Positions 1 through 64,000 of a stretch of 64,000 nucleotides of DNA are shown here, in pieces. The notes beneath the pieces are model-generated. The model was not told the origin of the DNA. It ran no database searches and saw only the letters and a program-made list of their open reading frames with translations. The stretch is from Heliorestis convoluta (GTDB lineage Bacteria > Bacillota > Desulfitobacteriia > Heliobacteriales > Heliobacteriaceae), in contig NZ_CP045875.1 in NCBI RefSeq assembly GCF_009649955.1, positions 787,501 through 851,500 on the forward strand, in the 5' to 3' direction. Numbering within the stretch: the stretch's first letter is position 1; each line of letters starts with the position of its first letter. The translations under genes and the position numbers were made by a program.

Positions 1-124
1 CTGCTCTCGGCAACCAAATGCCTGTTACCTCTTCTTTGAATACAGAAAAATTCAGTTTATCAAAGAGAGGATCCGAAGACCTCCCGATGGTTACATTGTG
101 AAATTCTAAAATGGCTTTATTCAT
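1..124 (-). CDS. ABC transporter ATP-binding protein, N-terminal fragment
   Basis: This frame runs off the left edge of the window, so only about 41 residues are visible. It starts at an ATG (complement of 122-124) behind an AAAGGAGC ribosome binding site. The residues (MNKAILEFHNVTIG...) have the pattern that opens ABC ATPase domains, and the visible end reaches the strand just before the expected Walker A loop. It follows the HlyD-type adaptor by 29 bases on the same strand, the usual order for ABC exporters with a membrane-fusion adaptor. The ATPase call is an inference from the short N-terminus plus context; no Walker motif is in view. Confidence 0.5.
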   Translation of the reverse strand, partial: MNKAILEFHNVTIGRSSDPLFDKLNFSVFKEEVTGIWLPRA

Positions 125-153
125 TGCTTTTTGCTCCTTTAGAACGTCACAAA

Positions 154-1305
154 CTATAAAGGTTCTGGTAAAAGTACTCTTGCAGTCATACCATTTTTTA
201 AGATTCCTTTGCTATTATCAACTTGTATCTTAATCGCAAAGGTTTTCACGTCAAAGTCTCCTAGATCTTGCGTCGCTTTTCGAGTCGCAAAATCAGCACT
301 AGCATTGATCCATACCAATGTTCCTGTAAATGGTTCTTCTACACCAGCAACATATACAGGCAGTTCTTGACCGATGGAAAGAGTCGTTACCAGATCTTCT
401 GGTACTTGTGATCGCACCCAAACCTGATCGTTGTTCACAATGGTCATCATAGTCATGCCTGCTATAACCATCTCACCCATTTCTACCATGCGATACGCTA
501 TGATGCCTTCTTGCGGAGCTTTAATCTCTGTATTATCAACCATGGCTTGCGCTGCTTCTAGAGCCGCTCTTGCTTGCTCCACCACAGCATTTTGTAAAGA
601 AAGTTGATGGCGGTTCCCGATGGCCATTTGATAGACTGCTTCTGCTTGGGCAACCTTGGACTTTCCTCCGTCAATTTCTTCACTGCGACTGCCTTCTTCC
701 ACCATAGCTAGCTTTTCTCGGGCTTGTATGTAGGTGGCTTCTGTGCTTTCTACCATCGTTTTGGCGTCATCACGACTTTTGGCCGGGACAGCACCATTTT
801 CAAATAAAACTTCCATTCTTTCATAATTATTTTTGGCATTTTCATAACTCGCTCTAGCTTGATCGACCGCTGCTTTGGTCATGGCGATTTCTTGAGAACG
901 AGGTCCTTTTTCTAATGCCTGTAAGTGAGCTTGGGCACCTTCTAAAGATGCTTTGGCTTGTGCAATTTGGCCTTCTATGGTTTCTGCTGCCAACAAAGCG
1001 CCATATTGGGCTTGCGCTAATGCAGCTTTCGCTTGATTCAATTGTTCTATCAATTCACGACTTTCTAAGCGTACTAGAACTTGTCCTGCTTCGACTCTGT
1101 CTCCTTCTTGGACCAGAATCGCTTCTACTTTGCCTGGTATTTTGCTGCTTATATTCACTTCTGTACCTTCAATATATCCGCTCAAAAGTTTATCTCTCTG
1201 TCCGCTTTCTTTAGAAGACCAAGGATAGAAAGTAAAGCCTAGTAAAGAAAGGATAAACAAAAGGAGAACTGCAATGATGGTCATTTTTTTGTTTATTCTG
1301 TCCAC
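154..1305 (-). CDS. HlyD-family membrane-fusion adaptor of an exporter
   Basis: The 383-residue protein has a single N-terminal membrane anchor (about residues 8-27). A first lipoyl/barrel-sandwich half follows (about 45-80, with the 'GDRVEAGQVL' turn), then a long Ala/Gln/Glu-rich coiled-coil hairpin (about 85-255), the second lipoyl half ('IKAPQEGIIAY') and a beta-barrel region. This is the normal HlyD/EmrA-type adaptor, which links an inner-membrane pump to the cell envelope. It is followed by an ABC ATPase fragment. The start is a GTG that overlaps the RBS-like AGAGGTGG; the alternative ATG at 1284 is far from it, so the exact start is uncertain. A promoter and palindromic operator lie just upstream. 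Confidence 0.85.
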   Translation of the reverse strand: MDRINKKMTIIAVLLLFILSLLGFTFYPWSSKESGQRDKLLSGYIEGTEVNISSKIPGKVEAILVQEGDRVEAGQVLVRLESRELIEQLNQAKAALAQAQYGALLAAETIEGQIAQAKASLEGAQAHLQALEKGPRSQEIAMTKAAVDQARASYENAKNNYERMEVLFENGAVPAKSRDDAKTMVESTEATYIQAREKLAMVEEGSRSEEIDGGKSKVAQAEAVYQMAIGNRHQLSLQNAVVEQARAALEAAQAMVDNTEIKAPQEGIIAYRMVEMGEMVIAGMTMMTIVNNDQVWVRSQVPEDLVTTLSIGQELPVYVAGVEEPFTGTLVWINASADFATRKATQDLGDFDVKTFAIKIQVDNSKGILKNGMTARVLLPEPL

Positions 1306-1318
1306 CTCTTTCTGTTAA

Positions 1319-1332
1319 ACTGACCAGTCAGT
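1319..1332. promoter_or_regulatory. TetR-type operator upstream of hlyD
   Basis: The sequence ACTGACCAGTCAGT is a perfect 6-bp inverted repeat with a 2-bp centre. It lies just downstream of the -10 box of the hlyD promoter, about where transcription would start. Short palindromes of this kind are typical TetR-family operators, and a TetR gene lies next door at 1454-2017. The pairing of that regulator with this site is inferred. Confidence 0.6.
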
Positions 1333-1341
1333 CTAGTAGAG

Positions 1342-1370
1342 ATTATAGTAAAATATTTATGTTGCGTCAA
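1342..1370 (-). promoter_or_regulatory. Sigma-A-type promoter of the hlyD/ABC operon
   Basis: Read on the minus strand, TTGACG (1365-1370) is followed after exactly 17 bases by TATAAT (1342-1347). This is close to the consensus for the housekeeping sigma factor. It points at hlyD, and the palindromic operator sits just downstream. Confidence 0.75.
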
Positions 1371-1380
1371 TATCTGATAT

Positions 1381-1424
1381 ATAGAAAGACCTATCTCAAA
1401 AAAACATGAGATAGGTCTTTCTAT
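1381..1424 (-). terminator. Terminator after tetR
   Basis: An 18-bp perfect stem (1381-1398 with 1407-1424) encloses an 8-base A-rich loop. It lies just after the tetR stop and before the hlyD promoter, separating the gyrA-tetR unit from the exporter operon. The T-rich flank on the minus-strand exit side is weak, so it may work as a partial terminator. Confidence 0.7.
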
Positions 1425-1453
1425 ATTTTCTTCTGTTGCTATAAGTCTTCAAT

Positions 1454-2017
1454 TTATACCTTTAGACCAGCATAAAACTGTTGAAATAAAAATTCAGCCA
1501 TTTCTCGGTGTTGCATTGGTTTTTCATCTAATATAAAGCGTAATGCTAACATAGCTGTTGTACCGAACAATGTGATAGAAGACCAATCAATCGGCGATTT
1601 CCTGATCTTTCCCATCGCTTCTGCTCTCGTAAGAATATTCTCAATGAGCCCATAGTAATCTTGTAACAAATATCGAAACTGTTTCTCACGACAGTTGTCA
1701 GACCAGGCACCTTTGAGTAATATCTGGCAGAGATTTCTGTTTTGATCAAAGAACATCAATTGTGCTTCAATTAAACTCTTAATCTGCAAAAGTGGATCTG
1801 TCTTATTATCAATTTTTTCTTTTACTTGTTCTATCAGCAAGTTCATGCCTTTTTTGATCAAGAAAGAAATCAGTTCTTCCTTGCTTTTGAAGTGATAGTA
1901 CAAGGTTCCTTTGGCCACACCCGATTGCTCGGCAATTTCATCCATGGTCGCGCGGTCAAAACCTTTCTCAGCAAAAACCTCAATGGCACCAAGAAAGATT
2001 TTATCGACCTTACGCAT
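1454..2017 (-). CDS. TetR/AcrR-family transcriptional repressor
   Basis: The protein opens with a classic TetR DNA-binding domain: residues 'MDEIAEQSGVAKGTLYYHF' form the helix-turn-helix, and 'KSKEELI' follows. The rest is the variable ligand-binding helical domain. I chose the ATG at 2017 (187 residues) because AGGTGG lies 8 bases before it; the frame is open four codons further, to a GTG at 2029. Only 12 bases separate this start from the gyrA stop, so it is probably co-transcribed with gyrA. It probably represses the HlyD/ABC exporter downstream through the palindrome at 1319-1332. The inducer is unknown. Confidence 0.85.
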   Translation of the reverse strand: MRKVDKIFLGAIEVFAEKGFDRATMDEIAEQSGVAKGTLYYHFKSKEELISFLIKKGMNLLIEQVKEKIDNKTDPLLQIKSLIEAQLMFFDQNRNLCQILLKGAWSDNCREKQFRYLLQDYYGLIENILTRAEAMGKIRKSPIDWSSITLFGTTAMLALRFILDEKPMQHREMAEFLFQQFYAGLKV

Positions 2018-2029
2018 TGAATCCACCAC

Positions 2030-4537
2030 CTAGACTTCTTCTTCCTTCATGGCCACTCGAGCCAATGCTACCACTTTATCATCTTGACTCATACGCATGA
2101 TGTTTACACCTTGTGTCATTCTGCTTAGCTTGCTAATTTCATCTACAATGAGACGAATAATCACACCTTCGGCAGAAATAACCATGACTTCATCACCAGA
2201 ACGAACCACTCTAACGCCGGCCATGAGTCCTGTTCGATCGGTCAGGCGCATGACCATAATTCCTTTTCCGCCTCGACGTTGCTTTCGATATTCCGATAAG
2301 GATGTACGCTTGCCCATACCACTTTCAGTAATCATAAGCAAATCATCATCGTCTTTAACGATTTCAAGGGCTGTCAATTGATCGTCATCAGAAAGATCGA
2401 TGCCTTTTACGCCACGAGCGACTCGACCCATGGTTCGAACATCGGCTTCATTAAATCTTACTGCCATGCCTTTGTTGGTAACGAGCAAAATATCACTTTG
2501 CCCGTCTGTCATTTTTACGCTAAAGAGTTCATCGCCGTCATCGAGATTTAATGCAATAATGCCGTCTTTACGAGAACGATCATAATCTTGTACCGGTGTT
2601 TTTTTCACTACACCATTGCGTGTAGCCATAAATAGATAATGATCGGGATCGTAGTCTTTTACAGGGAATACTGCTGTAATCTTTTCTTCAGAGACGCACT
2701 CTACTTTATGGCTCATATCACAGCGGGCTTCTAACATGGTTATGACCAGGCTGTACGGTTCCCCTGAAATAGCCAATAAGTTAACGATAGCTGTTCCTTT
2801 GGCTGTACGAGAAGCTTCCGGTATTTCATGCGCTTTTAGGCGATAGACTTTGCCTCGATTGGTGAAGAAAAGTAGGTTATGGTGCGTAGTGGTGATGAAA
2901 AGAAGTTCTACAAAGTCATCGTCTTTTGTTCCCATTCCTGTTACACCACGACCACCACGATGCTGTGCCTTGTATGTATGAACAGGCAAGCGCTTGATGT
3001 AGCCGTTGTGGGTAATTGTAATGACAGCGTCTTCTTCTGCAATCAGATCTTCAATGTCAAATGCTCCACCTGCTGCAGTGATTTCACTGCGTCGCTCATC
3101 AGCAAACTTTGTTTTGATTTCGATAATTTCTTTGCGGATAATATCGAGTACCATTTTTTCTGAGTTCAATACTGCATTATAGTAAGCAATGTCATTGAGT
3201 AAAGATTGATATTCTTCTTCAATTTTCTCTCTTTCTAGTCCAGCTAGCCTTTTTAACCGCATGTCTAAAATGGCCTGGGCTTGCTTTTCACTTAGTGAAA
3301 ATTCGCTCATCAAACGTGGACGAGCTTGTTCTTCTGTAGGTGAGGATCGAATGATTTCGATGATCCGATCGATATGATCGATAGCAATGCGCAAACCTTC
3401 TAGAATATGAGCTCTTGCTTCTGCTTTTTCTAAGTCATAGCGAGTACGGCGTACAATTACATCTTTTTGGTGTTCTAAGTAATAATAGATCATGTCCCGA
3501 AGGTTCAATACTTTCGGGACACCATCGACAAGGGCTAATAAGATAACGCCAAATGTATCTTGAAGTTGTGTCTGCTTAAACAGTTGATTCAAGATAACCT
3601 GTGGATTGGCATCTCTTCGTAATTCGATGACGATTTGCATCCCTTTGCGATCGGATTCATCGCGAAGATCTGTAATACCATCAATTCGCTTGTCTCTGAC
3701 GAGATCTGCAATTCTTTCTAAAAGGCGAGACTTGTTGACCTGGTATGGAATTTCATGAACAAGAATGCGCATCTTGCCGCCATTCATCTTCTCGATGCGC
3801 GTTTTCGCTCTCATCACAACACTGCCGCGACCTGTTAGGTAGGCTTGTCGTATTCCATCTCTACCCATGATCAAACCACCTGTTGGGAAGTCAGGCCCTT
3901 TAATGACTTTCATAAGATCTTCTGTTGACACCGTTGGATCATCAATCATCATGATGGTGGCATCGACGACTTCTCCTAAGTTGTGCGGTGGAATGTTGGT
4001 AGCCATACCCACAGCAATGCCTGAAGAACCATTAACCAGTAGATTGGGTACACGAGCTGGCAAGACAATGGGTTCTTCTCGTTTGTCATCATAGTTGGGT
4101 TTGAAGTCTACTGTGTTTTTTTCAATATCAGAAAGAATATGTGTTGTAATTTTGGCCATGCGCAATTCTGTATAACGCATGGCTGCAGCTGGATCGCCAT
4201 CAATAGAACCAAAGTTGCCGTGACCATCAATGAGTGGATACCGTGATGAAAAGTTTTGAACAAGCCGAACAATGGCATCATAAATAGCAGCGTCGCCATG
4301 GGGGTGATAACGACCCATGACGTCACCAACGAGACCGGCTGATTTGCTATAAGGTTTTTCAGGTGTTCTACCTGTTTCATGAAGGGTATAGAGGATTCTT
4401 CGATGAACTGGTTTTAGGCCGTCTCTTACATCGGGCAATGCCCTAGAGACTATAACGCTCATCGAATAGTCTAGGAACGATTTTTTCATTTCGTCTTCTA
4501 ATTTGATAGGTACTACTTTACCAACGATTTCGGTCAT
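2030..4537 (-). CDS. gyrA: DNA gyrase subunit A
   Basis: This is the 835-residue A subunit, which cuts and rejoins DNA during negative supercoiling. The catalytic tyrosine is Y122 in 'AAAMRYTE'. The quinolone-binding helix reads [13 protein letters not shown], giving Ala at position 83 and Asp at 87 (E. coli numbering matches directly). The C-terminal domain carries the GyrA box QRRGGKG at about residues 753-759, which marks it as gyrase rather than topoisomerase IV. Unlike in many Bacillota it is not next to gyrB, which is 4.3 kb away with plus-strand genes between. The start is an ATG at 4537. Confidence 0.97.
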
Positions 4538-4792
4538 TCACAAATTCACTCCAAGCTCTATTCCTAGTAGCCTTGATGAGTAATAAGACCTTTTCAGGAA
4601 TAATAAACTCGTTCTATAAAGAAGAAGCTCAAAAATACTCACTATTTCTATTATAACCAATCTTTTCAATGATTTCAAAGTCTGAGGGCACAAAAAGGTT
4701 ATAAGAAGAATTTTTTTAACAAAAAAAAGAATTATTATTGTTAATTTGATGGTATAATTATTTTTATATGTCACAATGAAAGAGGCTTTACA

Positions 4793-6037
4793 ATGGATAA
4801 TAAAGGGTTTCGGTTCCGTAAAACTCCTTATACGTTACTAAGTTTTTTGCTTCTTGCTGTGATCTTATTGAATTCTTTTGCCTTCACAGCAGCTTGGGCG
4901 AATGAAAGAGCTGTTTATTATGAAGCTCCTACAGAAGATTTTTATACCGAGGCCTATGCCGAAGATATCTTGCCTTTTCACGACTTTGGTCCTGTCAATG
5001 AAGTATTTCTAAAGGGCAAAGTGATTTCTATCATTGACGAGACACCGCTCTCTGGTGATTTTTTTGATGTTAGGCATAATGATTTGATGCGGCAGCATTT
5101 GCAAATCGAGATCATAGACAAGCCTTACCAGGGACAGCGCAAAATAGTCGAACATACGGCTAGTATCACGAACCCTTTTCAAGGCGTCTATCTTGTTCCT
5201 GGCGACAAAGTTGTTCTGTATGGTGTCTTAGATCAAAATGATAATTTACAGGAGATTTATATCCAAGATTTAGTGAGAGAAAGGTCTGTTTTTTGGCTTG
5301 CCTTTACTTTTGTTGCAATACTTCTCGTTCTAGGTGGTCTTAAAGGATTAGGCGCTATCTCTACCGTTGTATTGACAGGGCTGCTATTATGGTTCTTTTT
5401 ATTGCCTGCCGTTTTACAAGGCTTTAATCCTTTGTGGGGTGCTGTGTTGGTCTGTGCCATTGTTAGTATTGTGAGTACTCCTATGGTGGCGGGCTTAAAT
5501 CGTAAAACCTTAGCCGCCATTATAGGCACCATTTCCGGTGTTTTTATCGCCGGTATATTGGCGTATTATGCTGGCTTTCAAGCGCGCATTGTAGGTATTG
5601 AGTTTGATTACATTAACTTGCTTCTTAATATTCCTGGTGATGTAACCTTAGATTTACGAGGCGTCTTTTTTGCCGGTGTTCTTATTGGTAGTTTGGGTGC
5701 TGTTATGGATACGGGCATGTCTGTTGCTTCATCAATGCGAGAGATCGCTGCAGCAAATCCGAAAATTACTTTCAAAGAACTTTGGAAAGCGGGTATGAAC
5801 GTCGGTAAAGATGTTATGGGCATGATGTCAAGTACACTCATTCTGGCCTATGCCGGTAGTGCCCTTCCACTTCTACTACTGATGGTTGCTTATGAAACAC
5901 CAGCTTTAAAACTCTTAAACTCTGATCTGATTGTGAGTGAAATTATCCGTTCATTAGCTGGTTCCATCGGTCTTTGTTTATCCATTCCAATTACAGCTCT
6001 CGTCTCATCCTATTTGTTGCTAAACAGAAAAAAATAA
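4793..6037 (+). CDS. YibE/F-family multi-pass membrane protein
   Basis: The 414-residue protein has an N-terminal signal-like hydrophobic segment (about 15-36), then an extracytoplasmic beta-rich part with an OB-like core ('VFLKGKVISIIDETPL', '...LVPGDKVVLYGVL'). Seven or eight membrane helices follow from about residue 160 to the end. This is the architecture of YibE/F proteins, whose function is not established. It stands alone, facing away from gyrA across a 255-base AT-rich spacer. A TATAAT lies about 40 bases before the start, but I see no good -35 box with it. Confidence 0.8.
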   Translation: MDNKGFRFRKTPYTLLSFLLLAVILLNSFAFTAAWANERAVYYEAPTEDFYTEAYAEDILPFHDFGPVNEVFLKGKVISIIDETPLSGDFFDVRHNDLMRQHLQIEIIDKPYQGQRKIVEHTASITNPFQGVYLVPGDKVVLYGVLDQNDNLQEIYIQDLVRERSVFWLAFTFVAILLVLGGLKGLGAISTVVLTGLLLWFFLLPAVLQGFNPLWGAVLVCAIVSIVSTPMVAGLNRKTLAAIIGTISGVFIAGILAYYAGFQARIVGIEFDYINLLLNIPGDVTLDLRGVFFAGVLIGSLGAVMDTGMSVASSMREIAAANPKITFKELWKAGMNVGKDVMGMMSSTLILAYAGSALPLLLLMVAYETPALKLLNSDLIVSEIIRSLAGSIGLCLSIPITALVSSYLLLNRKK

Positions 6038-6166
6038 CTTAATTTATGCTTGTCTGAAGTCTTTTATGTATGTTACTCTTTAAATACGTGTAGCTGGGAG
6101 GAATTTTTTGGTTTTATTTTCCACCCCGTTACCAGTTTAATTTATACTAGAAAGGTGGATGCTCCT

Positions 6167-6730
6167 TTGAGTCCAAAGAAAGTTGTACAAAATGTTCCTG
6201 GCCTAAAAGGTACGGAGACAGAGAAAAATTTATTAGCTGCCTTCGCCGGTGAATCTCAAGCAAGAAACAAATATGAATTTTTTGCTGAGATTGCTGAAAA
6301 AGAAGGCTACCGTCAAATCGGTCAAATTTTTAGAGAGACTGCTATCAACGAAAGAATGCACGCGAAACGTTTTCTTCAGGCTGCTACCAATCTAGGTACA
6401 ACGGAAGAGAACCTACTTATGGCTGCAGCGGGTGAGAACGAAGAGTGGACCATGCTGTATAGAGACTTTGAAGTAAAAGCTCGTGAAGAAGGCTTTGAAG
6501 AAGTAGCTGATCTTTTCAAAGAAATTGCTGAAGTAGAAGAAGCTCATGAAAAGCGCTATCGTGCTTTGGCTGAAAGCGTGAAAGCTGGTAAAGTCTTTAC
6601 TCGCGACACAGCTGTTGATTGGCACTGCTTGAACTGCGGCTATATTCATAACGGTACCGAAGCACCCGATATTTGCCCTGCTTGTCAGCATCCCCAAGGC
6701 TGGTACGAAGTGGCACCCTATAACTATTAA
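6167..6730 (+). CDS. rbr: Rubrerythrin
   Basis: The 187-residue protein has an N-terminal ferritin-like four-helix domain with the diiron ligand motifs (glutamates in 'AGESQARNKYEFF', 'ETAINERMHAKRF' and 'EVEEAHEKRY'). A C-terminal rubredoxin-like zinc-ribbon/iron site with two CxxC pairs follows ('CLNCGY', 'CPACQ'). Rubrerythrins reduce hydrogen peroxide in anaerobes. I take the start as TTG at 6167, behind AAAGGTGG with an 8-base gap; the longer open frame from 6050 adds residues unlike the family. Confidence 0.93.
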   Translation: MSPKKVVQNVPGLKGTETEKNLLAAFAGESQARNKYEFFAEIAEKEGYRQIGQIFRETAINERMHAKRFLQAATNLGTTEENLLMAAAGENEEWTMLYRDFEVKAREEGFEEVADLFKEIAEVEEAHEKRYRALAESVKAGKVFTRDTAVDWHCLNCGYIHNGTEAPDICPACQHPQGWYEVAPYNY

Positions 6731-6767
6731 TTAGGATTTTCAAGGAATCTAATTAATATAAGCTTTT

Positions 6768-6808
6768 ACAGCGCTCTATGATTCTCTTTAAGGGAAATGG
6801 AGCGCTGT
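6768..6808 (+). terminator. Terminator after rubrerythrin gene
   Basis: Arms ACAGCGCTC (6768-6776) and GAGCGCTGT (6800-6808) form a 9-bp stem, followed by a T-rich run (tattttatt). Confidence 0.75.
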
Positions 6809-6887
6809 TATTTTATTCCTTTTTCTTGTTTCTATCTTCTATTTTACGGTACAATAAAAAATGGCGATAGAAAGGAAGGTGTTGCTT

Positions 6888-7580
6888 TTGCATGAATGGA
6901 AAGAAATCGTATTAGAAGTCATTCAAGCTGTGATTCCCGTAATTGTTGTCGTTTTTTTATTGCAAGTTTTTGTTGTTTCCATGCCCACGTCCGTATTTCT
7001 CCAATTTTTAATTGGTGCTGCCATGGTGATGGCAGGTCTTGTGCTCTTTTTACAAGGTGTTCAAATCGGTTTATTACCGATGGGTGAAGCCATTGGCGCA
7101 GAGCTACCCAACCGAGGCTCTATCTTTTTTCTCGTCTTTGCTGCTTTTATGCTTGGTTTCGTTGTGACGGTAGCAGAGCCAGACGTTCGCATATTAGCCA
7201 GCCAAGTTGAGTTTGCTTCTGAAGGCGAAATTAGTAAAACCATTTTAATAACCATGGTAGCACTGGGGGTCGCTTTTTTTGTCGGTCTGGCTATGCTACG
7301 TATTGTACTAGGCGTACCAATCGCCTACATTCTTGCAGCAGGCTATGCGATTGTCTTAATCCTTTCTTTTTTCACGCCGGAAAATTTTGTGCCCATTGCC
7401 TTTGATGCTGGTGGCGTCACCACAGGACCTATGACCGTACCCTTTATTCTTTCTCTCGGCCTTGGTACAGTCTCCGTACTAGGCGGTAAATCTTCTTTGA
7501 GTGACGGTTTCGGACTGGTTGGTCTGGCCTCCATTGGTCCCATTATTGCCGTTCTCCTGCTAGGAGTGATGTATGGTTGA
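6888..7580 (+). CDS. DUF1538-family membrane protein, first copy
   Basis: This is an integral membrane protein with about seven hydrophobic helices and the family signatures 'AEPDVRILASQV' and 'FDAGGVTTGPMTVPFIL'. It is one of two adjacent DUF1538 genes followed by a PII-like gene, an arrangement that suggests a two-subunit membrane channel or carrier controlled by the PII-like protein. The transported substrate is unknown. The frame opens at 6861, but AAAGGAAGG lies 8 bases before a TTG at 6888, which I take as the start. Its stop overlaps the next start (TTGA). Confidence 0.8.
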   Translation: MHEWKEIVLEVIQAVIPVIVVVFLLQVFVVSMPTSVFLQFLIGAAMVMAGLVLFLQGVQIGLLPMGEAIGAELPNRGSIFFLVFAAFMLGFVVTVAEPDVRILASQVEFASEGEISKTILITMVALGVAFFVGLAMLRIVLGVPIAYILAAGYAIVLILSFFTPENFVPIAFDAGGVTTGPMTVPFILSLGLGTVSVLGGKSSLSDGFGLVGLASIGPIIAVLLLGVMYG

Positions 7581-8308
7581 GCGATCTGGTTATTTTTCAG
7601 GGCATGGGCCATGTATTTCTTGAGGTCTTTCAAGCACTTGCACCGTTGTTGCTTTTCTTTTTCTTCTTTCAAATTTTTTATCTGAAGCAATCGAAAGAAT
7701 TTGTTATACGGGTCGTAAAAGGCGTCGTTCTCACATTTTTTGGCTTGACCCTCTTTCTACATGGTGTTCATATTGGTTTTTTGCCTGCAGGAAGAGAAAT
7801 GGGAGAAATCATGGGTGCTTACGAACATCGATGGATTTTAATCCCCATTGGCTTTGTATTGGGTTTTGTAGCTACCATGGCAGAGCCAGCTGTTCGTGTT
7901 CTTAGCTCGCAAGTCCAAGAAGCTTCTACAGGCTATATTCAAGAAAAGATTATGATTTATACTCTTTCTTTTGGCGTAGCTGTTTTTGTTGCTCTTGGTA
8001 TGGCAAAAATCATCTATGGTATTCCACTTTATTATCTCGTTGTTCCCGGTTACCTGTTGGCCATGGTTCTGCTTAAATTTTCTAACGCCACCTTTACTTC
8101 CATTGCTTTTGACGCTGGTGGTGTCGCTACAGGGCCGATGACGGTAACTTTTATCATGGCCATGGCCATTGGTGTCGCCACTGTCATGGAGAACCGCGAT
8201 CCTGTTATAGACGGTTTTGGATTGATTGCCCTTGTAGCACTAGCACCGATCTTATCAGTCATCACCTTGGGTGTTTTTTTGGGGCACCGTGAAAAGGAGG
8301 AAGCCTAA
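7577..8308 (+). CDS. DUF1538-family membrane protein, second copy
   Basis: This paralogue of the upstream gene has the matching signatures 'AEPAVRVLSSQVQEA' and 'FDAGGVATGPMTVTFIM' and about seven membrane helices. The TTG start overlaps the upstream stop codon and the stop overlaps the ATG of the PII-like gene, so the three genes are translationally coupled and their products probably work together. The biochemical role of the family is not known to me. Confidence 0.8.
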   Translation: MSDLVIFQGMGHVFLEVFQALAPLLLFFFFFQIFYLKQSKEFVIRVVKGVVLTFFGLTLFLHGVHIGFLPAGREMGEIMGAYEHRWILIPIGFVLGFVATMAEPAVRVLSSQVQEASTGYIQEKIMIYTLSFGVAVFVALGMAKIIYGIPLYYLVVPGYLLAMVLLKFSNATFTSIAFDAGGVATGPMTVTFIMAMAIGVATVMENRDPVIDGFGLIALVALAPILSVITLGVFLGHREKEEA

Positions 8309-8637
8309 TGCAAGTAAATAGTCATGATCTTATTGTTACCATCGTAAAAAAAGGTTGGTCTGAACGAATTATCAAAGCAGCCAAAGCTGCCGGTTCTGAA
8401 GGCGCTACCATTCTCTACGGTCGCGGTACGGGGATACACGAACAAAAGAAGTTGCTTGGTATACCAATTGAGCCGGAAAAAGAAATTATTTTAACGGTAA
8501 TCAACAAATGTAAAACCGATCAAGTCTTAGAAGCCATTATGGAAGCCGGTGAATTGAAAAAGCCTGCAACGGGGATTAGCTTTGTTCTCGGCTTAGATAA
8601 AGTCGTGGGTATTGCTCACCTTATGAATAAATGTTAA
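8308..8637 (+). CDS. PII-like signal-transduction protein
   Basis: The 109-residue protein has a PII-type fold pattern: an opening strand 'LIVTIVKKGW', the helix 'SERIIKAAKAAGSEGATILYGRG', a T-loop region around residues 37-55, and a closing 'TGISFVLGLDKVVGIAH'. The T-loop does not show the tyrosine region of classical GlnB, and no ammonium transporter is nearby. It is translationally coupled to two DUF1538 membrane proteins (TAATG overlap). By analogy with PII control of transporters it may bind a nucleotide and gate them; the ligand and target are inferred. Confidence 0.8.
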   Translation: MQVNSHDLIVTIVKKGWSERIIKAAKAAGSEGATILYGRGTGIHEQKKLLGIPIEPEKEIILTVINKCKTDQVLEAIMEAGELKKPATGISFVLGLDKVVGIAHLMNKC

Positions 8638-8651
8638 GTAAGAATACTCAG

Positions 8652-8696
8652 TATCCACATAGTTATCCACAAAACTGTGGATAACTATGTGGATAA
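8652..8696. promoter_or_regulatory. Palindromic cluster of four DnaA boxes
   Basis: Two perfect 20-base arms (8652-8671 and 8676-8695) surround a 4-base loop. Each arm holds two DnaA boxes: TATCCACA at 8652-8659 and TTATCCACA at 8663-8671 on the left, and TGTGGATAA at 8676-8684 and 8688-8696 on the right. It lies in the spacer between the convergent PII-like gene and gyrB, about 6 kb from oriC. It could titrate DnaA or be an accessory origin element. Confidence 0.75.
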
Positions 8697-8783
8697 GTGG
8701 TTGTTTTTCTAGCTAAATGTGTTATCAACATGTGAATAATTATTTTTCTTTCCTCGATCTTTATTTTTTAAAAAGCAATTGAT

Positions 8784-8827
8784 AAAAAAACCCCCTCCCA
8801 TAAACATAGGAGGGGGCTTTTTTTTAG
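8784..8827. terminator. Bidirectional terminator between PII-like gene and gyrB
   Basis: Arms CCCCCTCC (8791-8798) and GGAGGGGG (8809-8816) are flanked by A7 on the left and T8 on the right. This gives a T-tail in both directions, as expected for a shared terminator of convergent genes. Confidence 0.9.
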
Positions 8828-8836
8828 ATAGACTGC

Positions 8837-10801
<1,965 letters not shown>

Positions 10802-10849
10802 TTAAAGGAACATTATACCATACTTTCGTAAGGTTCACAAATTTTCGGG

Positions 10850-11131
10850 CTAGCCAGTAGCACTTTCTTCCCATTGTTTTACCATAATCGAAAAGTTATT
10901 TCCTCTTTTCATCAGTGTGTTCGATGAGATAGGAGAATAATAAATATATTTATCAGTAATCACAAAAGATTTTTCTTTTCCTTCTTCGGAGATACGAACG
11001 ACATATCGTTTCGTAGTATCAGATTCTAGAAATTCTTGGGTGGGAAGACCTTGTAAGGATGAATCTAAATCGATAATCGCAATAATATCTTTTTTGGGTA
11101 CAATTACGTCTCCACCAAGATGTAAGTACAT
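10850..11131 (-). CDS. remB: RemB/YaaB-like DUF370 protein
   Basis: This is a 93-residue protein with the small beta-rich start 'MYLHLGGDVIVPKKDIIAIIDLD', typical of the DUF370 family. It sits between recF and gyrB, exactly where Bacillus subtilis has yaaB (remB), a relative of the matrix-gene regulator RemA. It lies 11 bases after recF, so it is probably in the same operon. DNA binding or a role in matrix control is inferred from the family. Confidence 0.8.
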   Translation of the reverse strand: MYLHLGGDVIVPKKDIIAIIDLDSSLQGLPTQEFLESDTTKRYVVRISEEGKEKSFVITDKYIYYSPISSNTLMKRGNNFSIMVKQWEESATG

Positions 11132-11142
11132 AATCTTCCCTC

Positions 11143-12261
11143 CTATTCAGTGGTGGGCCACAATCGCCCTTCTTGCACACGAAAAAGAGCCATCTCTTTG
11201 ATTCGCTCCTTAGAAAAAGCTCTCAAATGGGTCGTCGTTATAAAAACTTGAATCTGACGACGATGTAAATATTGAAGCAACTGCTCCCTCCGGTTGGGAT
11301 CTAGTTCACTCATTACATCATCGAGCAACACAATCGGGTACTCTCTTCGAAAATGGTAGATAAAAGCGATCTCAGCCAGTTTTAGAGAAAGGGCAATGGA
11401 GCGTTGTTGACCCTGGGAAGCATATACTTTGGCTTCTCTTTGATTAAGATAAAGCTGTAAATCATCGCGATGGGGGCCTGTAAGCGTTATCTGTCGGTTA
11501 ATTTCTTCCCTTCGTCGTTCTTCCAATGCTTTTTTATAATCATTCTGCCAACGACTGCGATCGTGATGCAAAGGAAAAGAAGAGCGATAGGTAAGTTCTA
11601 GTTCTTCCTTTCCTTCACTGAGGGCTTGATAGATTTGACGAGCATAAGGTGCAATTTTGGCGATCCCATCGAGACGACGTTTTAGTACTTCTACAGCTAA
11701 GGGGGCTACCTGGTCATCCCACAGCTCTAATTCTGTTATTGATGCTTCTTGTTGGCGAAGACGACGAAGTAAGGCATTTCGTTGTGTAATCACTTTTTGA
11801 TATCGCTGTAGCGCATCGCTATAGGCAGGACTGGTTTGCCCGATTTCTCTGTCTACAAAGCGTCGGCGTTGTTCCGGAGAGCCTTTAACCAAAGCCAGAT
11901 CTTCAGGTGAAAAAACGACTGTATTCACAGCTTCAGACAGTTCATAAGCACGACGTAAGGTACGACCGTTCAGTTGTACTTTTTTTCTTTTTTCGTTGCT
12001 GTACAAGTAGTCAATCTGAAAAGGATGCTGTGATGAAAGACCCTGGGCTTTAATGCGATAATAGTCTTTTTGCCATCCTAGCATGTCTCCATCTTTGGCA
12101 TCGCGATGAGATCCTTTTCCATTAAGTAAAGCAATGGCTTCTAACAGATTGGTTTTACCTTGTCCGTTAGGGCCAACCAAAATATTAATACCTTGATGAA
12201 AAGGAATTTCTACATGCTCATAATTTCGAAACTGGACCAACTCGATGGATTTTATTTCCAT
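11143..12261 (-). CDS. recF: RecF, recombinational repair ATPase
   Basis: The 372-residue SMC-like protein has Walker A 'GPNGQGKTNLLEAI' (about residues 32-45), signature 'YASQGQQRSIALSLKLAE' and Walker B 'YPIVLLDDVMSELDPNRR'. It loads RecA at gaps together with RecO and RecR. The S4-domain gene yaaA that sits between dnaN and recF in Bacillus is missing; the 94-base gap holds no gene. Confidence 0.95.
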   Translation of the reverse strand: MEIKSIELVQFRNYEHVEIPFHQGINILVGPNGQGKTNLLEAIALLNGKGSHRDAKDGDMLGWQKDYYRIKAQGLSSQHPFQIDYLYSNEKRKKVQLNGRTLRRAYELSEAVNTVVFSPEDLALVKGSPEQRRRFVDREIGQTSPAYSDALQRYQKVITQRNALLRRLRQQEASITELELWDDQVAPLAVEVLKRRLDGIAKIAPYARQIYQALSEGKEELELTYRSSFPLHHDRSRWQNDYKKALEERRREEINRQITLTGPHRDDLQLYLNQREAKVYASQGQQRSIALSLKLAEIAFIYHFRREYPIVLLDDVMSELDPNRREQLLQYLHRRQIQVFITTTHLRAFSKERIKEMALFRVQEGRLWPTTE

Positions 12262-12355
12262 GGGAGCACGTCCCTGTGAAAAATTTTAGTTCTTTCTTTC
12301 ATTAACAGGATCATATATATGGGATAAGATTCCAGATGAATCCTATCCATCTTCG

Positions 12356-13468
12356 TTAAACCGTTCGAACCGGTACAATGAGATAAAGATAACGCTCTTC
12401 ACCAATGGGTCGAATGACACCAGGGACGAGAGGACCTGTTAAATCAATATGAATGTCTTCTACCGACAAAACTTTTAATGCTTCTTGTAAGTATCGGTAA
12501 TTAAAAGCAATGGGAATTGATTCTCCATCCATATCTACAAATACTTCTTCGTGAATATGGCCTACTTCTGGAGAGTTAGAACGAATGGTTAAGATGTTGC
12601 CTTCCATCGTTACTTTTATAATATTAGAACCTTCTTTACCGATGGAAGCAAGAGCTGCTCGATCGACAGCCTCTAATAGAGCTTTTACTTTTACAGTAAT
12701 TCGAGTCTTGTAGTCTTTCGGTATTACTTGCTGATATTTTGGATATTGCCCTTCAATAATGCGAAGAATCACTCGCATTTGTGCTGTTTCCATTAAAACT
12801 TGTGATTTTGTAATGGTCAGCTCAATTGCGCTTTCTTCATCATGGAGCAGCCTAGCTACATCAATTAAGGTTTTGCTGCTCAGAATAATTTGTCGTTCTT
12901 CTTGAATCGAGCCTTCCAAATAATGGCCTTGTAATAATGCAAGTCGATGCGTATCGGTAGCAATCCACTTAATATGATCAACTTGCAGATCCCATAATAT
13001 ACCTGTGAACCAAGGTCTTGACTCATCTGTAGAAGCAGCAAAACCAATTAGACGGGTCATTTCTTTGAATTGTCCCTGCGTAAAAGATATTTGTTGACCT
13101 TCTACAATATGAGGCAGTACGGGAAACTCTAAAGGATTCATCGTATGCAAAGTCAATTCAGATCCAAAGAATCGTACTTTTAGCAAATGGCTTTCGTCTA
13201 CTCGAAAGGTAACTGGGCCATCTGGCAAACGACGTACCATTTCACTGAAGATTTTAGCATTAACCACGGTGGTACCTGTTTGCGTAGCTCGAATAGGAAT
13301 CGTATATTCAATGCCTAGTTCCATATCCGTAGCAAGAAGTCGCAAATGGCTTTCCTGCACTTCCATATAGATACCAGTCAGAATCGGTATAGGTGGCCTA
13401 GCAGAAACGGCTCGTAAGACTGCGCTTACACCTTCTGTTAACTCTTGTCGTGTACAGGAAAATTCCAT
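12356..13468 (-). CDS. dnaN: DNA polymerase III sliding clamp (beta subunit)
   Basis: The 370-residue protein matches the three-domain beta clamp ('MEFSCTRQELTEGVSAVLRAV...', 'NAKIFSEMVRRLPDG', 'ALLEAVDRAALAS', 'FNYRYLQEALKVL'). The family's usual C-terminal 'PVR' motif is present near the end. It follows dnaA, with a 157-base spacer rich in DnaA boxes. Confidence 0.96.
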   Translation of the reverse strand: MEFSCTRQELTEGVSAVLRAVSARPPIPILTGIYMEVQESHLRLLATDMELGIEYTIPIRATQTGTTVVNAKIFSEMVRRLPDGPVTFRVDESHLLKVRFFGSELTLHTMNPLEFPVLPHIVEGQQISFTQGQFKEMTRLIGFAASTDESRPWFTGILWDLQVDHIKWIATDTHRLALLQGHYLEGSIQEERQIILSSKTLIDVARLLHDEESAIELTITKSQVLMETAQMRVILRIIEGQYPKYQQVIPKDYKTRITVKVKALLEAVDRAALASIGKEGSNIIKVTMEGNILTIRSNSPEVGHIHEEVFVDMDGESIPIAFNYRYLQEALKVLSVEDIHIDLTGPLVPGVIRPIGEERYLYLIVPVRTV

Positions 13469-13539
13469 CGGTGTAACCTCCTTCGTTTGCTCTGCTTTTC
13501 TTCACAAATAGATAGTAGTCATAGTATAGTCACTGAATA

Positions 13540-13603
13540 TGTGGATAAGTGCTTGTAGCCTTGCGATGTTAGGAAAAACCTCTGTGGATAACCATGTGGA
13601 TAA
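13540..13603. promoter_or_regulatory. DnaA-box group between dnaA and dnaN (oriC second part)
   Basis: Three perfect TGTGGATAA boxes lie at 13540-13548, 13583-13591 and 13595-13603, the last two only 3 bases apart. An AT-rich stretch lies between this group and the end of dnaA. Bacillus subtilis has a bipartite origin flanking dnaA with the unwinding element on this side, so this is likely the second half of oriC. Confidence 0.75.
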
Positions 13604-13625
13604 CTAGGATAATAGGGGATAACTT

Positions 13626-14966
13626 TTATTTTCGCTGAATTTTTTCTTTCAATAGCTGTAGAGCCATCTCTAATTGTGGGTTTTTTTGTCGTTCTTTGCT
13701 GATTTTTTCGTGGGCGTGAATGACCGTCGTATGGTCTCTTCCACCAAATTCTTCACCTATTTTAGGTAAAGAGATATCCATGAGTTCTCTCGATAAATAC
13801 ATAGCGATTTGTCGAGGAAAGGATACATCACGGGTTCGTTTTTTCGCTTTTAGATCTTCTACTCTGAGATTATAGTGCTCTGCTACGATTTCTTGAATCA
13901 GAGCAATCGTAATGGGCTTGATCTGATTGGCTGGCATAATATTGCGAAGTGCTTCTTCAGCCAGTTGAATGGTCAGCTCTTTTTTTGATAGAGAAGAAAA
14001 AGCCATGATGCGGTTTAGCGCACCTTCTAGCTCCCTTATGTTTGATTGAATGGTGTTGGCAATAAAAGCAATCACTTCATTGGGGACTTCTAAGTTTTCA
14101 ACCATCGCTTTTTTTCGTAAGATGGCAATCCTTGTTTCTAAGTCGGGCGCATTGATATCAGTAATCAAGCCCCATTCAAAGCGACTTCGCAGTCGGTCTT
14201 CTAATGTTGGAATTTCTTTAGGAGGACGATCAGAGGAGATAATAATTTGTTTATTGGCTTCATGGAGAGCATTAAAAGTATGGAAAAACTCTTCCTGGGT
14301 TCGCTCTTTACCAGCTAGAAATTGAATATCATCAATCAACAAAACATCGATATTGCGATATCGATTTCTAAAATCAACCGTTTTATCGTCTCGAATGGAA
14401 TTGATCATTTCATTCGTAAACTTTTCCGATGATACATACATAACTTTTGTCTGCGGCCACTGGTTAATTACGTAATGGCCAATGGCTTGCATTAAGTGGG
14501 TTTTTCCCAATCCAACACCGCCATAAATAAAGAGCGGGTTATAAGCTTTTGCGGGAGATTCAGCTACAGCAAGAGAAGCAGCATGAGCAAAACGATTAGA
14601 ATTGCCCACTACAAAGGTATCAAAGGTGTACTTGGGATTTAATTGTGGTTGAAAATAATCTTCATCATTATGGGCAGGCCGTTGCTTTGTTTTTTCATTT
14701 TGACTGCTTTCTTGGTTCGGTGAGAAAAAATGAAGCTCAATAGGATGTCCGACAACGACAGAAAGAGAGTTCTTGATTAAGGTTGCATAACGGTTTTCCA
14801 GCCAGTCTCTAGCCAAATCGTTCGGAACAGCAACATAAGCGTCGCGGTCTTGAATCGAGACAAGCTGTGTGTTTTTCAACCAAGTGTCAAAACTCTCCGG
14901 GTTTAGTTCTTGTTTTAATATCTCCAAAGTTTGCTGCCAAAGACCTGCGATCTGTGTTTGTGCCAC
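13626..14966 (-). CDS. dnaA: Chromosomal replication initiator DnaA
   Basis: The 446-residue initiator has an N-terminal domain I ('[22 protein letters not shown]'), a short variable linker, and an AAA+ core with Walker A '[17 protein letters not shown]' and Walker B '[15 protein letters not shown]'. The C-terminal DNA-binding domain carries '[24 protein letters not shown]'. The start is GTG at 14966. DnaA boxes on both sides suggest autoregulation. Confidence 0.97.
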
Positions 14967-15489
14967 CGATCCATACCCCCAAAACGGATATTAACAAATT
15001 CTCCACTGTTCTATCCCCGTGGATAAAACAACAAAAAGCTTTATGCATAAGGATAATCGCGAAAAAAGCGATTATTATCCACAAAAAACATTAGACTGAA
15101 TAATTTTCAACAGAGGATAAAGTATAAGAAAAAAATGATCCACCAAAGAGGCCTTAAAAAAGTGGAATTAAAAACAAAAAAACACACAATTTATCCACAG
15201 CCTGTGGAGAAAAGGGTAGAAAAGTCTTGTATAGCAAGGGTTACACACCTGTGGAAAAGTTTCATCCACAATTGTACAGTCTTACTGAGTTATCCACAAG
15301 GGGATAAGTGTCGAAAGACATCTATTTTACCCACATTTTTGAATGCTTCACTTTATGTCGCCACTTTTCTTGACTTGTTACGGCTATTCGAATATAATAG
15401 GTGTGTTTGTTAAGTGCTGTCAGGTCAACCTATTGGCAGGATGTATAAAAAACCATCTGGATCAACAACATACTAAGGAGGTGTTTCGT
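14967..15489. other. oriC: Replication origin (oriC) in the dnaA-rpmH spacer
   Basis: The 523-base spacer between divergent dnaA and rpmH holds no credible gene. It has three perfect DnaA boxes TTATCCACA (15075-15083, 15191-15199, 15290-15298). Several near matches add to these, including 15018-15026, 15203-15211, 15250-15258 and 15262-15270. AT-rich blocks lie between them. Divergent essential replication genes around such a cluster define the origin in Bacillota. The exact unwinding element was not located. Confidence 0.88.
15370..15398 (+). promoter_or_regulatory. Promoter of rpmH
   Basis: TTGACT (15370-15375), a 17-base spacer and TATAAT (15393-15398) form an almost perfect sigma-A promoter about 90 bases before the rpmH start. 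Confidence 0.85.
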
Positions 15490-15624
15490 GTGAAGCGCAC
15501 CTATCAGCCAAAAAATAGAAAGCATAAGCGTGTCCATGGCTTCTTAAGCCGCATGCGTACGAAAAATGGCCGGAATATATTAAAACGTCGCCGGGCCAAA
15601 GGTAGAAAAGTTCTCAGTGCATAA
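15490..15624 (+). CDS. rpmH: Ribosomal protein bL34
   Basis: This is the 44-residue, very basic L34 protein ('[17 protein letters not shown]...'). The start is GTG at 15490 with AAGGAGGTG just upstream. It is the first gene of the rpmH-rnpA-yidD-yidC-jag cluster. Confidence 0.96.
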
Positions 15625-15648
15625 GGCCGCTTCGGGGGCCTTCTTTTG
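15623..15648 (+). terminator. Weak terminator or attenuator after rpmH
   Basis: AAGGCC (15623-15628) pairs with GGCCTT (15637-15642), followed by a short T-rich tail. It lies between rpmH and rnpA and could lower expression of rnpA relative to L34. Confidence 0.5.
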
Positions 15649-15665
15649 TTTATGGGGGTGATCTT

Positions 15666-16022
15666 TTGCTACCCCGTCGTTACCGTTTGCGGCGCAGCAA
15701 AGATTTTCAAACTGTTTACAGGCGTGGAAATTCTGTAGCCGGACGTTATGTTGTTTTATATCTTCTAAAAGGGAAAGGCACCCAACGCTTTGGTTTTTCT
15801 GTATCTTCTAAAGTTGGAAAAGCTGTTATTCGGAACAAGGTAAAAAGGCAACTCAGAGAAATATGTCGTCGTTATCGTCCACGGCTTCACCAGGGGCGAG
15901 ATGTTATTTTAATAGCTCGTCAAAAAATAAAAGGAATTCCTTTTCGTGAAGTCGAAAAAGATGTAATTAAGCTATTTAAAAGGGCTAAGCTCTGGATGGG
16001 AGAATCTAATGGCAATCAATAA
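15666..16022 (+). CDS. rnpA: Ribonuclease P protein component
   Basis: The 118-residue basic protein helps the RNase P RNA cut tRNA 5' leaders. It carries the family core '[15 protein letters not shown]' and the RNR motif region '[17 protein letters not shown]'. The start is TTG at 15666. It overlaps yidD by 14 bases. Confidence 0.94.
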
Positions 16023-16221
16023 ACTTATTATTGTGCCCATACGATTCTATCAACGCTACATTTCTCCCTTACTTGGCCCTCGCTGCCGCTTTCTACCTAC
16101 TTGTTCGGACTATGCCATTCAAGCCGTGGAGAAGTACGGATTTTGGCGAGGTATAGGTAAAGCCATCTGGAGGATTTTACGTTGTCACCCTTTTCATCCT
16201 GGTGGTTACGATCCAGTGTAA
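16009..16221 (+). CDS. yidD: YidD, membrane-protein insertion efficiency factor
   Basis: The 70-residue protein has the family pattern '[35 protein letters not shown]' followed by '[13 protein letters not shown]', including the conserved cysteines. It assists YidC-dependent insertion and sits between rnpA and yidC as usual. Confidence 0.93.
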
Positions 16222-16278
16222 GGCCCGGCATCAAGAGCGACCGATTTTTCGGTACATATGTAAGGAGGAATGCTTGCC

Positions 16279-16962
16279 TTGGGTCTGTGGGATCTCATAG
16301 TAGGATCATTTATCTCATTCATTCAGTTTTTCTATAACATTACGAACATGATTGGAATTCCCAATTATGGATTGGCCATTATATTGATAACAATCTTTAT
16401 CAAAATGGCTCTCTATCCCCTTACGGTAAAACAGATGCGATCGATGCGATCGATGGCGGAATTAGCACCAAAGCAGAAAGCGATTCAAGAGAAGCACAAG
16501 AAAAATCCACAAAAAGCACAAGAAGAAATGATGAAGCTATATAAAGATGCAGGCGTCAACCCACTAAGTGGCTGTTTACCACTGCTTATTCAGCTTCCCA
16601 TTCTAATTGCTTTTTATGGAGCCCTTTTGAATTTCAATTATGCCAATGAAGCGCATGCTCAATTTTTATGGCTTGATAGCTTGTCTGTTGCTGATACGAC
16701 CTTTATTTTACCTATCTTAGCTGCCGCTACAACTTACTTACAGATGAAAGTATCGGCACCACCTGCTAACCTACAAACACCACAATCAGAACAGATGCAG
16801 AAGATGATGTCCGTGATGATGCCACTTTTGATTGGTTGGATGGCTTATACATTCCCTGCCGGTCTTGCGCTTTACTGGGTGACATTTAATACCGTAGGTA
16901 TCCTTCAACAGTTGTACATCAACCGATCCTTTGAAGTTCAGAAGGGAGAAGGAACCGCTTAA
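16279..16962 (+). CDS. yidC: Membrane protein insertase YidC/Oxa1 (SpoIIIJ type)
   Basis: This is a short Gram-positive YidC of about 227 residues with five membrane helices and the family motif 'GVNPLSGCLPLLIQLPILIAFY'. No lipoprotein signal is visible, and no second YidC paralogue is in the window. The frame also opens at an ATG at 16270, but that codon touches the RBS AAGGAGG; TTG at 16279 has the normal gap and is preferred. The stop overlaps the jag start by one base. In Bacillus the SpoIIIJ version is needed for sporulation. Confidence 0.92.
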   Translation: MGLWDLIVGSFISFIQFFYNITNMIGIPNYGLAIILITIFIKMALYPLTVKQMRSMRSMAELAPKQKAIQEKHKKNPQKAQEEMMKLYKDAGVNPLSGCLPLLIQLPILIAFYGALLNFNYANEAHAQFLWLDSLSVADTTFILPILAAATTYLQMKVSAPPANLQTPQSEQMQKMMSVMMPLLIGWMAYTFPAGLALYWVTFNTVGILQQLYINRSFEVQKGEGTA

Positions 16963-17750
16963 TGACCCAGCCCATTATCGTTGAAAAAACGGCCAAAACG
17001 GTGAAAGAGGCTGTAAATGCCGCTCTAGCAGAACTTCAATTGGAAGAAAAAGATGTTGAAGTTCATGTGATTGAAGAACCATCTAAAGGATTTCTAGGCT
17101 TAATTGGTGTAAAGCCAGCACGTGTAAAAGTTACTGTGAAGCCTGATCCATTGAGAGACACCCTTCGATTTCTTAATGACATCTTTCAAACGATGGAAGT
17201 TCAAGCTGAAATCATTCCACAATGGAAAGATGAGATTCTTCATATCACATTTAAAGGTGACGATTTAGGCATCTTAATCGGTCGACGTGGAGACACTTTA
17301 GATTCTCTTCAGTATTTGACCAACCTTGCCATTAATCGCCAAAGCCTTTCTAGAATTCGCATCATTCTAGATGTTGAAAATTATCGTCAGCGTAGAGAAG
17401 AAACACTGGTGCGGTTGGCCAAGCGATTGGGAGACAAGGTAAAGAGAAGTGGTACTCGAGTCGCCCTAGAACCAATGAGTCCTCAAGAACGTAGAATCAT
17501 TCATACAGCTCTACAAGGCGATCCTAAGTTATCAACTTTTTCAGAAGGTGAAGATCCCTTTCGTAAAGTTGTAATTGTACCAAAACAGGAACAACGTCGT
17601 CCTAGAGGGAACAATCCTAATTCTGCAAACGAATATAAAGGCGAGTACAATCGCTCGGCAACTGCAACGAGAGGAAAGAGTCGTCCTTACGAGCAGAGAG
17701 AAGGAATCTCCAAGAGTATGGAAAAAGATAGACCAGGGTATGATAGATAA
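16962..17750 (+). CDS. jag: Jag/KhpB RNA-binding protein
   Basis: The 262-residue protein has an N-terminal Jag domain ('IIVEKTAKTVKEAVNAALAE'), a KH domain with the loop 'GILIGRRGDTLDSLQYLTN', and an R3H domain around 'PMSPQERRIIHTALQG'. The last 70 or so residues are charged and low in complexity. It is translationally coupled to yidC. Family members bind RNA and affect cell division and sporulation. Confidence 0.92.
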   Translation: MTQPIIVEKTAKTVKEAVNAALAELQLEEKDVEVHVIEEPSKGFLGLIGVKPARVKVTVKPDPLRDTLRFLNDIFQTMEVQAEIIPQWKDEILHITFKGDDLGILIGRRGDTLDSLQYLTNLAINRQSLSRIRIILDVENYRQRREETLVRLAKRLGDKVKRSGTRVALEPMSPQERRIIHTALQGDPKLSTFSEGEDPFRKVVIVPKQEQRRPRGNNPNSANEYKGEYNRSATATRGKSRPYEQREGISKSMEKDRPGYDR

Positions 17751-17772
17751 AAAGCGCTTAGGCGCTTTTTTT
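17751..17772 (+). terminator. Terminator after jag
   Basis: AAAGCGC (17751-17757) pairs with GCGCTTT (17762-17768) and runs into a T tract directly after the jag stop. Confidence 0.8.
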
Positions 17773-17797
17773 CCTATGTGGAAGAGGTAAGTATTTC

Positions 17798-19204
17798 ATG
17801 TATCAAGATACAATAGCAGCTGTTTCAACAGCCATTGGAGAAGGCGCCATTGGAATCATTCGTGTTAGTGGACCTGAAGCAATTGAAATCGTTCGTAAAG
17901 TTTTCAAGCCCAAGTATGGAAAAACAATTGATCAGTGGCAGAGTCATACGTTACATCTAGGTACGGTCATTCACCCTGATCAAGGGCAGCCCATTGATGA
18001 AGTTTTGGTAGCTTGGATGAAAGGGCCGAAAACATTTACAACAGAAGATGTTGCTGAATTTCACTGTCACGGGGGATCCCTTCCTTTACGAGAAACTTTA
18101 GAAGCGATACTACGAGCCGGAGCAAGACTGGCTGAGCCTGGAGAATTTACAAGACGAGCTTTCTTAGGTGGTCGACTCGATCTGGCCCAGGCTGAGGCAA
18201 TTATGGAAGTGATTCAATCTAAGACACGAGATGGTTTGGGAGCGGCTCTCTCTCAATTAGAAGGTCATTTATCTAAAAAAATAAAAGAAGTAAGCGATCG
18301 TCTCTTACAAGTGATGGCTCATCTAGAAGCGCTCATTGACTTTCCAGAGGAAGATTTGCCTGAATTGAGCGACGAAAAATTACGTACCGATCTGGAAATC
18401 ATCAAAAATGAATTGATAGGATTGTTACAAAGAGCCCAGACAGGAAAAGTATTACGAGAAGGCTGGAAAACAGTCATAATAGGACGGCCCAATGTGGGCA
18501 AGTCGAGTCTTTTAAATGCTTTATTAGATGAGCAGAGAGCTATTGTTACAGATATACCAGGTACAACTCGTGATGCCATTGAAGAGATGATCGATCTTGG
18601 TGGCATTCCTTTGCGTCTTATTGATACGGCAGGCATTCGAGAAACAGCGGACCAAGTTGAAAAAATTGGTGTAGAGAAAACGTTGCACTACATGGAAAAA
18701 GCAGATCTCATTCTTTTTGTTCTTGATGGTTCTGAAAAAGTCACAGCAGAAGAAAAAGAATTGCTTAGCTCCTTGAAAAACCGTCCGGCGATTGTTTTGA
18801 TTAATAAAGCTGACTTGGAAGAAAGAAAGATTGATCAAGAAGAAGTAAAAACTATTACGCACCAAAAGCCGATTATTTCAATTTCTGCTCGAGAAGCCTG
18901 GGGATTAGAAGAATTGTCAAAGGTGATTCGTCAATTTGTTTACGGTGATGAAAAAGAAAAAACAGCATCATCACTAGAATATGAACGACTTGATCTTATT
19001 ACACAAGCGAGGCATCGAGAAGCCATTGAAAGAGCTCTTCAGCATATTCAACAAATGATCGTTGATTTGGAACTTCAGACGAGTCCTGATTTTTTAACAA
19101 TAGACTTAAGAGCTGCTTGGGAAGCACTTGGTGAAATCACAGGTCATACAGTTGGAGAAGATGTTATGGATAAGATCTTCTCATCCTTTTGCATTGGAAA
19201 GTAA
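17798..19204 (+). CDS. mnmE: tRNA modification GTPase MnmE
   Basis: The 468-residue protein has the N-terminal folate-binding domain ('DTIAAVSTAIGEGAIGIIRVSG') and a helical domain. Its inserted G domain carries 'GRPNVGKSSLLN', 'DIPGTTRD', 'DTAG' and 'NKAD'. The conserved C-terminal end is 'FCIGK', whose cysteine is normal for the family. With MnmG it makes the carboxymethylaminomethyl group on the wobble uridine of some tRNAs. Confidence 0.97.
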   Translation: MYQDTIAAVSTAIGEGAIGIIRVSGPEAIEIVRKVFKPKYGKTIDQWQSHTLHLGTVIHPDQGQPIDEVLVAWMKGPKTFTTEDVAEFHCHGGSLPLRETLEAILRAGARLAEPGEFTRRAFLGGRLDLAQAEAIMEVIQSKTRDGLGAALSQLEGHLSKKIKEVSDRLLQVMAHLEALIDFPEEDLPELSDEKLRTDLEIIKNELIGLLQRAQTGKVLREGWKTVIIGRPNVGKSSLLNALLDEQRAIVTDIPGTTRDAIEEMIDLGGIPLRLIDTAGIRETADQVEKIGVEKTLHYMEKADLILFVLDGSEKVTAEEKELLSSLKNRPAIVLINKADLEERKIDQEEVKTITHQKPIISISAREAWGLEELSKVIRQFVYGDEKEKTASSLEYERLDLITQARHREAIERALQHIQQMIVDLELQTSPDFLTIDLRAAWEALGEITGHTVGEDVMDKIFSSFCIGK

Positions 19205-19221
19205 AATGGAGTTGATGAACG

Positions 19222-21159
19222 GTGCCATACGAGGCCGGACAATATGATGTAATTGTAATCGGTGCCGGTCATGCCGGATGCGAAGCTGCACTGGCAGCGG
19301 CTAAAATGGGATGCCATACTCTTGTTGTCACAATAGCCTGGGACAATGTAGCTCTTATGCCCTGTAATCCAGCCATCGGTGGTCCTGCTAAAGGTCATCT
19401 TGTTCGAGAAATCGATGCTTTAGGTGGTCAAATGGGTTCGGCCATTGATCATAGTGCGATTCAAATCCGTATGTTGAATACAGGAAAAGGCCCAGCCGTC
19501 CATGCTTTGCGTGCACAAGCTGATAAAAAAGTCTATCAGCATTACATGACCCAACAACTAGAAAACCAAAAGAACCTCGATGTAAGACAAGCTATGATTG
19601 ATGAAATACTTGTGGAAGAGAATCAAGTCGTTGGTATAGTAACTCAAACGGGTGCTACCTATCGATCGCCGACTGTGGTTTTAACGACAGGTACATACCT
19701 TACTGGAAAAATCATTTTGGGTGATCTCTATTATGATGGTGGACCCAATGGCTACTTTTCTGCTCGATCATTGAGTCATTCCTTAAAAAAGCTTGGTTTA
19801 CGTTTGGGGCGCTTTAAGACAGGTACACCGGCTCGAGTCGATGGTAAAACCATTGATTTTTCTAAAATGACAGAACAACCTGGTGATGCTGGTAATTTAC
19901 GATTTTCTTTTATATCTGAACCACATGAAAGAGAACAAATCTCTTGTTGGCTTACTTATACAACTGAACAAACGCACCAGATCATTCGTGATAATCTACA
20001 TCGCTCGCCCCTTTTTAGTGGCATTATAGAAGGAACAGGGCCTCGCTATTGCCCGTCCATTGAAGATAAAGTGGTTCGATTTGCTGACAAAAAAGCCCAT
20101 CAAGTTTTTATAGAACCAGAAGGTAGAGAAACCCAGGAGTACTACGTACAGGGGATGTCTACCAGTTTACCGGAAGATGTACAGCTACAAATGTTACAAT
20201 CAATCATTGGCTTAGAATCTGTAAAAATCATACGACCTGGTTATGCCATTGAATACGACTATGTAGATCCTACACAGTTAAAGCTTTCTTTAGAACATCA
20301 AGAAATTAAAGGTCTTTTTAGTGCTGGCCAGATTAATGGAACTTCTGGCTATGAAGAAGCAGCGGCGCAAGGATTGATAGCTGGTATTAATGCAGCTTTA
20401 CTGGTACAACATAAAGAACCTTTTGTATTAAAACGTTCTGATGCCTATATAGGTGTTTTAATCGACGATTTAGTAACCAAAGGCACCAATGAGCCTTATC
20501 GAATGTTAACATCAAGAGCAGAATATCGACTCTTGTTACGACAAGACAATGCCGATCAAAGACTAACTGAAAAAGGTCGTCAGATTGGACTTGTAGATGA
20601 TCGTCGATATGAAATATTTCAAGAAAAAATTAAATTGTTACAAACTGAGAAAGAACGATGGCAAAGCACGATGATGAAACCAAGCAATGAAGCCTTTATG
20701 AATGTACTATGTCAGGAGAATAGTGCCTCTATAACAAAAGGTATTAGCTTGTATGATCTATTACGTCGCCCTGAGCTTAGTTATAAAATTTTGCGTCCTT
20801 TTCTAGATAGTGATAAGAGTGATAGCGATCTTGAAACTAGAGTTTCCTATTTAGCGGAAGACGTGGCAGAACAAGTAGAGATTATCGCTAAGTTTGAAGG
20901 CTATCTAGCCAAGCAAGAAACTCAAGTTGAACGTTTTAACAAGTTAGAAAACAAACGCTTACCGGAAAATATTAACTATGAAGAAATCGGCGGGCTTTCC
21001 ACGGAAGCGCGTCAAAAGCTACTTCAAAGAAAGCCAGAGTCACTCGGTCAAGCATCAAGAATATCTGGAGTCAGTCCGGCTGACATATCATTATTACTTG
21101 TTTACTTAGAGCAACGGCGAAGAAAGAAAAAGAATGAGGGGTCTTTGGATGAATCTTGA
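19222..21159 (+). CDS. mnmG: tRNA uridine 5-carboxymethylaminomethyl modification enzyme MnmG
   Basis: The 645-residue flavoprotein has the FAD dinucleotide motif '[21 protein letters not shown]', the signature '[19 protein letters not shown]' and the second motif '[21 protein letters not shown]'. It partners MnmE encoded just upstream. The start is GTG at 19222; the end overlaps rsmG. Confidence 0.97.
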
Positions 21160-21949
21160 GAATCGCCAGAGTTCTGTGACGAACAAAAGAAATAATGATT
21201 GGTCGGAAAAAGATGATCAAAGATTTCGTCATGTTCTTTTAGAAGGGTCGCAGTCATTTCATCTACCTATAGAAAGCCACATAATCGATAATTTTTCTCT
21301 CTATGCAAAAGAATTGGTTTTAACGAACAACAGCTTAAACTTAACAGCAATTACGGAAGCAAGTGAAGTGGCTGAGAAACATTTTTTAGATTCTATACTT
21401 CCTTTATTGGCTTCCTCGATACAAGATCTAACAAGCAATTCTATTAAAGTTGCTGATATTGGAACGGGTGCTGGTTTTCCAGGGTTACCCTTGGCTATCA
21501 TGTATCCTTCTTGGCAAGTGACCTTACTTGATTCTTTACAAAAGCGCTGCCGATTTTTAGAACAACTTGCGAATCAATTAGATTTATCAAATACCCAAGT
21601 GATTCATGGACGGGTCGAAGAATTGGGTAGGCAAAAAGAATTGCGAGAACAATTTGATCTAGTTATGGCTCGTGCTGTTGCACGCTTACCTGTTTTGGTA
21701 GAATATTGCTTACCCTTTGTGAAGAAAGATGGTTTATTTATCGCTATGAAAGGTCCTGAAGGGAAAGATGAAATAGTAGAAGCCCAAAAAGCAATTTCGC
21801 TATTGGGTGGAAGCGTTGAGTGGGTTGAAGAAAATACATTGCCTTTGTCAGGAGATAAGCGTATTTTAATTTGTATAAGAAAAGAGAATTCAACGCCTCA
21901 TACCTTTCCTAGAAAAGCTGGTGTTCCATCGAAAAAGCCGATTCTTTAA
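21149..21949 (+). CDS. rsmG: 16S rRNA (guanine-N7) methyltransferase RsmG
   Basis: This SAM-dependent enzyme has motif I '[20 protein letters not shown]' and '[16 protein letters not shown]', and methylates a guanine in the 530 loop of 16S rRNA. I chose ATG at 21149 (266 residues) because GAGGGG lies 7 bases before it; the frame is open to an ATG at 21134. It overlaps mnmG by 11 bases. After it the dense gene string gives way to 1.3 kb of repeats before parA. Confidence 0.94.
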
Positions 21950-21950
21950 T

Positions 21951-22068
21951 ACGAAAATAGATTTTTCATCATTGGTTGTGCCCGGGCGGGCATGAGGGGT
22001 TAACACGAAAATAGCATTTTCATCATTGGTTGTGCCCAACCGGGCATGACTGGTTAGTACGAAAATAG
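21951..22068. repeat. 54-bp tandem repeats after rsmG
   Basis: Two 54-base units (21951-22004 and 22005-22058) start with ACGAAAATAG, and a third start is seen at 22059-22068 before a palindromic element interrupts. Each unit carries a small hairpin around GTGCCC...CGGGCAT. The core TTTTCATCA..TGGTTGTGCCC is also found inside the two 107-bp repeats downstream, so these are related elements. No coding potential was seen. Confidence 0.8.
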
Positions 22069-22080
22069 CTACCCTGTGGT

Positions 22081-22197
22081 GGGGCAGGCGTTATGATTTC
22101 CTTCCGAACGGACTCATCCCACGCCATGAGCGGCAGCAAGCTGCCGATGGCTGTAGGTCTGAAGTCCTCTCCTCCAGGAAGTCATAACGCCTGCCCC
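22081..22197. repeat. Dispersed palindromic element, full copy
   Basis: This 117-base element has 21-base inverted ends (22081-22101 and 22177-22197, one mismatch) starting GGGGCAGGCGTTATGA. It has an inner palindrome CGGCAGCAAGCTGCCG. Partial copies lie at 28031-28080 and 50190-50284. It codes for nothing visible and looks like a small non-autonomous or REP/MITE-like repeat. Confidence 0.8.
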
Positions 22198-22300
22198 AGG
22201 TACATCTTGCTGGTTGTGACTGAGTTTTGGCCTATTGCAAATGCAATAGACAGTTGATTTTCATCAAATGGTTGTGCCCGACCGGGTATGATGGTTTAAT

Positions 22301-22339
22301 AAAAAAACAGTTTGGTTTTATAGACCAAACTGTTTTTTT
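22301..22339. terminator. Strong hairpin terminator, first copy
   Basis: A 16-bp stem (22301-22316 with 22324-22339) has A7 at the outside left and T7 at the right, so it can stop transcription from either side. It separates the rsmG operon from the partition locus. Confidence 0.85.
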
Positions 22340-22407
22340 ATTTTATCATGCAATAGACAGTTGATTTTCATCAAATGGTTGTGCCCGACCGGGTATGATG
22401 GTTTAAT

Positions 22408-22446
22408 AAAAAAACAGTTTGGTTTTATAGACCAAACTGTTTTTTT
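22408..22446. terminator. Strong hairpin terminator, second copy
   Basis: This is an exact copy of the previous hairpin, 107 bases further on (arms 22408-22423 and 22431-22446). It lies 10 bases before the first parS site. Confidence 0.85.
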
Positions 22447-22456
22447 ATTTTATCAA

Positions 22457-22976
22457 TGTTCCACGTGGAACATCAGTACAAGTGGTAATATAGATTTAAG
22501 CAAGGAGCATATCAAAGAGCTGCTTAATGTTCCACGTGGAACATCAGTACAAGTGGTGATATAGATTTAAGAAAGAGCATATCAAAGAGCTGGTTAATGT
22601 TCCACGTGGAACATCAGTACAAGTGGTAATATAGATTTAAGCAAGGAGCATATCAAAGAGCTGCTTAATGTTCCACGTGGAACATCAGTACAAGTGGTAA
22701 TATAGATTTAAGCAAGGAGCATATCAAAGAGCTGCTTAATGTTCCACGTGGAACATCAGTACAAGTGGTAATATAGATTTAAGCAAGGAGCATATCAAAG
22801 AGCTGCTTAATGTTCCACGTGGAACATCAGTACAAGTGGTAATATAAATTTAAGCAAGGAGCATATCAAAGAGCTGCTTAATGTTCCACGTGGAACATCA
22901 GTACAAGTGGTAATATAGATTTAAGCAAGGAGCATATCAAAGAGCTGCTTAATGTTCCACGTGGAACATCAGTACA
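22457..22976. repeat. parS: Tandem array of eight parS sites (centromere-like)
   Basis: Eight copies of the 16-base palindrome TGTTCCACGTGGAACA start at 22457, 22528, 22598, 22669, 22740, 22811, 22882 and 22953. The spacing is 71, 70, 71, 71, 71, 71 and 71 bases. The DNA between them is also repeated and nearly identical, with a 1-base deletion in the second unit and a few substitutions. The palindrome matches the known parS of chromosomal ParB in Bacillota. The array lies upstream of parA-parB and should be a strong ParB loading site. Chromosomal parS sites are usually single and scattered; tandem iterons are more like plasmid centromeres. Confidence 0.95.
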
Positions 22977-23280
22977 ATGACCACCATATAAATTTGAACA
23001 ACAGTATATCAATTTATAACAGAATATAACACAAAATTTCGAACAAGAATTCCCCAGTTTAATCAGCCTATAAGCCTCTGAAAAACAATGTGAATATGAT
23101 TGCCTTTAGAAGGGGGTAATTTTGACTAGGAGTCTTTTTAGGGTCTTTACAGGACATGGACATTTTTTGTGTCGAAAAGATTATGATGTAGAGAAACTTC
23201 TGCAGGAGTTACCATATTCATGTTGAAATTGAAAAATGAAAGGTATACTAAAAACACAGCAGAATAGGTGGTGTTACGAT

Positions 23281-25854
23281 TTGACTCAAATCATTGCAAT
23301 TGCGAATCAAAAAGGTGGAGTAGGAGTGCGTCCGTAAAGGAACTTTCTATATCGTCCTTAAAGGGATTTCAGAGTAGAGAGAACTCTGAATGGTCAACTG
23401 ACTTACCTAAGATGGAAACATTGCAAGGGAACATAGCATGTCAGTAAAGCCTGTGGTTTCATAGCTAGCAATGGAACAGACAGGCAAGACCAAGAAGTGA
23501 TATGGCTAAGGCTACACTGCTTGAAACCCAGTCTCTTGGCTTTAACCACGGGGTACACAGAAGCTAGTTGATATGTGTATGAGAGCCTGTTATGCAAGAA
23601 TTTTCCTATGACTTGTATACTCTCTACAAGCTCTCCGGCGTATTGTAGATACGTTAAAGAGACGAACGGGTGCCTACGTCACTTTTATTGTATAGAAAGA
23701 TCTAAACGGAGATAGTCTACGTCGATCAAAGCAATCGATAGGGCTACGGAGCTTCCATAGTAGTTTGAGGTAGGGAAAGCCTACTACATGGCGAAGGGAA
23801 GCAGGTTATTCAATTGACAAATTATAGAGGTGTGCGAAATGCAAAAGGCCGAAGTAGTTTTGTCAATACTAAGCGAACAATCAAAAATAAATAAAGACTA
23901 TCGCTTTGACAGACTTTATAGAAATTTTTTTAATGAAGATTTTTATCTACATGCATACAAAGAATTGCTGAATCATGAGAAAAGCTATAAGAATATATCA
24001 CTTGATTGCTCTACTATAAAAGAGCAAATCATTCTTATGAAAAAAGAAGGTTACAAAACATTATTAAAGAAAAAAAATAAAAATACAAATGATGATCTAT
24101 TCATTAACCTCTTACTAAGAATAACAAACATCTTATTAAGAAAAATTTACGAACCTCTTTTTCTTAAATATTCTTATGCTCTATCTCAACCAGTCCATCA
24201 TTATACTCCACTAAAGCAAATCAAAATAATTGGAAGTAGAAAGAACTGGGTCATACAAGGAAATATAGATAAGGCAAGCGTCGCTAGTGATCACAATAGC
24301 TTGGCTTTTTTATCTATTAAAATTAATGATGGAAGAATTCTAGAACTAATAAAAAGCTTCATAGCAACAGGCTATCGAATTCCAGTTATTACAGATATTT
24401 ATCTATATACAATTGATCAACAAATTAACAATAAGTGCACTGAAAAAGTGTTTTATTGTCGCTATGAAGAAAACTTATTATTTCTGATCGATTCGACGAA
24501 AAAGGAAGCTCTAGAAATACAAGAAGAATTAAACAGAACGATATCAAATGTAACGAAAGGGACTTGGTCATACCAATTGACGAACTGGAATGATCAAAGT
24601 TTTATATTTTTAGATTACGAAATCCGAAAAAATAAATTAGTACACTCGAAAGAATCGAACGTACAACTTCTTGTACCTTCTTCCAAGATTAAAGAAAAAA
24701 TCAAGCCTTTTACTGCCCAGGGTAAACCCAGACACCACAATCGAAGAATAAACCTTCCTACTAGAGAAATAGTAAAGCTTTATAATGATGAAATTACTCA
24801 ACTATATCAATATTATGGACTGGCCGAGGACGTAAAAAAGAAAATACGTAGTTTTAGGTATTATCACTATAGAAGTTTACTGAAAACAATTGCAAGAAAA
24901 GAAAAAAGCACTGTTCCCAAGATAATTAAAAAATACGCTTTTTCGATAAATGAAAAAATTGATTGTGATCAGTATTTCTATCAATTTGTATGTAAGTAGA
25001 TAAAAATAAAAATTACAGATTTACAAGGTTCGCTTAGGAATGACTGGAGAGCCGGATACATTGAAAGGTGTACGTCCGGTTCGGAGGGGGATCATTAGAA
25101 ACCTGATAAACATCAAGGCGCTGTTGATCTACCCTACAAAACAACAACAACAGTTAACTTAGGTGCTTGCTTAGCTGAATTAGATTATTCTGTTCTTCTC
25201 GTTGACATGGATCCGCAAGGTAATAGCTCAAGTGGACTTGGAATTGATAAATTAAAGCTACAACACTGTATCTATGACGTTCTTATCAATGGTGCGCCAC
25301 CGGAGTCGATTATTCACAAAGCTGTTATTGAAAATCTCGATGTCTTACCAGCAACGATACAATTGGCTGGTGCCGAAATAGAATTAGTATCAGCCATCTC
25401 TAGAGAAGTCAAGTTAAAAAAAGCACTTGAGTCACTGGGCGATCAATATGATTACATAATTATTGATTGTCCACCTTCTCTCGGATTGCTTACATTGAAT
25501 GCTCTAACGGCGGCCAACTCGCTTTTAATCCCTATACAATGCGAGTATTATGCCCTTGAAGGAGTAAGCCAATTGATGAGTACCATTAAACTTGTACAGC
25601 GTCATCTCAATCCAGATTTAACTCTTCTAGGCGTGTTGCTTACAATGTTTGACGGAAGAACAAATCTAAGCATACAAGTAGTAGAAGAAGTAAAAAAACA
25701 CTTTCAAGAGCAAGTCTTCAAAACAATCATTCCACGTAACGTGCGCTTAAGTGAAGCGCCTAGCCATGGCCAACCTGTGATTCTCTATGATACAAGATCA
25801 CGAGGTGCAGAAGTTTATCGTGAAATGGCAAAGGAAGTGATTTTACGTGGCTAA
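23281..25854 (+). CDS. parA: Chromosome partition ATPase ParA (Soj), split by a group II intron
   Basis: Exon 1 is 23281-23325 (TTG start behind AGGTGGTG, 15 codons: MTQIIAIANQKGGVG). Exon 2 is 25138-25854 (KTTTTVNLGACLAEL...). Joining them restores the deviant Walker A motif KGGVGKTTT and a 253-residue protein, the normal Soj length, with 'LLVDMDPQGNSSSG' and 'DYIIIDCPPSLGLLTLNAL' following. Between them lies a complete group II intron, between codons (phase 0). Without splicing, translation would read three intron codons and stop at TAA (23335-23337), giving an 18-residue peptide. ParA drives segregation of ParB-parS complexes and regulates DnaA in Bacillus. It overlaps parB by 8 bases. Confidence 0.93.
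23839..24999 (+). CDS. Intron-encoded maturase with degenerate reverse transcriptase
   Basis: The protein of about 386 residues aligns by eye with group II intron proteins at both ends. At the start it has RT0-like 'LYRNFFNEDFYLHAYKELL', then 'IYEPLFLKYSYALSQPVHHYTPLKQIK', which matches the RT2 region (EPIF..SYGFRP..S.H.AL). At the end it has a well-kept domain X: 'PTREIVKLYNDEITQLYQYYGLAEDV' and 'YRSLLKTIARKEKSTVPKIIKKY'. The catalytic core is gone: 'VIQGNIDKAS' replaces the first-Asp motif, RT1 and the PQGG block are missing or contracted, and YADD reads YEEN. No HNH endonuclease follows. I infer a splicing-only maturase. The start is ATG 23839 behind AGAGG. The gene is clearly AT-richer than its neighbours. 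Confidence 0.85.
   Translation: MQKAEVVLSILSEQSKINKDYRFDRLYRNFFNEDFYLHAYKELLNHEKSYKNISLDCSTIKEQIILMKKEGYKTLLKKKNKNTNDDLFINLLLRITNILLRKIYEPLFLKYSYALSQPVHHYTPLKQIKIIGSRKNWVIQGNIDKASVASDHNSLAFLSIKINDGRILELIKSFIATGYRIPVITDIYLYTIDQQINNKCTEKVFYCRYEENLLFLIDSTKKEALEIQEELNRTISNVTKGTWSYQLTNWNDQSFIFLDYEIRKNKLVHSKESNVQLLVPSSKIKEKIKPFTAQGKPRHHNRRINLPTREIVKLYNDEITQLYQYYGLAEDVKKKIRSFRYYHYRSLLKTIARKEKSTVPKIIKKYAFSINEKIDCDQYFYQFVCK
25049..25137 (+). ncRNA. Group II intron domains V and VI
   Basis: Domain V is a 34-base hairpin that starts GAGCCGGA, has a GAAA tetraloop and ends TCCGGTTC, with the AGC catalytic triad and a two-base bulge on the 3' side. Domain VI follows: GGGGGATCA (25086-25094) pairs with TGATCT...CCC, leaving A25131 bulged as the expected branch point. 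The intact structure suggests that the ribozyme can still splice. Confidence 0.9.
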
Positions 25855-26818
25855 AAAAGGGCTGGGGCGAAGCTTAGGCAAAGGACTTGACGCTTTAATT
25901 CCATCGTTACCTCAAATAAAGCAAGAAGAAGATGATCAAAAAGAAGAGGTATCCGAAATCACTCTAGAACAAATCGACCCCAACCCGGAACAACCTCGCA
26001 AAAACTTCGAACCAGAAGCACTTGCTGAGTTGGCTAGTTCCATTCAAGAGCATGGCCTAATACAACCCTTGGTAGTAAGGTCTGTAGGAAAAGGTCGCTA
26101 TCAACTGATTGTTGGAGAAAGAAGATGGCGTGCCTGTAAATCCATTGGATTAAATAAAGTCCCAGTGATTATAAAAAATTGGGACGATCAAAAAGTAGCA
26201 GAAATTGCTCTAATTGAAAATATTCAAAGGAAAAACTTAACACCTGTAGAAGAGGCTGAAGCGTTTCGCAGTTTACTTGAAGATTTTTCACTTACTCAAG
26301 AAGAACTAGCCAAACGAGTTGGCAAAAGCCGCACTTATATTACCAATTCGTTGCGTCTTTTACAGTTGAACGAAAAAGTTCAGTCCATGATTAATATGGG
26401 TCAGATCACGACGGGTCATGCGAAAGCAATAATGGCTCTATCAGATGGGCAAGATCAAGAATTGATGGCACAGACCGTACTAGAAGAAGGCTGGTCTGTT
26501 CGCAAGACCGAAGATCAGATTCGAGAAAAATTGGGTAGAGAGAAAAAAGTAAAAGAGCCTCTCGATGAAAATAACAGGGGTTATGGAGAGGTAACTGTCA
26601 ATCCAAAAGATAAAGATATTCCTGACAAAGGAAGGGCTGAAAAAAGAACTTATAAAGATCCAGAAATTATTGCACTAGAAGAAAGAATGCGTACCTGGTT
26701 AAAAACACAAGTTAAGATCAAGCACTACGGAGAAAAAGGAACGATAGAAATCTCTTATTATAGCCTCGAAGATTTACAAAGAGTTTTTGACTGTTTTTTT
26801 GATGAACAAGAGAAGTAG
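25847..26818 (+). CDS. parB: ParB/Spo0J chromosome partition protein
   Basis: The 323-residue protein has the N-terminal CTPase/ParB domain with 'EQIDPNPEQPRKNF', 'SIQEHGLIQPLVVR' and the CTP-binding box 'GERRWRA'. A helix-turn-helix follows ('TQEELAKRVGKSRTYITNSLRLL') that should read parS, and then a C-terminal dimerisation region. The GTG start lies inside the end of parA. Nine palindromic parS sites flank the locus. Confidence 0.96.
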   Translation: MAKKGLGRSLGKGLDALIPSLPQIKQEEDDQKEEVSEITLEQIDPNPEQPRKNFEPEALAELASSIQEHGLIQPLVVRSVGKGRYQLIVGERRWRACKSIGLNKVPVIIKNWDDQKVAEIALIENIQRKNLTPVEEAEAFRSLLEDFSLTQEELAKRVGKSRTYITNSLRLLQLNEKVQSMINMGQITTGHAKAIMALSDGQDQELMAQTVLEEGWSVRKTEDQIREKLGREKKVKEPLDENNRGYGEVTVNPKDKDIPDKGRAEKRTYKDPEIIALEERMRTWLKTQVKIKHYGEKGTIEISYYSLEDLQRVFDCFFDEQEK

Positions 26819-26823
26819 ATAAT

Positions 26824-26853
26824 CTTTCAATGTTCCACGTGGAACATTGAAAG
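26824..26853. promoter_or_regulatory. parS: Ninth parS site, inside a longer palindrome
   Basis: TGTTCCACGTGGAACA at 26831-26846 is extended on both sides by a 7-base inverted repeat (CTTTCAA and TTGAAAG), giving a 30-base palindrome. It lies 5 bases after parB and before the next gene, 3.9 kb from the tandem array. Confidence 0.92.
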
Positions 26854-26881
26854 GGACTTAGTACAGAAGGGAGTTAAATAG

Positions 26882-28027
26882 TTGATCTATCTAGATAACG
26901 CAGCAACGACTTGGCCAAAACCAGAAATCGTATGGCAAGAAGTACTGCGGGCAGGAAAAGAATATGGTGCCAATCCTGGTAGAGCCAGTCATCAAATGGC
27001 CATTGACGCGAGTAGAAGCATTTATAAAGCCAGGGTTGCTTTGTCGCAACTATTTAACGCGCCTGATCCACTGCGAATCATATTTACACTCAATGCTACG
27101 GAAGCCTTGAACTTGGCTATTTTTGGAACCCTTAAATCAGGCGATCATGTCATTACATCCAGCTTAGAACACAATGCTGTTGCTCGCCCTTTAAAGATAT
27201 TGCAAGATCGGGGCGTGGAAGTAACCTATCTACAAGGCGATGATTATGGTTATATGGATGAAGATGAACTAAAAAAAGCTTTGCGTCCCAATAGCAAAGC
27301 TTTCGTCTTCTCCCATGCTTCCAATGTAACCGGAACACTGCAAGATGCAGCAAGACTGACGAAAAAAGCAAAAGAATATGGACTTACCGTAATTATTGAT
27401 GCAGCTCAAACAGCAGGCGTTCATGACATTAACATAAAAGACTGGGGTATTGACTTGTTAGCCTTTCCAGGGCACAAAGGACTTTTTGGACCGCAAGGGA
27501 CAGGTGGTCTCTGGATTGGCGAAGGACTTCATATACCACCACTGTACTATGGAGGTACAGGCAGCCAAAGTGAATCAGAATATCAACCCACTCATTTACC
27601 AGACCGCTTTGAAAGTGGAACACAGAATACACCCGGTCTTGCAGGCCTTGCTGCCGGTGTAGAATTTATTAAAGAAATAGGTAGAGAAAAAATTGAAGAG
27701 CAAGAAGAAAAGCTTACTATAAAATTGCTCGATGGATTGAGCAACATGAAAAAAGTCACACTTTACGGCCCACCTGTCCATCTACCGAGAGCTGCAGTCG
27801 TTTCAATGAACATTGAAGGAGTTGAAGCTGCAGAATTTGGCTTTTTACTTGACAAGGTTCATCAAATCGCCGTACGGACAGGATTGCATTGTGCACCTCT
27901 AGCCCATAAGCGAATAGGAACGATTGAGAGTGGAACAATACGTTTTAGTCCTGGGTACTTTACAAGGGATGAAGAGATCGAACAAGTATTATCGGCAGTT
28001 GAAAAATTAATTGAAGAAGTAAGTTAG
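26882..28027 (+). CDS. Aminotransferase class V, cysteine desulfurase family
   Basis: The 381-residue PLP enzyme starts 'MIYLDNAATTWPKPE', has the PLP-lysine region 'DLLAFPGHKGLFGPQGTGGLW', and ends with 'GLHCAPLAHKRIGTIESGTIRFSPGYF', whose cysteine is placed as in cysteine desulfurases. It belongs to the NifS/SufS-like branch found in anaerobic Bacillota. It could mobilise sulfur from cysteine, but no IscU or SufU lies beside it. The start is TTG at 26882. Confidence 0.85.
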   Translation: MIYLDNAATTWPKPEIVWQEVLRAGKEYGANPGRASHQMAIDASRSIYKARVALSQLFNAPDPLRIIFTLNATEALNLAIFGTLKSGDHVITSSLEHNAVARPLKILQDRGVEVTYLQGDDYGYMDEDELKKALRPNSKAFVFSHASNVTGTLQDAARLTKKAKEYGLTVIIDAAQTAGVHDINIKDWGIDLLAFPGHKGLFGPQGTGGLWIGEGLHIPPLYYGGTGSQSESEYQPTHLPDRFESGTQNTPGLAGLAAGVEFIKEIGREKIEEQEEKLTIKLLDGLSNMKKVTLYGPPVHLPRAAVVSMNIEGVEAAEFGFLLDKVHQIAVRTGLHCAPLAHKRIGTIESGTIRFSPGYFTRDEEIEQVLSAVEKLIEEVS

Positions 28028-28030
28028 CAC

Positions 28031-28080
28031 GAAAAAAGATAGTTTGTGGTGGGGGCAGGCGTTATGACTTCCTTCCGAAC
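28031..28080. repeat. Dispersed palindromic element, partial copy
   Basis: This segment repeats the left end of the element at 22081: GGGGCAGGCGTTATGACTTC followed by CTTCCGAAC. It also shares flanking bases before it (ACGAAAA..AG and TGTGGTGGGG). The right arm is missing. It sits between two same-strand PLP genes. Confidence 0.7.
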
Positions 28081-28164
28081 AGACCAGTCCAGAGCGGAGG
28101 AAAGCGTGATGACCAGGCCCCTCTATGAAGTAACTCCAATGTGAATAAAAAGGAAAACAAAACC

Positions 28165-29301
28165 TTGAATAAAACACCAACCGAAAAAGAAAGCATGCTC
28201 CATTTATCAACACCTACAATTGTTGTCAACGAAGAAATATTACGACGTAACATCAGAAAGATGGCGCAAGCTTGTCGAGAGAAAAAAATTGCGTTAAGAC
28301 CCCATTTTAAAGCCCATAAACTTCTTCCCATAGCAAAAATGCAAAAAGAAGAAGGTGCTCGTGGCTTCACAGTCGCTAAACTATCAGAGGCAGCGGTGCT
28401 TATCAAAGCCGGTTACCAGGATGTCCTCGTAGCCTATCCGCTTTGGGGTCATGACAAATGGAAAGAGTACGAAGAACTAGCTTCTCAGGCTAAAATGGCA
28501 ACAATCATTGATTCTTTTGAATCTCTTGTTGCCTGGGAAGAAAGAGCTCGTAAAAAAAGAAGGCCTGTTGAAGTCTACATCAAAGTAGACACAGGCCTTC
28601 ATCGTGTTGGCTATGCACCAGGAGAAAAACTTTACGATCTGATACAAAGAGCCAGTAAAAATGAGCATATCATCTTACGAGGTTTGTTAACCCATGCTGG
28701 TCACGTTTACGGGGCTAAAAACGAAGAAGAGAGAAAAAGAATAGCCCTAGAAGAAGGGAAAATTCTTCTAACAGTAGCCCATAAAATGCGAAAAGAAGGC
28801 ATTGCCCTACAAGAAATCTCTGTAGGCGCAACGCCTACCGTCGCTTACAATCTACAAACGCCAGGCGTTACGGAAGTAAGGCCTGGCAACTATGTATTTA
28901 ATGATGCTACACAAGTAAGACTCTCCGTAGCGAAAAAAGAAGACTGTGCCCTTCGCGTATTGACAACCGTTGTAGCCAGACCAGCAGAGAACCGACGAAT
29001 CATTGATGGTGGCGCCAAAGTATTTGCCCTTGATAAAGGAGCTCATGGACAAGATGGGACCGATAGTTACGGTATAGTAGAGAATATAGAAGGTTGGAAA
29101 CTATGTCGCCTATCGGAAGAACACGGTGTCTTAGAAAAAATAAGAGCAGAAGCTCCTGAGCTACCTTTAGGATCTAGAATTACTGTCATACCGAACCATG
29201 CTTGTCCCGTTGTAAACTTGACGAATGCAATAACCGTGCTCGATCAACAAAACCAAGTCATCGAGCACTGGCCTGTAGATGCTAGAGGTTGTAGTCAATA
29301 A
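28165..29301 (+). CDS. PLP-dependent D-amino-acid enzyme, alanine-racemase-fold (D-threonine aldolase/D-serine dehydratase-like)
   Basis: The protein of about 378 residues has the fold-type III pattern: 'LSTPTIVVNEEILRRNI', PLP-lysine region 'ALRPHFKAHKLLPIA', 'VYIKVDTGLHRVGY' and a late metal-site region 'NHACPVVNL'. The H..C pair fits the zinc site of D-serine dehydratase/D-threonine aldolase relatives. The substrate is not determined. The frame opens at GTG 28141; I prefer TTG 28165 because AAAAAGGA lies about 10 bases before it; ATG 28195 is another option. Confidence 0.75.
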   Translation: MNKTPTEKESMLHLSTPTIVVNEEILRRNIRKMAQACREKKIALRPHFKAHKLLPIAKMQKEEGARGFTVAKLSEAAVLIKAGYQDVLVAYPLWGHDKWKEYEELASQAKMATIIDSFESLVAWEERARKKRRPVEVYIKVDTGLHRVGYAPGEKLYDLIQRASKNEHIILRGLLTHAGHVYGAKNEEERKRIALEEGKILLTVAHKMRKEGIALQEISVGATPTVAYNLQTPGVTEVRPGNYVFNDATQVRLSVAKKEDCALRVLTTVVARPAENRRIIDGGAKVFALDKGAHGQDGTDSYGIVENIEGWKLCRLSEEHGVLEKIRAEAPELPLGSRITVIPNHACPVVNLTNAITVLDQQNQVIEHWPVDARGCSQ

Positions 29302-29307
29302 AAAAAT

Positions 29308-30569
29308 CTAAGAAAATATTTTGTAATATTCTACAAGTGCAGCCTGATAAACTTCCTTCAGTGAAGTAGCATGATGGCGAGCTTGTTGTACACAATCTTC
29401 ATACTCAGGTTGGACATTGATCACTTTGTCCTTCCAAAAAGCTCGTTTAATAGCAATAGCACCATAAGCAGTCTCCACCGATACAAAATCTCTTTGCAAA
29501 ACAGCCCTTTTTTCTCGGCGACAACGAAGCCCTAAGGTCGTAGTGTGTTGAAAAATAAGCTCTACAAGCATAGAACTACAATGGGGAGGACAAAGAACTT
29601 TCAATGCATGGCCGACTCTTTCTTTTTTCATCATTGTAGCTGTAACTTCCATATCAAGAGCACCAGCAGAAAACAACCGTTCTCGTAAAAAGTGAAACCA
29701 CTGTGGGTTCATGTCGTCGATGGTAGCTTCTAAAATATCAACTTCTTCCCACAATGTCGCAGTGTCATCGGCAGCCATTTCTATGACAGGTAATAGATTT
29801 TTTTCTGAACCGCAATGGATAGTACTACCATTGCTCAGGTTCTTTTTTTTTCCACAATCATAAGTCGGAGTACATTAGGAACTTTCTTAGAAGGGCGCAG
29901 ACCTGCTCCATAGCCAATGGAGCGAATAAACCAACTCGAAAAATCAGCATCAAGAGGTTTTCCCAGCGTTGTACAAAGGGCGGCACCTGTTGGTGTCACC
30001 AGCTCTCCTTCGCCGGAACCGATGATCACAGGAAAATCTTTTACAAGCTCAGCCGTAGCCGGAGCCGGCACAGGCATAATACCATGATCACACTTTACTG
30101 TACCCGAACCAAGGGGTAGAGGAAGTACATAGATAGTCTCAATCTGTAATTGTTGTAAAGCCCAGACAGTGCCTACAACATCAATAATTGCATCGATGGC
30201 TCCAACTTCATGAAAGTGGACTTTTTCAACAGACGTACCGTGTACCCTAGCCTCTGCTTCCGCAAGACGAGTAAATACAGCTATAGCGCCTTTTTTAACT
30301 GTATCTTCTATCGTCGCATCTTCAATCATTTTTACAATATGATGAAGATGGCGATGAGGCTGATCCTTTTGCTCAAGCAAAACTTTGACTTGACTGCTGC
30401 GAATTCCTCGAGCAGATATTTGTTGATGCTCGAGGTGATAACCAGAAATCGGTAAAGAACCAATAACACCTACCAAATCATCCCAGGGTACCCCTAGATC
30501 AACCAAGGCAGCCAACCACATATCGCCAGCTACCCCACCAACCGGATCAACAATCAAAGCACGTTCCAT
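29308..30569 (-). CDS. larC: LarC nickel insertion protein, expressed through a -1 frameshift
   Basis: Two frames together make one LarC. Frame 1 (30569 to the stop at 29835) reads 'MERALIVDPVGGVAGDMWLAALVDLG' through 'VPNVLRLMIVEKK'. Frame 2, in the -1 register, continues with 'KNLSNGS...' to 'LWEEVDILEATIDDMNPQWFHFL' and the C-terminus. They meet at nine A residues (complement of 29843-29851), where a -1 slip keeps the frame open. The ATG of the second frame (29778) has no ribosome binding site. LarC installs nickel in the pincer cofactor using CTP, and the Lactobacillus plantarum gene is known to use programmed frameshifting. It follows larB closely. Confidence 0.88.
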
Positions 30570-30575
30570 AATAAA

Positions 30576-31382
30576 TTACAAGAATCCTCCTTTACCGTCC
30601 CCCTGTGCCAACTGTGCCTTACGCCAATAGCTACTACGAACAATCGTAGCCGCCAATGCGGCACCACCAAAACCATTGTCTATATTGACAACACCAACCC
30701 CAACAGCACAAGAGTTTAACATGGTCAACAAAGCCGACAAACCACCAAAGTTAGCACCATAGCCTACACTCGTTGGTACAGCAATAACAGGTCGATCACT
30801 CATGCCAGCTACAACAGAAGCCAAAGCGCCTTCCATACCTGCCACAACCACAAGAGCGTCCATGGTAGCCAATTTATTGCGATGATCGAGAAGGCGATGC
30901 AAACCGGCAACACCGACGTCAAAAATAGGTTCTACATAACAGCCCATTGCTCGCGCTGTAATAACTGCTTCTTCTGCTACAGGTAGATCAGCCGTTCCTG
31001 CAGAAAGGATAGCAACTCTTCCATAGCTCTGTTCATCGGTACATTCAGGAATGCGATAGCTGATCACTTTGGCGAGACTATGAAAAGTGGCTTCAGGGAC
31101 AAAAGCTTGCACAGCTTCAAAAGCTTTTTCATCGCACCGAGTCGCAAGAACGGGATTGCCTTTTTCAGCAAGACGTTGAAAAACAGCACCGACTTGCTCA
31201 GGTGTTTTACCGAGACCAAAAATAACTTCAGGAAAGCCTTGATTGGCACTTCGGCAATGATCTACTTTAGCATACCCTAAATCTTCATAAGGCCAACCTT
31301 TTAGGCGATCCATCGCTTCTTCTAGGGAAATAGAATCATCTTTCAGAGATAAAAGCAAACGTTTCAGCTCTACAGGATCCAT
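30576..31382 (-). CDS. larB: LarB, carboxylase/hydrolase of nickel-pincer cofactor synthesis
   Basis: This protein of about 268 residues has a C-terminal AIR-carboxylase-like part: 'VAILSAGTADLPVAEEA', 'DALVVVAGMEGALASVVAG' and 'DRPVIAVPTSVGYGANFGGLSAL'. LarB carboxylates nicotinic acid adenine dinucleotide and splits it as the first step of the cofactor pathway. I take ATG 31382, with AGAAGG 8 bases upstream, over the GTG at 31391. It lies between larE and larC. Confidence 0.92.
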   Translation of the reverse strand: MDPVELKRLLLSLKDDSISLEEAMDRLKGWPYEDLGYAKVDHCRSANQGFPEVIFGLGKTPEQVGAVFQRLAEKGNPVLATRCDEKAFEAVQAFVPEATFHSLAKVISYRIPECTDEQSYGRVAILSAGTADLPVAEEAVITARAMGCYVEPIFDVGVAGLHRLLDHRNKLATMDALVVVAGMEGALASVVAGMSDRPVIAVPTSVGYGANFGGLSALLTMLNSCAVGVGVVNIDNGFGGAALAATIVRSSYWRKAQLAQGDGKGGFL

Positions 31383-31409
31383 GGCAGTCACCTTCTAATC
31401 TATGATATT

Positions 31410-32378
31410 TTATGAATCTAGAGAATCACGATTAGGATTTAAGCTTCCCATGCGATACCCTTCCAAATCAAGAGAAATATAACGAAAGCCAATTTCTTTC
31501 AAAGCGCTGATCACGTGAGAACGATAAGGCTCCTCCAAAAGAAAGGAAGCGTTACGCCCATAGCGCTCATCGATTTCAATGCGAGCACCATCGCCATGAT
31601 AGCGTACCCGAGAACCGGGAAAGCCAAGTTTATGTAATACCAACTCAGCTGCATCTATTTGCTGAAGCTTTTTTTTATCGACAGCGACACCATAAGGAAT
31701 ACGAGAAGCAAGACAAGCCATACTAGGTAAGTTCCAAGTAGGCAGTCCCATTTCTTTTGACAAAAAACGAATCTCATCTTTTGTCAGCTTGGCCTCAGCC
31801 AGGGGACTAAAGACAGCCAGTTCAGAAAGGGCACGATGACCCGGTCGAAAATCTTTCAAGTCATCAACATTGGTTCCATCAAAAAGAAAAGAGATTTTTT
31901 CTTTTTTTGCTAGATTTACAAGCGACTGAAAAAGATGAAGCTTACAATGATAACAACGATCCCATTCATTTTTGCTCATAAAAGGTTCTCTTAGAGGATC
32001 AATTTGTAGAAAGCGATGCTCTGCATCCATGAAATCAACCATTTTTTGTACATCTTCAGCCGTTCCTGTTGGTAACAGTGGCGATAGAATCGTACAAGCT
32101 AGCAAGCGTGGACTTTCTGATTCCTCCGAATCAGTCCTTGCCGATTTACCTGTAACGACTTTGTTGTCACGTACTGTTACATCCACACGATTTTTCTTTT
32201 TATCTTTCCATACTTCGTGCCAGGCAGCAAGCAAGAAAGTGCTATCGACTCCACCTGAGTACGCAAGCAAGGCGGAGGGGTATGAGAGTAAAATTTCTCG
32301 AAGCTGGGAATACTTGCGAATAGCTTGAACAGAGCTTTTATTTTTTTGATAAAAATCAAAAGATAAATTGTGAGTCAC
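31410..32378 (-). CDS. larE: LarE sulfur transferase, three-cysteine type
   Basis: The 322-residue PP-loop ATPase has 'LLAYSGGVDSTFLL' near residue 40. LarE adds sulfur to the two carboxylates of the pincer precursor. Some LarE proteins give up their own cysteine; others hold a [4Fe-4S] cluster with three cysteines. This one has CxxC in 'DRCYHCKLHLF' plus the cysteine in 'SMACLASRIPYG', so the cluster type is likelier. It is first in the larE-larB-larC operon; no larA gene is next to it. Confidence 0.9.
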   Translation of the reverse strand: MTHNLSFDFYQKNKSSVQAIRKYSQLREILLSYPSALLAYSGGVDSTFLLAAWHEVWKDKKKNRVDVTVRDNKVVTGKSARTDSEESESPRLLACTILSPLLPTGTAEDVQKMVDFMDAEHRFLQIDPLREPFMSKNEWDRCYHCKLHLFQSLVNLAKKEKISFLFDGTNVDDLKDFRPGHRALSELAVFSPLAEAKLTKDEIRFLSKEMGLPTWNLPSMACLASRIPYGVAVDKKKLQQIDAAELVLHKLGFPGSRVRYHGDGARIEIDERYGRNASFLLEEPYRSHVISALKEIGFRYISLDLEGYRMGSLNPNRDSLDS

Positions 32379-32424
32379 CTTAAAACCTCCTTGATTGATT
32401 TTATATCCACTTTTTTTTTATGTC

Positions 32425-32452
32425 AAAAAAATCCTATTTATGAAGGATTTTT
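32425..32452. terminator. A/T-flanked hairpin between divergent genes
   Basis: AAAAAATCCT (32425-32434) pairs with AGGATTTTTT (32443-32452). It lies between divergent larE and the DUF4446 gene, where a terminator is not expected. It may be a remnant or a transcription barrier. Confidence 0.45.
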
Positions 32453-32518
32453 TCCATAGCCATAGAGGAAAAAGACGAAAAATGTGGAATAAATGACAGG
32501 GGGAAAGGAGGAAGAAGG

Positions 32519-33022
32519 TTGCCACAATGGATGGAATGGCTTCATGAAAATAGCTTTGCTTTGCTTATCATTACACTCGGCGTAACATTTTTAATCCTTC
32601 TTCTGATGGTTATCTTGTTTTATCGCTTTAAGAAAATATCAAAAATGTATAAGAACTTGATGACGGGACAAGAAGGCAATAGCAAGAATCTAGAAGAATT
32701 ACTTTTTCAAAATTTAGAGAATAATGAAAACATTATCCAAAAACTCAAAGAACAAGAAGTAGAGATTAATCAATTAAAAAATATATCCTTAGAAACAATT
32801 CGTCACATAGGAATTGTACGCTATAACGCCTTTGATAACGTGGGATCGAACCAAAGTTTTTCTGTGGCATTGCTCGATCATAAAGGCTCAGGCGTTATTT
32901 TAAGCAGTCTTTATGGACGAGAAGTGTCACAAGTTTACGCCAAACCCGTCAAAGAAAGCCGCTCAAGCTATCCTTTGACCGAAGAAGAAGAAAAGGCAAT
33001 TCAGGAAGCGATGAGTGAGTAA
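32519..33022 (+). CDS. DUF4446-family membrane-anchored protein
   Basis: The 167-residue protein has one N-terminal membrane helix (about 12-35), a coiled-coil middle and a C-terminal domain with 'GIVRYNAFDNVGSNQSFSVALLDHKGSGVIL', the DUF4446 signature. Such genes often lie near parB in Bacillota; function is unknown. The start is TTG at 32519. Confidence 0.85.
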   Translation: MPQWMEWLHENSFALLIITLGVTFLILLLMVILFYRFKKISKMYKNLMTGQEGNSKNLEELLFQNLENNENIIQKLKEQEVEINQLKNISLETIRHIGIVRYNAFDNVGSNQSFSVALLDHKGSGVILSSLYGREVSQVYAKPVKESRSSYPLTEEEEKAIQEAMSE

Positions 33023-33043
33023 AGATTCTTTAAATTAAAGCAG

Positions 33044-34102
33044 GTGAGTAGGATTCATAGCTACAATCGGTCTTCCAAAAAAAAGAAAGTAGAAAATTAT
33101 ACAGTTTTTTTTGTATCTGACCATGGTAGAAAGAGACCTTTTCGCCTTCATTTATCGCAAGAGAAATTACGCTTAGTAGCAGGAGGCGCTGTTGTATTTT
33201 CCCTGTTGTTTGTGGTAATGCTTGGTCTTTCTTTTTACTCCAGCAACAATGTGATAGAGTTGCAACGTCTTCGCTCTGTCAACGAGCAACAGGCCCAACA
33301 GATTGCAGAACTTCGAGAATTTGCTGTTGATGTACAAGATAAAGTTGAGCGAATCAAAATGATGGATCAACAAGTTCGCCAACTGGTTGGCTTAGAAGGT
33401 CAAGTACAAATGAATCTACCCGTAGAAAGACTAGAACATCACGCAGAAGATGAAGAAAATACAAGGGCAATCTTAGAAACAAATTCAGAACAAAGTGATG
33501 CACGAAGACTTTTTGGCCTCTTTCCATCTCGTTCTAGTTATAGTAGAGCAGAAGCAGCTGTTCAAAATGTAAATACAAAAAATGTTGATACACTTGATTT
33601 AAATGAACTAAAAATTTCCTTAACAGAGCTAAGTGATGATTTAGAGTATCATAAGGAAAACTTATATCAGCTTGAAGAAGATGTAGAAGAACGACTTCGT
33701 TACTTAGAAGCCCTTCCTTCTACCTATCCGGTAAGAGGACGTATCTCGTCGCCTTATGGCAATCGCCCCTCTCCTTTTGGCGGCTCTTCTATAGAATTTC
33801 ATTCTGGCATTGATATTGCAGCCGACTATGGTACAACGATCCGAGCTTCTGCAGCCGGTACCGTTATTTTCGCCGGTTGGAAAGCAGATATGGGCAGGGT
33901 TATAGAGATTCAACATGGTTATGGTTATGTATCAACCTATAGTCATCTTTCTGTCATAAATGTGACGGTCGATCAGAAAGTAGAAAGAGGCGACCCTATT
34001 GGACGGGTCGGAAGCAGTGGAAGAAGTACAGGTCCTCATTTACACTTTGAAATATATAAGAATGGTCGACTTCAAGATCCCCAAAAGTATTTGGTTCATT
34101 AA
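33044..34102 (+). CDS. M23-family (LytM) cell-wall peptidase
   Basis: The 352-residue protein has a membrane helix at about 45-68 and a coiled-coil at about 72-110 and again at 190-225. A C-terminal LytM domain follows with zinc ligands in 'HSGIDIAADYGT' (H, D) and 'TGPHLHFEIY' (HxH). It probably cuts or helps remodel peptidoglycan from the outer face of the membrane. GTG start at 33044. A bactofilin gene follows after 20 bases, a common pair in envelope and cell-shape loci. Confidence 0.92.
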   Translation: MSRIHSYNRSSKKKKVENYTVFFVSDHGRKRPFRLHLSQEKLRLVAGGAVVFSLLFVVMLGLSFYSSNNVIELQRLRSVNEQQAQQIAELREFAVDVQDKVERIKMMDQQVRQLVGLEGQVQMNLPVERLEHHAEDEENTRAILETNSEQSDARRLFGLFPSRSSYSRAEAAVQNVNTKNVDTLDLNELKISLTELSDDLEYHKENLYQLEEDVEERLRYLEALPSTYPVRGRISSPYGNRPSPFGGSSIEFHSGIDIAADYGTTIRASAAGTVIFAGWKADMGRVIEIQHGYGYVSTYSHLSVINVTVDQKVERGDPIGRVGSSGRSTGPHLHFEIYKNGRLQDPQKYLVH

Positions 34103-34122
34103 AGTAGCGGGAGGTTACAGAC

Positions 34123-34518
34123 ATGTTTGGCAAAAAGAGCAATCAATCAGTTCAATCTGGCCCAAATACTGTTGAAACCGTAATTGGCAAAGACAGTGAG
34201 TTCAAGGGAATTCTTAAGGCAACAGGGGCCGTACGAATTGATGGCTCCTTGCATGGAGAAATTATTGGTAACGGTGATATCATTGTTGGTGAAAGCGGAG
34301 AAATAGAAGCATCGATTGACGGTCGTAATGTAATCATTGCAGGTACAGTTCACGGCAATATTACTGCTACAGGTCGCCTAGAAATCGCAGCTACGGGCAA
34401 GCTTTACGGAGATATTTACACAGGTAGTTTGGTTATTGATGAAGGGGCTCTTTTTCAAGGAAGCTCTAAAGCACAACAGCCAGTACAAGAAAAAGAAAGT
34501 GTACCGGCTGTTTCTTAA
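34123..34518 (+). CDS. Bactofilin (polymer-forming cytoskeletal protein)
   Basis: The 131-residue protein has repeated beta-helix turns ('GVRIDGSLHGEIIGNGDIIVG'-like steps, about residues 20-110) between short disordered ends, the bactofilin pattern. Bactofilins form filaments at the membrane and often anchor M23 peptidases, such as the one encoded just upstream. Confidence 0.9.
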   Translation: MFGKKSNQSVQSGPNTVETVIGKDSEFKGILKATGAVRIDGSLHGEIIGNGDIIVGESGEIEASIDGRNVIIAGTVHGNITATGRLEIAATGKLYGDIYTGSLVIDEGALFQGSSKAQQPVQEKESVPAVS

Positions 34519-34527
34519 AGCATCTTA

Positions 34528-35192
34528 TCAGACAGCTCCATCATTGATAGGGAAATGCTTTTCTTCCCGGGTGGCGCTGTAAGCTAGATTATGATTCATA
34601 TGATAAACTGGTTGACGACGAGCTACTCTGTAGTAACCAAAAAGAATTCCTCTACTTATTTGATGAGCGATTTTCATTACAGAAGCAAGACGTGTATTTT
34701 GTAAAACCATAAATTCCATAAATCCACCGACATTCACGATACCGGTGATATGCAGATCTCCCACTGAAGGGAGATCTTTTTTACGCCCGCACCAGGACGA
34801 AGACTACCCAAACCAATAGAAATTTTGCCTACCTGATCTACGGTACCCAAAGAAGCATCGATAGCAATCATGATTCCATTAGGATGAGCCTCTTCAATCG
34901 CTTTTTTTCGTTCAATTAAGTTTGTGGCATGAATGGGATCGTCAAGTGTCCCGTAGATATGATAATACGATGAAGCAAGAGGCAACAGTTGTGTGCCTAC
35001 CAAAGGACCTAGGCAATCTCCTGTAGAGCGATCGGTGCCGATGCAAAGAATGACTCGAGGTCTTATCATATCTGGATCAAGATGAAGCAACAATTCAGCC
35101 AGTGCATCACCGAGTTCATGAGCTGCACCGTTAGAAGTCTCTATATAATGCTTTTTGCCAAACCTTATATGATCCCACTTTTCTGTAGTCAT
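34528..35192 (-). pseudogene. yyaC: YyaC-like sporulation protein gene, frame broken at a slippery site
   Basis: The first frame (35192 to 34734) gives the YyaC/DUF1256 N-terminus ('VILCIGTDRSTGDCLGPLVGTQL', 'MIAIDASLGTVDQVGKISIGLGSLRPGAGV'). It then turns into unrelated residues and a stop. The rest of the family sequence ('DLPSVGDLHITGIVNVGG', 'VLQNTRLASVMKIA') continues in the -1 frame to 34528. The switch falls at A AAA AAG (around the T6 at 34777-34782), the slippery heptamer used by E. coli dnaX, directly followed by a 9-bp hairpin. It may be a programmed -1 frameshift, a real mutation or a base lost in sequencing; I could not decide. Confidence 0.75.
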
Positions 35193-35281
35193 GTCCTATC
35201 CCCTTTTTTAATTATGGCTACATTTTTCCCTCTGTAAAGGCAAAATAAACCATCCAGTTTCGTTCTGAGGGAGGTAATTTT

Positions 35282-36421
35282 GTGGGCTTTCTCTGGCAAT
35301 TACAAGTTGCATCTGTATACATTGGGGCGGTTCTCGGTGCAGGATTTGCTTCTGGCCAAGAAATTATGCAATTTTTTGTGCGATACGGTTCCGATGGACC
35401 TTCGGCCGTTGTTTTTTCTGGCGTTCTCTTTGGCGTCCTAGGGCCTGCAATTCTTGCTCTGTGTCGACAACGATCTATATTTCAATATCAAGATCTACTT
35501 AACTTCCTTTTTGGTCAACGACTTGGCAAGGTAATGGACTTCGTTATCGCGTTATCATTGTTTACAGGATTGATGGTAATGTTATCAGGTACAGGCGCTC
35601 TTGTTTCCCAGCAATGGGGTTGGCCTGCCTGGAGCGGTGTGTTGATCACGTCTATTTTCTTATTTTTCTCATTGTGGAGTGGCCTTGGAGGACTCTTGTG
35701 GGTAAACACATTTTTGGTTCCACTAAAAGCGATTATCTGTGTCGCCGTTGCCGCCGGTATCTTACTGATTAATCCTAGCATAGAAAGCATATCAGCCGAT
35801 TGGCAAGAATACTTAACATGTCTTGCTGGCTATAACAATCCGAATATCGATTCATCGGGGCCTACCGAATCATTTGGACTTTTACCACCTTCTGCAGCCT
35901 TTGGTGCTTTTCTATATGTTTCCTTTAACTTGGCTATGTCCATTGTTGTTCTTGTTGCTTTAACTCCACAAGTAAAAAAACAAGGTGGCTACCAGGGGGC
36001 TGCCATTGGCGGTCTCTTACTAGGTTTTTTTGCTTATGTTTTAACAATGGCTATGTTACAGTATGTACCTGAGATTGAAGCCTATCCGGTACCCATGCTT
36101 TTTTTAGCCGGTGCCCTTCATCCTTGGACCGGCCACGTCTACGCCTTTTTACTCTGGTTGGCCATGTTCACAGCTGCATTAGGAAGTGCTTTTGGTGCTG
36201 CCCTTAGAATATCGAGTGAGAAGAAGGGAAAAAAATTCAAAAAAGCCCTGCTTTTTTCTATCGTCATCGTGTCACCCTTTGCCCTTCTACCATTTGCTGA
36301 TCTTGTTGCAACGTTGTATCCGATTTTTGGTTATATAGGCCTGCCTATTATCGGGGCCATCGTCTGGTCCATTGGCCGCGAGTGGCTTCACCGAAAGTGG
36401 AGCAGTTATAAAAGTTTCTAA
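35282..36421 (+). CDS. YkvI-family membrane transporter
   Basis: The 379-residue protein has about ten membrane helices and opens 'VASVYIGAVLGAGFASGQEIMQFFVRYG', the mark of the YkvI/COG3949 group related to the amino-acid/sodium-symporter superfamily. The unwound-helix glycine motif is present in this first helix. The substrate is unknown. GTG start behind GGGAGG. Confidence 0.85.
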   Translation: MGFLWQLQVASVYIGAVLGAGFASGQEIMQFFVRYGSDGPSAVVFSGVLFGVLGPAILALCRQRSIFQYQDLLNFLFGQRLGKVMDFVIALSLFTGLMVMLSGTGALVSQQWGWPAWSGVLITSIFLFFSLWSGLGGLLWVNTFLVPLKAIICVAVAAGILLINPSIESISADWQEYLTCLAGYNNPNIDSSGPTESFGLLPPSAAFGAFLYVSFNLAMSIVVLVALTPQVKKQGGYQGAAIGGLLLGFFAYVLTMAMLQYVPEIEAYPVPMLFLAGALHPWTGHVYAFLLWLAMFTAALGSAFGAALRISSEKKGKKFKKALLFSIVIVSPFALLPFADLVATLYPIFGYIGLPIIGAIVWSIGREWLHRKWSSYKSF

Positions 36422-36422
36422 A

Positions 36423-36460
36423 AAAGAGTCTGCTTTCTTAATAAAAGAAGCAGACTCTTT
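36423..36460. terminator. Bidirectional terminator between convergent genes
   Basis: AAAGAGTCTGCTT (36423-36435) pairs with AAGCAGACTCTTT (36448-36460) and has A and T runs at the two outer sides. It serves both the YkvI-type gene and the binding-protein gene opposite it. Confidence 0.9.
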
Positions 36461-36470
36461 TTTCTCATTC

Positions 36471-37631
36471 TTATGGATCAATTACGGCTACCAGTTCGAG
36501 GGTAGGCCCTACTTGCATGACCGCCATGGGACGAAGGGCATGACGCTCTTGACCAATCTTCATAGTGCCTCCGGCAACAGGCCAGGGTTCCATTTGTTTT
36601 ATTCTTTCTGCTAAGGCCTGCTGATCCTCAGGATCCTTACATTCTGACAGCGCTTTGAGCAAGCCTTTCGTTGCGTCGTAAGCCCAGAGTGCAATGGGGT
36701 GTGGTTCTTCGTGATATCTTGCTTTATATGCTTTTTCAAATGTTTTACCTTCTTCAGTCGGTAGAAAGTTCGGCGTTATGTAAAAAAGTCCCCACCGAAC
36801 CTGGTTGCGGCTTTCTTGGAGTAGAGATCGAGCCATTTCTTCCAAGCTATCACCACCGAGTATAGGGAGGGCAATTCCTACTTGACGAGCTTGTTGTAAG
36901 AAAGCAGCACTTTCTTTGGCATAGCCTGGCAAGTATATGACTTGTGGTTGCCCATTGAGAATGTTAGATAATAATGTAGAAAAGTCCTGTTGATCTCTCT
37001 GGTAGTATAAAGTATTGACAATAGTTCCTCCTGCTTTTTCATAGGTTTGCCGAAAAGATTGAGCCAATGCTTGTCCATAGGCGCTTTTTTCTTCTACGAC
37101 CATAACGGCTCTTTCACCCCAGTAAGAAGAGGCAAAGTGTGCTGCTGCCGAGCCTTGTTGTCGATCGTCATAACTTCCCTGATAAATATTATCACCAAAT
37201 GTGGGCGTAGACGGGTGTGTTGATAGACTGAATAAAGGGAGTGAAAGATTCTTCTGGGCTAACAGTTCTGCTTTCGATGGTGTCATGGGGCCAATAATAG
37301 CAACAAGGTTTCTATTTACAGCTTCTCTGGCAAACACAGATAGTCCTTCTGCGTCACTTGCATCGGCTGTATGAGTCTGAATGTAACGACCTTTTATCCC
37401 ACCTTGGTCGTTGACTTCATCGATGGCCATTTGAAGACCTTTGAAAGCTGCTTGACCCCACGGTGAGATTTGCCCTGACAGTTCCAAGGCAACGCCCAAT
37501 TGAATGGGTGTAGCAGCAGGCTGTGGCTCTTTCAAGGAGGATATTTTCTGATATCCTACATAAAAGCCTATGGGCACTATGAAGAGTAAGGCAAGAATGA
37601 GTAGCAATGTTTTACGCGTTAAAAAAATCAT
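36471..37631 (-). CDS. Branched-chain-amino-acid-type solute-binding protein (Peripla_BP_6)
   Basis: The 386-residue protein has an N-terminal hydrophobic anchor (about 8-27) without a lipobox cysteine. The LivJ-type fold follows: 'IQLGVALELSGQISPWGQAAFKGLQMAIDEVNDQGGI', 'VAIIGPMTPSKAELLAQ' and 'WAYDATKGLLKAL'. No permease or ATPase genes lie beside it, so it may serve a transporter encoded elsewhere or act as a sensor. Confidence 0.85.
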   Translation of the reverse strand: MIFLTRKTLLLILALLFIVPIGFYVGYQKISSLKEPQPAATPIQLGVALELSGQISPWGQAAFKGLQMAIDEVNDQGGIKGRYIQTHTADASDAEGLSVFAREAVNRNLVAIIGPMTPSKAELLAQKNLSLPLFSLSTHPSTPTFGDNIYQGSYDDRQQGSAAAHFASSYWGERAVMVVEEKSAYGQALAQSFRQTYEKAGGTIVNTLYYQRDQQDFSTLLSNILNGQPQVIYLPGYAKESAAFLQQARQVGIALPILGGDSLEEMARSLLQESRNQVRWGLFYITPNFLPTEEGKTFEKAYKARYHEEPHPIALWAYDATKGLLKALSECKDPEDQQALAERIKQMEPWPVAGGTMKIGQERHALRPMAVMQVGPTLELVAVIDP

Positions 37632-37754
37632 GGTACATCCCTCCTTTACAATCGGTATGTACCATAATTTCTACATATTCCATATTTTACCTTTTTATTA
37701 TTTATCTTTTCAAGTAAATTGAGTTTTTTAGTTCTTCACTCTCTTTTTTTCAAT

Positions 37755-39695
37755 CTAAAAAAGAACACGCTTGTCTCCCACTCTTTTTGTGATACGCTCA
37801 CGATCTAACCATTCCATAAGTGGTACCGTATATCGTCGTGAACTCCCTGTAAGATCACGCACTTCAGCAATGGTCATTTCTCCTTTTTCTTGTAGCGCCT
37901 GAATCACCTTGTTGCGAAATAGCGCCATGCTTTGCTGATGGATGCGCAAATCTTCAGCGATTTTCACAAGTCTTCCTGTCTCTGTTAAGTACGATAGTAT
38001 TTCTTCTGCCTCTTCTTGACGCTGCTTTTCTTCCTGGATCAACCTTTCTATGACTTCACCAGTCGTAGGAGGTTGAAAAGCCTTCTCTTGAAACCAACTT
38101 TCTATTTTTTTTATGATTTCTTCCATTTCAGAAGTCGGTTCGTTCTGATATTGATAAGAAGACAAGGTGTGCCCAGTTATGTCAATGCTTTGGCGCTGTT
38201 GTAACGTTTGAAGCAAGGCATTGTAAGCTTTGCTGTTCCAAGTCGGAACAAGCTTGCCTTTTAGGTCTTCTTTGGCCATTCCTGTGCGCAAGGGATATTT
38301 TTGATGGAATTTTTCAAGATGGCGCAGAATAGTTCGCTCTAACGTTTCTAATAGGGCTTTTGATAGCATATATGTGTTTTTTTTATCGGAGCATAGTAAG
38401 GCAACCGATGGACTTTCTTGTACTTTTACTTCTTCTAAGAAGTTCTGGACTTCAGCTTGGCTAATGTTAAATTTTTTTATCGTTTCATCAGGGCTTAGAG
38501 GCATAGCCGTCTGGGCGAGATGCTGTGCCAACAGCTCGGCCAATGATCCTTTTTCTTTGGTTGTCAGTGAATTGAGCAATTCTGGCTTATTTTTCTTGAT
38601 CTTAAAGGCATCGGGTTCAATAATACGACCACCGCCAATGGTAACGGCAGGAGAGTAGCTTCGCAAGACAAAGCGATCGCTTTTGAGCACGACGACAGGC
38701 TCTTCTAAGATAATCTGAGCCAAGCAATCTTCTCCTGGTTTCACTTCAATTCGATCTAGTAGCACCAGTCTCCCGAGGGTTTCTCGCGTGCCTGCATGAA
38801 AGCGCACTCTTTGCCTATCTATCAATGTTTCTTCGCTGTGAGCAAGATTTTGTAACCGTACGGAAACTCGGTAGGCTGGCGTGAGCAATTCTGGTGAAGC
38901 AAGGACATCACCTCGCTGGACATCTGACAATTCAAGGCCCGATAAGTTTACGGCCACTCTTTGCCCAGCCTGCGCCTCTTCTACTTTATCTCCATGCACT
39001 TGCAGGCCTCGAATGCGACAAGGTTGATTCTTCGGCATAAGTATTAACTGTTCTCCTACCTGCAATTGTCCCGATAGAAGAGTACCTGTAACCACTGTGC
39101 CAAAGCCAGTCATAGTAAAGACTCGATCAATGGGCAATCGAGCGGCACCAGCGAGGGGACGACGCTGAATCTGTTCTACTTTTTCCACGATCATTTCTTT
39201 TAAGGCATCGATGCCTTGTCCCGTTGTAGAAGAAAGAGCCAGAACAGGAGCACTTTCAAAGAGAGTGCCTTGCAATGTTTCTTTTACTTCTTCAATGACC
39301 AACTCCAGCCAATCTTCTTCCACGAGATCGGCTTTTGTTAATACCACAATGCCCCTAGGGACTTGTAACAGTTCTAGTACATCAAGATGTTCTTTGGTTT
39401 GAGGCATTACGCCTTCATCAGCGGCAATGACGAGTAGCACCAGATCCATACCCACAGCACCGGCAACCATTTGCTTAACAAAACGCTCATGGCCTGGTAC
39501 ATCCACAATGGCAGCTAACTTGCCATTCGGTAGTAGAAAGGGAGCGAAGCCGAGTTCAATGGATATACCCCTTGCTTGCTCTTCTTTTAAGCGATCGGTT
39601 TGAATCCCTGTTAACGCATGGACGAGCTTTGTTTTTCCATGATCAACGTGACCAGCTGTGCCAATGATGACGTTAACTCGTTCTTTTTCTCCCAT
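37755..39695 (-). CDS. selB: Selenocysteine-specific elongation factor SelB
   Basis: The 646-residue GTPase has the G domain 'GTAGHVDHGKTKLVHALTG', 'DVPGHERFVKQMVAGA' and 'VLTKADLV'. EF-Tu-like domains II and III follow, and then C-terminal winged helices ending 'VRDLTGSSRRYTVPLMEWLDRERITKRVGDKRVLF' that bind the SECIS hairpin. It brings Sec-tRNA to UGA codons. tRNA-Sec is 7 kb away; selA and selD are not in the window. Confidence 0.95.
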   Translation of the reverse strand: MGEKERVNVIIGTAGHVDHGKTKLVHALTGIQTDRLKEEQARGISIELGFAPFLLPNGKLAAIVDVPGHERFVKQMVAGAVGMDLVLLVIAADEGVMPQTKEHLDVLELLQVPRGIVVLTKADLVEEDWLELVIEEVKETLQGTLFESAPVLALSSTTGQGIDALKEMIVEKVEQIQRRPLAGAARLPIDRVFTMTGFGTVVTGTLLSGQLQVGEQLILMPKNQPCRIRGLQVHGDKVEEAQAGQRVAVNLSGLELSDVQRGDVLASPELLTPAYRVSVRLQNLAHSEETLIDRQRVRFHAGTRETLGRLVLLDRIEVKPGEDCLAQIILEEPVVVLKSDRFVLRSYSPAVTIGGGRIIEPDAFKIKKNKPELLNSLTTKEKGSLAELLAQHLAQTAMPLSPDETIKKFNISQAEVQNFLEEVKVQESPSVALLCSDKKNTYMLSKALLETLERTILRHLEKFHQKYPLRTGMAKEDLKGKLVPTWNSKAYNALLQTLQQRQSIDITGHTLSSYQYQNEPTSEMEEIIKKIESWFQEKAFQPPTTGEVIERLIQEEKQRQEEAEEILSYLTETGRLVKIAEDLRIHQQSMALFRNKVIQALQEKGEMTIAEVRDLTGSSRRYTVPLMEWLDRERITKRVGDKRVLF

Positions 39696-39934
39696 TTTCA
39701 GCCTCCTCTCAATATTATGCGAAAACTGTCCTGTACAATTAGAAAAGCGCCTGTATTATTATCCTTTACACCCACCATCTTCATTGTTCCCTTTTCTTGT
39801 GCTTGTTGAATACTAAAAAAGGCAAGCAGGAGGCTCTCTTTATCTAGTCGAATAGGATTCTAGCGAGTAAAAAGTTTCCTACTTTTTTAGCAAATGTAGA
39901 TAACAATGTTGTATTGGGAAGTGAAATTTTTAAG

Positions 39935-41170
39935 ATGGAATTTTTTCAAGCGATCTCTTTTGAAAAAGCAAAAGAATCTATCATCCATAGCCTTAGGCAC
40001 ATCAGGGCCGATCAGGAAAAGGTCGATCTTCCCCAGGCTCTTCATCGAATTGCTGCCACCCACGTCATAGCGCAAGAAAATTTACCGCCTTTTAGCCGCT
40101 CTACCGTTGATGGCTTTGCTGTGCGCAGTGCTGACACTTTCGGCGCTAGTGAATCGGCGCCCTCTCTTTTTCTGGTGGCAGGAGAGGTCTCCATGGGTGC
40201 GGCTGCATCGATGACGTTGCAGCCAGGAGAAGCTGTTATTATACCGACAGGTGGTATGTTACCACCAGGTGCCGATGCTGTGGTTATGGTTGAACACTCT
40301 GAACAGCCTGATGATCAAACGGCTTTGATCACGAAAATGGTTGCACCCGGTGAAAATGTTGTGATGAAAGGCGAAGATCTTTCTATTGGTACAACAATTG
40401 TAGCAGAAGGACAAAAAATTACATCGCCTCACATCGGGGCACTCGCAGCAGCAGGTATGGCTTCTGTAAATGTACGAAAAAAAATATTTGTAACTATTTT
40501 ATCAACAGGCGATGAATTGGTCGATATCACAGCGACAGCAGAAGTGGGTCAGATTCGAGATACCAACTCCTATGCACTTGCTGCCATGCTAGAAGCCTAT
40601 GGCTGTGAAGTGCGGCGCTGGGGTATTGTGAAAGATCGCTATGAAGATTTTTCGAAAGCTCTTGCCGATGCTTTATCTTATAGTGATGTCGTCGTCATAT
40701 CAGGTGGTAGTTCTGTAGGCACCCGTGATTACACGGTACAAGCCATTAAAGGCATGAACCAGGCGCAGTTGCTCTTTCATGGCCTTGCCATCAAGCCAGG
40801 AAAACCAACAATTTACGGTATCGTGGGGTCAGTACCTGTATTTGGATTGCCTGGTCACCCTGTAGCGGCCATGACCATATGCGAGCTTCTTGTAAAGTTG
40901 GCAATACGACAACTGCAAGGACATCAAGAAGCTTCTTCGCGGCATACCCTTGTGGCTTCTCTCACCCGCAACATTCCTTCTGCACCGGGCCGAGATGATT
41001 TTTTCCCTGCAAAGCTTTTTAAGCAAGAAGGGCAATATAGGGCCACACCCCTATTCGGAAAATCGGGATTGATTCACTTGTTAACGGAAGCAGATGGCCT
41101 AATTCATATTCCTTCTGAAAAAAGCGGCTTATATGAGGGTGATAAAGTTGATGTACTTGTAATGACATAA
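39935..41170 (+). CDS. moeA: Molybdopterin molybdenumtransferase MoeA, first copy
   Basis: The protein of about 411 residues has MoeA signatures: 'LPPFSRSTVDGFAVRSADT', 'IPTGGMLPPGADAVVMVEHSE', 'STGDELVD', 'VISGGSSVGTRDYT' and 'KPGKPTIYGIVGSVPVFGLPGHP'. It inserts molybdate (or tungstate) into adenylated molybdopterin. I use ATG 39935 rather than the TTG at 39914, since GGGAAGTG lies at 39916-39923. Confidence 0.93.
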   Translation: MEFFQAISFEKAKESIIHSLRHIRADQEKVDLPQALHRIAATHVIAQENLPPFSRSTVDGFAVRSADTFGASESAPSLFLVAGEVSMGAAASMTLQPGEAVIIPTGGMLPPGADAVVMVEHSEQPDDQTALITKMVAPGENVVMKGEDLSIGTTIVAEGQKITSPHIGALAAAGMASVNVRKKIFVTILSTGDELVDITATAEVGQIRDTNSYALAAMLEAYGCEVRRWGIVKDRYEDFSKALADALSYSDVVVISGGSSVGTRDYTVQAIKGMNQAQLLFHGLAIKPGKPTIYGIVGSVPVFGLPGHPVAAMTICELLVKLAIRQLQGHQEASSRHTLVASLTRNIPSAPGRDDFFPAKLFKQEGQYRATPLFGKSGLIHLLTEADGLIHIPSEKSGLYEGDKVDVLVMT

Positions 41171-41197
41171 AAAATGAAATGAAGAAAGGTGTCTAAA

Positions 41198-43171
41198 ATG
41201 CAAAAGCAAAAAGCTTACTTAGATTGTTTGCCTCGTCAAGAAGCACAAGAGCTTTGGATAACAAAGCTAACAGAAGTGGGCTATTTTAATAATCTTCCTC
41301 GTGAAAAAGTGGCTGTTACGGAAGCGTTAGGTAGAGTAACGGCATCCGTTATCTTTGCCAAGCAGTCAGTGCCCCATTATAACGGTGCGGCCATGGATGG
41401 TATAGCTTTGTATGCACCCGATAGTTTCGGCGCCCAGGAGACGGCACCGAAGCGGTTACAGTTGTTGCAACCTGACGAGACTTTTCAGCCAGGCGGCTGC
41501 TATGTTGTAGATACAGGTGATCTTCTTCCTACGGGTACCAATGCTGTCATCATGATTGAAGATGTACACTGGGTAGACGATCAAGCTGAAGTCATTACAG
41601 CAGCGACGCCATGGCAACATGTACGCATTATTGGAGAAGACATTGTTGCCAAAGAAGTGGTATTACCAGAACACCACTTGATTGCTCCTGTTGATATGGC
41701 AGCGCTGCTTGCTGCTGGTATCGAGGAAATTGAAGTGGTTAAGCGACCGAGAGTTGCCATTATTCCGACAGGCGATGAGATAGTAGCTTCTCGCCAAGAT
41801 CTTAAGCCTGGAAAGATTCTCGATGTCAATGGGCCCATGTTGGCTGCCGCTGTTACACAATGGGGCGGTGATCCTGTAAGAAGAGAGATTGTAAAAGATC
41901 AACGCGCTGCCATTGAAGAAGCCATCCTTGCTTCTCTAAAGGATTGTGACATGGTTGTTGTAAATGCTGGTACCTCTGCAGGACGAGAAGATTACACGGC
42001 TCCGATCTTGTCCGAGCTTGGCCAGGTTCTTGTTCATGGTGTAGCCATTAAACCTGGAAAACCTGTAATTCTTGCTATTTGTCAGGATAAGCCTGTTATC
42101 GGTTTGCCAGGTTATCCTGTATCGGCCATGCTAACAGCGGATCTTTTCGTTCGTTCTGTTGTCCTGGCTCGGCAGAAACTACCGCAGCCAGAGCAATCTC
42201 AGGTAGAAGCCTTTTTATCTAGACAAGTGCCTTCAACCATCGGATTGGAAGAATACTTGCGATTGTCTATTGGTTCTGTAGAAGGTCGACTCGTTGCTGC
42301 CCCTTTAGGGCGTGGTGCAGGCTTGCTTTCATCCTTAACGAAAGCACAAGGATTGTTACGCATTGATCCTTCAAGTGCTGGAATAGCCGCCGGCGCTTCT
42401 GTACCAGTAACTTTTTTGCGCTCTTCAAAGCCTGAGAATACTATCTTAGCCGTTGGCAGCCATGATCCTGCTTTGGAGTTACTAGGTTTTTACATGCGAC
42501 GCTTTAAGCCAGAACTATCCCTATCTTTTGCCAATGTAGGTAGTTTGGGGGGGATTATGGCTATTCGCAATCGAGAAGCCCACCTTGCTGGAATTCATTT
42601 GCTCGATGAAGCAACAGGGCGCTACAATGTGCCTTATGTACAAAAGTACTTGTCCCAACGAAAGGTTCACCTTGTTCACTTTGCCATGCGCCAGCAAGGT
42701 CTTCTTGTCCTCCCCGGAAATCCAAAGAAAATTTATAGCCTGGAAGATTTACTGCGTCAAGACAAGCTAACAGGTCAAAAGATCACCTATGTGAATCGCC
42801 AGCGAGGAACAGGAACAAGAATGCTGCTCGATTATCAGTTGAAAAAAGCCGGTATCGATAGCTCTCAAATTGTAGGCTATGAAAAAGAAGTAGGGACCCA
42901 TATGGCTGTAGCCGCCTCTGTAGCCAGTGGTACGGCCGACACAGGCTTGGGACTAGAAGCAGCTGCGCAAGCTTTAGGCCTTGATTTTATTCCAGTTACA
43001 GATATTCATCAAGGTACAGGAGAGCAATATGATTTGCTTCTAAATTTTTCTGATCATGACAAAGTGATGGAATTGATCCTTCATATCTTAAAGTCACCTG
43101 ATTTTCGACGAGATGTAGAAGCAATGGGCGGCTATGATCTGAGTAAAGCTGGTATGATCATCGAGCTGTGA
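41198..43171 (+). CDS. moeA: MoeA fused to a periplasmic-binding-protein-like domain, second copy
   Basis: The first roughly 410 residues are a MoeA ('VPHYNGAAMDGIAL', 'PTGTNAVIMIEDVHW', 'VVNAGTSAGREDYT', 'GLPGYPVSAM'). The last 250 or so form a PBP-like domain ('ILAVGSHDPALELLGFYMRRF', 'VNRQRGTGTRMLLDYQLKKAG', 'VASGTADTGLGLEAAAQALGLDFIPV') of the type found in some MoeA and ModE-related proteins. The added domain may sense or deliver the oxyanion. It follows the other moeA by 27 bases; paired MoeA copies may handle molybdenum and tungsten separately. Start ATG 41198 behind AAAGGTG. Confidence 0.9.
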   Translation: MQKQKAYLDCLPRQEAQELWITKLTEVGYFNNLPREKVAVTEALGRVTASVIFAKQSVPHYNGAAMDGIALYAPDSFGAQETAPKRLQLLQPDETFQPGGCYVVDTGDLLPTGTNAVIMIEDVHWVDDQAEVITAATPWQHVRIIGEDIVAKEVVLPEHHLIAPVDMAALLAAGIEEIEVVKRPRVAIIPTGDEIVASRQDLKPGKILDVNGPMLAAAVTQWGGDPVRREIVKDQRAAIEEAILASLKDCDMVVVNAGTSAGREDYTAPILSELGQVLVHGVAIKPGKPVILAICQDKPVIGLPGYPVSAMLTADLFVRSVVLARQKLPQPEQSQVEAFLSRQVPSTIGLEEYLRLSIGSVEGRLVAAPLGRGAGLLSSLTKAQGLLRIDPSSAGIAAGASVPVTFLRSSKPENTILAVGSHDPALELLGFYMRRFKPELSLSFANVGSLGGIMAIRNREAHLAGIHLLDEATGRYNVPYVQKYLSQRKVHLVHFAMRQQGLLVLPGNPKKIYSLEDLLRQDKLTGQKITYVNRQRGTGTRMLLDYQLKKAGIDSSQIVGYEKEVGTHMAVAASVASGTADTGLGLEAAAQALGLDFIPVTDIHQGTGEQYDLLLNFSDHDKVMELILHILKSPDFRRDVEAMGGYDLSKAGMIIEL

Positions 43172-43213
43172 GAAAGGCTCGAGAAGTAAAAGCAATAAGG
43201 AGATTTAGAAAAA

Positions 43214-45577
43214 ATGAAGCAGTTATTTTATCATTTTAGTTTCTTTATTTTTTCACTTATCTTGTTATTTCCGACTGCCTCTGAATCTCATCTTGTGAAG
43301 TTTCATGATCTAAAAGGTCATAAAGCAGAGCGTGCAGTTGCAGTTTTAGCAGAGCATGGAATTATAAAAGGAACCGCAGAAGGAGAATTTCAGCCAGAGA
43401 GAGCTGTAACAAGGGAAGAGTTCGCTGTGATTCTAGGAAAAACTTTAGGATTACAACCTCTTTACTTGGAAGAAGAAGTTTTTTCTGATTTGCCTTCTCA
43501 TTCTTTTGCCTTTGGCTATGTGATGGCACTGCGAGCAACTGGGATAATTCAAGGTAGGAGTGAAGATTTTTTTGGATCCTCTCACAGTTTAACGCGACAA
43601 GAAGGGGCTGTTTTAATCGACAGGAGCCTTTCTCTAGTATCAGATTTTCAGGAAGTATCAGAGCTTCTTTTCTGGGAGGATCGAGAAAAGATAGCTCCTT
43701 ATGCAAAAGATGCGGTAGCTCGCCTTACAGCGCTAGATTGGTTTACTATGTATCAAGAGGAAAATCTTTTTCGTCCTGAGGAAGCGATTTCACGAGGTGA
43801 GGTAGCAATATTATGTCAAAAAGTTCATGATCAACGTCTCAAAATCGCAAAAAAACCTTTTCGAGTAGAGCCGCTTTACCTTCAGGCCAGGGCAGGCTTT
43901 CCACAGCAAATCCAACTTGTCGACTCAATGTCACCTTATCCAGCTTCCTATGGCATTGATCAAGCATACACAGCTTTATTACGAGATGATGGTGTTTTTC
44001 AACCAACGGCGGCAGCTGCACCTGCGTATATAACAGTAAACCAAGGTTTGCAATCTGTCCAAATTCCCGTTAGAGCTACCAGCCATGAACCTATCAATGA
44101 AAGTGAGGACGAGCTTTTATACCCTCTCGCCTCATTGAAGACAATAACACCTCTTGCTTCTACTGTTGAAATCACCGGTTTCACGGATGCTGCTTACATA
44201 GAACTAGAGAAAAAAAGCTATCCCGGACCAACACAGGGACTTCTTTCCTATAGCCCTACGTGGACAGGTTATTACCGCCAACAAAGTCGAGCAGTAACCG
44301 TTGACCTCGGTTCGTTAAAAAAAGTAAGCCGTTTTTCACTACAATTTTTAGGTAACAAAGATCAAGGAATTACTCTTCCACAAGAAATGATGATAGAGAT
44401 TTCTCAAGATGGCTCCTATTGGAACTATATTGGGAAAGTACTCAGAGGTCCTGAAGAGACGGAGGAAAGAGGTCCCACTGTCAAAACCTTTAGCCTGACA
44501 TCAGCCCCTGTAGAGGCACAATATATACGCATTTCTTTTCCTGTCGAAGTATGGACTTTTGCTCGATGGCTCCGCGTAGAAGGACCAGCTCATGAGATTG
44601 CCCCTCCCCAATCTGAGAAAAATTTGCTTACTTTAGTACCACAAGGCGCGCCCCCTGTGAGCACTTCATACGTCGAGGGACCAAACAGAGAAAGGCTTCG
44701 TAACCCCATCCGCGATCTTTTGCTTATCTACACAGGACCTCATCAGAACAGTGAGTGGCGTCGAGAAGACTTTTTACCGATGATCGCCTATCGTACGACA
44801 GATGGAGAATTTGTAGACTCTTTCTTTGACGGCATGCTTTTTCTTCCCTATGTTAATCTTCCTTCTAATCCAGACAGCTGGCGTAGCTACTTAGACAACC
44901 TTTTCACACCGGAAAGACAACTTCATGCATTAAATGATGCCGTTTCACAATGGAAAAAAATGGGCAAATCCACATTGCAGAATCCTTACCCAGTTGTTCT
45001 TACACTTCCCTATCCCAACAATCAACAAGGTTCTTGGAAAAGCTATGAGGAACGAAGAGAGGCCTTGTTCTGGTACAAAAAAGAACTAGAAAAAAGATGG
45101 CAAGAAGCAGACTTCGACCATCTTGAACTAGTTGGATTTTATTGGGAAGGTGAAGCTATATATAACAAGGACGATGCTACGTTAATTCGCGAAATCGCTT
45201 CTATCTTGCGCTTTGAGAATCGACTCTTTTACTGGATACCCTATTATGAAGCAGCTGGCTTAAAAGATTGGCTTGTTCTTGGTTTTGACCAAGTCTACTT
45301 ACAACCGAACTATTATTTTGTAAGTAATACTACAACCGAACGACTAGAAAACGCTAGGAAAATTGCCAATCACCTTGGCATTGGCTTGGAACTGGAAGGC
45401 GACGAACGTTTTATGAATTATCCTGATTTTCAACAACGTTATCTAGACTATCTGAAATGGCCAAGAGAAGATCACATGTCTTACGCCTATTACTATGGTT
45501 CAAAAAACTTACTACGGGCTATGTATAGCGGTAATTCAGAGGTACATCGAATCTATCACCAGCCTATCGGTGGATAA
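43214..45577 (+). CDS. Exported SLH-domain protein with DUF4855 domain
   Basis: The 787-residue protein has a signal peptide (about 1-24), then S-layer-homology repeats from about residue 30 to 215 ('RAVAVLAEHGIIKGTAEGEFQPERAVTREEFAVIL' and two more). A beta-sandwich, discoidin-like region follows (about 320-450). The C-terminal DUF4855 domain carries 'FDQVYLQPNYYFVSNTTTERLENARKIANHLGIGLELEGDERFM', which resembles a glycoside-hydrolase barrel. It is probably fixed to the cell wall and may act on a polysaccharide. Confidence 0.85.
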   Translation: MKQLFYHFSFFIFSLILLFPTASESHLVKFHDLKGHKAERAVAVLAEHGIIKGTAEGEFQPERAVTREEFAVILGKTLGLQPLYLEEEVFSDLPSHSFAFGYVMALRATGIIQGRSEDFFGSSHSLTRQEGAVLIDRSLSLVSDFQEVSELLFWEDREKIAPYAKDAVARLTALDWFTMYQEENLFRPEEAISRGEVAILCQKVHDQRLKIAKKPFRVEPLYLQARAGFPQQIQLVDSMSPYPASYGIDQAYTALLRDDGVFQPTAAAAPAYITVNQGLQSVQIPVRATSHEPINESEDELLYPLASLKTITPLASTVEITGFTDAAYIELEKKSYPGPTQGLLSYSPTWTGYYRQQSRAVTVDLGSLKKVSRFSLQFLGNKDQGITLPQEMMIEISQDGSYWNYIGKVLRGPEETEERGPTVKTFSLTSAPVEAQYIRISFPVEVWTFARWLRVEGPAHEIAPPQSEKNLLTLVPQGAPPVSTSYVEGPNRERLRNPIRDLLLIYTGPHQNSEWRREDFLPMIAYRTTDGEFVDSFFDGMLFLPYVNLPSNPDSWRSYLDNLFTPERQLHALNDAVSQWKKMGKSTLQNPYPVVLTLPYPNNQQGSWKSYEERREALFWYKKELEKRWQEADFDHLELVGFYWEGEAIYNKDDATLIREIASILRFENRLFYWIPYYEAAGLKDWLVLGFDQVYLQPNYYFVSNTTTERLENARKIANHLGIGLELEGDERFMNYPDFQQRYLDYLKWPREDHMSYAYYYGSKNLLRAMYSGNSEVHRIYHQPIGG

Positions 45578-45735
45578 AAGATAAATAAAAAAGCTAGCAC
45601 GATATGCTCAACTGAACAGGGGCACAATTGCCCCCATTACCTTAGTAAAATTTTTCCAAACAAGAGGTTTAAGCAAAGCAACAACAAGGCAAGACTACTC
45701 CCGTAAGAAAAAAATCTTGCGAAGGAGGAAGCACC

Positions 45736-46392
45736 TTGTTGTCGCAACAAATTGCTCCTACCTTCCGGCTCCTAACCCTCTCCACCCTTTTACTTCTCTT
45801 CTGTCTAACCGTAGCTTACTATCTGCCGCATATAGAAGCTCGAACAGAAGACCCCTTGCCACTACTGCGTTTGCATGTAGTGGCTCCCTCGAATGAAGAG
45901 CACGATCAAAACCTTAAACTACAAGTTCGTGATGACATAATAACCTATATAGACCCATTGCTAGCAGAGAGTCACTCTATAGAAGAAGCTCGCGAAAAAG
46001 TACAAGCCCACCTTGATGAAATCACAGAGATAGCAAAAAAGCGCATTCAAGAAGAAGGATATAGCTATAGCGCAGCAGCAGAAGTAGGTCGTTTTCACTT
46101 CCCCAAAAAAGTATATGGACATCTCAGTGCACCAGCCGGCGAATACGAAGCTTTGCGCATTCTCATCGGTACAGGCCAGGGAGACAACTGGTGGTGCGTA
46201 CTTTATCCACCTCTTTGCTTAAACGATAGAATAGGTACACAAAAAACAGAAAGCCAGGATAACATAGAACAAAAGTCGACTCTATCACAGGCAAGCCCTA
46301 AGGAAGAACAAACCATTGAAGTGCGCTCGAAATTTTGGGACTGGATCCGGTCACTCATAGAGAAAATAAAAAAAACATCCAAGCCATCATGA
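45736..46392 (+). CDS. spoIIR: Stage II sporulation protein R
   Basis: The 218-residue exported protein has an N-terminal membrane/signal segment (about 10-32) and the family core 'LLRLHVVAPSNEEHDQNLKLQVRDDI', 'FPKKVYGHLSAPAGEYEALRILIG' and 'DNWWCVLYPPLCL'. SpoIIR is made in the forespore and triggers SpoIIGA to process pro-sigma-E in the mother cell. The TTG start has AAGGAGGAAGC upstream. The 158-base spacer before it holds a small GGGGC/GCCCC hairpin but no gene. Confidence 0.93.
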   Translation: MLSQQIAPTFRLLTLSTLLLLFCLTVAYYLPHIEARTEDPLPLLRLHVVAPSNEEHDQNLKLQVRDDIITYIDPLLAESHSIEEAREKVQAHLDEITEIAKKRIQEEGYSYSAAAEVGRFHFPKKVYGHLSAPAGEYEALRILIGTGQGDNWWCVLYPPLCLNDRIGTQKTESQDNIEQKSTLSQASPKEEQTIEVRSKFWDWIRSLIEKIKKTSKPS

Positions 46393-46405
46393 CTTGGATG
46401 TTTTT
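46371..46405. terminator. Bidirectional terminator between spoIIR and 6S-like RNA
   Basis: ACATCCAAG (46375-46383) pairs with CTTGGATGT (46393-46401), with A and T runs outside both arms. The left arm lies inside the last codons of spoIIR. It ends spoIIR on the plus strand and the 6S-like RNA on the minus strand. Confidence 0.88.
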
Positions 46406-46406
46406 G

Positions 46407-46608
46407 TACTATTATGTAGTCCCACGCAGGCCGTCACTGTAACGTTTTCTAACCTGATGCTCTCAGGTGGGTGCTTCGTCTATAGGGATTTGCCCTCCTG
46501 TTAAACAGGCCCGGCAGCACCTATATGAACAAAAGCTCCCGTTTATACAATATCGATTGAAAACATTAAAAAGCAACGAACCCCGCAGGGCGTCGGTAAC
46601 CACCGACA
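46407..46608 (-). ncRNA. ssrS: 6S-like regulatory RNA
   Basis: The 359-base spacer between spoIIR and tRNA-Sec has no gene, but its minus strand has a good promoter at one end and a terminator at the other, about 200 bases apart. The RNA reads CTGCGGGGTTCGTTGC near its 5' end. Near its 3' end it has GCACCCACCT, a small hairpin, then GTTACAG and CCTGCG. In E. coli 6S RNA the same order is seen (GUUCG near the 5' end; CACCU, hairpin, GUUACAG, CCUGCG near the 3' end). 6S RNA binds the housekeeping RNA polymerase in stationary phase. Ends are approximate. Confidence 0.7.
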
Positions 46609-46614
46609 TATAGG

Positions 46615-46643
46615 ATTATAAACGAAAAAAATTAAAAAGTCTA
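46615..46643 (-). promoter_or_regulatory. Promoter of the 6S-like RNA
   Basis: On the minus strand, TAGACT (46638-46643) and TATAAT (46615-46620) are 17 bases apart. Confidence 0.65.
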
Positions 46644-46751
46644 CATGTTTATGATTGGCAATAAAAATGGAATAAATTTTAATAAATGGATTTCATTTTT
46701 ATTTATTTTTATTTAACAAAATGGTATTATATATAAGACGTAAAACACCAC

Positions 46752-46849
46752 GGGAGTGCATAGGTCCTGGTGGGCTTCCTGGGCTTCAAACCCACGTGGC
46801 GCGCGGCAACCCCGGGCGCGGTAGGTTCGATTCCTACACACTCCCGCCA
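46752..46849 (+). tRNA. selC: tRNA-Sec (anticodon TCA)
   Basis: The 98-base RNA has acceptor GGGAGTG paired with CACTCCC, a six-base-pair D stem with the TGGT loop, and an anticodon arm GGG-CTTCAAA-CCC with TCA at 46786-46788. It also has a long GC-rich variable arm (about 46796-46820), the T arm GTAGG-TTCGATT-CCTAC and an encoded GCCA end. The eighth acceptor pair would be a C-A mismatch. The long variable arm and UCA anticodon identify selenocysteine tRNA. Confidence 0.96.
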
Positions 46850-46940
46850 TTATTAAAATTCCGCTAGATCTGCAAAGTTGTTACTTTACCCATGAGTTTG
46901 CCGGTTTAGCAAGGTTATGCTTCCAATCGAAAAACGTGAG

Positions 46941-46976
46941 AAAGCTTCTCTCATTCTTTATGAGGGGGGCTTTTTT
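46941..46976 (+). terminator. Terminator downstream of tRNA-Sec
   Basis: AAAGCTTCTCTCAT (46941-46954) pairs with ATGAGGGGGGCTTT (46960-46973), with mismatches, and is followed by T6. The 90 bases between the tRNA and this hairpin show no gene. Confidence 0.7.
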
Positions 46977-47042
46977 GATCATTGAGCAATAAAGATAGCG
47001 GCAAAAAGCTTTTGACTCCGGGAACTTAGTTATGGCAACGAC

Positions 47043-48368
47043 TTAAGGCACATCAATGTTAACGTTCTCGCTAATTTCTTTTATTTCAATTTTCATAACT
47101 CGATTTGACTTCGTTTCTGTGACTGTAAATTTATTATTCTTATACTCAAATGAAGTTCCTTCAGTTAAGGGGCCTTGCATATGAGCCATAAACCATCCAC
47201 CGATGGTGTAGACGTCTTCTGATTCCAAATATATGCCCAACTCCTGCGCTATATCTGCAAGAGAAACTCGTCCATCTACCAAATAATGCCCCGGTTGAAG
47301 TTTCGTAATAGGTGAATAATCTTGATCATATTCATCTTGTATTTCACCAACAATTTCCTCAAGAATATCTTCAATCGTAACAAGGCCTGCCGTGCCGGCA
47401 TATTCATCTAAGACGATAGCAATCTGAGTTCGTTCTTTCTGCATTTTTTTCATGATATCTATAAGAGGCGTAAATTCATAGACCAATAGAGGCTTCCGAA
47501 TCAACTCCAGTAGAGAAGGGCTTCTGCTTTTATCTACGCAAAGATCGAGTAAGTCTTTTGTGTGAATATAACCGACAACATGGTCTTTATCGCCCTCACA
47601 TACTGGATAGCGCCCATACTTTTCTGATTGAACGATTTTCAGATTTTCTTCAAATGAAAGATTTGTGTACAGACAGACCATATCGGGTCGAGGAATCATG
47701 ATTTCCGTAACTACTTTCTCCGTCATCAAAAAAACATTGTTGGTAAAGTCCAGTTCAGTCTGGTTAATCTCACCACTTTGATGGCTTTGCAACATAATCA
47801 TACGGATTTCTTCTTCTGAGTGACTTTCACTATGCTCCGATATGTTGCGAAGTCCCAGGGCACGAACAAGAATTCTTGCCGAGCCATTTAAGACCCAGAT
47901 AAAGGGATACAATGCTTTATAAAATAGGATCAAAGGACCCGATAACCATAATGTGACTTTCTCTGCTCGTTGAATGGCCAATGTTTTTGGAGCCAATTCT
48001 CCTACAACAACATGAAGAAATGAGATAATTGAAAAGCCAACAACAAAAGAAATAGCTGAAATCGTACCTTGCGTTAGTTGTAGCTGTGCTAGAAGAGGAT
48101 AAAATAAAACAGCAACAGCAGGTTTGCCTAACCAACCAAGTCCTAATGCTGTTAAAGTGATACCAAGTTGACAAGCCGATAAGTATTCATCAAGATTGCT
48201 GGTGACTTTTTTTGCATTTAATGCTTTTTTGTTGCCCTCATTAATTAATTGTTGAATCCGAGAATCTCTGACTTTTACGACAGCAAACTCAGCCGCTACA
48301 AAAAAAGCTGTCGCGGCAATGAGTAAAAACACAAGAAAAAGTTTGAAGCCCACACCAAGCTCTGGCAT
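47043..48368 (-). CDS. CNNM/CorC-type membrane protein (HlyC/CorC family)
   Basis: The 441-residue protein has an N-terminal DUF21 membrane domain (about 1-190, four helices, 'AAEFAVVKVRDSRIQQL'). A CBS pair follows (about 215-335, 'MIPRPDMVCLYTNLSFEENL', 'IVLDEYAGTAGLVTIEDILEEIVGEI'), then the small C-terminal CorC_HlyC domain. Family members take part in magnesium or other ion efflux or homeostasis. It is upstream of no obvious partner. Confidence 0.9.
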   Translation of the reverse strand: MPELGVGFKLFLVFLLIAATAFFVAAEFAVVKVRDSRIQQLINEGNKKALNAKKVTSNLDEYLSACQLGITLTALGLGWLGKPAVAVLFYPLLAQLQLTQGTISAISFVVGFSIISFLHVVVGELAPKTLAIQRAEKVTLWLSGPLILFYKALYPFIWVLNGSARILVRALGLRNISEHSESHSEEEIRMIMLQSHQSGEINQTELDFTNNVFLMTEKVVTEIMIPRPDMVCLYTNLSFEENLKIVQSEKYGRYPVCEGDKDHVVGYIHTKDLLDLCVDKSRSPSLLELIRKPLLVYEFTPLIDIMKKMQKERTQIAIVLDEYAGTAGLVTIEDILEEIVGEIQDEYDQDYSPITKLQPGHYLVDGRVSLADIAQELGIYLESEDVYTIGGWFMAHMQGPLTEGTSFEYKNNKFTVTETKSNRVMKIEIKEISENVNIDVP

Positions 48369-48427
48369 TGTTCGTCAACCCCCGAGGTCGCAAGCATTAT
48401 ACAATACTCGGTATTATTTCTCAGGAC

Positions 48428-49270
48428 CTATGGGAGTATGTACTTGAAGAGAATGACGAAGGGGCCAACAACAAAGCAGTATATGGAAAAGTAAAGGAGC
48501 TTACCTTTTTTCATAACATTAATAAACCATTTCAAGGCCAGGTAAGAAGCAATAAAAGAAGATAGAAAAGCAATAATATAGGGGAGCAGCATGGACGAGC
48601 TTTCAGAAAGAATATCGCCTAGTGTATCAATTTGAAGAATCACCGCACCGATACTCACAGGAATATACAAAAGGAAAGAAAAGCGCAAGGCTGATTCACG
48701 GGTGAAACCTTTGAACATAGCGGCAACAACGGTAGCACCTGAACGACTAATACCAGGAATCAAAGCAACCGATTGAGCCAATCCAATGATGATGGCATCG
48801 ATGACGGAGATTTGATTGTCTTTCTTTTTCCCAACTAAGTTCTGAATCAACCACAGAAAAATACCGGTGACAATCAAAGCGATTCCAACAACAATAATAT
48901 TTTCAAGATGGCCTTCTAAGATATCTTTTAACAGCAACCCAAGAACTCCCGCTGGAATGGTCGCAATAAGTAGCAGTTTTACATAATCAAAGTCACTTTT
49001 TAGGTCGGGTGATTTATTGTAAAGGTAGACAGTGGAATTTATCGCCAATCGAAAGATATCACTACGATAAATAAGTAGCACAGATAGCAAAGATGCTGCA
49101 TTGACAAGCGTTGCAAAGGCAAGTTGTTTGTGAGGCTCCCCTACAGAAATACCTAACAGTTCTTGAGCGATCATTAAATGTCCGCTTGATGAAATGGGAA
49201 GGGGCTCTGTAATGCCTTGCAAAAGGCCAAGTAGAAAAAACAAAATCAGTTCATTAGATATGGGACTCAC
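48428..49270 (-). CDS. uppP: Undecaprenyl-diphosphatase UppP (BacA)
   Basis: The 280-residue protein has seven or eight membrane helices. Both active-site segments are visible: 'LLQGITEPLPISSSGHLMIAQ' (Glu and Ser cluster) and 'ALIPGISRSGATVVAAM' (Arg). Position 'ITEPLP' has Pro where most have Phe. It recycles the lipid carrier for wall synthesis and gives bacitracin resistance. The start appears to be GTG at 49270. Confidence 0.93.
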   Translation of the reverse strand: MSPISNELILFFLLGLLQGITEPLPISSSGHLMIAQELLGISVGEPHKQLAFATLVNAASLLSVLLIYRSDIFRLAINSTVYLYNKSPDLKSDFDYVKLLLIATIPAGVLGLLLKDILEGHLENIIVVGIALIVTGIFLWLIQNLVGKKKDNQISVIDAIIIGLAQSVALIPGISRSGATVVAAMFKGFTRESALRFSFLLYIPVSIGAVILQIDTLGDILSESSSMLLPYIIAFLSSFIASYLALKWFINVMKKGKLLYFSIYCFVVGPFVILFKYILP

Positions 49271-49305
49271 TCACAATCATAATGTTTTTCATAAAAACGT
49301 AGACT

Positions 49306-49584
49306 TTAGTCTACCTCACGAAGCATCTTCTCAATGGCATTGATACGTACTTTCATTTCGGAGAGATCTTTAACTATCTTTTCCTGATCTTCGCTCATCT
49401 TTCTTTGCACCGAGACAACTTCTTCGGCAAGTTTACGATAAGCCTCATCTCTAGCAAATTCAGCCATATTCGATGTTTTAGCTCGTGCAGTTTTAAGTGC
49501 TTGCGTTATGGCAACAGCAATAACAATGGTAATTAGCGAAAAAAGGATAAGCACAAAAACCATTCCAAAAATTTCTTCACTCAT
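49306..49584 (-). CDS. Small single-pass membrane protein with coiled coil
   Basis: The 92-residue protein has a membrane helix at about 8-28 and then a charged coiled-coil ('EEVVSVQRKMSEDQEKIVKDLSEMKVRINAIEKML'). It overlaps the upstream winged-helix gene by 4 bases (ATGA), like small membrane partners of PspC/LiaI-type units. I do not recognise a family. Confidence 0.7.
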   Translation of the reverse strand: MSEEIFGMVFVLILFSLITIVIAVAITQALKTARAKTSNMAEFARDEAYRKLAEEVVSVQRKMSEDQEKIVKDLSEMKVRINAIEKMLREVD

Positions 49585-49937
49585 TTGTCATCCTCCTTTT
49601 TAGTATCGGGATCTAATACGGTAGGAACAGTTTTCTTAAGGGTCAGTGTTTTTACCGCCTCAGCAATGCTCTCTGGGCTTATCTGCAGTGAAAAAGATGT
49701 TAGCTCATAAAATCTCATAGCTTTCCCATTATCCGATAATTTCATGGTGCTACTTACCAATCCGGCTGACTCGAGTTTTTTCAAATGCATGTATAGTAAA
49801 GGTCTACTAATCATAACCTCACGGGCCAGTTGGCTTACATGGATAGATCTTCCATGTAGTAAAGCAATAATTTTCAAGCGATAGGGGTTTGCTATTGCAT
49901 CTAGTACTTTCAGTAGTTCATTGCCAGAAGGTAACAT
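49581..49937 (-). CDS. ArsR-like winged-helix regulator
   Basis: The 118-residue protein has a winged-helix domain: 'LDAIANPYRLKIIALLHGRSIHVSQLAREV' and the recognition helix 'ISRPLLYMHLKKLESAGLV', then a wing and a C-terminal tail with no metal-binding cysteines. It is coupled to the small membrane protein. Two near-palindromic sites upstream (50030-50062) may be its operators. Confidence 0.82.
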   Translation of the reverse strand: MLPSGNELLKVLDAIANPYRLKIIALLHGRSIHVSQLAREVMISRPLLYMHLKKLESAGLVSSTMKLSDNGKAMRFYELTSFSLQISPESIAEAVKTLTLKKTVPTVLDPDTKKEDDK

Positions 49938-50029
49938 TAGATTGATGTTTTTTTCATTAATTACCTATCACCCACCTCATCCTAGCTAAATGAAAAATGT
50001 AAAATGTCTATACAAACAAAGAAAAAGAT

Positions 50030-50062
50030 TACACGTGTAACAATTTTATTACAGGTGCAATC
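50030..50062. promoter_or_regulatory. Paired palindromic sites upstream of the winged-helix regulator
   Basis: TTACACGTGTAA (50030-50041) is a perfect 12-base palindrome. ATTACAGGTGCAAT (50049-50062) is an imperfect second copy of the same motif 20 bases on. They lie about 95-125 bases before the regulator start. Autoregulation is an inference. Confidence 0.45.
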
Positions 50063-50189
50063 CTTTTTTAAGTGCTTTCGCTGATTCACTCTGTCGTCAA
50101 ACTTGCTGAATTGATAATCATGTGAACTGCTCACCATTACTTCGTTCCCGTTGGCATTGCTTTGCGTAACCTCCTTTATTTCCCAATGA

Positions 50190-50284
50190 CTCAGTCACAA
50201 CCAGCAAGATGTATCTGGGTCAGGCGTTATGACTTCCTGGAGAGAGGACTTCAGACCTCAGCCATCGGCAGCTTGCTGCCGCTA
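50190..50284. repeat. Dispersed palindromic element, partial inverted copy
   Basis: This is the reverse complement of most of the element at 22081-22197 plus about 20 bases of its right flank (CTCAGTCACAACCAGCAAG). It contains GGCGTTATGACTTCCTGG and the inner CGGCAGCTTGCTGCCG palindrome, but the second arm is missing. The rest of the 606-base spacer 49938-50543 shows no gene. Confidence 0.8.
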
Positions 50285-50543
50285 AAGGCTCCTACGCGCC
50301 TCGCCGACCAAGTTTTTGGAATTAAACCTCCTTCTTCCAAGAGTCGCATTATTGCTTTCACAATATGAACATGATAGACTATAGTTGTAAAATTCTCAGA
50401 AATGATCGCGCAAAACTATGACTACATTTTTACACAAGACTATGAGTAAGGTTACAAAACTGCTTACGGGATTTCTTTGCCTCATTTCATGAGAAAGTGC
50501 AGACATACTCTTAGGCTCCGAATTTGAAGGGAGGCACCTATCC

Positions 50544-51179
50544 TTGCTCGTTCGGGATTGGATGAACAAAAGGCCGATTACCATACAATCAGATAGTACT
50601 TTGGCTGACGCAATGGCCCTCATGCACAACCATAATATTCGTCGATTGCCTGTCATGGAAAAAGACGATCTTGTCGGTATCGTAACGAAAAGCGACATCT
50701 TGAGAGCGACCCCACCAGGGACCATGACGACCTATGAAATGCATCTACTCAGTTCAAGCACCTTTTTATATCAGATTATGTCTAATGAAGTCATTACCGT
50801 ACAATCTGACGCACTCCTTGAAGAAGCAGCGCTTTTGCTACGGAAACATAAAATTGGTGGTATGCCAGTACTAAAAAATAATCGCATTGTCGGCATGATC
50901 TCTGGTACAGACATTCTTGATACTTTTCTCCACGTCATGGGTATTTCCCGCAAAGGCTTGCGTCTTAACGTTGTTATTAACAACCACCCTGGTGAGCTAG
51001 CCAAACTCACAGAAATCGTAAAACAATACGGCAATATTTCTAGTATCGTTAATTTTGCCGGAACGAATGGTAAAGCTTCTCTCGTCTTAAGGCTAGAAGA
51101 ATCTAGCAAAGACAAAGAAGTGCTTGAAGAAGCACTGCGCCAAGGAGGCTTTCAAATTCAGTCGTTGATTGAAGCATAA
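50544..51179 (+). CDS. CBS-pair and ACT-domain protein (AcuB-like)
   Basis: The 211-residue protein has two CBS repeats (about 1-60, 'VRDWMNKRPITIQSDSTLADAMALM'; about 75-130, 'IMSNEVITVQSDALLEEAALLL') and a C-terminal ACT-like domain ('LRLNVVINNHPGELAKLTEIVKQYGNISSIV'). This is the AcuB layout. CBS pairs bind adenosine nucleotides, so it is probably an energy-state or amino-acid sensor. TTG start behind GGGAGG. Confidence 0.87.
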   Translation: MLVRDWMNKRPITIQSDSTLADAMALMHNHNIRRLPVMEKDDLVGIVTKSDILRATPPGTMTTYEMHLLSSSTFLYQIMSNEVITVQSDALLEEAALLLRKHKIGGMPVLKNNRIVGMISGTDILDTFLHVMGISRKGLRLNVVINNHPGELAKLTEIVKQYGNISSIVNFAGTNGKASLVLRLEESSKDKEVLEEALRQGGFQIQSLIEA

Positions 51180-51196
51180 TAAAGCACAAGTAAAGC

Positions 51197-51249
51197 AAAA
51201 AGCCAGTCTGCCTACTCGATAAAGGTGAACTGGCTTTTTCTATGTCTTT
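51197..51249 (+). terminator. Terminator after the CBS-ACT gene
   Basis: AAAAAGCCAGT (51197-51207) pairs with ACTGGCTTTTT (51239-51249). Confidence 0.85.
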
Positions 51250-51336
51250 TTTTCACAATGAACAGACACCTAAATTTTCTTTTCCCATAATCTATGGGTG
51301 ACTAGATTTCCCATACTTAACAAGGATGGTGAAACA

Positions 51337-52176
51337 ATGGAAAAGAAATTCTGGTGGCCTCCTCTTGCAGCCTGGCCTATCGGCCCCCGTTGTGAAAAAC
51401 CTCGCTCTCACGGCATTACCATGGTATTTGACAAGGGCATGGGTATGAATAATTTTCAAGATTTATTAGAAATAGCAGGAGAATATATTGATTTTATCAA
51501 GCTCGGCTTTGGATCGGCTGCTTTATATCGAAGTGAAATGCTAGCGCAGAAAGTAATTATGGCCCGTCGCTATGGAGTAGAGCTTTACACAGGCGGTACC
51601 TTAACAGAATTGGCTTACTGGCAAGGACTATTTGATGAATTCTTATACACGTTGCGCTCTCACGGCATTCAATGGGTTGAGATCTCCGACGGTACCATCC
51701 ATCTCTCTTCACGAGAACGTAGAACCTTAATTCATAAAGCCGTTGAACAAGATTTTAAAGTACTCACAGAAGTGGGGAAAAAAGATCCCAAAAAACACTT
51801 GGCCTTGCCGGCTTTAATTCAACAAGTTCTCGAAGATACCAGCGACGGTGCTTCATACGTTATCGTAGAAGGACGAGAATCAGGCAAAGACGTAAACCTC
51901 TACGATGAATCAGGCACTGTAAAAGAAGAAGACATGAAGATGCTCATAGAATCATTGCCATCACTTGATCAATTGATCTGGGAAGCACCCCTAAAAGATC
52001 AACAACAATATCTGATAGAAACTTTTGGACCGAATGTTAATCTAGGAAATATTCCTTCCAACGAAGTGATTGCCCTGGAATCGCTGCGTCGTGGCCTGCG
52101 CTCTGATACATTGCGACAAGCATTAACAGGACGAAGCTGGCAAGAAGAAATTCATCCGAATACACAAATAATATAA
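51337..52176 (+). CDS. comA: Phosphosulfolactate synthase (ComA)
   Basis: The protein of about 279 residues has the family opening 'PRSHGITMVFDKGMGMNNFQDLLEIAGEYIDFIKLGFGS' and later 'ELYTGGTLTELAYWQG', 'VEISDGTIHLSSRERR' and 'LTEVGKKD'. It adds sulfite to phosphoenolpyruvate. I take ATG 51337 with AAGGATGGTG before it; the frame is open back to 51298. It is followed by comB, so the two give sulfolactate. Confidence 0.9.
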   Translation: MEKKFWWPPLAAWPIGPRCEKPRSHGITMVFDKGMGMNNFQDLLEIAGEYIDFIKLGFGSAALYRSEMLAQKVIMARRYGVELYTGGTLTELAYWQGLFDEFLYTLRSHGIQWVEISDGTIHLSSRERRTLIHKAVEQDFKVLTEVGKKDPKKHLALPALIQQVLEDTSDGASYVIVEGRESGKDVNLYDESGTVKEEDMKMLIESLPSLDQLIWEAPLKDQQQYLIETFGPNVNLGNIPSNEVIALESLRRGLRSDTLRQALTGRSWQEEIHPNTQII

Positions 52177-52241
52177 AACCTGTCTAATAAAAGGAAAGAG
52201 CACTGCTTTTTCTCTACCAATCAAACCTGGAGGGGACCCTT

Positions 52242-53000
52242 TTGTATATTCGTATCTACGCCACCCACCAGGATGTAAAAAAAAAGGATCTAAAAAATAA
52301 AAAAGTCGTCGTAATAGATACACTACGAGCCACATCAACAATTGTGACAGCGCTGGCACATGGTTGTCGCCAGATCTTTCCTGTGTCGACAACCAACGAG
52401 GCCAAAATATTATCATCCAGTTGGTCCAAAGAAGAAGTGGTTCTGGGAGGGGAGTATAGAGGCTACCGTTTTGCTCACTTTAATTATGGCAACTCACCGT
52501 TAGAATACGAAGAAGAAGCCATAAAAGGAAAAAATCTTTTTCTAGTTACAACCAACGGTACCGTAGCATTACAAAAAACATCAGAAGCCTCAGAAGTCCT
52601 CGTAGCTTCCTTGTTAAACGGTCGCGCCATTGCTGACTATATCAGCCATATAGATCCGGCACAAGTCATCCTGCTTTGTTCTGGCACACAAGGTCACTTT
52701 TGTTTAGAAGACACGATTACAGCTGGGAAAATTATTTATCACTTATCAGAAAAGGAAGGTGAAATCGAAGGCGACGAAATGGCCATTGCAGCGCTTCAAC
52801 TATACCAGTTGAACAAAGATCAATTGTTGGAACTTATGAAGCTAACTGATCATGGTCAACGCTTGATTGAACAAGGCTATGAACAAGATCTTAACTTCTG
52901 CCTGCGAGAAGATATTTACCCGATCATACCGCAACTGAGTCTGTCTAGAATTCGTCTTCTTAACAGAGGGGAAAACATTGGCATGGAAAAAAAGCTCTAG
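52242..53000 (+). CDS. comB: 2-phosphosulfolactate phosphatase (ComB)
   Basis: The 252-residue protein has the ComB pattern 'VVVIDTLRATSTIVTALAHGC', 'LGGEYRGYRFAHFNYGNSPLEY', 'LFLVTTNGTVAL' and 'ILLCSGTQGHFCLEDTITAGKII'. It removes phosphate from the ComA product. TTG start behind GGAGGGG. Confidence 0.92.
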   Translation: MYIRIYATHQDVKKKDLKNKKVVVIDTLRATSTIVTALAHGCRQIFPVSTTNEAKILSSSWSKEEVVLGGEYRGYRFAHFNYGNSPLEYEEEAIKGKNLFLVTTNGTVALQKTSEASEVLVASLLNGRAIADYISHIDPAQVILLCSGTQGHFCLEDTITAGKIIYHLSEKEGEIEGDEMAIAALQLYQLNKDQLLELMKLTDHGQRLIEQGYEQDLNFCLREDIYPIIPQLSLSRIRLLNRGENIGMEKKL

Positions 53001-53045
53001 CATAAGCATAGTAGCAGACAACCCTCCTGAGAGGAGGAGGTACCC

Positions 53046-53504
53046 TTGAATGGGGGAACTCTGCTACTTCTTATCGTTATTCTCATTGGTATCTTAGCAA
53101 GATCGCCACTGACTGTCATGGCCACGGTGGCCATCCTCGTACTGCATCTCATGGGCTGGCATGGTTGGTTACACTGGGCAGAGCGACACGGTGTCAACGT
53201 AGGACTATTCATGTTAACACTGGCCATGTTAGCCCCTTTTGCTACAGGAAAAGTAGGCTTTAAAGATGTGGTCCAGACTTTTGTGTCAGTACCTGGTCTG
53301 ATAGCTATAGCGGGTGGTGTTATTGCCACCAACCTGAACAAGCACGGCATTGCCCTATTGCACGGCGAGCCTCAAATTATTGTAGGGATGATTGTAGGAT
53401 CTTTGCTAGGCATCGTATTCTTCGGTGGCATACCTGTAGGACCCTTGATGGCAGGCGGTCTCACAGCCCTTGCTTTATCCATCTACCGCTATTTTTTAAG
53501 CTGA
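53046..53504 (+). CDS. DUF441-family membrane protein
   Basis: The 152-residue protein has four hydrophobic helices and the family pattern 'LAPFATGKVGFKDVVQTFVSVPGLIAIAGGVIATNLNKHG' and 'PQIIVGMIVGSLLGIVFFGGIPVGPLMAGG'. Function unknown. TTG start behind GAGGAGG. Its end overlaps the convergent MFS gene by 9 bases. Confidence 0.87.
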   Translation: MNGGTLLLLIVILIGILARSPLTVMATVAILVLHLMGWHGWLHWAERHGVNVGLFMLTLAMLAPFATGKVGFKDVVQTFVSVPGLIAIAGGVIATNLNKHGIALLHGEPQIIVGMIVGSLLGIVFFGGIPVGPLMAGGLTALALSIYRYFLS

Positions 53505-54944
53505 GCCTGTCGCCTGACTCTTAGGAGGTTGCAGGTAGCGCCAAGCAAGAAAAAGAGTAATTGCCCCGACGACAGCCCAGGGCGCATAGAGCATCACCGG
53601 ACCACCACGCTCCAGCAAGCTAAAAACAGGCGGACCTAGGGCAACACCAATAAAGCGTACACCACCATAAAAAGCTGTCATAGCACCGCGCTCTTCTTCC
53701 GGTGCTGACGAAGTAACAATCGTATTCAACCCTGGGAGCAACAGTCCCACACCGAGTCCGAGCACAGCAAGCAAAGCCAAAACAGCAGGAATGGTCTGAA
53801 ATAGAGCAGAAAGAACAAGTGATATGGAAAAAAGAGCTAAGCCGATCAATATGGCCGTCTTTAAAAAGTTGGGTTTTTTCTGTAACAAAAAGCCAGTACC
53901 GAGAGCTGTCGAAGCAGATGCTAGAACAGGAAGGGCTAGAACGAGGCCTTTTTGCACACCTTGTAAACCATAGGTGGCTTCTAGAGCATCAGAAAGATAG
54001 GCCAATACACCGAAAAGCGTAAAAAGAGCGAGCATGCCGCCAAAAAAAGCGACCAATAAAGTAGATGCTTTCTTCTTGAAAAGACTGAATACACCAGAGA
54101 AATAAGCGGACAGGCTTTTACCCTGTGCTGCTTTTTCTTTTTTTGACTCTTTGACCAAGAAAGCAACAGCAAGAGCCACTGGAATGGCTAAAGCAGCATA
54201 AACGTAAAATATGGACCACCAGATAAATAGTACAAGCAAAGAACCTAGGATAGGGCTAATCACCTTGCCCATGCCATTGGTTGCTTCTAAAACACCAAGA
54301 GCTTTATTACGAGCTTTACTTTGATAAAGATCACCAACAAGTGCCATAGCCAGCGGAGCCGTACCAGCAGCCCCTAAGCCCTGTATAATTCTACCGGCCA
54401 ACATAACAGTATAAGAATTTCCAAAAAGCACTGGTGACAAACCGGAAATAAGTCCGCCCAAGCCGTAAATGAGCAAGGCAGGCACAATAATTTTTTTTCG
54501 TTCCATACGGTCAGACAAAAAACCAACGAAAGGAATCGCTAAACCAGCAGGGATGGAGAAAAAAGTAATCAACAGACCGACCTGTAATGGCGTGATCCCC
54601 ATGGCTTCGCGAATCTGAGGAAAAGCAGGAATTAACATAGAATTGCCAAGCACCATAATGAGAGGAACACCTGCTAAGGCAAGAAGAACCCAGTTAGAAG
54701 GGGATGTAGCAACCGTACTTTCACCGGAAGCACTACCTTTGCTGCCATCATCACTGCCTGCGGTAGAGCTAAAAGGGCCTGCAGGAAAAGGTTCTTTGAG
54801 AGATCCTGCCCATTCACTGGCAAATTCCGTTCCGGCATATTCCGAGCCTGTCGTTTCTGCTGGAGCCGGTGTTTTAACAGTTCCAGCCCACTCTTTTTTC
54901 CCGGCCTCGGCACTATCTTCTAAGGCCTTTTTTGACTGGTCCAT
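53496..54944 (-). CDS. MFS transporter with a low-complexity N-terminal extension
   Basis: The 482-residue protein has twelve predicted membrane helices starting at about residue 85, with the MFS loop 'GFLSDRMERKKI' after helix 2 and 'RIIQGLGAAGTAP' in helix 4. It looks like a drug exporter of the DHA1/Bcr type. Before helix 1 lie about 83 residues rich in Ala, Gly, Ser, Glu and Thr, with repeats of 'EWAG'/'EYAG' motifs. Such an extension is unusual for the family. Confidence 0.87.
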   Translation of the reverse strand: MDQSKKALEDSAEAGKKEWAGTVKTPAPAETTGSEYAGTEFASEWAGSLKEPFPAGPFSSTAGSDDGSKGSASGESTVATSPSNWVLLALAGVPLIMVLGNSMLIPAFPQIREAMGITPLQVGLLITFFSIPAGLAIPFVGFLSDRMERKKIIVPALLIYGLGGLISGLSPVLFGNSYTVMLAGRIIQGLGAAGTAPLAMALVGDLYQSKARNKALGVLEATNGMGKVISPILGSLLVLFIWWSIFYVYAALAIPVALAVAFLVKESKKEKAAQGKSLSAYFSGVFSLFKKKASTLLVAFFGGMLALFTLFGVLAYLSDALEATYGLQGVQKGLVLALPVLASASTALGTGFLLQKKPNFLKTAILIGLALFSISLVLSALFQTIPAVLALLAVLGLGVGLLLPGLNTIVTSSAPEEERGAMTAFYGGVRFIGVALGPPVFSLLERGGPVMLYAPWAVVGAITLFLAWRYLQPPKSQATGSA

Positions 54945-55048
54945 GGGGAAGGCCTCCTGTCATTCTATCTTTTGTAGTTTCATTTTTTACCTGCTCATTC
55001 TTCCCCAAAGGCGCGAGTCCTATGTTCTCTTGCTTGTCTTGATCCATT

Positions 55049-55090
55049 AAAAAAAGCTCCTGCAGAGCCGGGGTGCCTCTACAGGAGCTT
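55049..55090 (-). terminator. Terminator after acsA
   Basis: AAGCTCCTG (55054-55062) pairs with CAGGAGCTT (55082-55090); on the minus strand it is followed by a T run. Confidence 0.85.
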
Positions 55091-55109
55091 GCATATCTTA
55101 ATTAAATTA

Positions 55110-56831
55110 TTAGTCTTCCATTGTGGAAAGATCGCCTGTAGGTAGGCCCAGTTCCCAAGCTTTGAGAACGCGGCGCATAATCTTACCAGAGCGAGTCTTA
55201 GGAAGCTTATCACGAACTTCAATTTCTCTAGGTGCTGCGTGAGCTGCCAGACCTTTTTTCACGAAGTCAACAATTTCAGCTTGTAACTCTTCAGACCAAG
55301 TATAACCTTCGCGAAGAGAGATGAAAGCTTTAATGATTTCACCGCGAACAGGATCAGGCTTACCAATAACGCCGGCTTCACCGACGGCAGGATGCTCTAC
55401 CAGCTTAGACTCTACTTCAAAGGGACCGACGCGCTCACCAGAAGTGTTAATAACGTCATCGATACGACCTTGGAACCAGAAGTAACCTTCCTCATCCATG
55501 TAAGCAGAGTCACCAGATACATACCAGCCTTCAATTTTGAAGTACTCGTTGTACTTAGCTTCGTTCTTCCAGATTTTACGCATCATGGAAGGCCAGCCTT
55601 TGCGAACGGCCAAGTTACCCATCTGTAATGGAGGCAATACATTGCCTTTATCATCAATGATAGCAGCTTCGATGCCAGGGAAAGGCTTACCCATGGAGCC
55701 AGGCTTGACAGGCATACAAGGGTAGTTAGAAATAATTTGACCACCTGTCTCAGTCATCCACCAGTTATCGTGAATGCGGCGATCAAATACTTTCATACCC
55801 CAACGTACCACTTCAGGGTTCAAAGGCTCACCGACGGACAGAACGTGACGAACACTGGAAATATCATGCTCTTTTACCAGATCGTCACCAGCAGCCATTA
55901 ACATACGAAATGCTGTGGGTGCACTGTACCAAACAGTGACTTTGTTCTCTTCAAGGGTCTTGTACCAATCAGCAGGCTTAAAACGTCCACCGCGAACAAC
56001 GGAAGAAACGCCATTGAGGTAAGGGGCCCATACACCGTAGGAAATACCGGTAACCCAGCCAGGATCGGCAGTACACCAGTAAATATCGTCTTCTTTCAGA
56101 TCCAGAATCCATTTGCCTGTCTGATAATGCTGAATCATGCCGTTATGTACGTGAAGCACGCCTTTTGGTTTACCTGTTGATCCAGAAGTATAGAGCAGCA
56201 ACATGGGATCTTCACGATCGACCCACTCGATGTCAAATTCAGTTGAAGCTTGTTCCATTTCAGCGTGCCAATCGATTTCGCCTTCACCGAGACCTTCTTC
56301 AGGTACGCCAACCATGAAGATGTGCTTTAAGTGAGGCAATTGATCTTTGGGGATACGGTTGCGCAGTGCTGGTGTTGTAATAATAGCGACTGCTTCTGCA
56401 TCACCAAGACGGTCCCGAACGGCCACTTCCATAAATGCCTCAAAAAGTGGTCCAGCAATACAGCCTGTCTTAATAATACCCAAGAAAGAAGCGTACAACT
56501 CAGGACTACGAGGCATGAAGATAAAGACGCGTTCGCCTTTATTAATGCCATACTTCTTGAGTACATTGGCAAATTGGTTGGACCTTTCCATCATCTGGCG
56601 ATACGTAACTGCTTCGTTGCGAGCAGGGTCTGAGTAGTACAGTGCCACCTTATCGCCTAAACCTTTTTCCAGCACGTTGCGATCAACGGCCTCATAAGCG
56701 ATATTGACTTTACCCGTCCTGTACCAGGAAAACTCTTTCTCTACGTCTTCCCAATTAAAATTCGCCCGGGCTTCTTCGTAGTTTTTCAGGTTGTTATCAC
56801 CCGGAAAAACAGGGATCAGTTCTCCTTGCAT
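55110..56831 (-). CDS. acsA: Acetyl-CoA synthetase AcsA
   Basis: The 573-residue adenylate-forming enzyme has 'LLLYTSGSTGKPKGVLHVHNG' (P-loop-like A3), 'NWWMTETGGQ' (A5), 'YVSGDSAYMDEEGYFWFQGRIDDVI' and the C-terminal regulatory lysine motif 'PKTRSGKIMRR'. It activates acetate with ATP. The length is that of the shorter Bacillus AcsA. It is preceded by a cluster of DnaA boxes. Confidence 0.95.
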   Translation of the reverse strand: MQGELIPVFPGDNNLKNYEEARANFNWEDVEKEFSWYRTGKVNIAYEAVDRNVLEKGLGDKVALYYSDPARNEAVTYRQMMERSNQFANVLKKYGINKGERVFIFMPRSPELYASFLGIIKTGCIAGPLFEAFMEVAVRDRLGDAEAVAIITTPALRNRIPKDQLPHLKHIFMVGVPEEGLGEGEIDWHAEMEQASTEFDIEWVDREDPMLLLYTSGSTGKPKGVLHVHNGMIQHYQTGKWILDLKEDDIYWCTADPGWVTGISYGVWAPYLNGVSSVVRGGRFKPADWYKTLEENKVTVWYSAPTAFRMLMAAGDDLVKEHDISSVRHVLSVGEPLNPEVVRWGMKVFDRRIHDNWWMTETGGQIISNYPCMPVKPGSMGKPFPGIEAAIIDDKGNVLPPLQMGNLAVRKGWPSMMRKIWKNEAKYNEYFKIEGWYVSGDSAYMDEEGYFWFQGRIDDVINTSGERVGPFEVESKLVEHPAVGEAGVIGKPDPVRGEIIKAFISLREGYTWSEELQAEIVDFVKKGLAAHAAPREIEVRDKLPKTRSGKIMRRVLKAWELGLPTGDLSTMED

Positions 56832-57042
56832 TCAGCGCCCTCCTCATTCAACTCTAAGCTTTTTTAGAAATATTCAGAGAAATCAAAATTGAGGCCATTT
56901 CAGATTAGCAAAAAGAATAGCATAAGTATATGGTTTTTCGATAAACTGTTAATTTTCAACCTTGAAATGTCTATATAGCACTCTGAATGGTAATAAGGAA
57001 CAGAGAAAACCAAAAAATAGAAAAAAGACAAAGGGGTTAGTG

Positions 57043-57116
57043 TGTGGATAAAACTGTGGATAACCCCCGAAAAGAGCGGTATAATTGTGGATAAATGGCG
57101 GTTAAGGTGTGGATGA
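57043..57116. promoter_or_regulatory. DnaA-box cluster upstream of acsA
   Basis: Three perfect TGTGGATAA boxes (57043-57051, 57055-57063, 57086-57094) and one near match TGTGGATGA (57108-57116) lie in the 311-base spacer 56832-57142, all in the same direction. This is about 42 kb from oriC. Clusters like this in Bacillus subtilis bind DnaA outside the origin. Apart from this the spacer shows nothing. Confidence 0.75.
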
Positions 57117-57142
57117 CGGTAGAATAATTTTTCTAGAATTAC

Positions 57143-57643
57143 TTACGTCTGAGGGATCTTAAGTTGTGGAAGCTGCTGCAAGAAAGATTTACGCCGCTCA
57201 TGGCGTTGCTCTGCTTCAGTTACAAAAGATTTATACTGCTCCATGGCGCTGACAATGTTGTGAATGGCCAACTCTAAGGGACAATGAGAGACAAAAACCC
57301 ACGTAGGCATCAAGTTCACATCAGAAGGCGTAATAAAGTCACGTTCCATAATCTCCCCATTTTTTGTTAATGTGTAAAAGACCTTGCGGCGATCATCGTA
57401 ATAGAGGACAATTTCTGGATAGAAATGGCCTGTGTTGGCAATGGGGAACTTAATGCCGCCTTGATATACCATACCGAGCACTGGGAGAATATTTTCAATC
57501 AGACGTTGGAGCATAGACGTTTCTTGCGTTTCAAGATGGACTTTTTCTTTTTCAATGACCGCTAGCTTTTTGCTTAACCGGCCAATTTCGTCTATTAACT
57601 GAGTCTCTGTCTTTTCCAAGAAATTCTTAAGATTTTCAGACAT
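57143..57643 (-). CDS. Hypothetical protein with N-terminal coiled coil
   Basis: The 166-residue protein has a coiled coil at about residues 1-50 ('IDEIGRLSKKLAVIEKEKVHLETQ') and then a compact mixed domain ('GHFYPEIVLYYDDRRKVFYTLTKNGEIM'), with a charged C-terminus. I do not recognise the family. It lies divergent from the ArsR gene and has a good RBS (AAGGAGGG region). Confidence 0.7.
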   Translation of the reverse strand: MSENLKNFLEKTETQLIDEIGRLSKKLAVIEKEKVHLETQETSMLQRLIENILPVLGMVYQGGIKFPIANTGHFYPEIVLYYDDRRKVFYTLTKNGEIMERDFITPSDVNLMPTWVFVSHCPLELAIHNIVSAMEQYKSFVTEAEQRHERRKSFLQQLPQLKIPQT

Positions 57644-57739
57644 AGCAAACCCTCCTTTTATCTCTGTGATAACTCTCTGTTTAATTCTTGATTCTCCCCC
57701 AAAAAACCTGCCGAAGGATTAGAAAAAGGTGGAAAATAG

Positions 57740-58159
57740 ATGGAACATAAAAAGCTGAAAGCAGTCCGCAGTAGAATAAAAAAAAGCAAAACCAAGAAAG
57801 AAACTACCGAAGATCATTGCTGTGAAGAATACCGAGTTCATCCTGAAGTTGTAACAGAACGAGTGAGCGATATGCTTGATGCAAAAAGCTATCAAGAATT
57901 GGCACAACTGTTCAAAGCCCTTGGAGATCCAACACGTGTGCGTATCTTGCACGTTCTTTCTCGTGGAGAACTCTGTGTATGTGACCTTGCCAGCCTTTTA
58001 GAAATGAGCCAATCAGCCATATCTCACCAACTTCGTCAGTTGCGGCACTTAGGGCTACTTCGGTATCGTAAAGAAGGCAAAATGGTTTACTATCAACTCG
58101 ATGATCAACATATGGTTAAGATATTCGAAGAAGGGCTGGAACATATAAGAGAAGGTTAA
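57740..58159 (+). CDS. ArsR/SmtB-family metal-sensing repressor
   Basis: The 139-residue protein has the winged-helix pattern 'LAQLFKALGDPTRVRILHVLSRGELCVCDLASLLEMSQSAISHQLRQLRHLGLL'. The CxC in 'ELCVCDL' plus the N-terminal 'HCCEEY' match the alpha-3N cysteine site of CadC-type Cd/Pb/Zn sensors. A terminator follows, so it seems to be transcribed alone; no metal pump gene is next to it. Confidence 0.9.
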   Translation: MEHKKLKAVRSRIKKSKTKKETTEDHCCEEYRVHPEVVTERVSDMLDAKSYQELAQLFKALGDPTRVRILHVLSRGELCVCDLASLLEMSQSAISHQLRQLRHLGLLRYRKEGKMVYYQLDDQHMVKIFEEGLEHIREG

Positions 58160-58182
58160 AGTAGAAAAAAAAGAAAAGATCG

Positions 58183-58227
58183 AAAGGCTCCGTACAAGAC
58201 AGCAAGGTCTAGGTGTGGAGCCTTTTG
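58183..58227 (+). terminator. Terminator after the ArsR gene
   Basis: AAAGGCTCC (58183-58191) pairs with GGAGCCTTT (58217-58225), followed by T's. Confidence 0.8.
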
Positions 58228-58273
58228 TGTATCCATGTAAAAGGGGAAAAAAGCAGTAAAGGAGCGCCCCATC

Positions 58274-58837
58274 ATGGTTTTTTTATTACGAAAAAAAGTG
58301 ATCTTGGCCATTGTAACCATCGGTCTTCTGGGAAGCTTGACACTACTTTACTTTACCCCCTTTTCTCTTTTCATAATAGATGCAAAGACAGAGCAAGAAG
58401 AATTAACTCTTCTAAGCAATAAAAAGGAAGAAAACGAACCAATTCGATTTGATGAAAAAAATTTTCTTGATCTAATCTTAGAAGTCAACAAAGAACCAGA
58501 AAAATATCTGGGCAGGCCTGTTGAGATCAGTGGCTACTTAATTAAAGAAAAGGTACAAGGAGAAAACAAGTTTTACGTAGCTCGTTACGTCATCAATGCT
58601 TGCCTTGCTGATACAGTTCTCATGGGTCTAGGACTAGAAAATATTATAGAAAAAGAAACAGAAGAAGGAAGAATCGGAGCCGGTGTCTGGGTACACATAG
58701 AAGGCACCTTTGCTCGCGCCAAAGCACCTCAACAGTCCGGTGAACTTATTATCATCGTAAAAAAGGCTACCGTAGAAGATGAACCTACGAACCCTAACAT
58801 CTATGTAGAGGCGGTTATGCCGGAAGGGGCAGTTTAA
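58274..58837 (+). CDS. Membrane-anchored DUF1980-like protein
   Basis: The 187-residue protein has one N-terminal helix (about 8-30) and an OB-like domain 'YLGRPVEISGYLIKEKVQGENKFYVARYVINACLADTVLMGLGLE', which matches the C-terminal half of the YcgQ/TIGR03943 (DUF1980) proteins. The membrane half and its YcgR permease partner are missing here. It lies next to a metal-type ArsR gene, which may hint at a metal link. Confidence 0.65.
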   Translation: MVFLLRKKVILAIVTIGLLGSLTLLYFTPFSLFIIDAKTEQEELTLLSNKKEENEPIRFDEKNFLDLILEVNKEPEKYLGRPVEISGYLIKEKVQGENKFYVARYVINACLADTVLMGLGLENIIEKETEEGRIGAGVWVHIEGTFARAKAPQQSGELIIIVKKATVEDEPTNPNIYVEAVMPEGAV

Positions 58838-58972
58838 AAAAGTGAAAAGACGTAAAATTTAAGAGTGAAGAAAGAGTGAAAAAGAGGAACTCCCCGCCTC
58901 AAAAGCGAAAACAACGTAAAGCCTTCCTTAAGATGGAAAGTAATCAAGGAAAGAAAAAGGGGGCCACACCTT

Positions 58973-61518
58973 TTGAAGAAAAATAAAAGCAACCGATTCG
59001 GTCCTAAAAAACGCAAGCAGCGCAGTACGCCCCTAGACGTAATCACCACGAAAGGACAAAAAGCAAAAAACTCCCCCCAGGAATGGCCTACGTCAGAAGA
59101 AGGGCATCGATATGTCAAAGCCATTGCGCGAGATCTCAATCTCTTTCGCCGCACCTACCGGCTAAAAAAAGTGCAGAAGCCACCTCATTCTAACCCGCAA
59201 AATCCCCTTTTTAAAGGACTACAACTCGATGATTTTCAAGTTCAAGCCGTTCAATACTTAGACCAGGGACAGGATTGTCTGGTAGCGGCGCACACAGGCA
59301 ATGGAAAAACGTTAATCGCCGACTACCTTGTTGACAAGGCCATGCAAGAAGGCCGACAAGTTTTTTATACAGCGCCCATCAAAGCCTTATCGAATCAAAA
59401 ATATCGTGATTACTGCAGTGCCTACGGAGAAGAAAGTGTAGGACTGCTCACAGGCGACCACCAGATCAATCGCCTAGCTTCGATTATCGTCATGACAACA
59501 GAAATATTTCGCAACATGCTCATCGAAAAAGATGTGCCACCAGCCCTTTCGCACGTTGTCTTTGATGAAATACACTATCTCAATGACCCGGAACGTGGTG
59601 CCGTCTGGGAAGAGTGTCTGATTCTTTTACCACCGCAAGTACGCCTACTTGGCCTTTCTGCGACTGTTCCCAACATCGATGAAATCGCCCAGTGGCTCAG
59701 CCATGTTCATAACCGACCCGTGCCTGTCGTTAAATATCTTCATCGCCATGTACCTTTAGAACATTTCTATTATCAAAAGGACATTGGCCTAGGCACATCG
59801 AGCCAGATGATCAGCTTTTGGAATGAGATGCAAGAACCACCGAAAGATTTAGCGGAACAGAAGCTTCGGGAGAAAAAAATGGGGCGCCATGGCCTCATTG
59901 GCATGACCAGTCACCGCTACCTTATTGCCTGCCTTGCCTCCATGGAGTTAATTCCGGCTATCTACTTCTTATTCAGTCGAGCGGGCTGTGAACAAGCTGC
60001 CAACGATTGGCGAGGTTATACCTTTCTTTCCCTACAAGACCAAGAAAAAGCTGAGACAACGTTGACCCAGATCGAAGAAAAGTTGGGCTCAGCCTTAATC
60101 AACAGCACCACTTGGACAACGATGCGCGATCTATTGGTACGAGGCATTGCTTTTCACCATGCAGGCTTACCGCCTATTGTTAAGCAAGCTGTAGAAGAAG
60201 CTTTTGGCCGTGCCATCGTTCGTGTACTTTATGCTACAGAAACTTTTGCCGTTGGCATTAACTATCCAGTGAAAACAGTATGTATCGACAGCACCACCAA
60301 ATTCGACGGTAAAAGCTTCCGCGTCATGACAGGCACAGAATATCACCAAATGGCGGGTCGAGCCGGCCGAAGAGGCATGGACGATCGAGCTTGGTAATCG
60401 TACGAGCAGATTATCAATATTTCTCAGAAGAACGATTCCCTCACTGGCCAGAAAAAACAGCCGAAGCCATTCGCTCTCATTTCACCCTATCTTTTAACTC
60501 TGTCGTCAACTTGGCAGCCCATCACACCGATGAGCAAGTCGATAAAATTCTCTCTCACAATTTCAAAGCCTATCAACAACAAAGAGAATCAGAGCAAGCC
60601 CGGTTACAGATGGAGTCCCTAACGACCCAGGATGTATTACCGCGTTGTAGTGTCTTTGGCGAAGATGCTTGCCCTGCCAATCGACAGGCCTTAGAAAAAG
60701 AATTGCGCAAAATTCTAATCAAGCTAAAGACATGGGAGCAACAAGAGTTTAAAAGCGAACGGTTACGGCGTCGTATTGAACTAGCCCAAGAAAGGAAAGA
60801 AGAAATACAGCAACGGACTCAAGTCTTGCCCAAGCTTCGTTGCAACCGCCAGGATCGCCTTATTTGTCAGCAAAGAAACAGTGAAACAAAAGGGCATAAT
60901 CTTTCTTTTCGCAAAGCTGAAGAAAAGCTTAACCGAGCCCAGAATCGCATTCAAGAGATTGGCAAGTCCTATGAAGAAATGGTCCAATTTCTTATAGAGC
61001 ATCAATACCTCGGTGAAGATGGCAAAACAATGATGCCACGAGGCACCGCCTTGGCCAAACTCCACGTAGAAGAACTGCTCGTCACAGAATGGCTCTATGA
61101 AGGACTTTTACACCGCGTCAATGAAGTGGAACTGGCGGCTTTAATCGGAGGCGTCGTTATGGAAGATGGTCGCTTTGAGCAACATATTATTCATGGTGCC
61201 AAAAGCGTCAGTGAATCGTTGCGAGAAGGTGCTGATATTTTTAAGCGTGTCAGAGATATGGTGCCAGCCAAATTGCCACAGCCCCACTTTCGCCTGGAAG
61301 GTTGCTGGCTTATGAAGTTGCTCGTGGAAGCGCCAGAATGGCATACCTTCTTATCCATGGCCAATATGGCCGAAGGCGATGCCATTGCCTTTGCTCGCAG
61401 AACCATGGATGTACTGCGACAGCTTACCCGAGCCGTCGCCGATGATGATAGCCTCCGGAAAAAAGTAGGGCGAGCCCAAGATCTAGTCGCACGCCCTGAA
61501 GTTGTCGCTGGTTTATAA
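58973..61518 (+). pseudogene. Ski2-like DEAD/DEAH-box helicase, broken by one frameshift
   Basis: The first frame (58973-60397) has Walker A 'AAHTGNGKTLIADYL', the DEIH box 'VVFDEIHYLNDPERGAVWEE', 'LGLSATVPN' and motif VI 'MAGRAGRRGMDDRAW', then stops. The second frame (60391-61518) continues with 'LVIVRADYQYFSEERFPHWP' and the C-terminal helical part ('KFAPxxxL'-free, ending 'DLVARPEVVAGL'). The expected text is '...DDRGLVIVRADYQ', which needs one extra base near 60390. There is no slippery run, so a deletion or sequencing error is likely. Whole length is about 848 residues, as expected for an Mtr4/Ski2-type RNA helicase. Confidence 0.8.
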
Positions 61519-61570
61519 GTTTCAAGAAATATTATTAAAGAACATTGCCCGATGAAAGGAGACCCTGCTC

Positions 61571-62353
61571 ATGGCGCTTTATGATCACCTACGAGCATAC
61601 TATGAACTTGTTTTCCCAACACGAAAAGAAGTAATAGACTTTCTCGAACACCAATTTGCCCAGGATGGTCTACTTCAGATCATAGATGCTGCTTGCGGCA
61701 CCGGCGGACAAGCCCTTGCTTTAGCAGAGAGAGGATACAATCTTCTAGCCCTTGACTTGCACGAAGCAATGGTAGAAGCCGGTCGCAATAAAGCCAGAGC
61801 GATGGAAATCCCTTCGGCAGGTGAAGTTCTTTCTAGCGGTACTGTACGTTTTGAAGTGATGGATATGACTCGTCTCAGACTTTTCCCCACAGAACCTTGG
61901 CAAGGCCTCTACTGTATCGGTAACTCACTGCCTCATCTGATCGAAGAAGGACAAGTTGAAAAGACCCTGCAGAACTGGCGCGAAAATCTCACCTCACAGC
62001 ATAAGACCTTGATTATTCAAATTGTTAATTTTTCCAAAATCTTCAACGAAGGTGGAGAGTTCCCCCTTTTAACAGGGCAAAAAGATGATGTAAAAGTCAC
62101 CTTTGAACGACGTTATGAAGAAAAAGAATCAAATCTCATTTCATTTATCACCCATCTCAAGATAGAAAAGGGAGAAGAGGAAAAGACCTATCGTGATGAA
62201 ACAACCTTACGACCTTTGACAAAAGGATTTTTACAAGAGCACTTACAGCGCCTTGGTTATAATGACCTTCAATGGTACGGCGATGTAACAGGAAAACCTT
62301 TTCATCCAGAAGAAAGCCCAGCCATTGTCGTTGTGGCTCGTATCAAAAGATAA
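61571..62353 (+). CDS. SAM-dependent methyltransferase
   Basis: The 260-residue protein has motif I 'IDAACGTGGQALALAERGYNLLALDLHEAMVEAG', with the class I fold continuing 'GLYCIGNSLPHLIEEGQ'. It belongs to the small-molecule type. The substrate is unknown. RBS AAAGGAG precedes ATG 61571. Confidence 0.85.
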   Translation: MALYDHLRAYYELVFPTRKEVIDFLEHQFAQDGLLQIIDAACGTGGQALALAERGYNLLALDLHEAMVEAGRNKARAMEIPSAGEVLSSGTVRFEVMDMTRLRLFPTEPWQGLYCIGNSLPHLIEEGQVEKTLQNWRENLTSQHKTLIIQIVNFSKIFNEGGEFPLLTGQKDDVKVTFERRYEEKESNLISFITHLKIEKGEEEKTYRDETTLRPLTKGFLQEHLQRLGYNDLQWYGDVTGKPFHPEESPAIVVVARIKR

Positions 62354-62490
62354 AAGATTTTTGAGGTCATCGCTTGCAAAAAGAAGAAAGACAGCAATTA
62401 CAAGAGCCTATAGCCTTGTCTGAAAGGGAGGGAAAGTGGTAATATTACTAATGAAGTAATAAAAAGCCGTCGAGAATGGAGGCCATAGAC

Positions 62491-62931
62491 GTGGAAATTA
62501 CCCGTAAAGCAGAATACGCCATCACAGCCTTACTCGACTTGGCTTTGTTACCGGAAGGAGAATTTACCCTTTCCAAAGAAATAGCCAGACGGCAAGGCAT
62601 TCCCAGCAACTTTCTTCCCCAGATCATGGCCACCTTAAGTCGCAAAGGCTGGGTAGAAGCCACAAGAGGCGCTGGCGGTGGTGTCCGACTTTCCGTAGAC
62701 CCGGCGACCATTTCACTGCAAGCTGTCATAGAAGTCATCGAGGGGCCCATTGCCATTAACAAGTGCCTCGTTGGAGCTGGCATATGCCAGAACCAGAGCG
62801 CCTGCCCACTGCACAACGTCTGGTCTCGAGCCCAAGCAGCCATGTTACAAGTCTTAGGTGAAACAACAGTAGCCGATCTCGTCACGTCCAAAAAAGTCTT
62901 GTTAGAAATCATAGAAAAAGAAAAACAGTAG
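62491..62931 (+). CDS. Rrf2-family Fe-S regulator
   Basis: The protein of about 146 residues has the Rrf2 winged-helix start 'EITRKAEYAITALLDLALLPEGEFTLSKEIARRQGIPSNFLPQIMATLSRKGWVEATRGAGGG' and three cysteines in 'NKCLVGAGICQNQSACPLH', as in [2Fe-2S] Rrf2 proteins (IscR, NsrR). It precedes hcp, so it may control nitrosative-stress genes. I take GTG 62491 behind GGAGG; ATG 62476 precedes that site. GTAATATTAC at 62439-62448 is a possible operator. Confidence 0.87.
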   Translation: MEITRKAEYAITALLDLALLPEGEFTLSKEIARRQGIPSNFLPQIMATLSRKGWVEATRGAGGGVRLSVDPATISLQAVIEVIEGPIAINKCLVGAGICQNQSACPLHNVWSRAQAAMLQVLGETTVADLVTSKKVLLEIIEKEKQ

Positions 62932-62953
62932 TTTCGAAGAAAATAAAAATCCG

Positions 62954-62985
62954 ACCGGAGGCGCAGGCACTCCGGTTTTTTGTGT
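62954..62985 (+). terminator. Terminator after the Rrf2 gene
   Basis: ACCGGAG (62954-62960) pairs with CTCCGGT (62970-62976) and a T run follows. Confidence 0.88.
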
Positions 62986-63009
62986 TTTTTATAACTTTTT
63001 TCTAGAATC

Positions 63010-63059
63010 GTGATAAATATCACTGAACTAGTAAGGTATATTTGGTTTAATATAACCAA
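63010..63059. promoter_or_regulatory. Two inverted repeats upstream of hcp
   Basis: GTGATAAATATCAC (63010-63023) fits the GTGA-N6-TCAC shape of CRP/FNR-family sites, including HcpR. TTGGTTTAATATAACCAA (63042-63059) is a second palindrome with perfect 6-base arms. Both lie 95-145 bases before the hcp start. Which proteins bind is not known. Confidence 0.5.
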
Positions 63060-63153
63060 GTTAGTTACATTAAAAAAACGACTTCACAAAAGCACCAAAA
63101 ATTTTTCGCAAAAAAGTTTTTTATCCTGAATTAAAAAATGGAGGGGTACATCA

Positions 63154-64000
63154 ATGCATTGCTATCAATGTTCACAAACACCCAAAGGCGGTTGCACCAG
63201 CAAAATCGGCGTCTGTGGAAAAAATGAAGATGTAGCAGCCTTACAAGATACAATTATTTTTGGCCTCAAAGGCGTTGCCGCCTATGCAACCCATGCTCGT
63301 GAGCTCGGCTACACAGACTCAGAAGTAGATGCTATTACCCAAGAAGCACTCTACCTAACCTTAACAAACTCCAACTTTAATGTGCAAGAGCATATCGCCA
63401 TGGCCCTTCGCGTCGGCCACGGAACCGTGAAAGTCATGGATCTGCTTGATAGAGCCCACACAGAAAAACTGGGCGTACCACAACCGGCTGTTGTCAGCTC
63501 TGACAAAATCGAAGGAAAATGTATTGTTGTTACGGGCCATAACCTTTTTGCTTTAGAAGAACTGCTCAAGCAAACAGAAGGCAAAGGCATCAACATTTAC
63601 ACCCACTCGGAAATGCTTCCAGCCCACGGCTATCCAGCTTTGAAAAAATACAGCCACCTAAAAGGAAACATCGGCAAAGCTTGGTATGACCAGCGTCAAC
63701 TATTCGAAAACTTCCCGGGTGCTATCTTAGCAACAACCAACTGTGTAATGCCTATTAAAGGCAGCTACGCCGACCGTTTCTTCACCTACGGCGTCACAGG
63801 CTTAGAAGGTGCAGCCAAGATCGAAAACAACAACTTTGCACCACTAATTGAAAAAGCCCTTTCCTTACCGGCTGCCTCTGTTGATTCCAGCAAAACAATG
63901 CTCACAGGTTTCCACCATGAAACAGTCTTAGGCTTAGCAGACAAAGTCATTGCTGCTGTCAAAGCAGGCAAAATCAAGCGCTTCTTCGTCATCGCTGGTT
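63154..64000 (+). CDS. hcp: Hydroxylamine reductase (hybrid-cluster protein), 5' part
   Basis: The visible 282 residues start 'MHCYQCSQTPKGGCTSKIGVCGK', the N-terminal cysteine motif that binds the first Fe-S cluster, and continue 'DVAALQDTIIFGLKGVAAYA'. The frame runs off the window, so the hybrid-cluster ligands are not seen. Hcp reduces nitric oxide or hydroxylamine in anaerobes. ATG 63154 has GGAGGGG before it. An Rrf2 regulator gene and two palindromes lie upstream. Confidence 0.93.
   Translation, partial: MHCYQCSQTPKGGCTSKIGVCGKNEDVAALQDTIIFGLKGVAAYATHARELGYTDSEVDAITQEALYLTLTNSNFNVQEHIAMALRVGHGTVKVMDLLDRAHTEKLGVPQPAVVSSDKIEGKCIVVTGHNLFALEELLKQTEGKGINIYTHSEMLPAHGYPALKKYSHLKGNIGKAWYDQRQLFENFPGAILATTNCVMPIKGSYADRFFTYGVTGLEGAAKIENNNFAPLIEKALSLPAASVDSSKTMLTGFHHETVLGLADKVIAAVKAGKIKRFFVIAG

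Follow-up and report, generated by a model that had tools for sequence, protein, structure and literature searches.

Eight tandem parS sites beside an intron-split parA gene: a putative chromosomal centromere in Heliorestis convoluta

Introduction

What could a bacterial chromosome gain from eight parS sites packed into half a kilobase before parA? The question is raised by a 64,000-nucleotide stretch of Heliorestis convoluta DNA (here called the window), corresponding to positions 787501-851500 of a single contig of 3,218,981 bases; the chromosome of strain HH was published as circular, plasmid-free and of the same length (PMC7143216). Although one parS suffices in several species, most genomes have many. 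The initial annotation of the window regarded chromosomal parS sites as normally single and scattered, a view at odds with published work, as parS sites are clustered within 5-40 kb in most bacteria with scattering as the exception (PMC8357415), and Myxococcus xanthus has 22 of them in 3 kb (PMC3899335). The family Heliobacteriaceae, represented by nine genomes (G000, which is H. convoluta, and G001-G008), allows a natural comparison of whether ParB condensation and SMC loading depend on the number of sites at one point.

Results

The parS array and a ninth site

The perfect 16-bp palindrome TGTTCCACGTGGAACA is present in eight exact copies at positions 22457-22968 of the window (a feature assigned to neither strand), with starts at 22457, 22528, 22598, 22669, 22740, 22811, 22882 and 22953 and hence steps of 71, 70, 71, 71, 71, 71 and 71 bp. 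The linkers between the palindromes are repeated as well (mean identity 0.97), and TRF reported a period of 71, 7.4 copies and 97% matches. The initial description of eight perfect parS sites in a 71-bp array next to parAB, with the same palindrome and a repeated linker in each unit, was thus confirmed, except that one step is 70 bp; regarding the span given for it, 22457-22976, the start was correct while the last palindrome ends at 22968 and the last base of the tandem repeat is 22977. The array contains no ORF of at least 80 aa, and a coding repeat was rejected on this ground.

A ninth perfect parS, likewise without strand, is located 3' of parB at 26831-26846, between parB and a nifS-like gene and within the 30-bp perfect palindrome CTTTCAATGTTCCACGTGGAACATTGAAAG. 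Shuffled sequences contained on average 0.20 matches at up to 3 mismatches, compared with the nine exact sites found, and none of 100 shuffles gave nine parS matches. These nine sites, all within one 4.4-kb locus, are the complete set in the 3,218,981-bp genome, even with 2 mismatches allowed.

The DNA flanking the array is full of duplications in the form of 54-bp and 107-bp repeats, including two identical 107-bp repeats immediately before the array (22241-22454, plus strand), each with an intrinsic-terminator-like hairpin. Surroundings of this kind favour a neutral tandem expansion, in which parS would be functional but its copy number a by-product of slippage or unequal recombination without an effect of its own, an explanation weighed below against the arrays of related genomes. 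Positions 22000-22256 contain a truncated copy of a dispersed element of about 460 bp, a full copy of which is found at L190:400-860. About 40 near-full copies, 89-98% identical, are present in the H. convoluta genome; the element consists of two imperfectly inverted halves that fold as one long hairpin (-218 kcal/mol, z -8.75), has no Rfam match, and is represented in G007, G001 and G002 by fragments only.

That the array is an assembly artefact, the true chromosome having fewer units, is highly improbable. The array-bearing relatives are known from draft assemblies, which would favour such an error, but comparable arrays do occur in them, and the H. convoluta sequence is one closed contig of the published 3,218,981 bp (PMC7143216). 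The units also carry private differences, unit 2 being 70 bp long with several changes and unit 6 having one change, and units that are not all identical on a single contig argue against a simple duplication artefact.

Origin, ParB and neighboring genes

The gene order at the locus is mnmE, mnmG, rsmG, the repeats, the array, parA, parB, the ninth parS and the nifS-like gene. As the GC skew of the window is too weak to place the origin by itself, the origin was placed by dnaA (14157-14642, minus strand, Bac_DnaA domain) together with DnaA boxes TTATCCACA on both sides of this gene (13540-13603 and 15075-15298), which mark the probable oriC. The perfect DnaA boxes and dnaA are about 7-9 kb from the array, and the nine parS sites are at 7-12 kb from the DnaA boxes. 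Elsewhere in the window, Rfam detected adjacent genes for a selenocysteine tRNA (46752-46845) and 6S RNA (46415-46594).

The parB/spo0J gene (25847-26818, plus strand) encodes a protein of 323 aa with Pfam matches to ParB_N, HTH_ParB and ParB_C (1.8e-37, 5.2e-37 and 3.5e-10), thus including the C-terminal dimerisation domain, and its translation contains IVGERRWRAC, corresponding to the CTP-binding motif GERRxRA. Alignment with Spo0J, Noc and solved structures identified the specificity residues as R and G (GKSR; MGQITTGH) and not the Q and R of Noc, the rule that separates parS-binding proteins from Noc (PMC7383237). Judged by these residues, the H. convoluta ParB is of the parS-binding type and belongs to a Soj/Spo0J-type chromosomal ParABS system. 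It is the sole strong ParB_N match in the genome; a Noc identity was rejected for it on account of its parS-type residues and a score under the Noc cut-off. Similarly, nucleoid occlusion through Noc and NBS sites was rejected, the sites being CACGTG-centred parS at one locus and not of the TATTTCCCGGGAAATA type. A second, weak ParB_N protein (34 bits, 433-aa frame) is encoded outside the window at G000:C1:1170815-1171060. ScpA is present in the genome, and the SMC-ScpAB machinery is therefore expected.

The array ends about 310 bp before the parA start, and most of its linkers contain promoter-like matches on the minus strand that point away from parA. Both observations would suit an operator, the main role of the parS block upstream of parA then being to silence or autoregulate parAB transcription through ParB. 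This role is improbable, as the arrays of G001 and G002 are found downstream of parB and not at the parA promoter, so that position is not conserved as that of an operator would be; furthermore, the promoter matches represent one A+T-rich motif multiplied by the array, and the minus strand has no nearby ORF of at least 80 aa.

A group II intron within the Walker A motif of parA

The initial annotation took parAB to be intact, missing the intron described here as well as the ninth site and the absence of parS from the rest of the genome. The parA frame stops after KGGVG and restarts at KTTTT. Exon 1 (23281-23325, plus strand, TTG start, MTQIIAIANQKGGVG) ends within Walker A, and exon 2 (KTTTTVNLGACLAE..., 25138-25854, plus strand) belongs to an ORF listed from 25207. 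Between them, separating the G and the K of KGGVG/KTTT, lies a group II intron of 1812 nt (23326-25137, plus strand; Rfam RF00029, 64.5 bits) with domain V/VI at 25047-25137, this domain V, and with it the group II intron, being the only one in the genome. The predicted splice junction joins ...GGTGGAGTAGGA to AAAACAACAACA..., and the Walker A P-loop is complete only across it, while relatives without the intron have a parA that reads uninterrupted at the exon junction. With the gene split in this way, parA is predicted to be expressible only once spliced.

The intron encodes a maturase of 389 aa (23830-24999, plus strand) which has retained domain X (Pfam Intron_maturas2, 2.4e-9) and lost its reverse transcriptase motifs: in alignment YADD is replaced by YEEN and GTPQGG is absent, and no RVT_1 match was found in the maturase or anywhere else in the H. 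convoluta genome. The congener G007 has an intron at the same site of parA that is likewise degenerate (YEDQ, no RVT_1), and G008, from another genus, has a same-site intron with GDIKGFFDNID, GTPQGG, YADD and a strong RVT_1 match, its ORF being crossed by an assembly gap of 100 N. Exon 1 of G008 reads KGGVA in place of KGGVG, a change to Walker A unless the draft genome is in error here. Codon differences between the G000 and G007 maturases lean to third positions (148/110/207). Conservation is also higher at the two protein ends, including domain X, than in the reverse transcriptase middle (about 0.6 vs 0.3-0.4); on both counts selection appears to act on the maturase, presumably to preserve splicing.

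The pattern of the intron ends in parA was found only in H. convoluta among 398 Bacillota genomes, a sample that left out G007 and G008, both of which have it. A 2015 review described degenerate bacterial maturases as rare, with O.i.I2 in radC as the only example (PMC4424553). The parA intron fits the MatK-like and O.i.I2 class of introns with degenerate maturases, having domain V, a maturase that keeps domain X but not the reverse transcriptase motifs, and an open ORF, and is likely to have been domesticated within this bacterial housekeeping gene, retaining splicing only. The locus would thus represent a rare case in which a probably domesticated intron occupies the active-site motif of such a gene, with a reverse transcriptase-bearing intron at the same site in another genus.

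parS arrays across the Heliobacteriaceae

Counting parS in the whole genome and in relatives, as the initial annotation had proposed, gave 9 sites in H. convoluta and 2-9 across the nine family genomes, the totals for G000-G008 being 9, 8, 9, 8, 7, 6, 8, 4 and 2 (five in G007 with one relaxed match). All nine genomes have parS, all sites found sit at the parAB locus, and the synteny mnmG-rsmG-parA-parB-nifS is identical throughout. The layout comprises 8 x 71 bp before parA in G000, 8 x 67 bp in G001 and 9 x 69 bp in G002, both between parB and nifS, and, in G006, 5 x 39 bp before parA with three further sites beyond parB; the sites of G003-G005 are loosely grouped, some of them 35-37 bp apart. 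Helical phasing of the sites was rejected, since no whole number of helical turns is common to the spacings of 36-39, 67-69 and 71 bp.

Regarding the linkers, those of G001 and G002 are related to each other (z 10.8), those of G000 are unrelated to either (z 0.9 and -0.3), and the 23-bp linkers of G006 are different again, the comparison of G000 with G006 giving z 3.0 yet an alignment score near zero. Since the linkers of G000, G001/G002 and G006 show no convincing relationship, the regular arrays, as read from these alignments, represent at least three separate amplifications and arose independently at least three times in the Heliobacteriaceae. A role of the linker as a second conserved element was rejected, the linkers of the 71-bp and the 67-69-bp arrays being no closer than shuffles.

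One parS position is uniform within each genome, reading TTCC/GGAA in G000, G001, G002 and G006-G008 and TTTC/GAAA in G003-G005 (a single site of G004 is mixed); this C-or-T half-site position differs between genera, as if all sites had switched together (L023-L031). In G007 (L029, position 5360 after reversal) a parS lies exactly within the stem of a hairpin resembling a terminator (AAAAGCGA-parS-TCGCTTTT, with T-rich DNA after it), and this centromere site may double as a transcription terminator.

A parS pair at 62-92 bp was found in 12 and a pair at 32-61 bp in 33 of the 398 sampled Bacillota genomes; in those from outside the family each search gave two such pairs at most, and no array of the size seen in H. 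convoluta was present. When about 85,000 genomes were scanned for three successive parS at 42-72 bp, at least 120 loci in many phyla were obtained, so close parS triplets are not rare and uniqueness of the array was rejected. Among the loci listed, most have three sites only, with dissimilar linkers, and a few are regular arrays of 6-15 units, namely 15 x 36 bp (L098), 13 x 43 bp (L100), 12 x 42 bp (L156), 9 x 57 bp (L142) and 6 x 43 bp (L115), of which L142, L115 and L156 are within reach of genes for ParA and/or ParB.

The evidence on neutral expansion can now be set out in full. Besides the duplicated flanks, it is favoured by the near-identity of the G000 units, which fits a recent expansion, by the range of site numbers in the family, from 2 to 9, and by the sufficiency of one parS for segregation in Pseudomonas aeruginosa (PMC4368675) and Corynebacterium glutamicum (PMC7083940). 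Among full-length G000 units, 0 of 16 parS columns and 1 of 55 linker columns vary (P=1), too alike to reveal selection, so the H. convoluta array could be such a recent neutral product. Against this, regular arrays of 5-9 units occur at different positions in at least three lineages of the family, no genome from outside it had more than two close pairs among the 398 sampled, and in the older G002 array all nine palindromes are perfect while the linkers decay, with variable columns at 0/16 in parS vs 26/53 in the linker (Fisher P=2e-4); similarly, G006 has 0/16 vs 7/23 (P=0.03). Overall, neutral expansion is a serious but rather unlikely explanation.

Capture of the array and parAB from a plasmid or phage, as the layout resembling sopC of plasmid F might suggest (PMC6238139), is barely credible. 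The synteny described above is conserved in 9/9 family genomes, the nearest ParB among those compared is that of the congener (64%), and 72,556 plasmid records gave no match to the array, nor did 50,697 phage records match the array plus right flank.

Discussion

Clamps of CTP-bound ParB are loaded at parS, slide along the DNA and recruit SMC. The array is very probably the chromosomal centromere of H. convoluta, a putative, near point-like loading site for ParB. In its CTP-dependent cycle, ParB would start from the eight neighbouring parS and the one past parB, close as clamps and slide into the flanking DNA. A single dense partition complex would form in this way at about 7 kb from oriC, which ParA would segregate and at which SMC-ScpAB would load. 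Eight sites in 0.5 kb would act as a near point-source for both ParB and SMC, and would also prevent the collisions of SMC that may result when loading sites lie apart (PMC8357415). The array itself would grow by repeated tandem amplification of the parS-plus-linker unit, with selection holding the palindrome and leaving the linker free. We infer binding of ParB, the strength of its loading, point-source loading of SMC and any advantage of the array.

Strong loading of ParB by the array, as the initial annotation expected, is plausible: ParB loading increases with site number, and in vitro condensation by ParB occurred at 7, 13 and 26 parS, but not at 1, 2 or 4, and scaled with number (PMC8299390). 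Similar arrays formed independently in relatives suggest that packing many sites at one point is useful. On the other hand, G007 has 4 sites (5 with relaxed matching) and G008 has 2, so members of the family can do without a long array. It is a tentative and rather doubtful proposal that heliobacteria repeatedly made plasmid-like arrays because condensation or SMC loading needs a threshold of about seven or more sites at one point; if correct, the family would provide a natural dose series of 2, 4, 6, 7, 8, 8, 8, 9 and 9 sites for the question of redundant parS.

Comparison with known systems

No paper on parS in heliobacteria was found in the literature. The regular arrays of uncultured Bacilli (L098, L100), of a Pseudobacteriovorax MAG (L115) and others are like that of H. 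convoluta in regularity and in the similarity of linkers within an array; their unit lengths differ from that of H. convoluta, for which reason the L098, L100, L156, L142 and L115 arrays were probably formed independently.

The 22 sites of M. xanthus lie about 4 kb from parA, and the cluster is bound by ParB in vitro (PMC3899335). As in H. convoluta, this is a chromosomal ParABS system with many parS packed near parAB and the origin; however, spacing in M. xanthus is looser (a mean of about 140 bp, calculated from the reported span) and additional sites exist elsewhere, whereas H. convoluta has a strict 71-bp repeat in 0.5 kb beside parA and no parS outside the locus.

The sopC centromere of plasmid F is served by a plasmid ParB of another type, with a different palindrome. 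It consists of twelve 43-bp repeats (parS-F) with ten 16-bp ParB sites (PMC6238139) and shares with the H. convoluta array the regular direct repeats, one 16-bp palindrome apiece, serving ParAB. The comparison with plasmid iteron centromeres in the initial annotation therefore stands regarding sopC (PMC6238139), while the term iteron is wrong, as repeats of ParB centromeres are not replication iterons. Unlike sopC, the array is part of a 3.2-Mb chromosome, with a Spo0J-type ParB and the universal parS motif.

In C. glutamicum, ten parS are found in 35 kb (PMC7083940); its main sites are likewise chromosomal, origin-proximal and in one cluster feeding ParB and SMC, but they are spread over those 35 kb and form no tandem repeats. 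Bacillus subtilis has the same ParB family and the same consensus motif, but its parS are scattered widely over the chromosome (PMC8357415), in contrast to the 4.4-kb locus of H. convoluta. Thus, the observation made in the initial annotation is confirmed and its interpretation partly supported: the H. convoluta array is real and uncommon, though not a new kind of centromere, clustered parS being already known.
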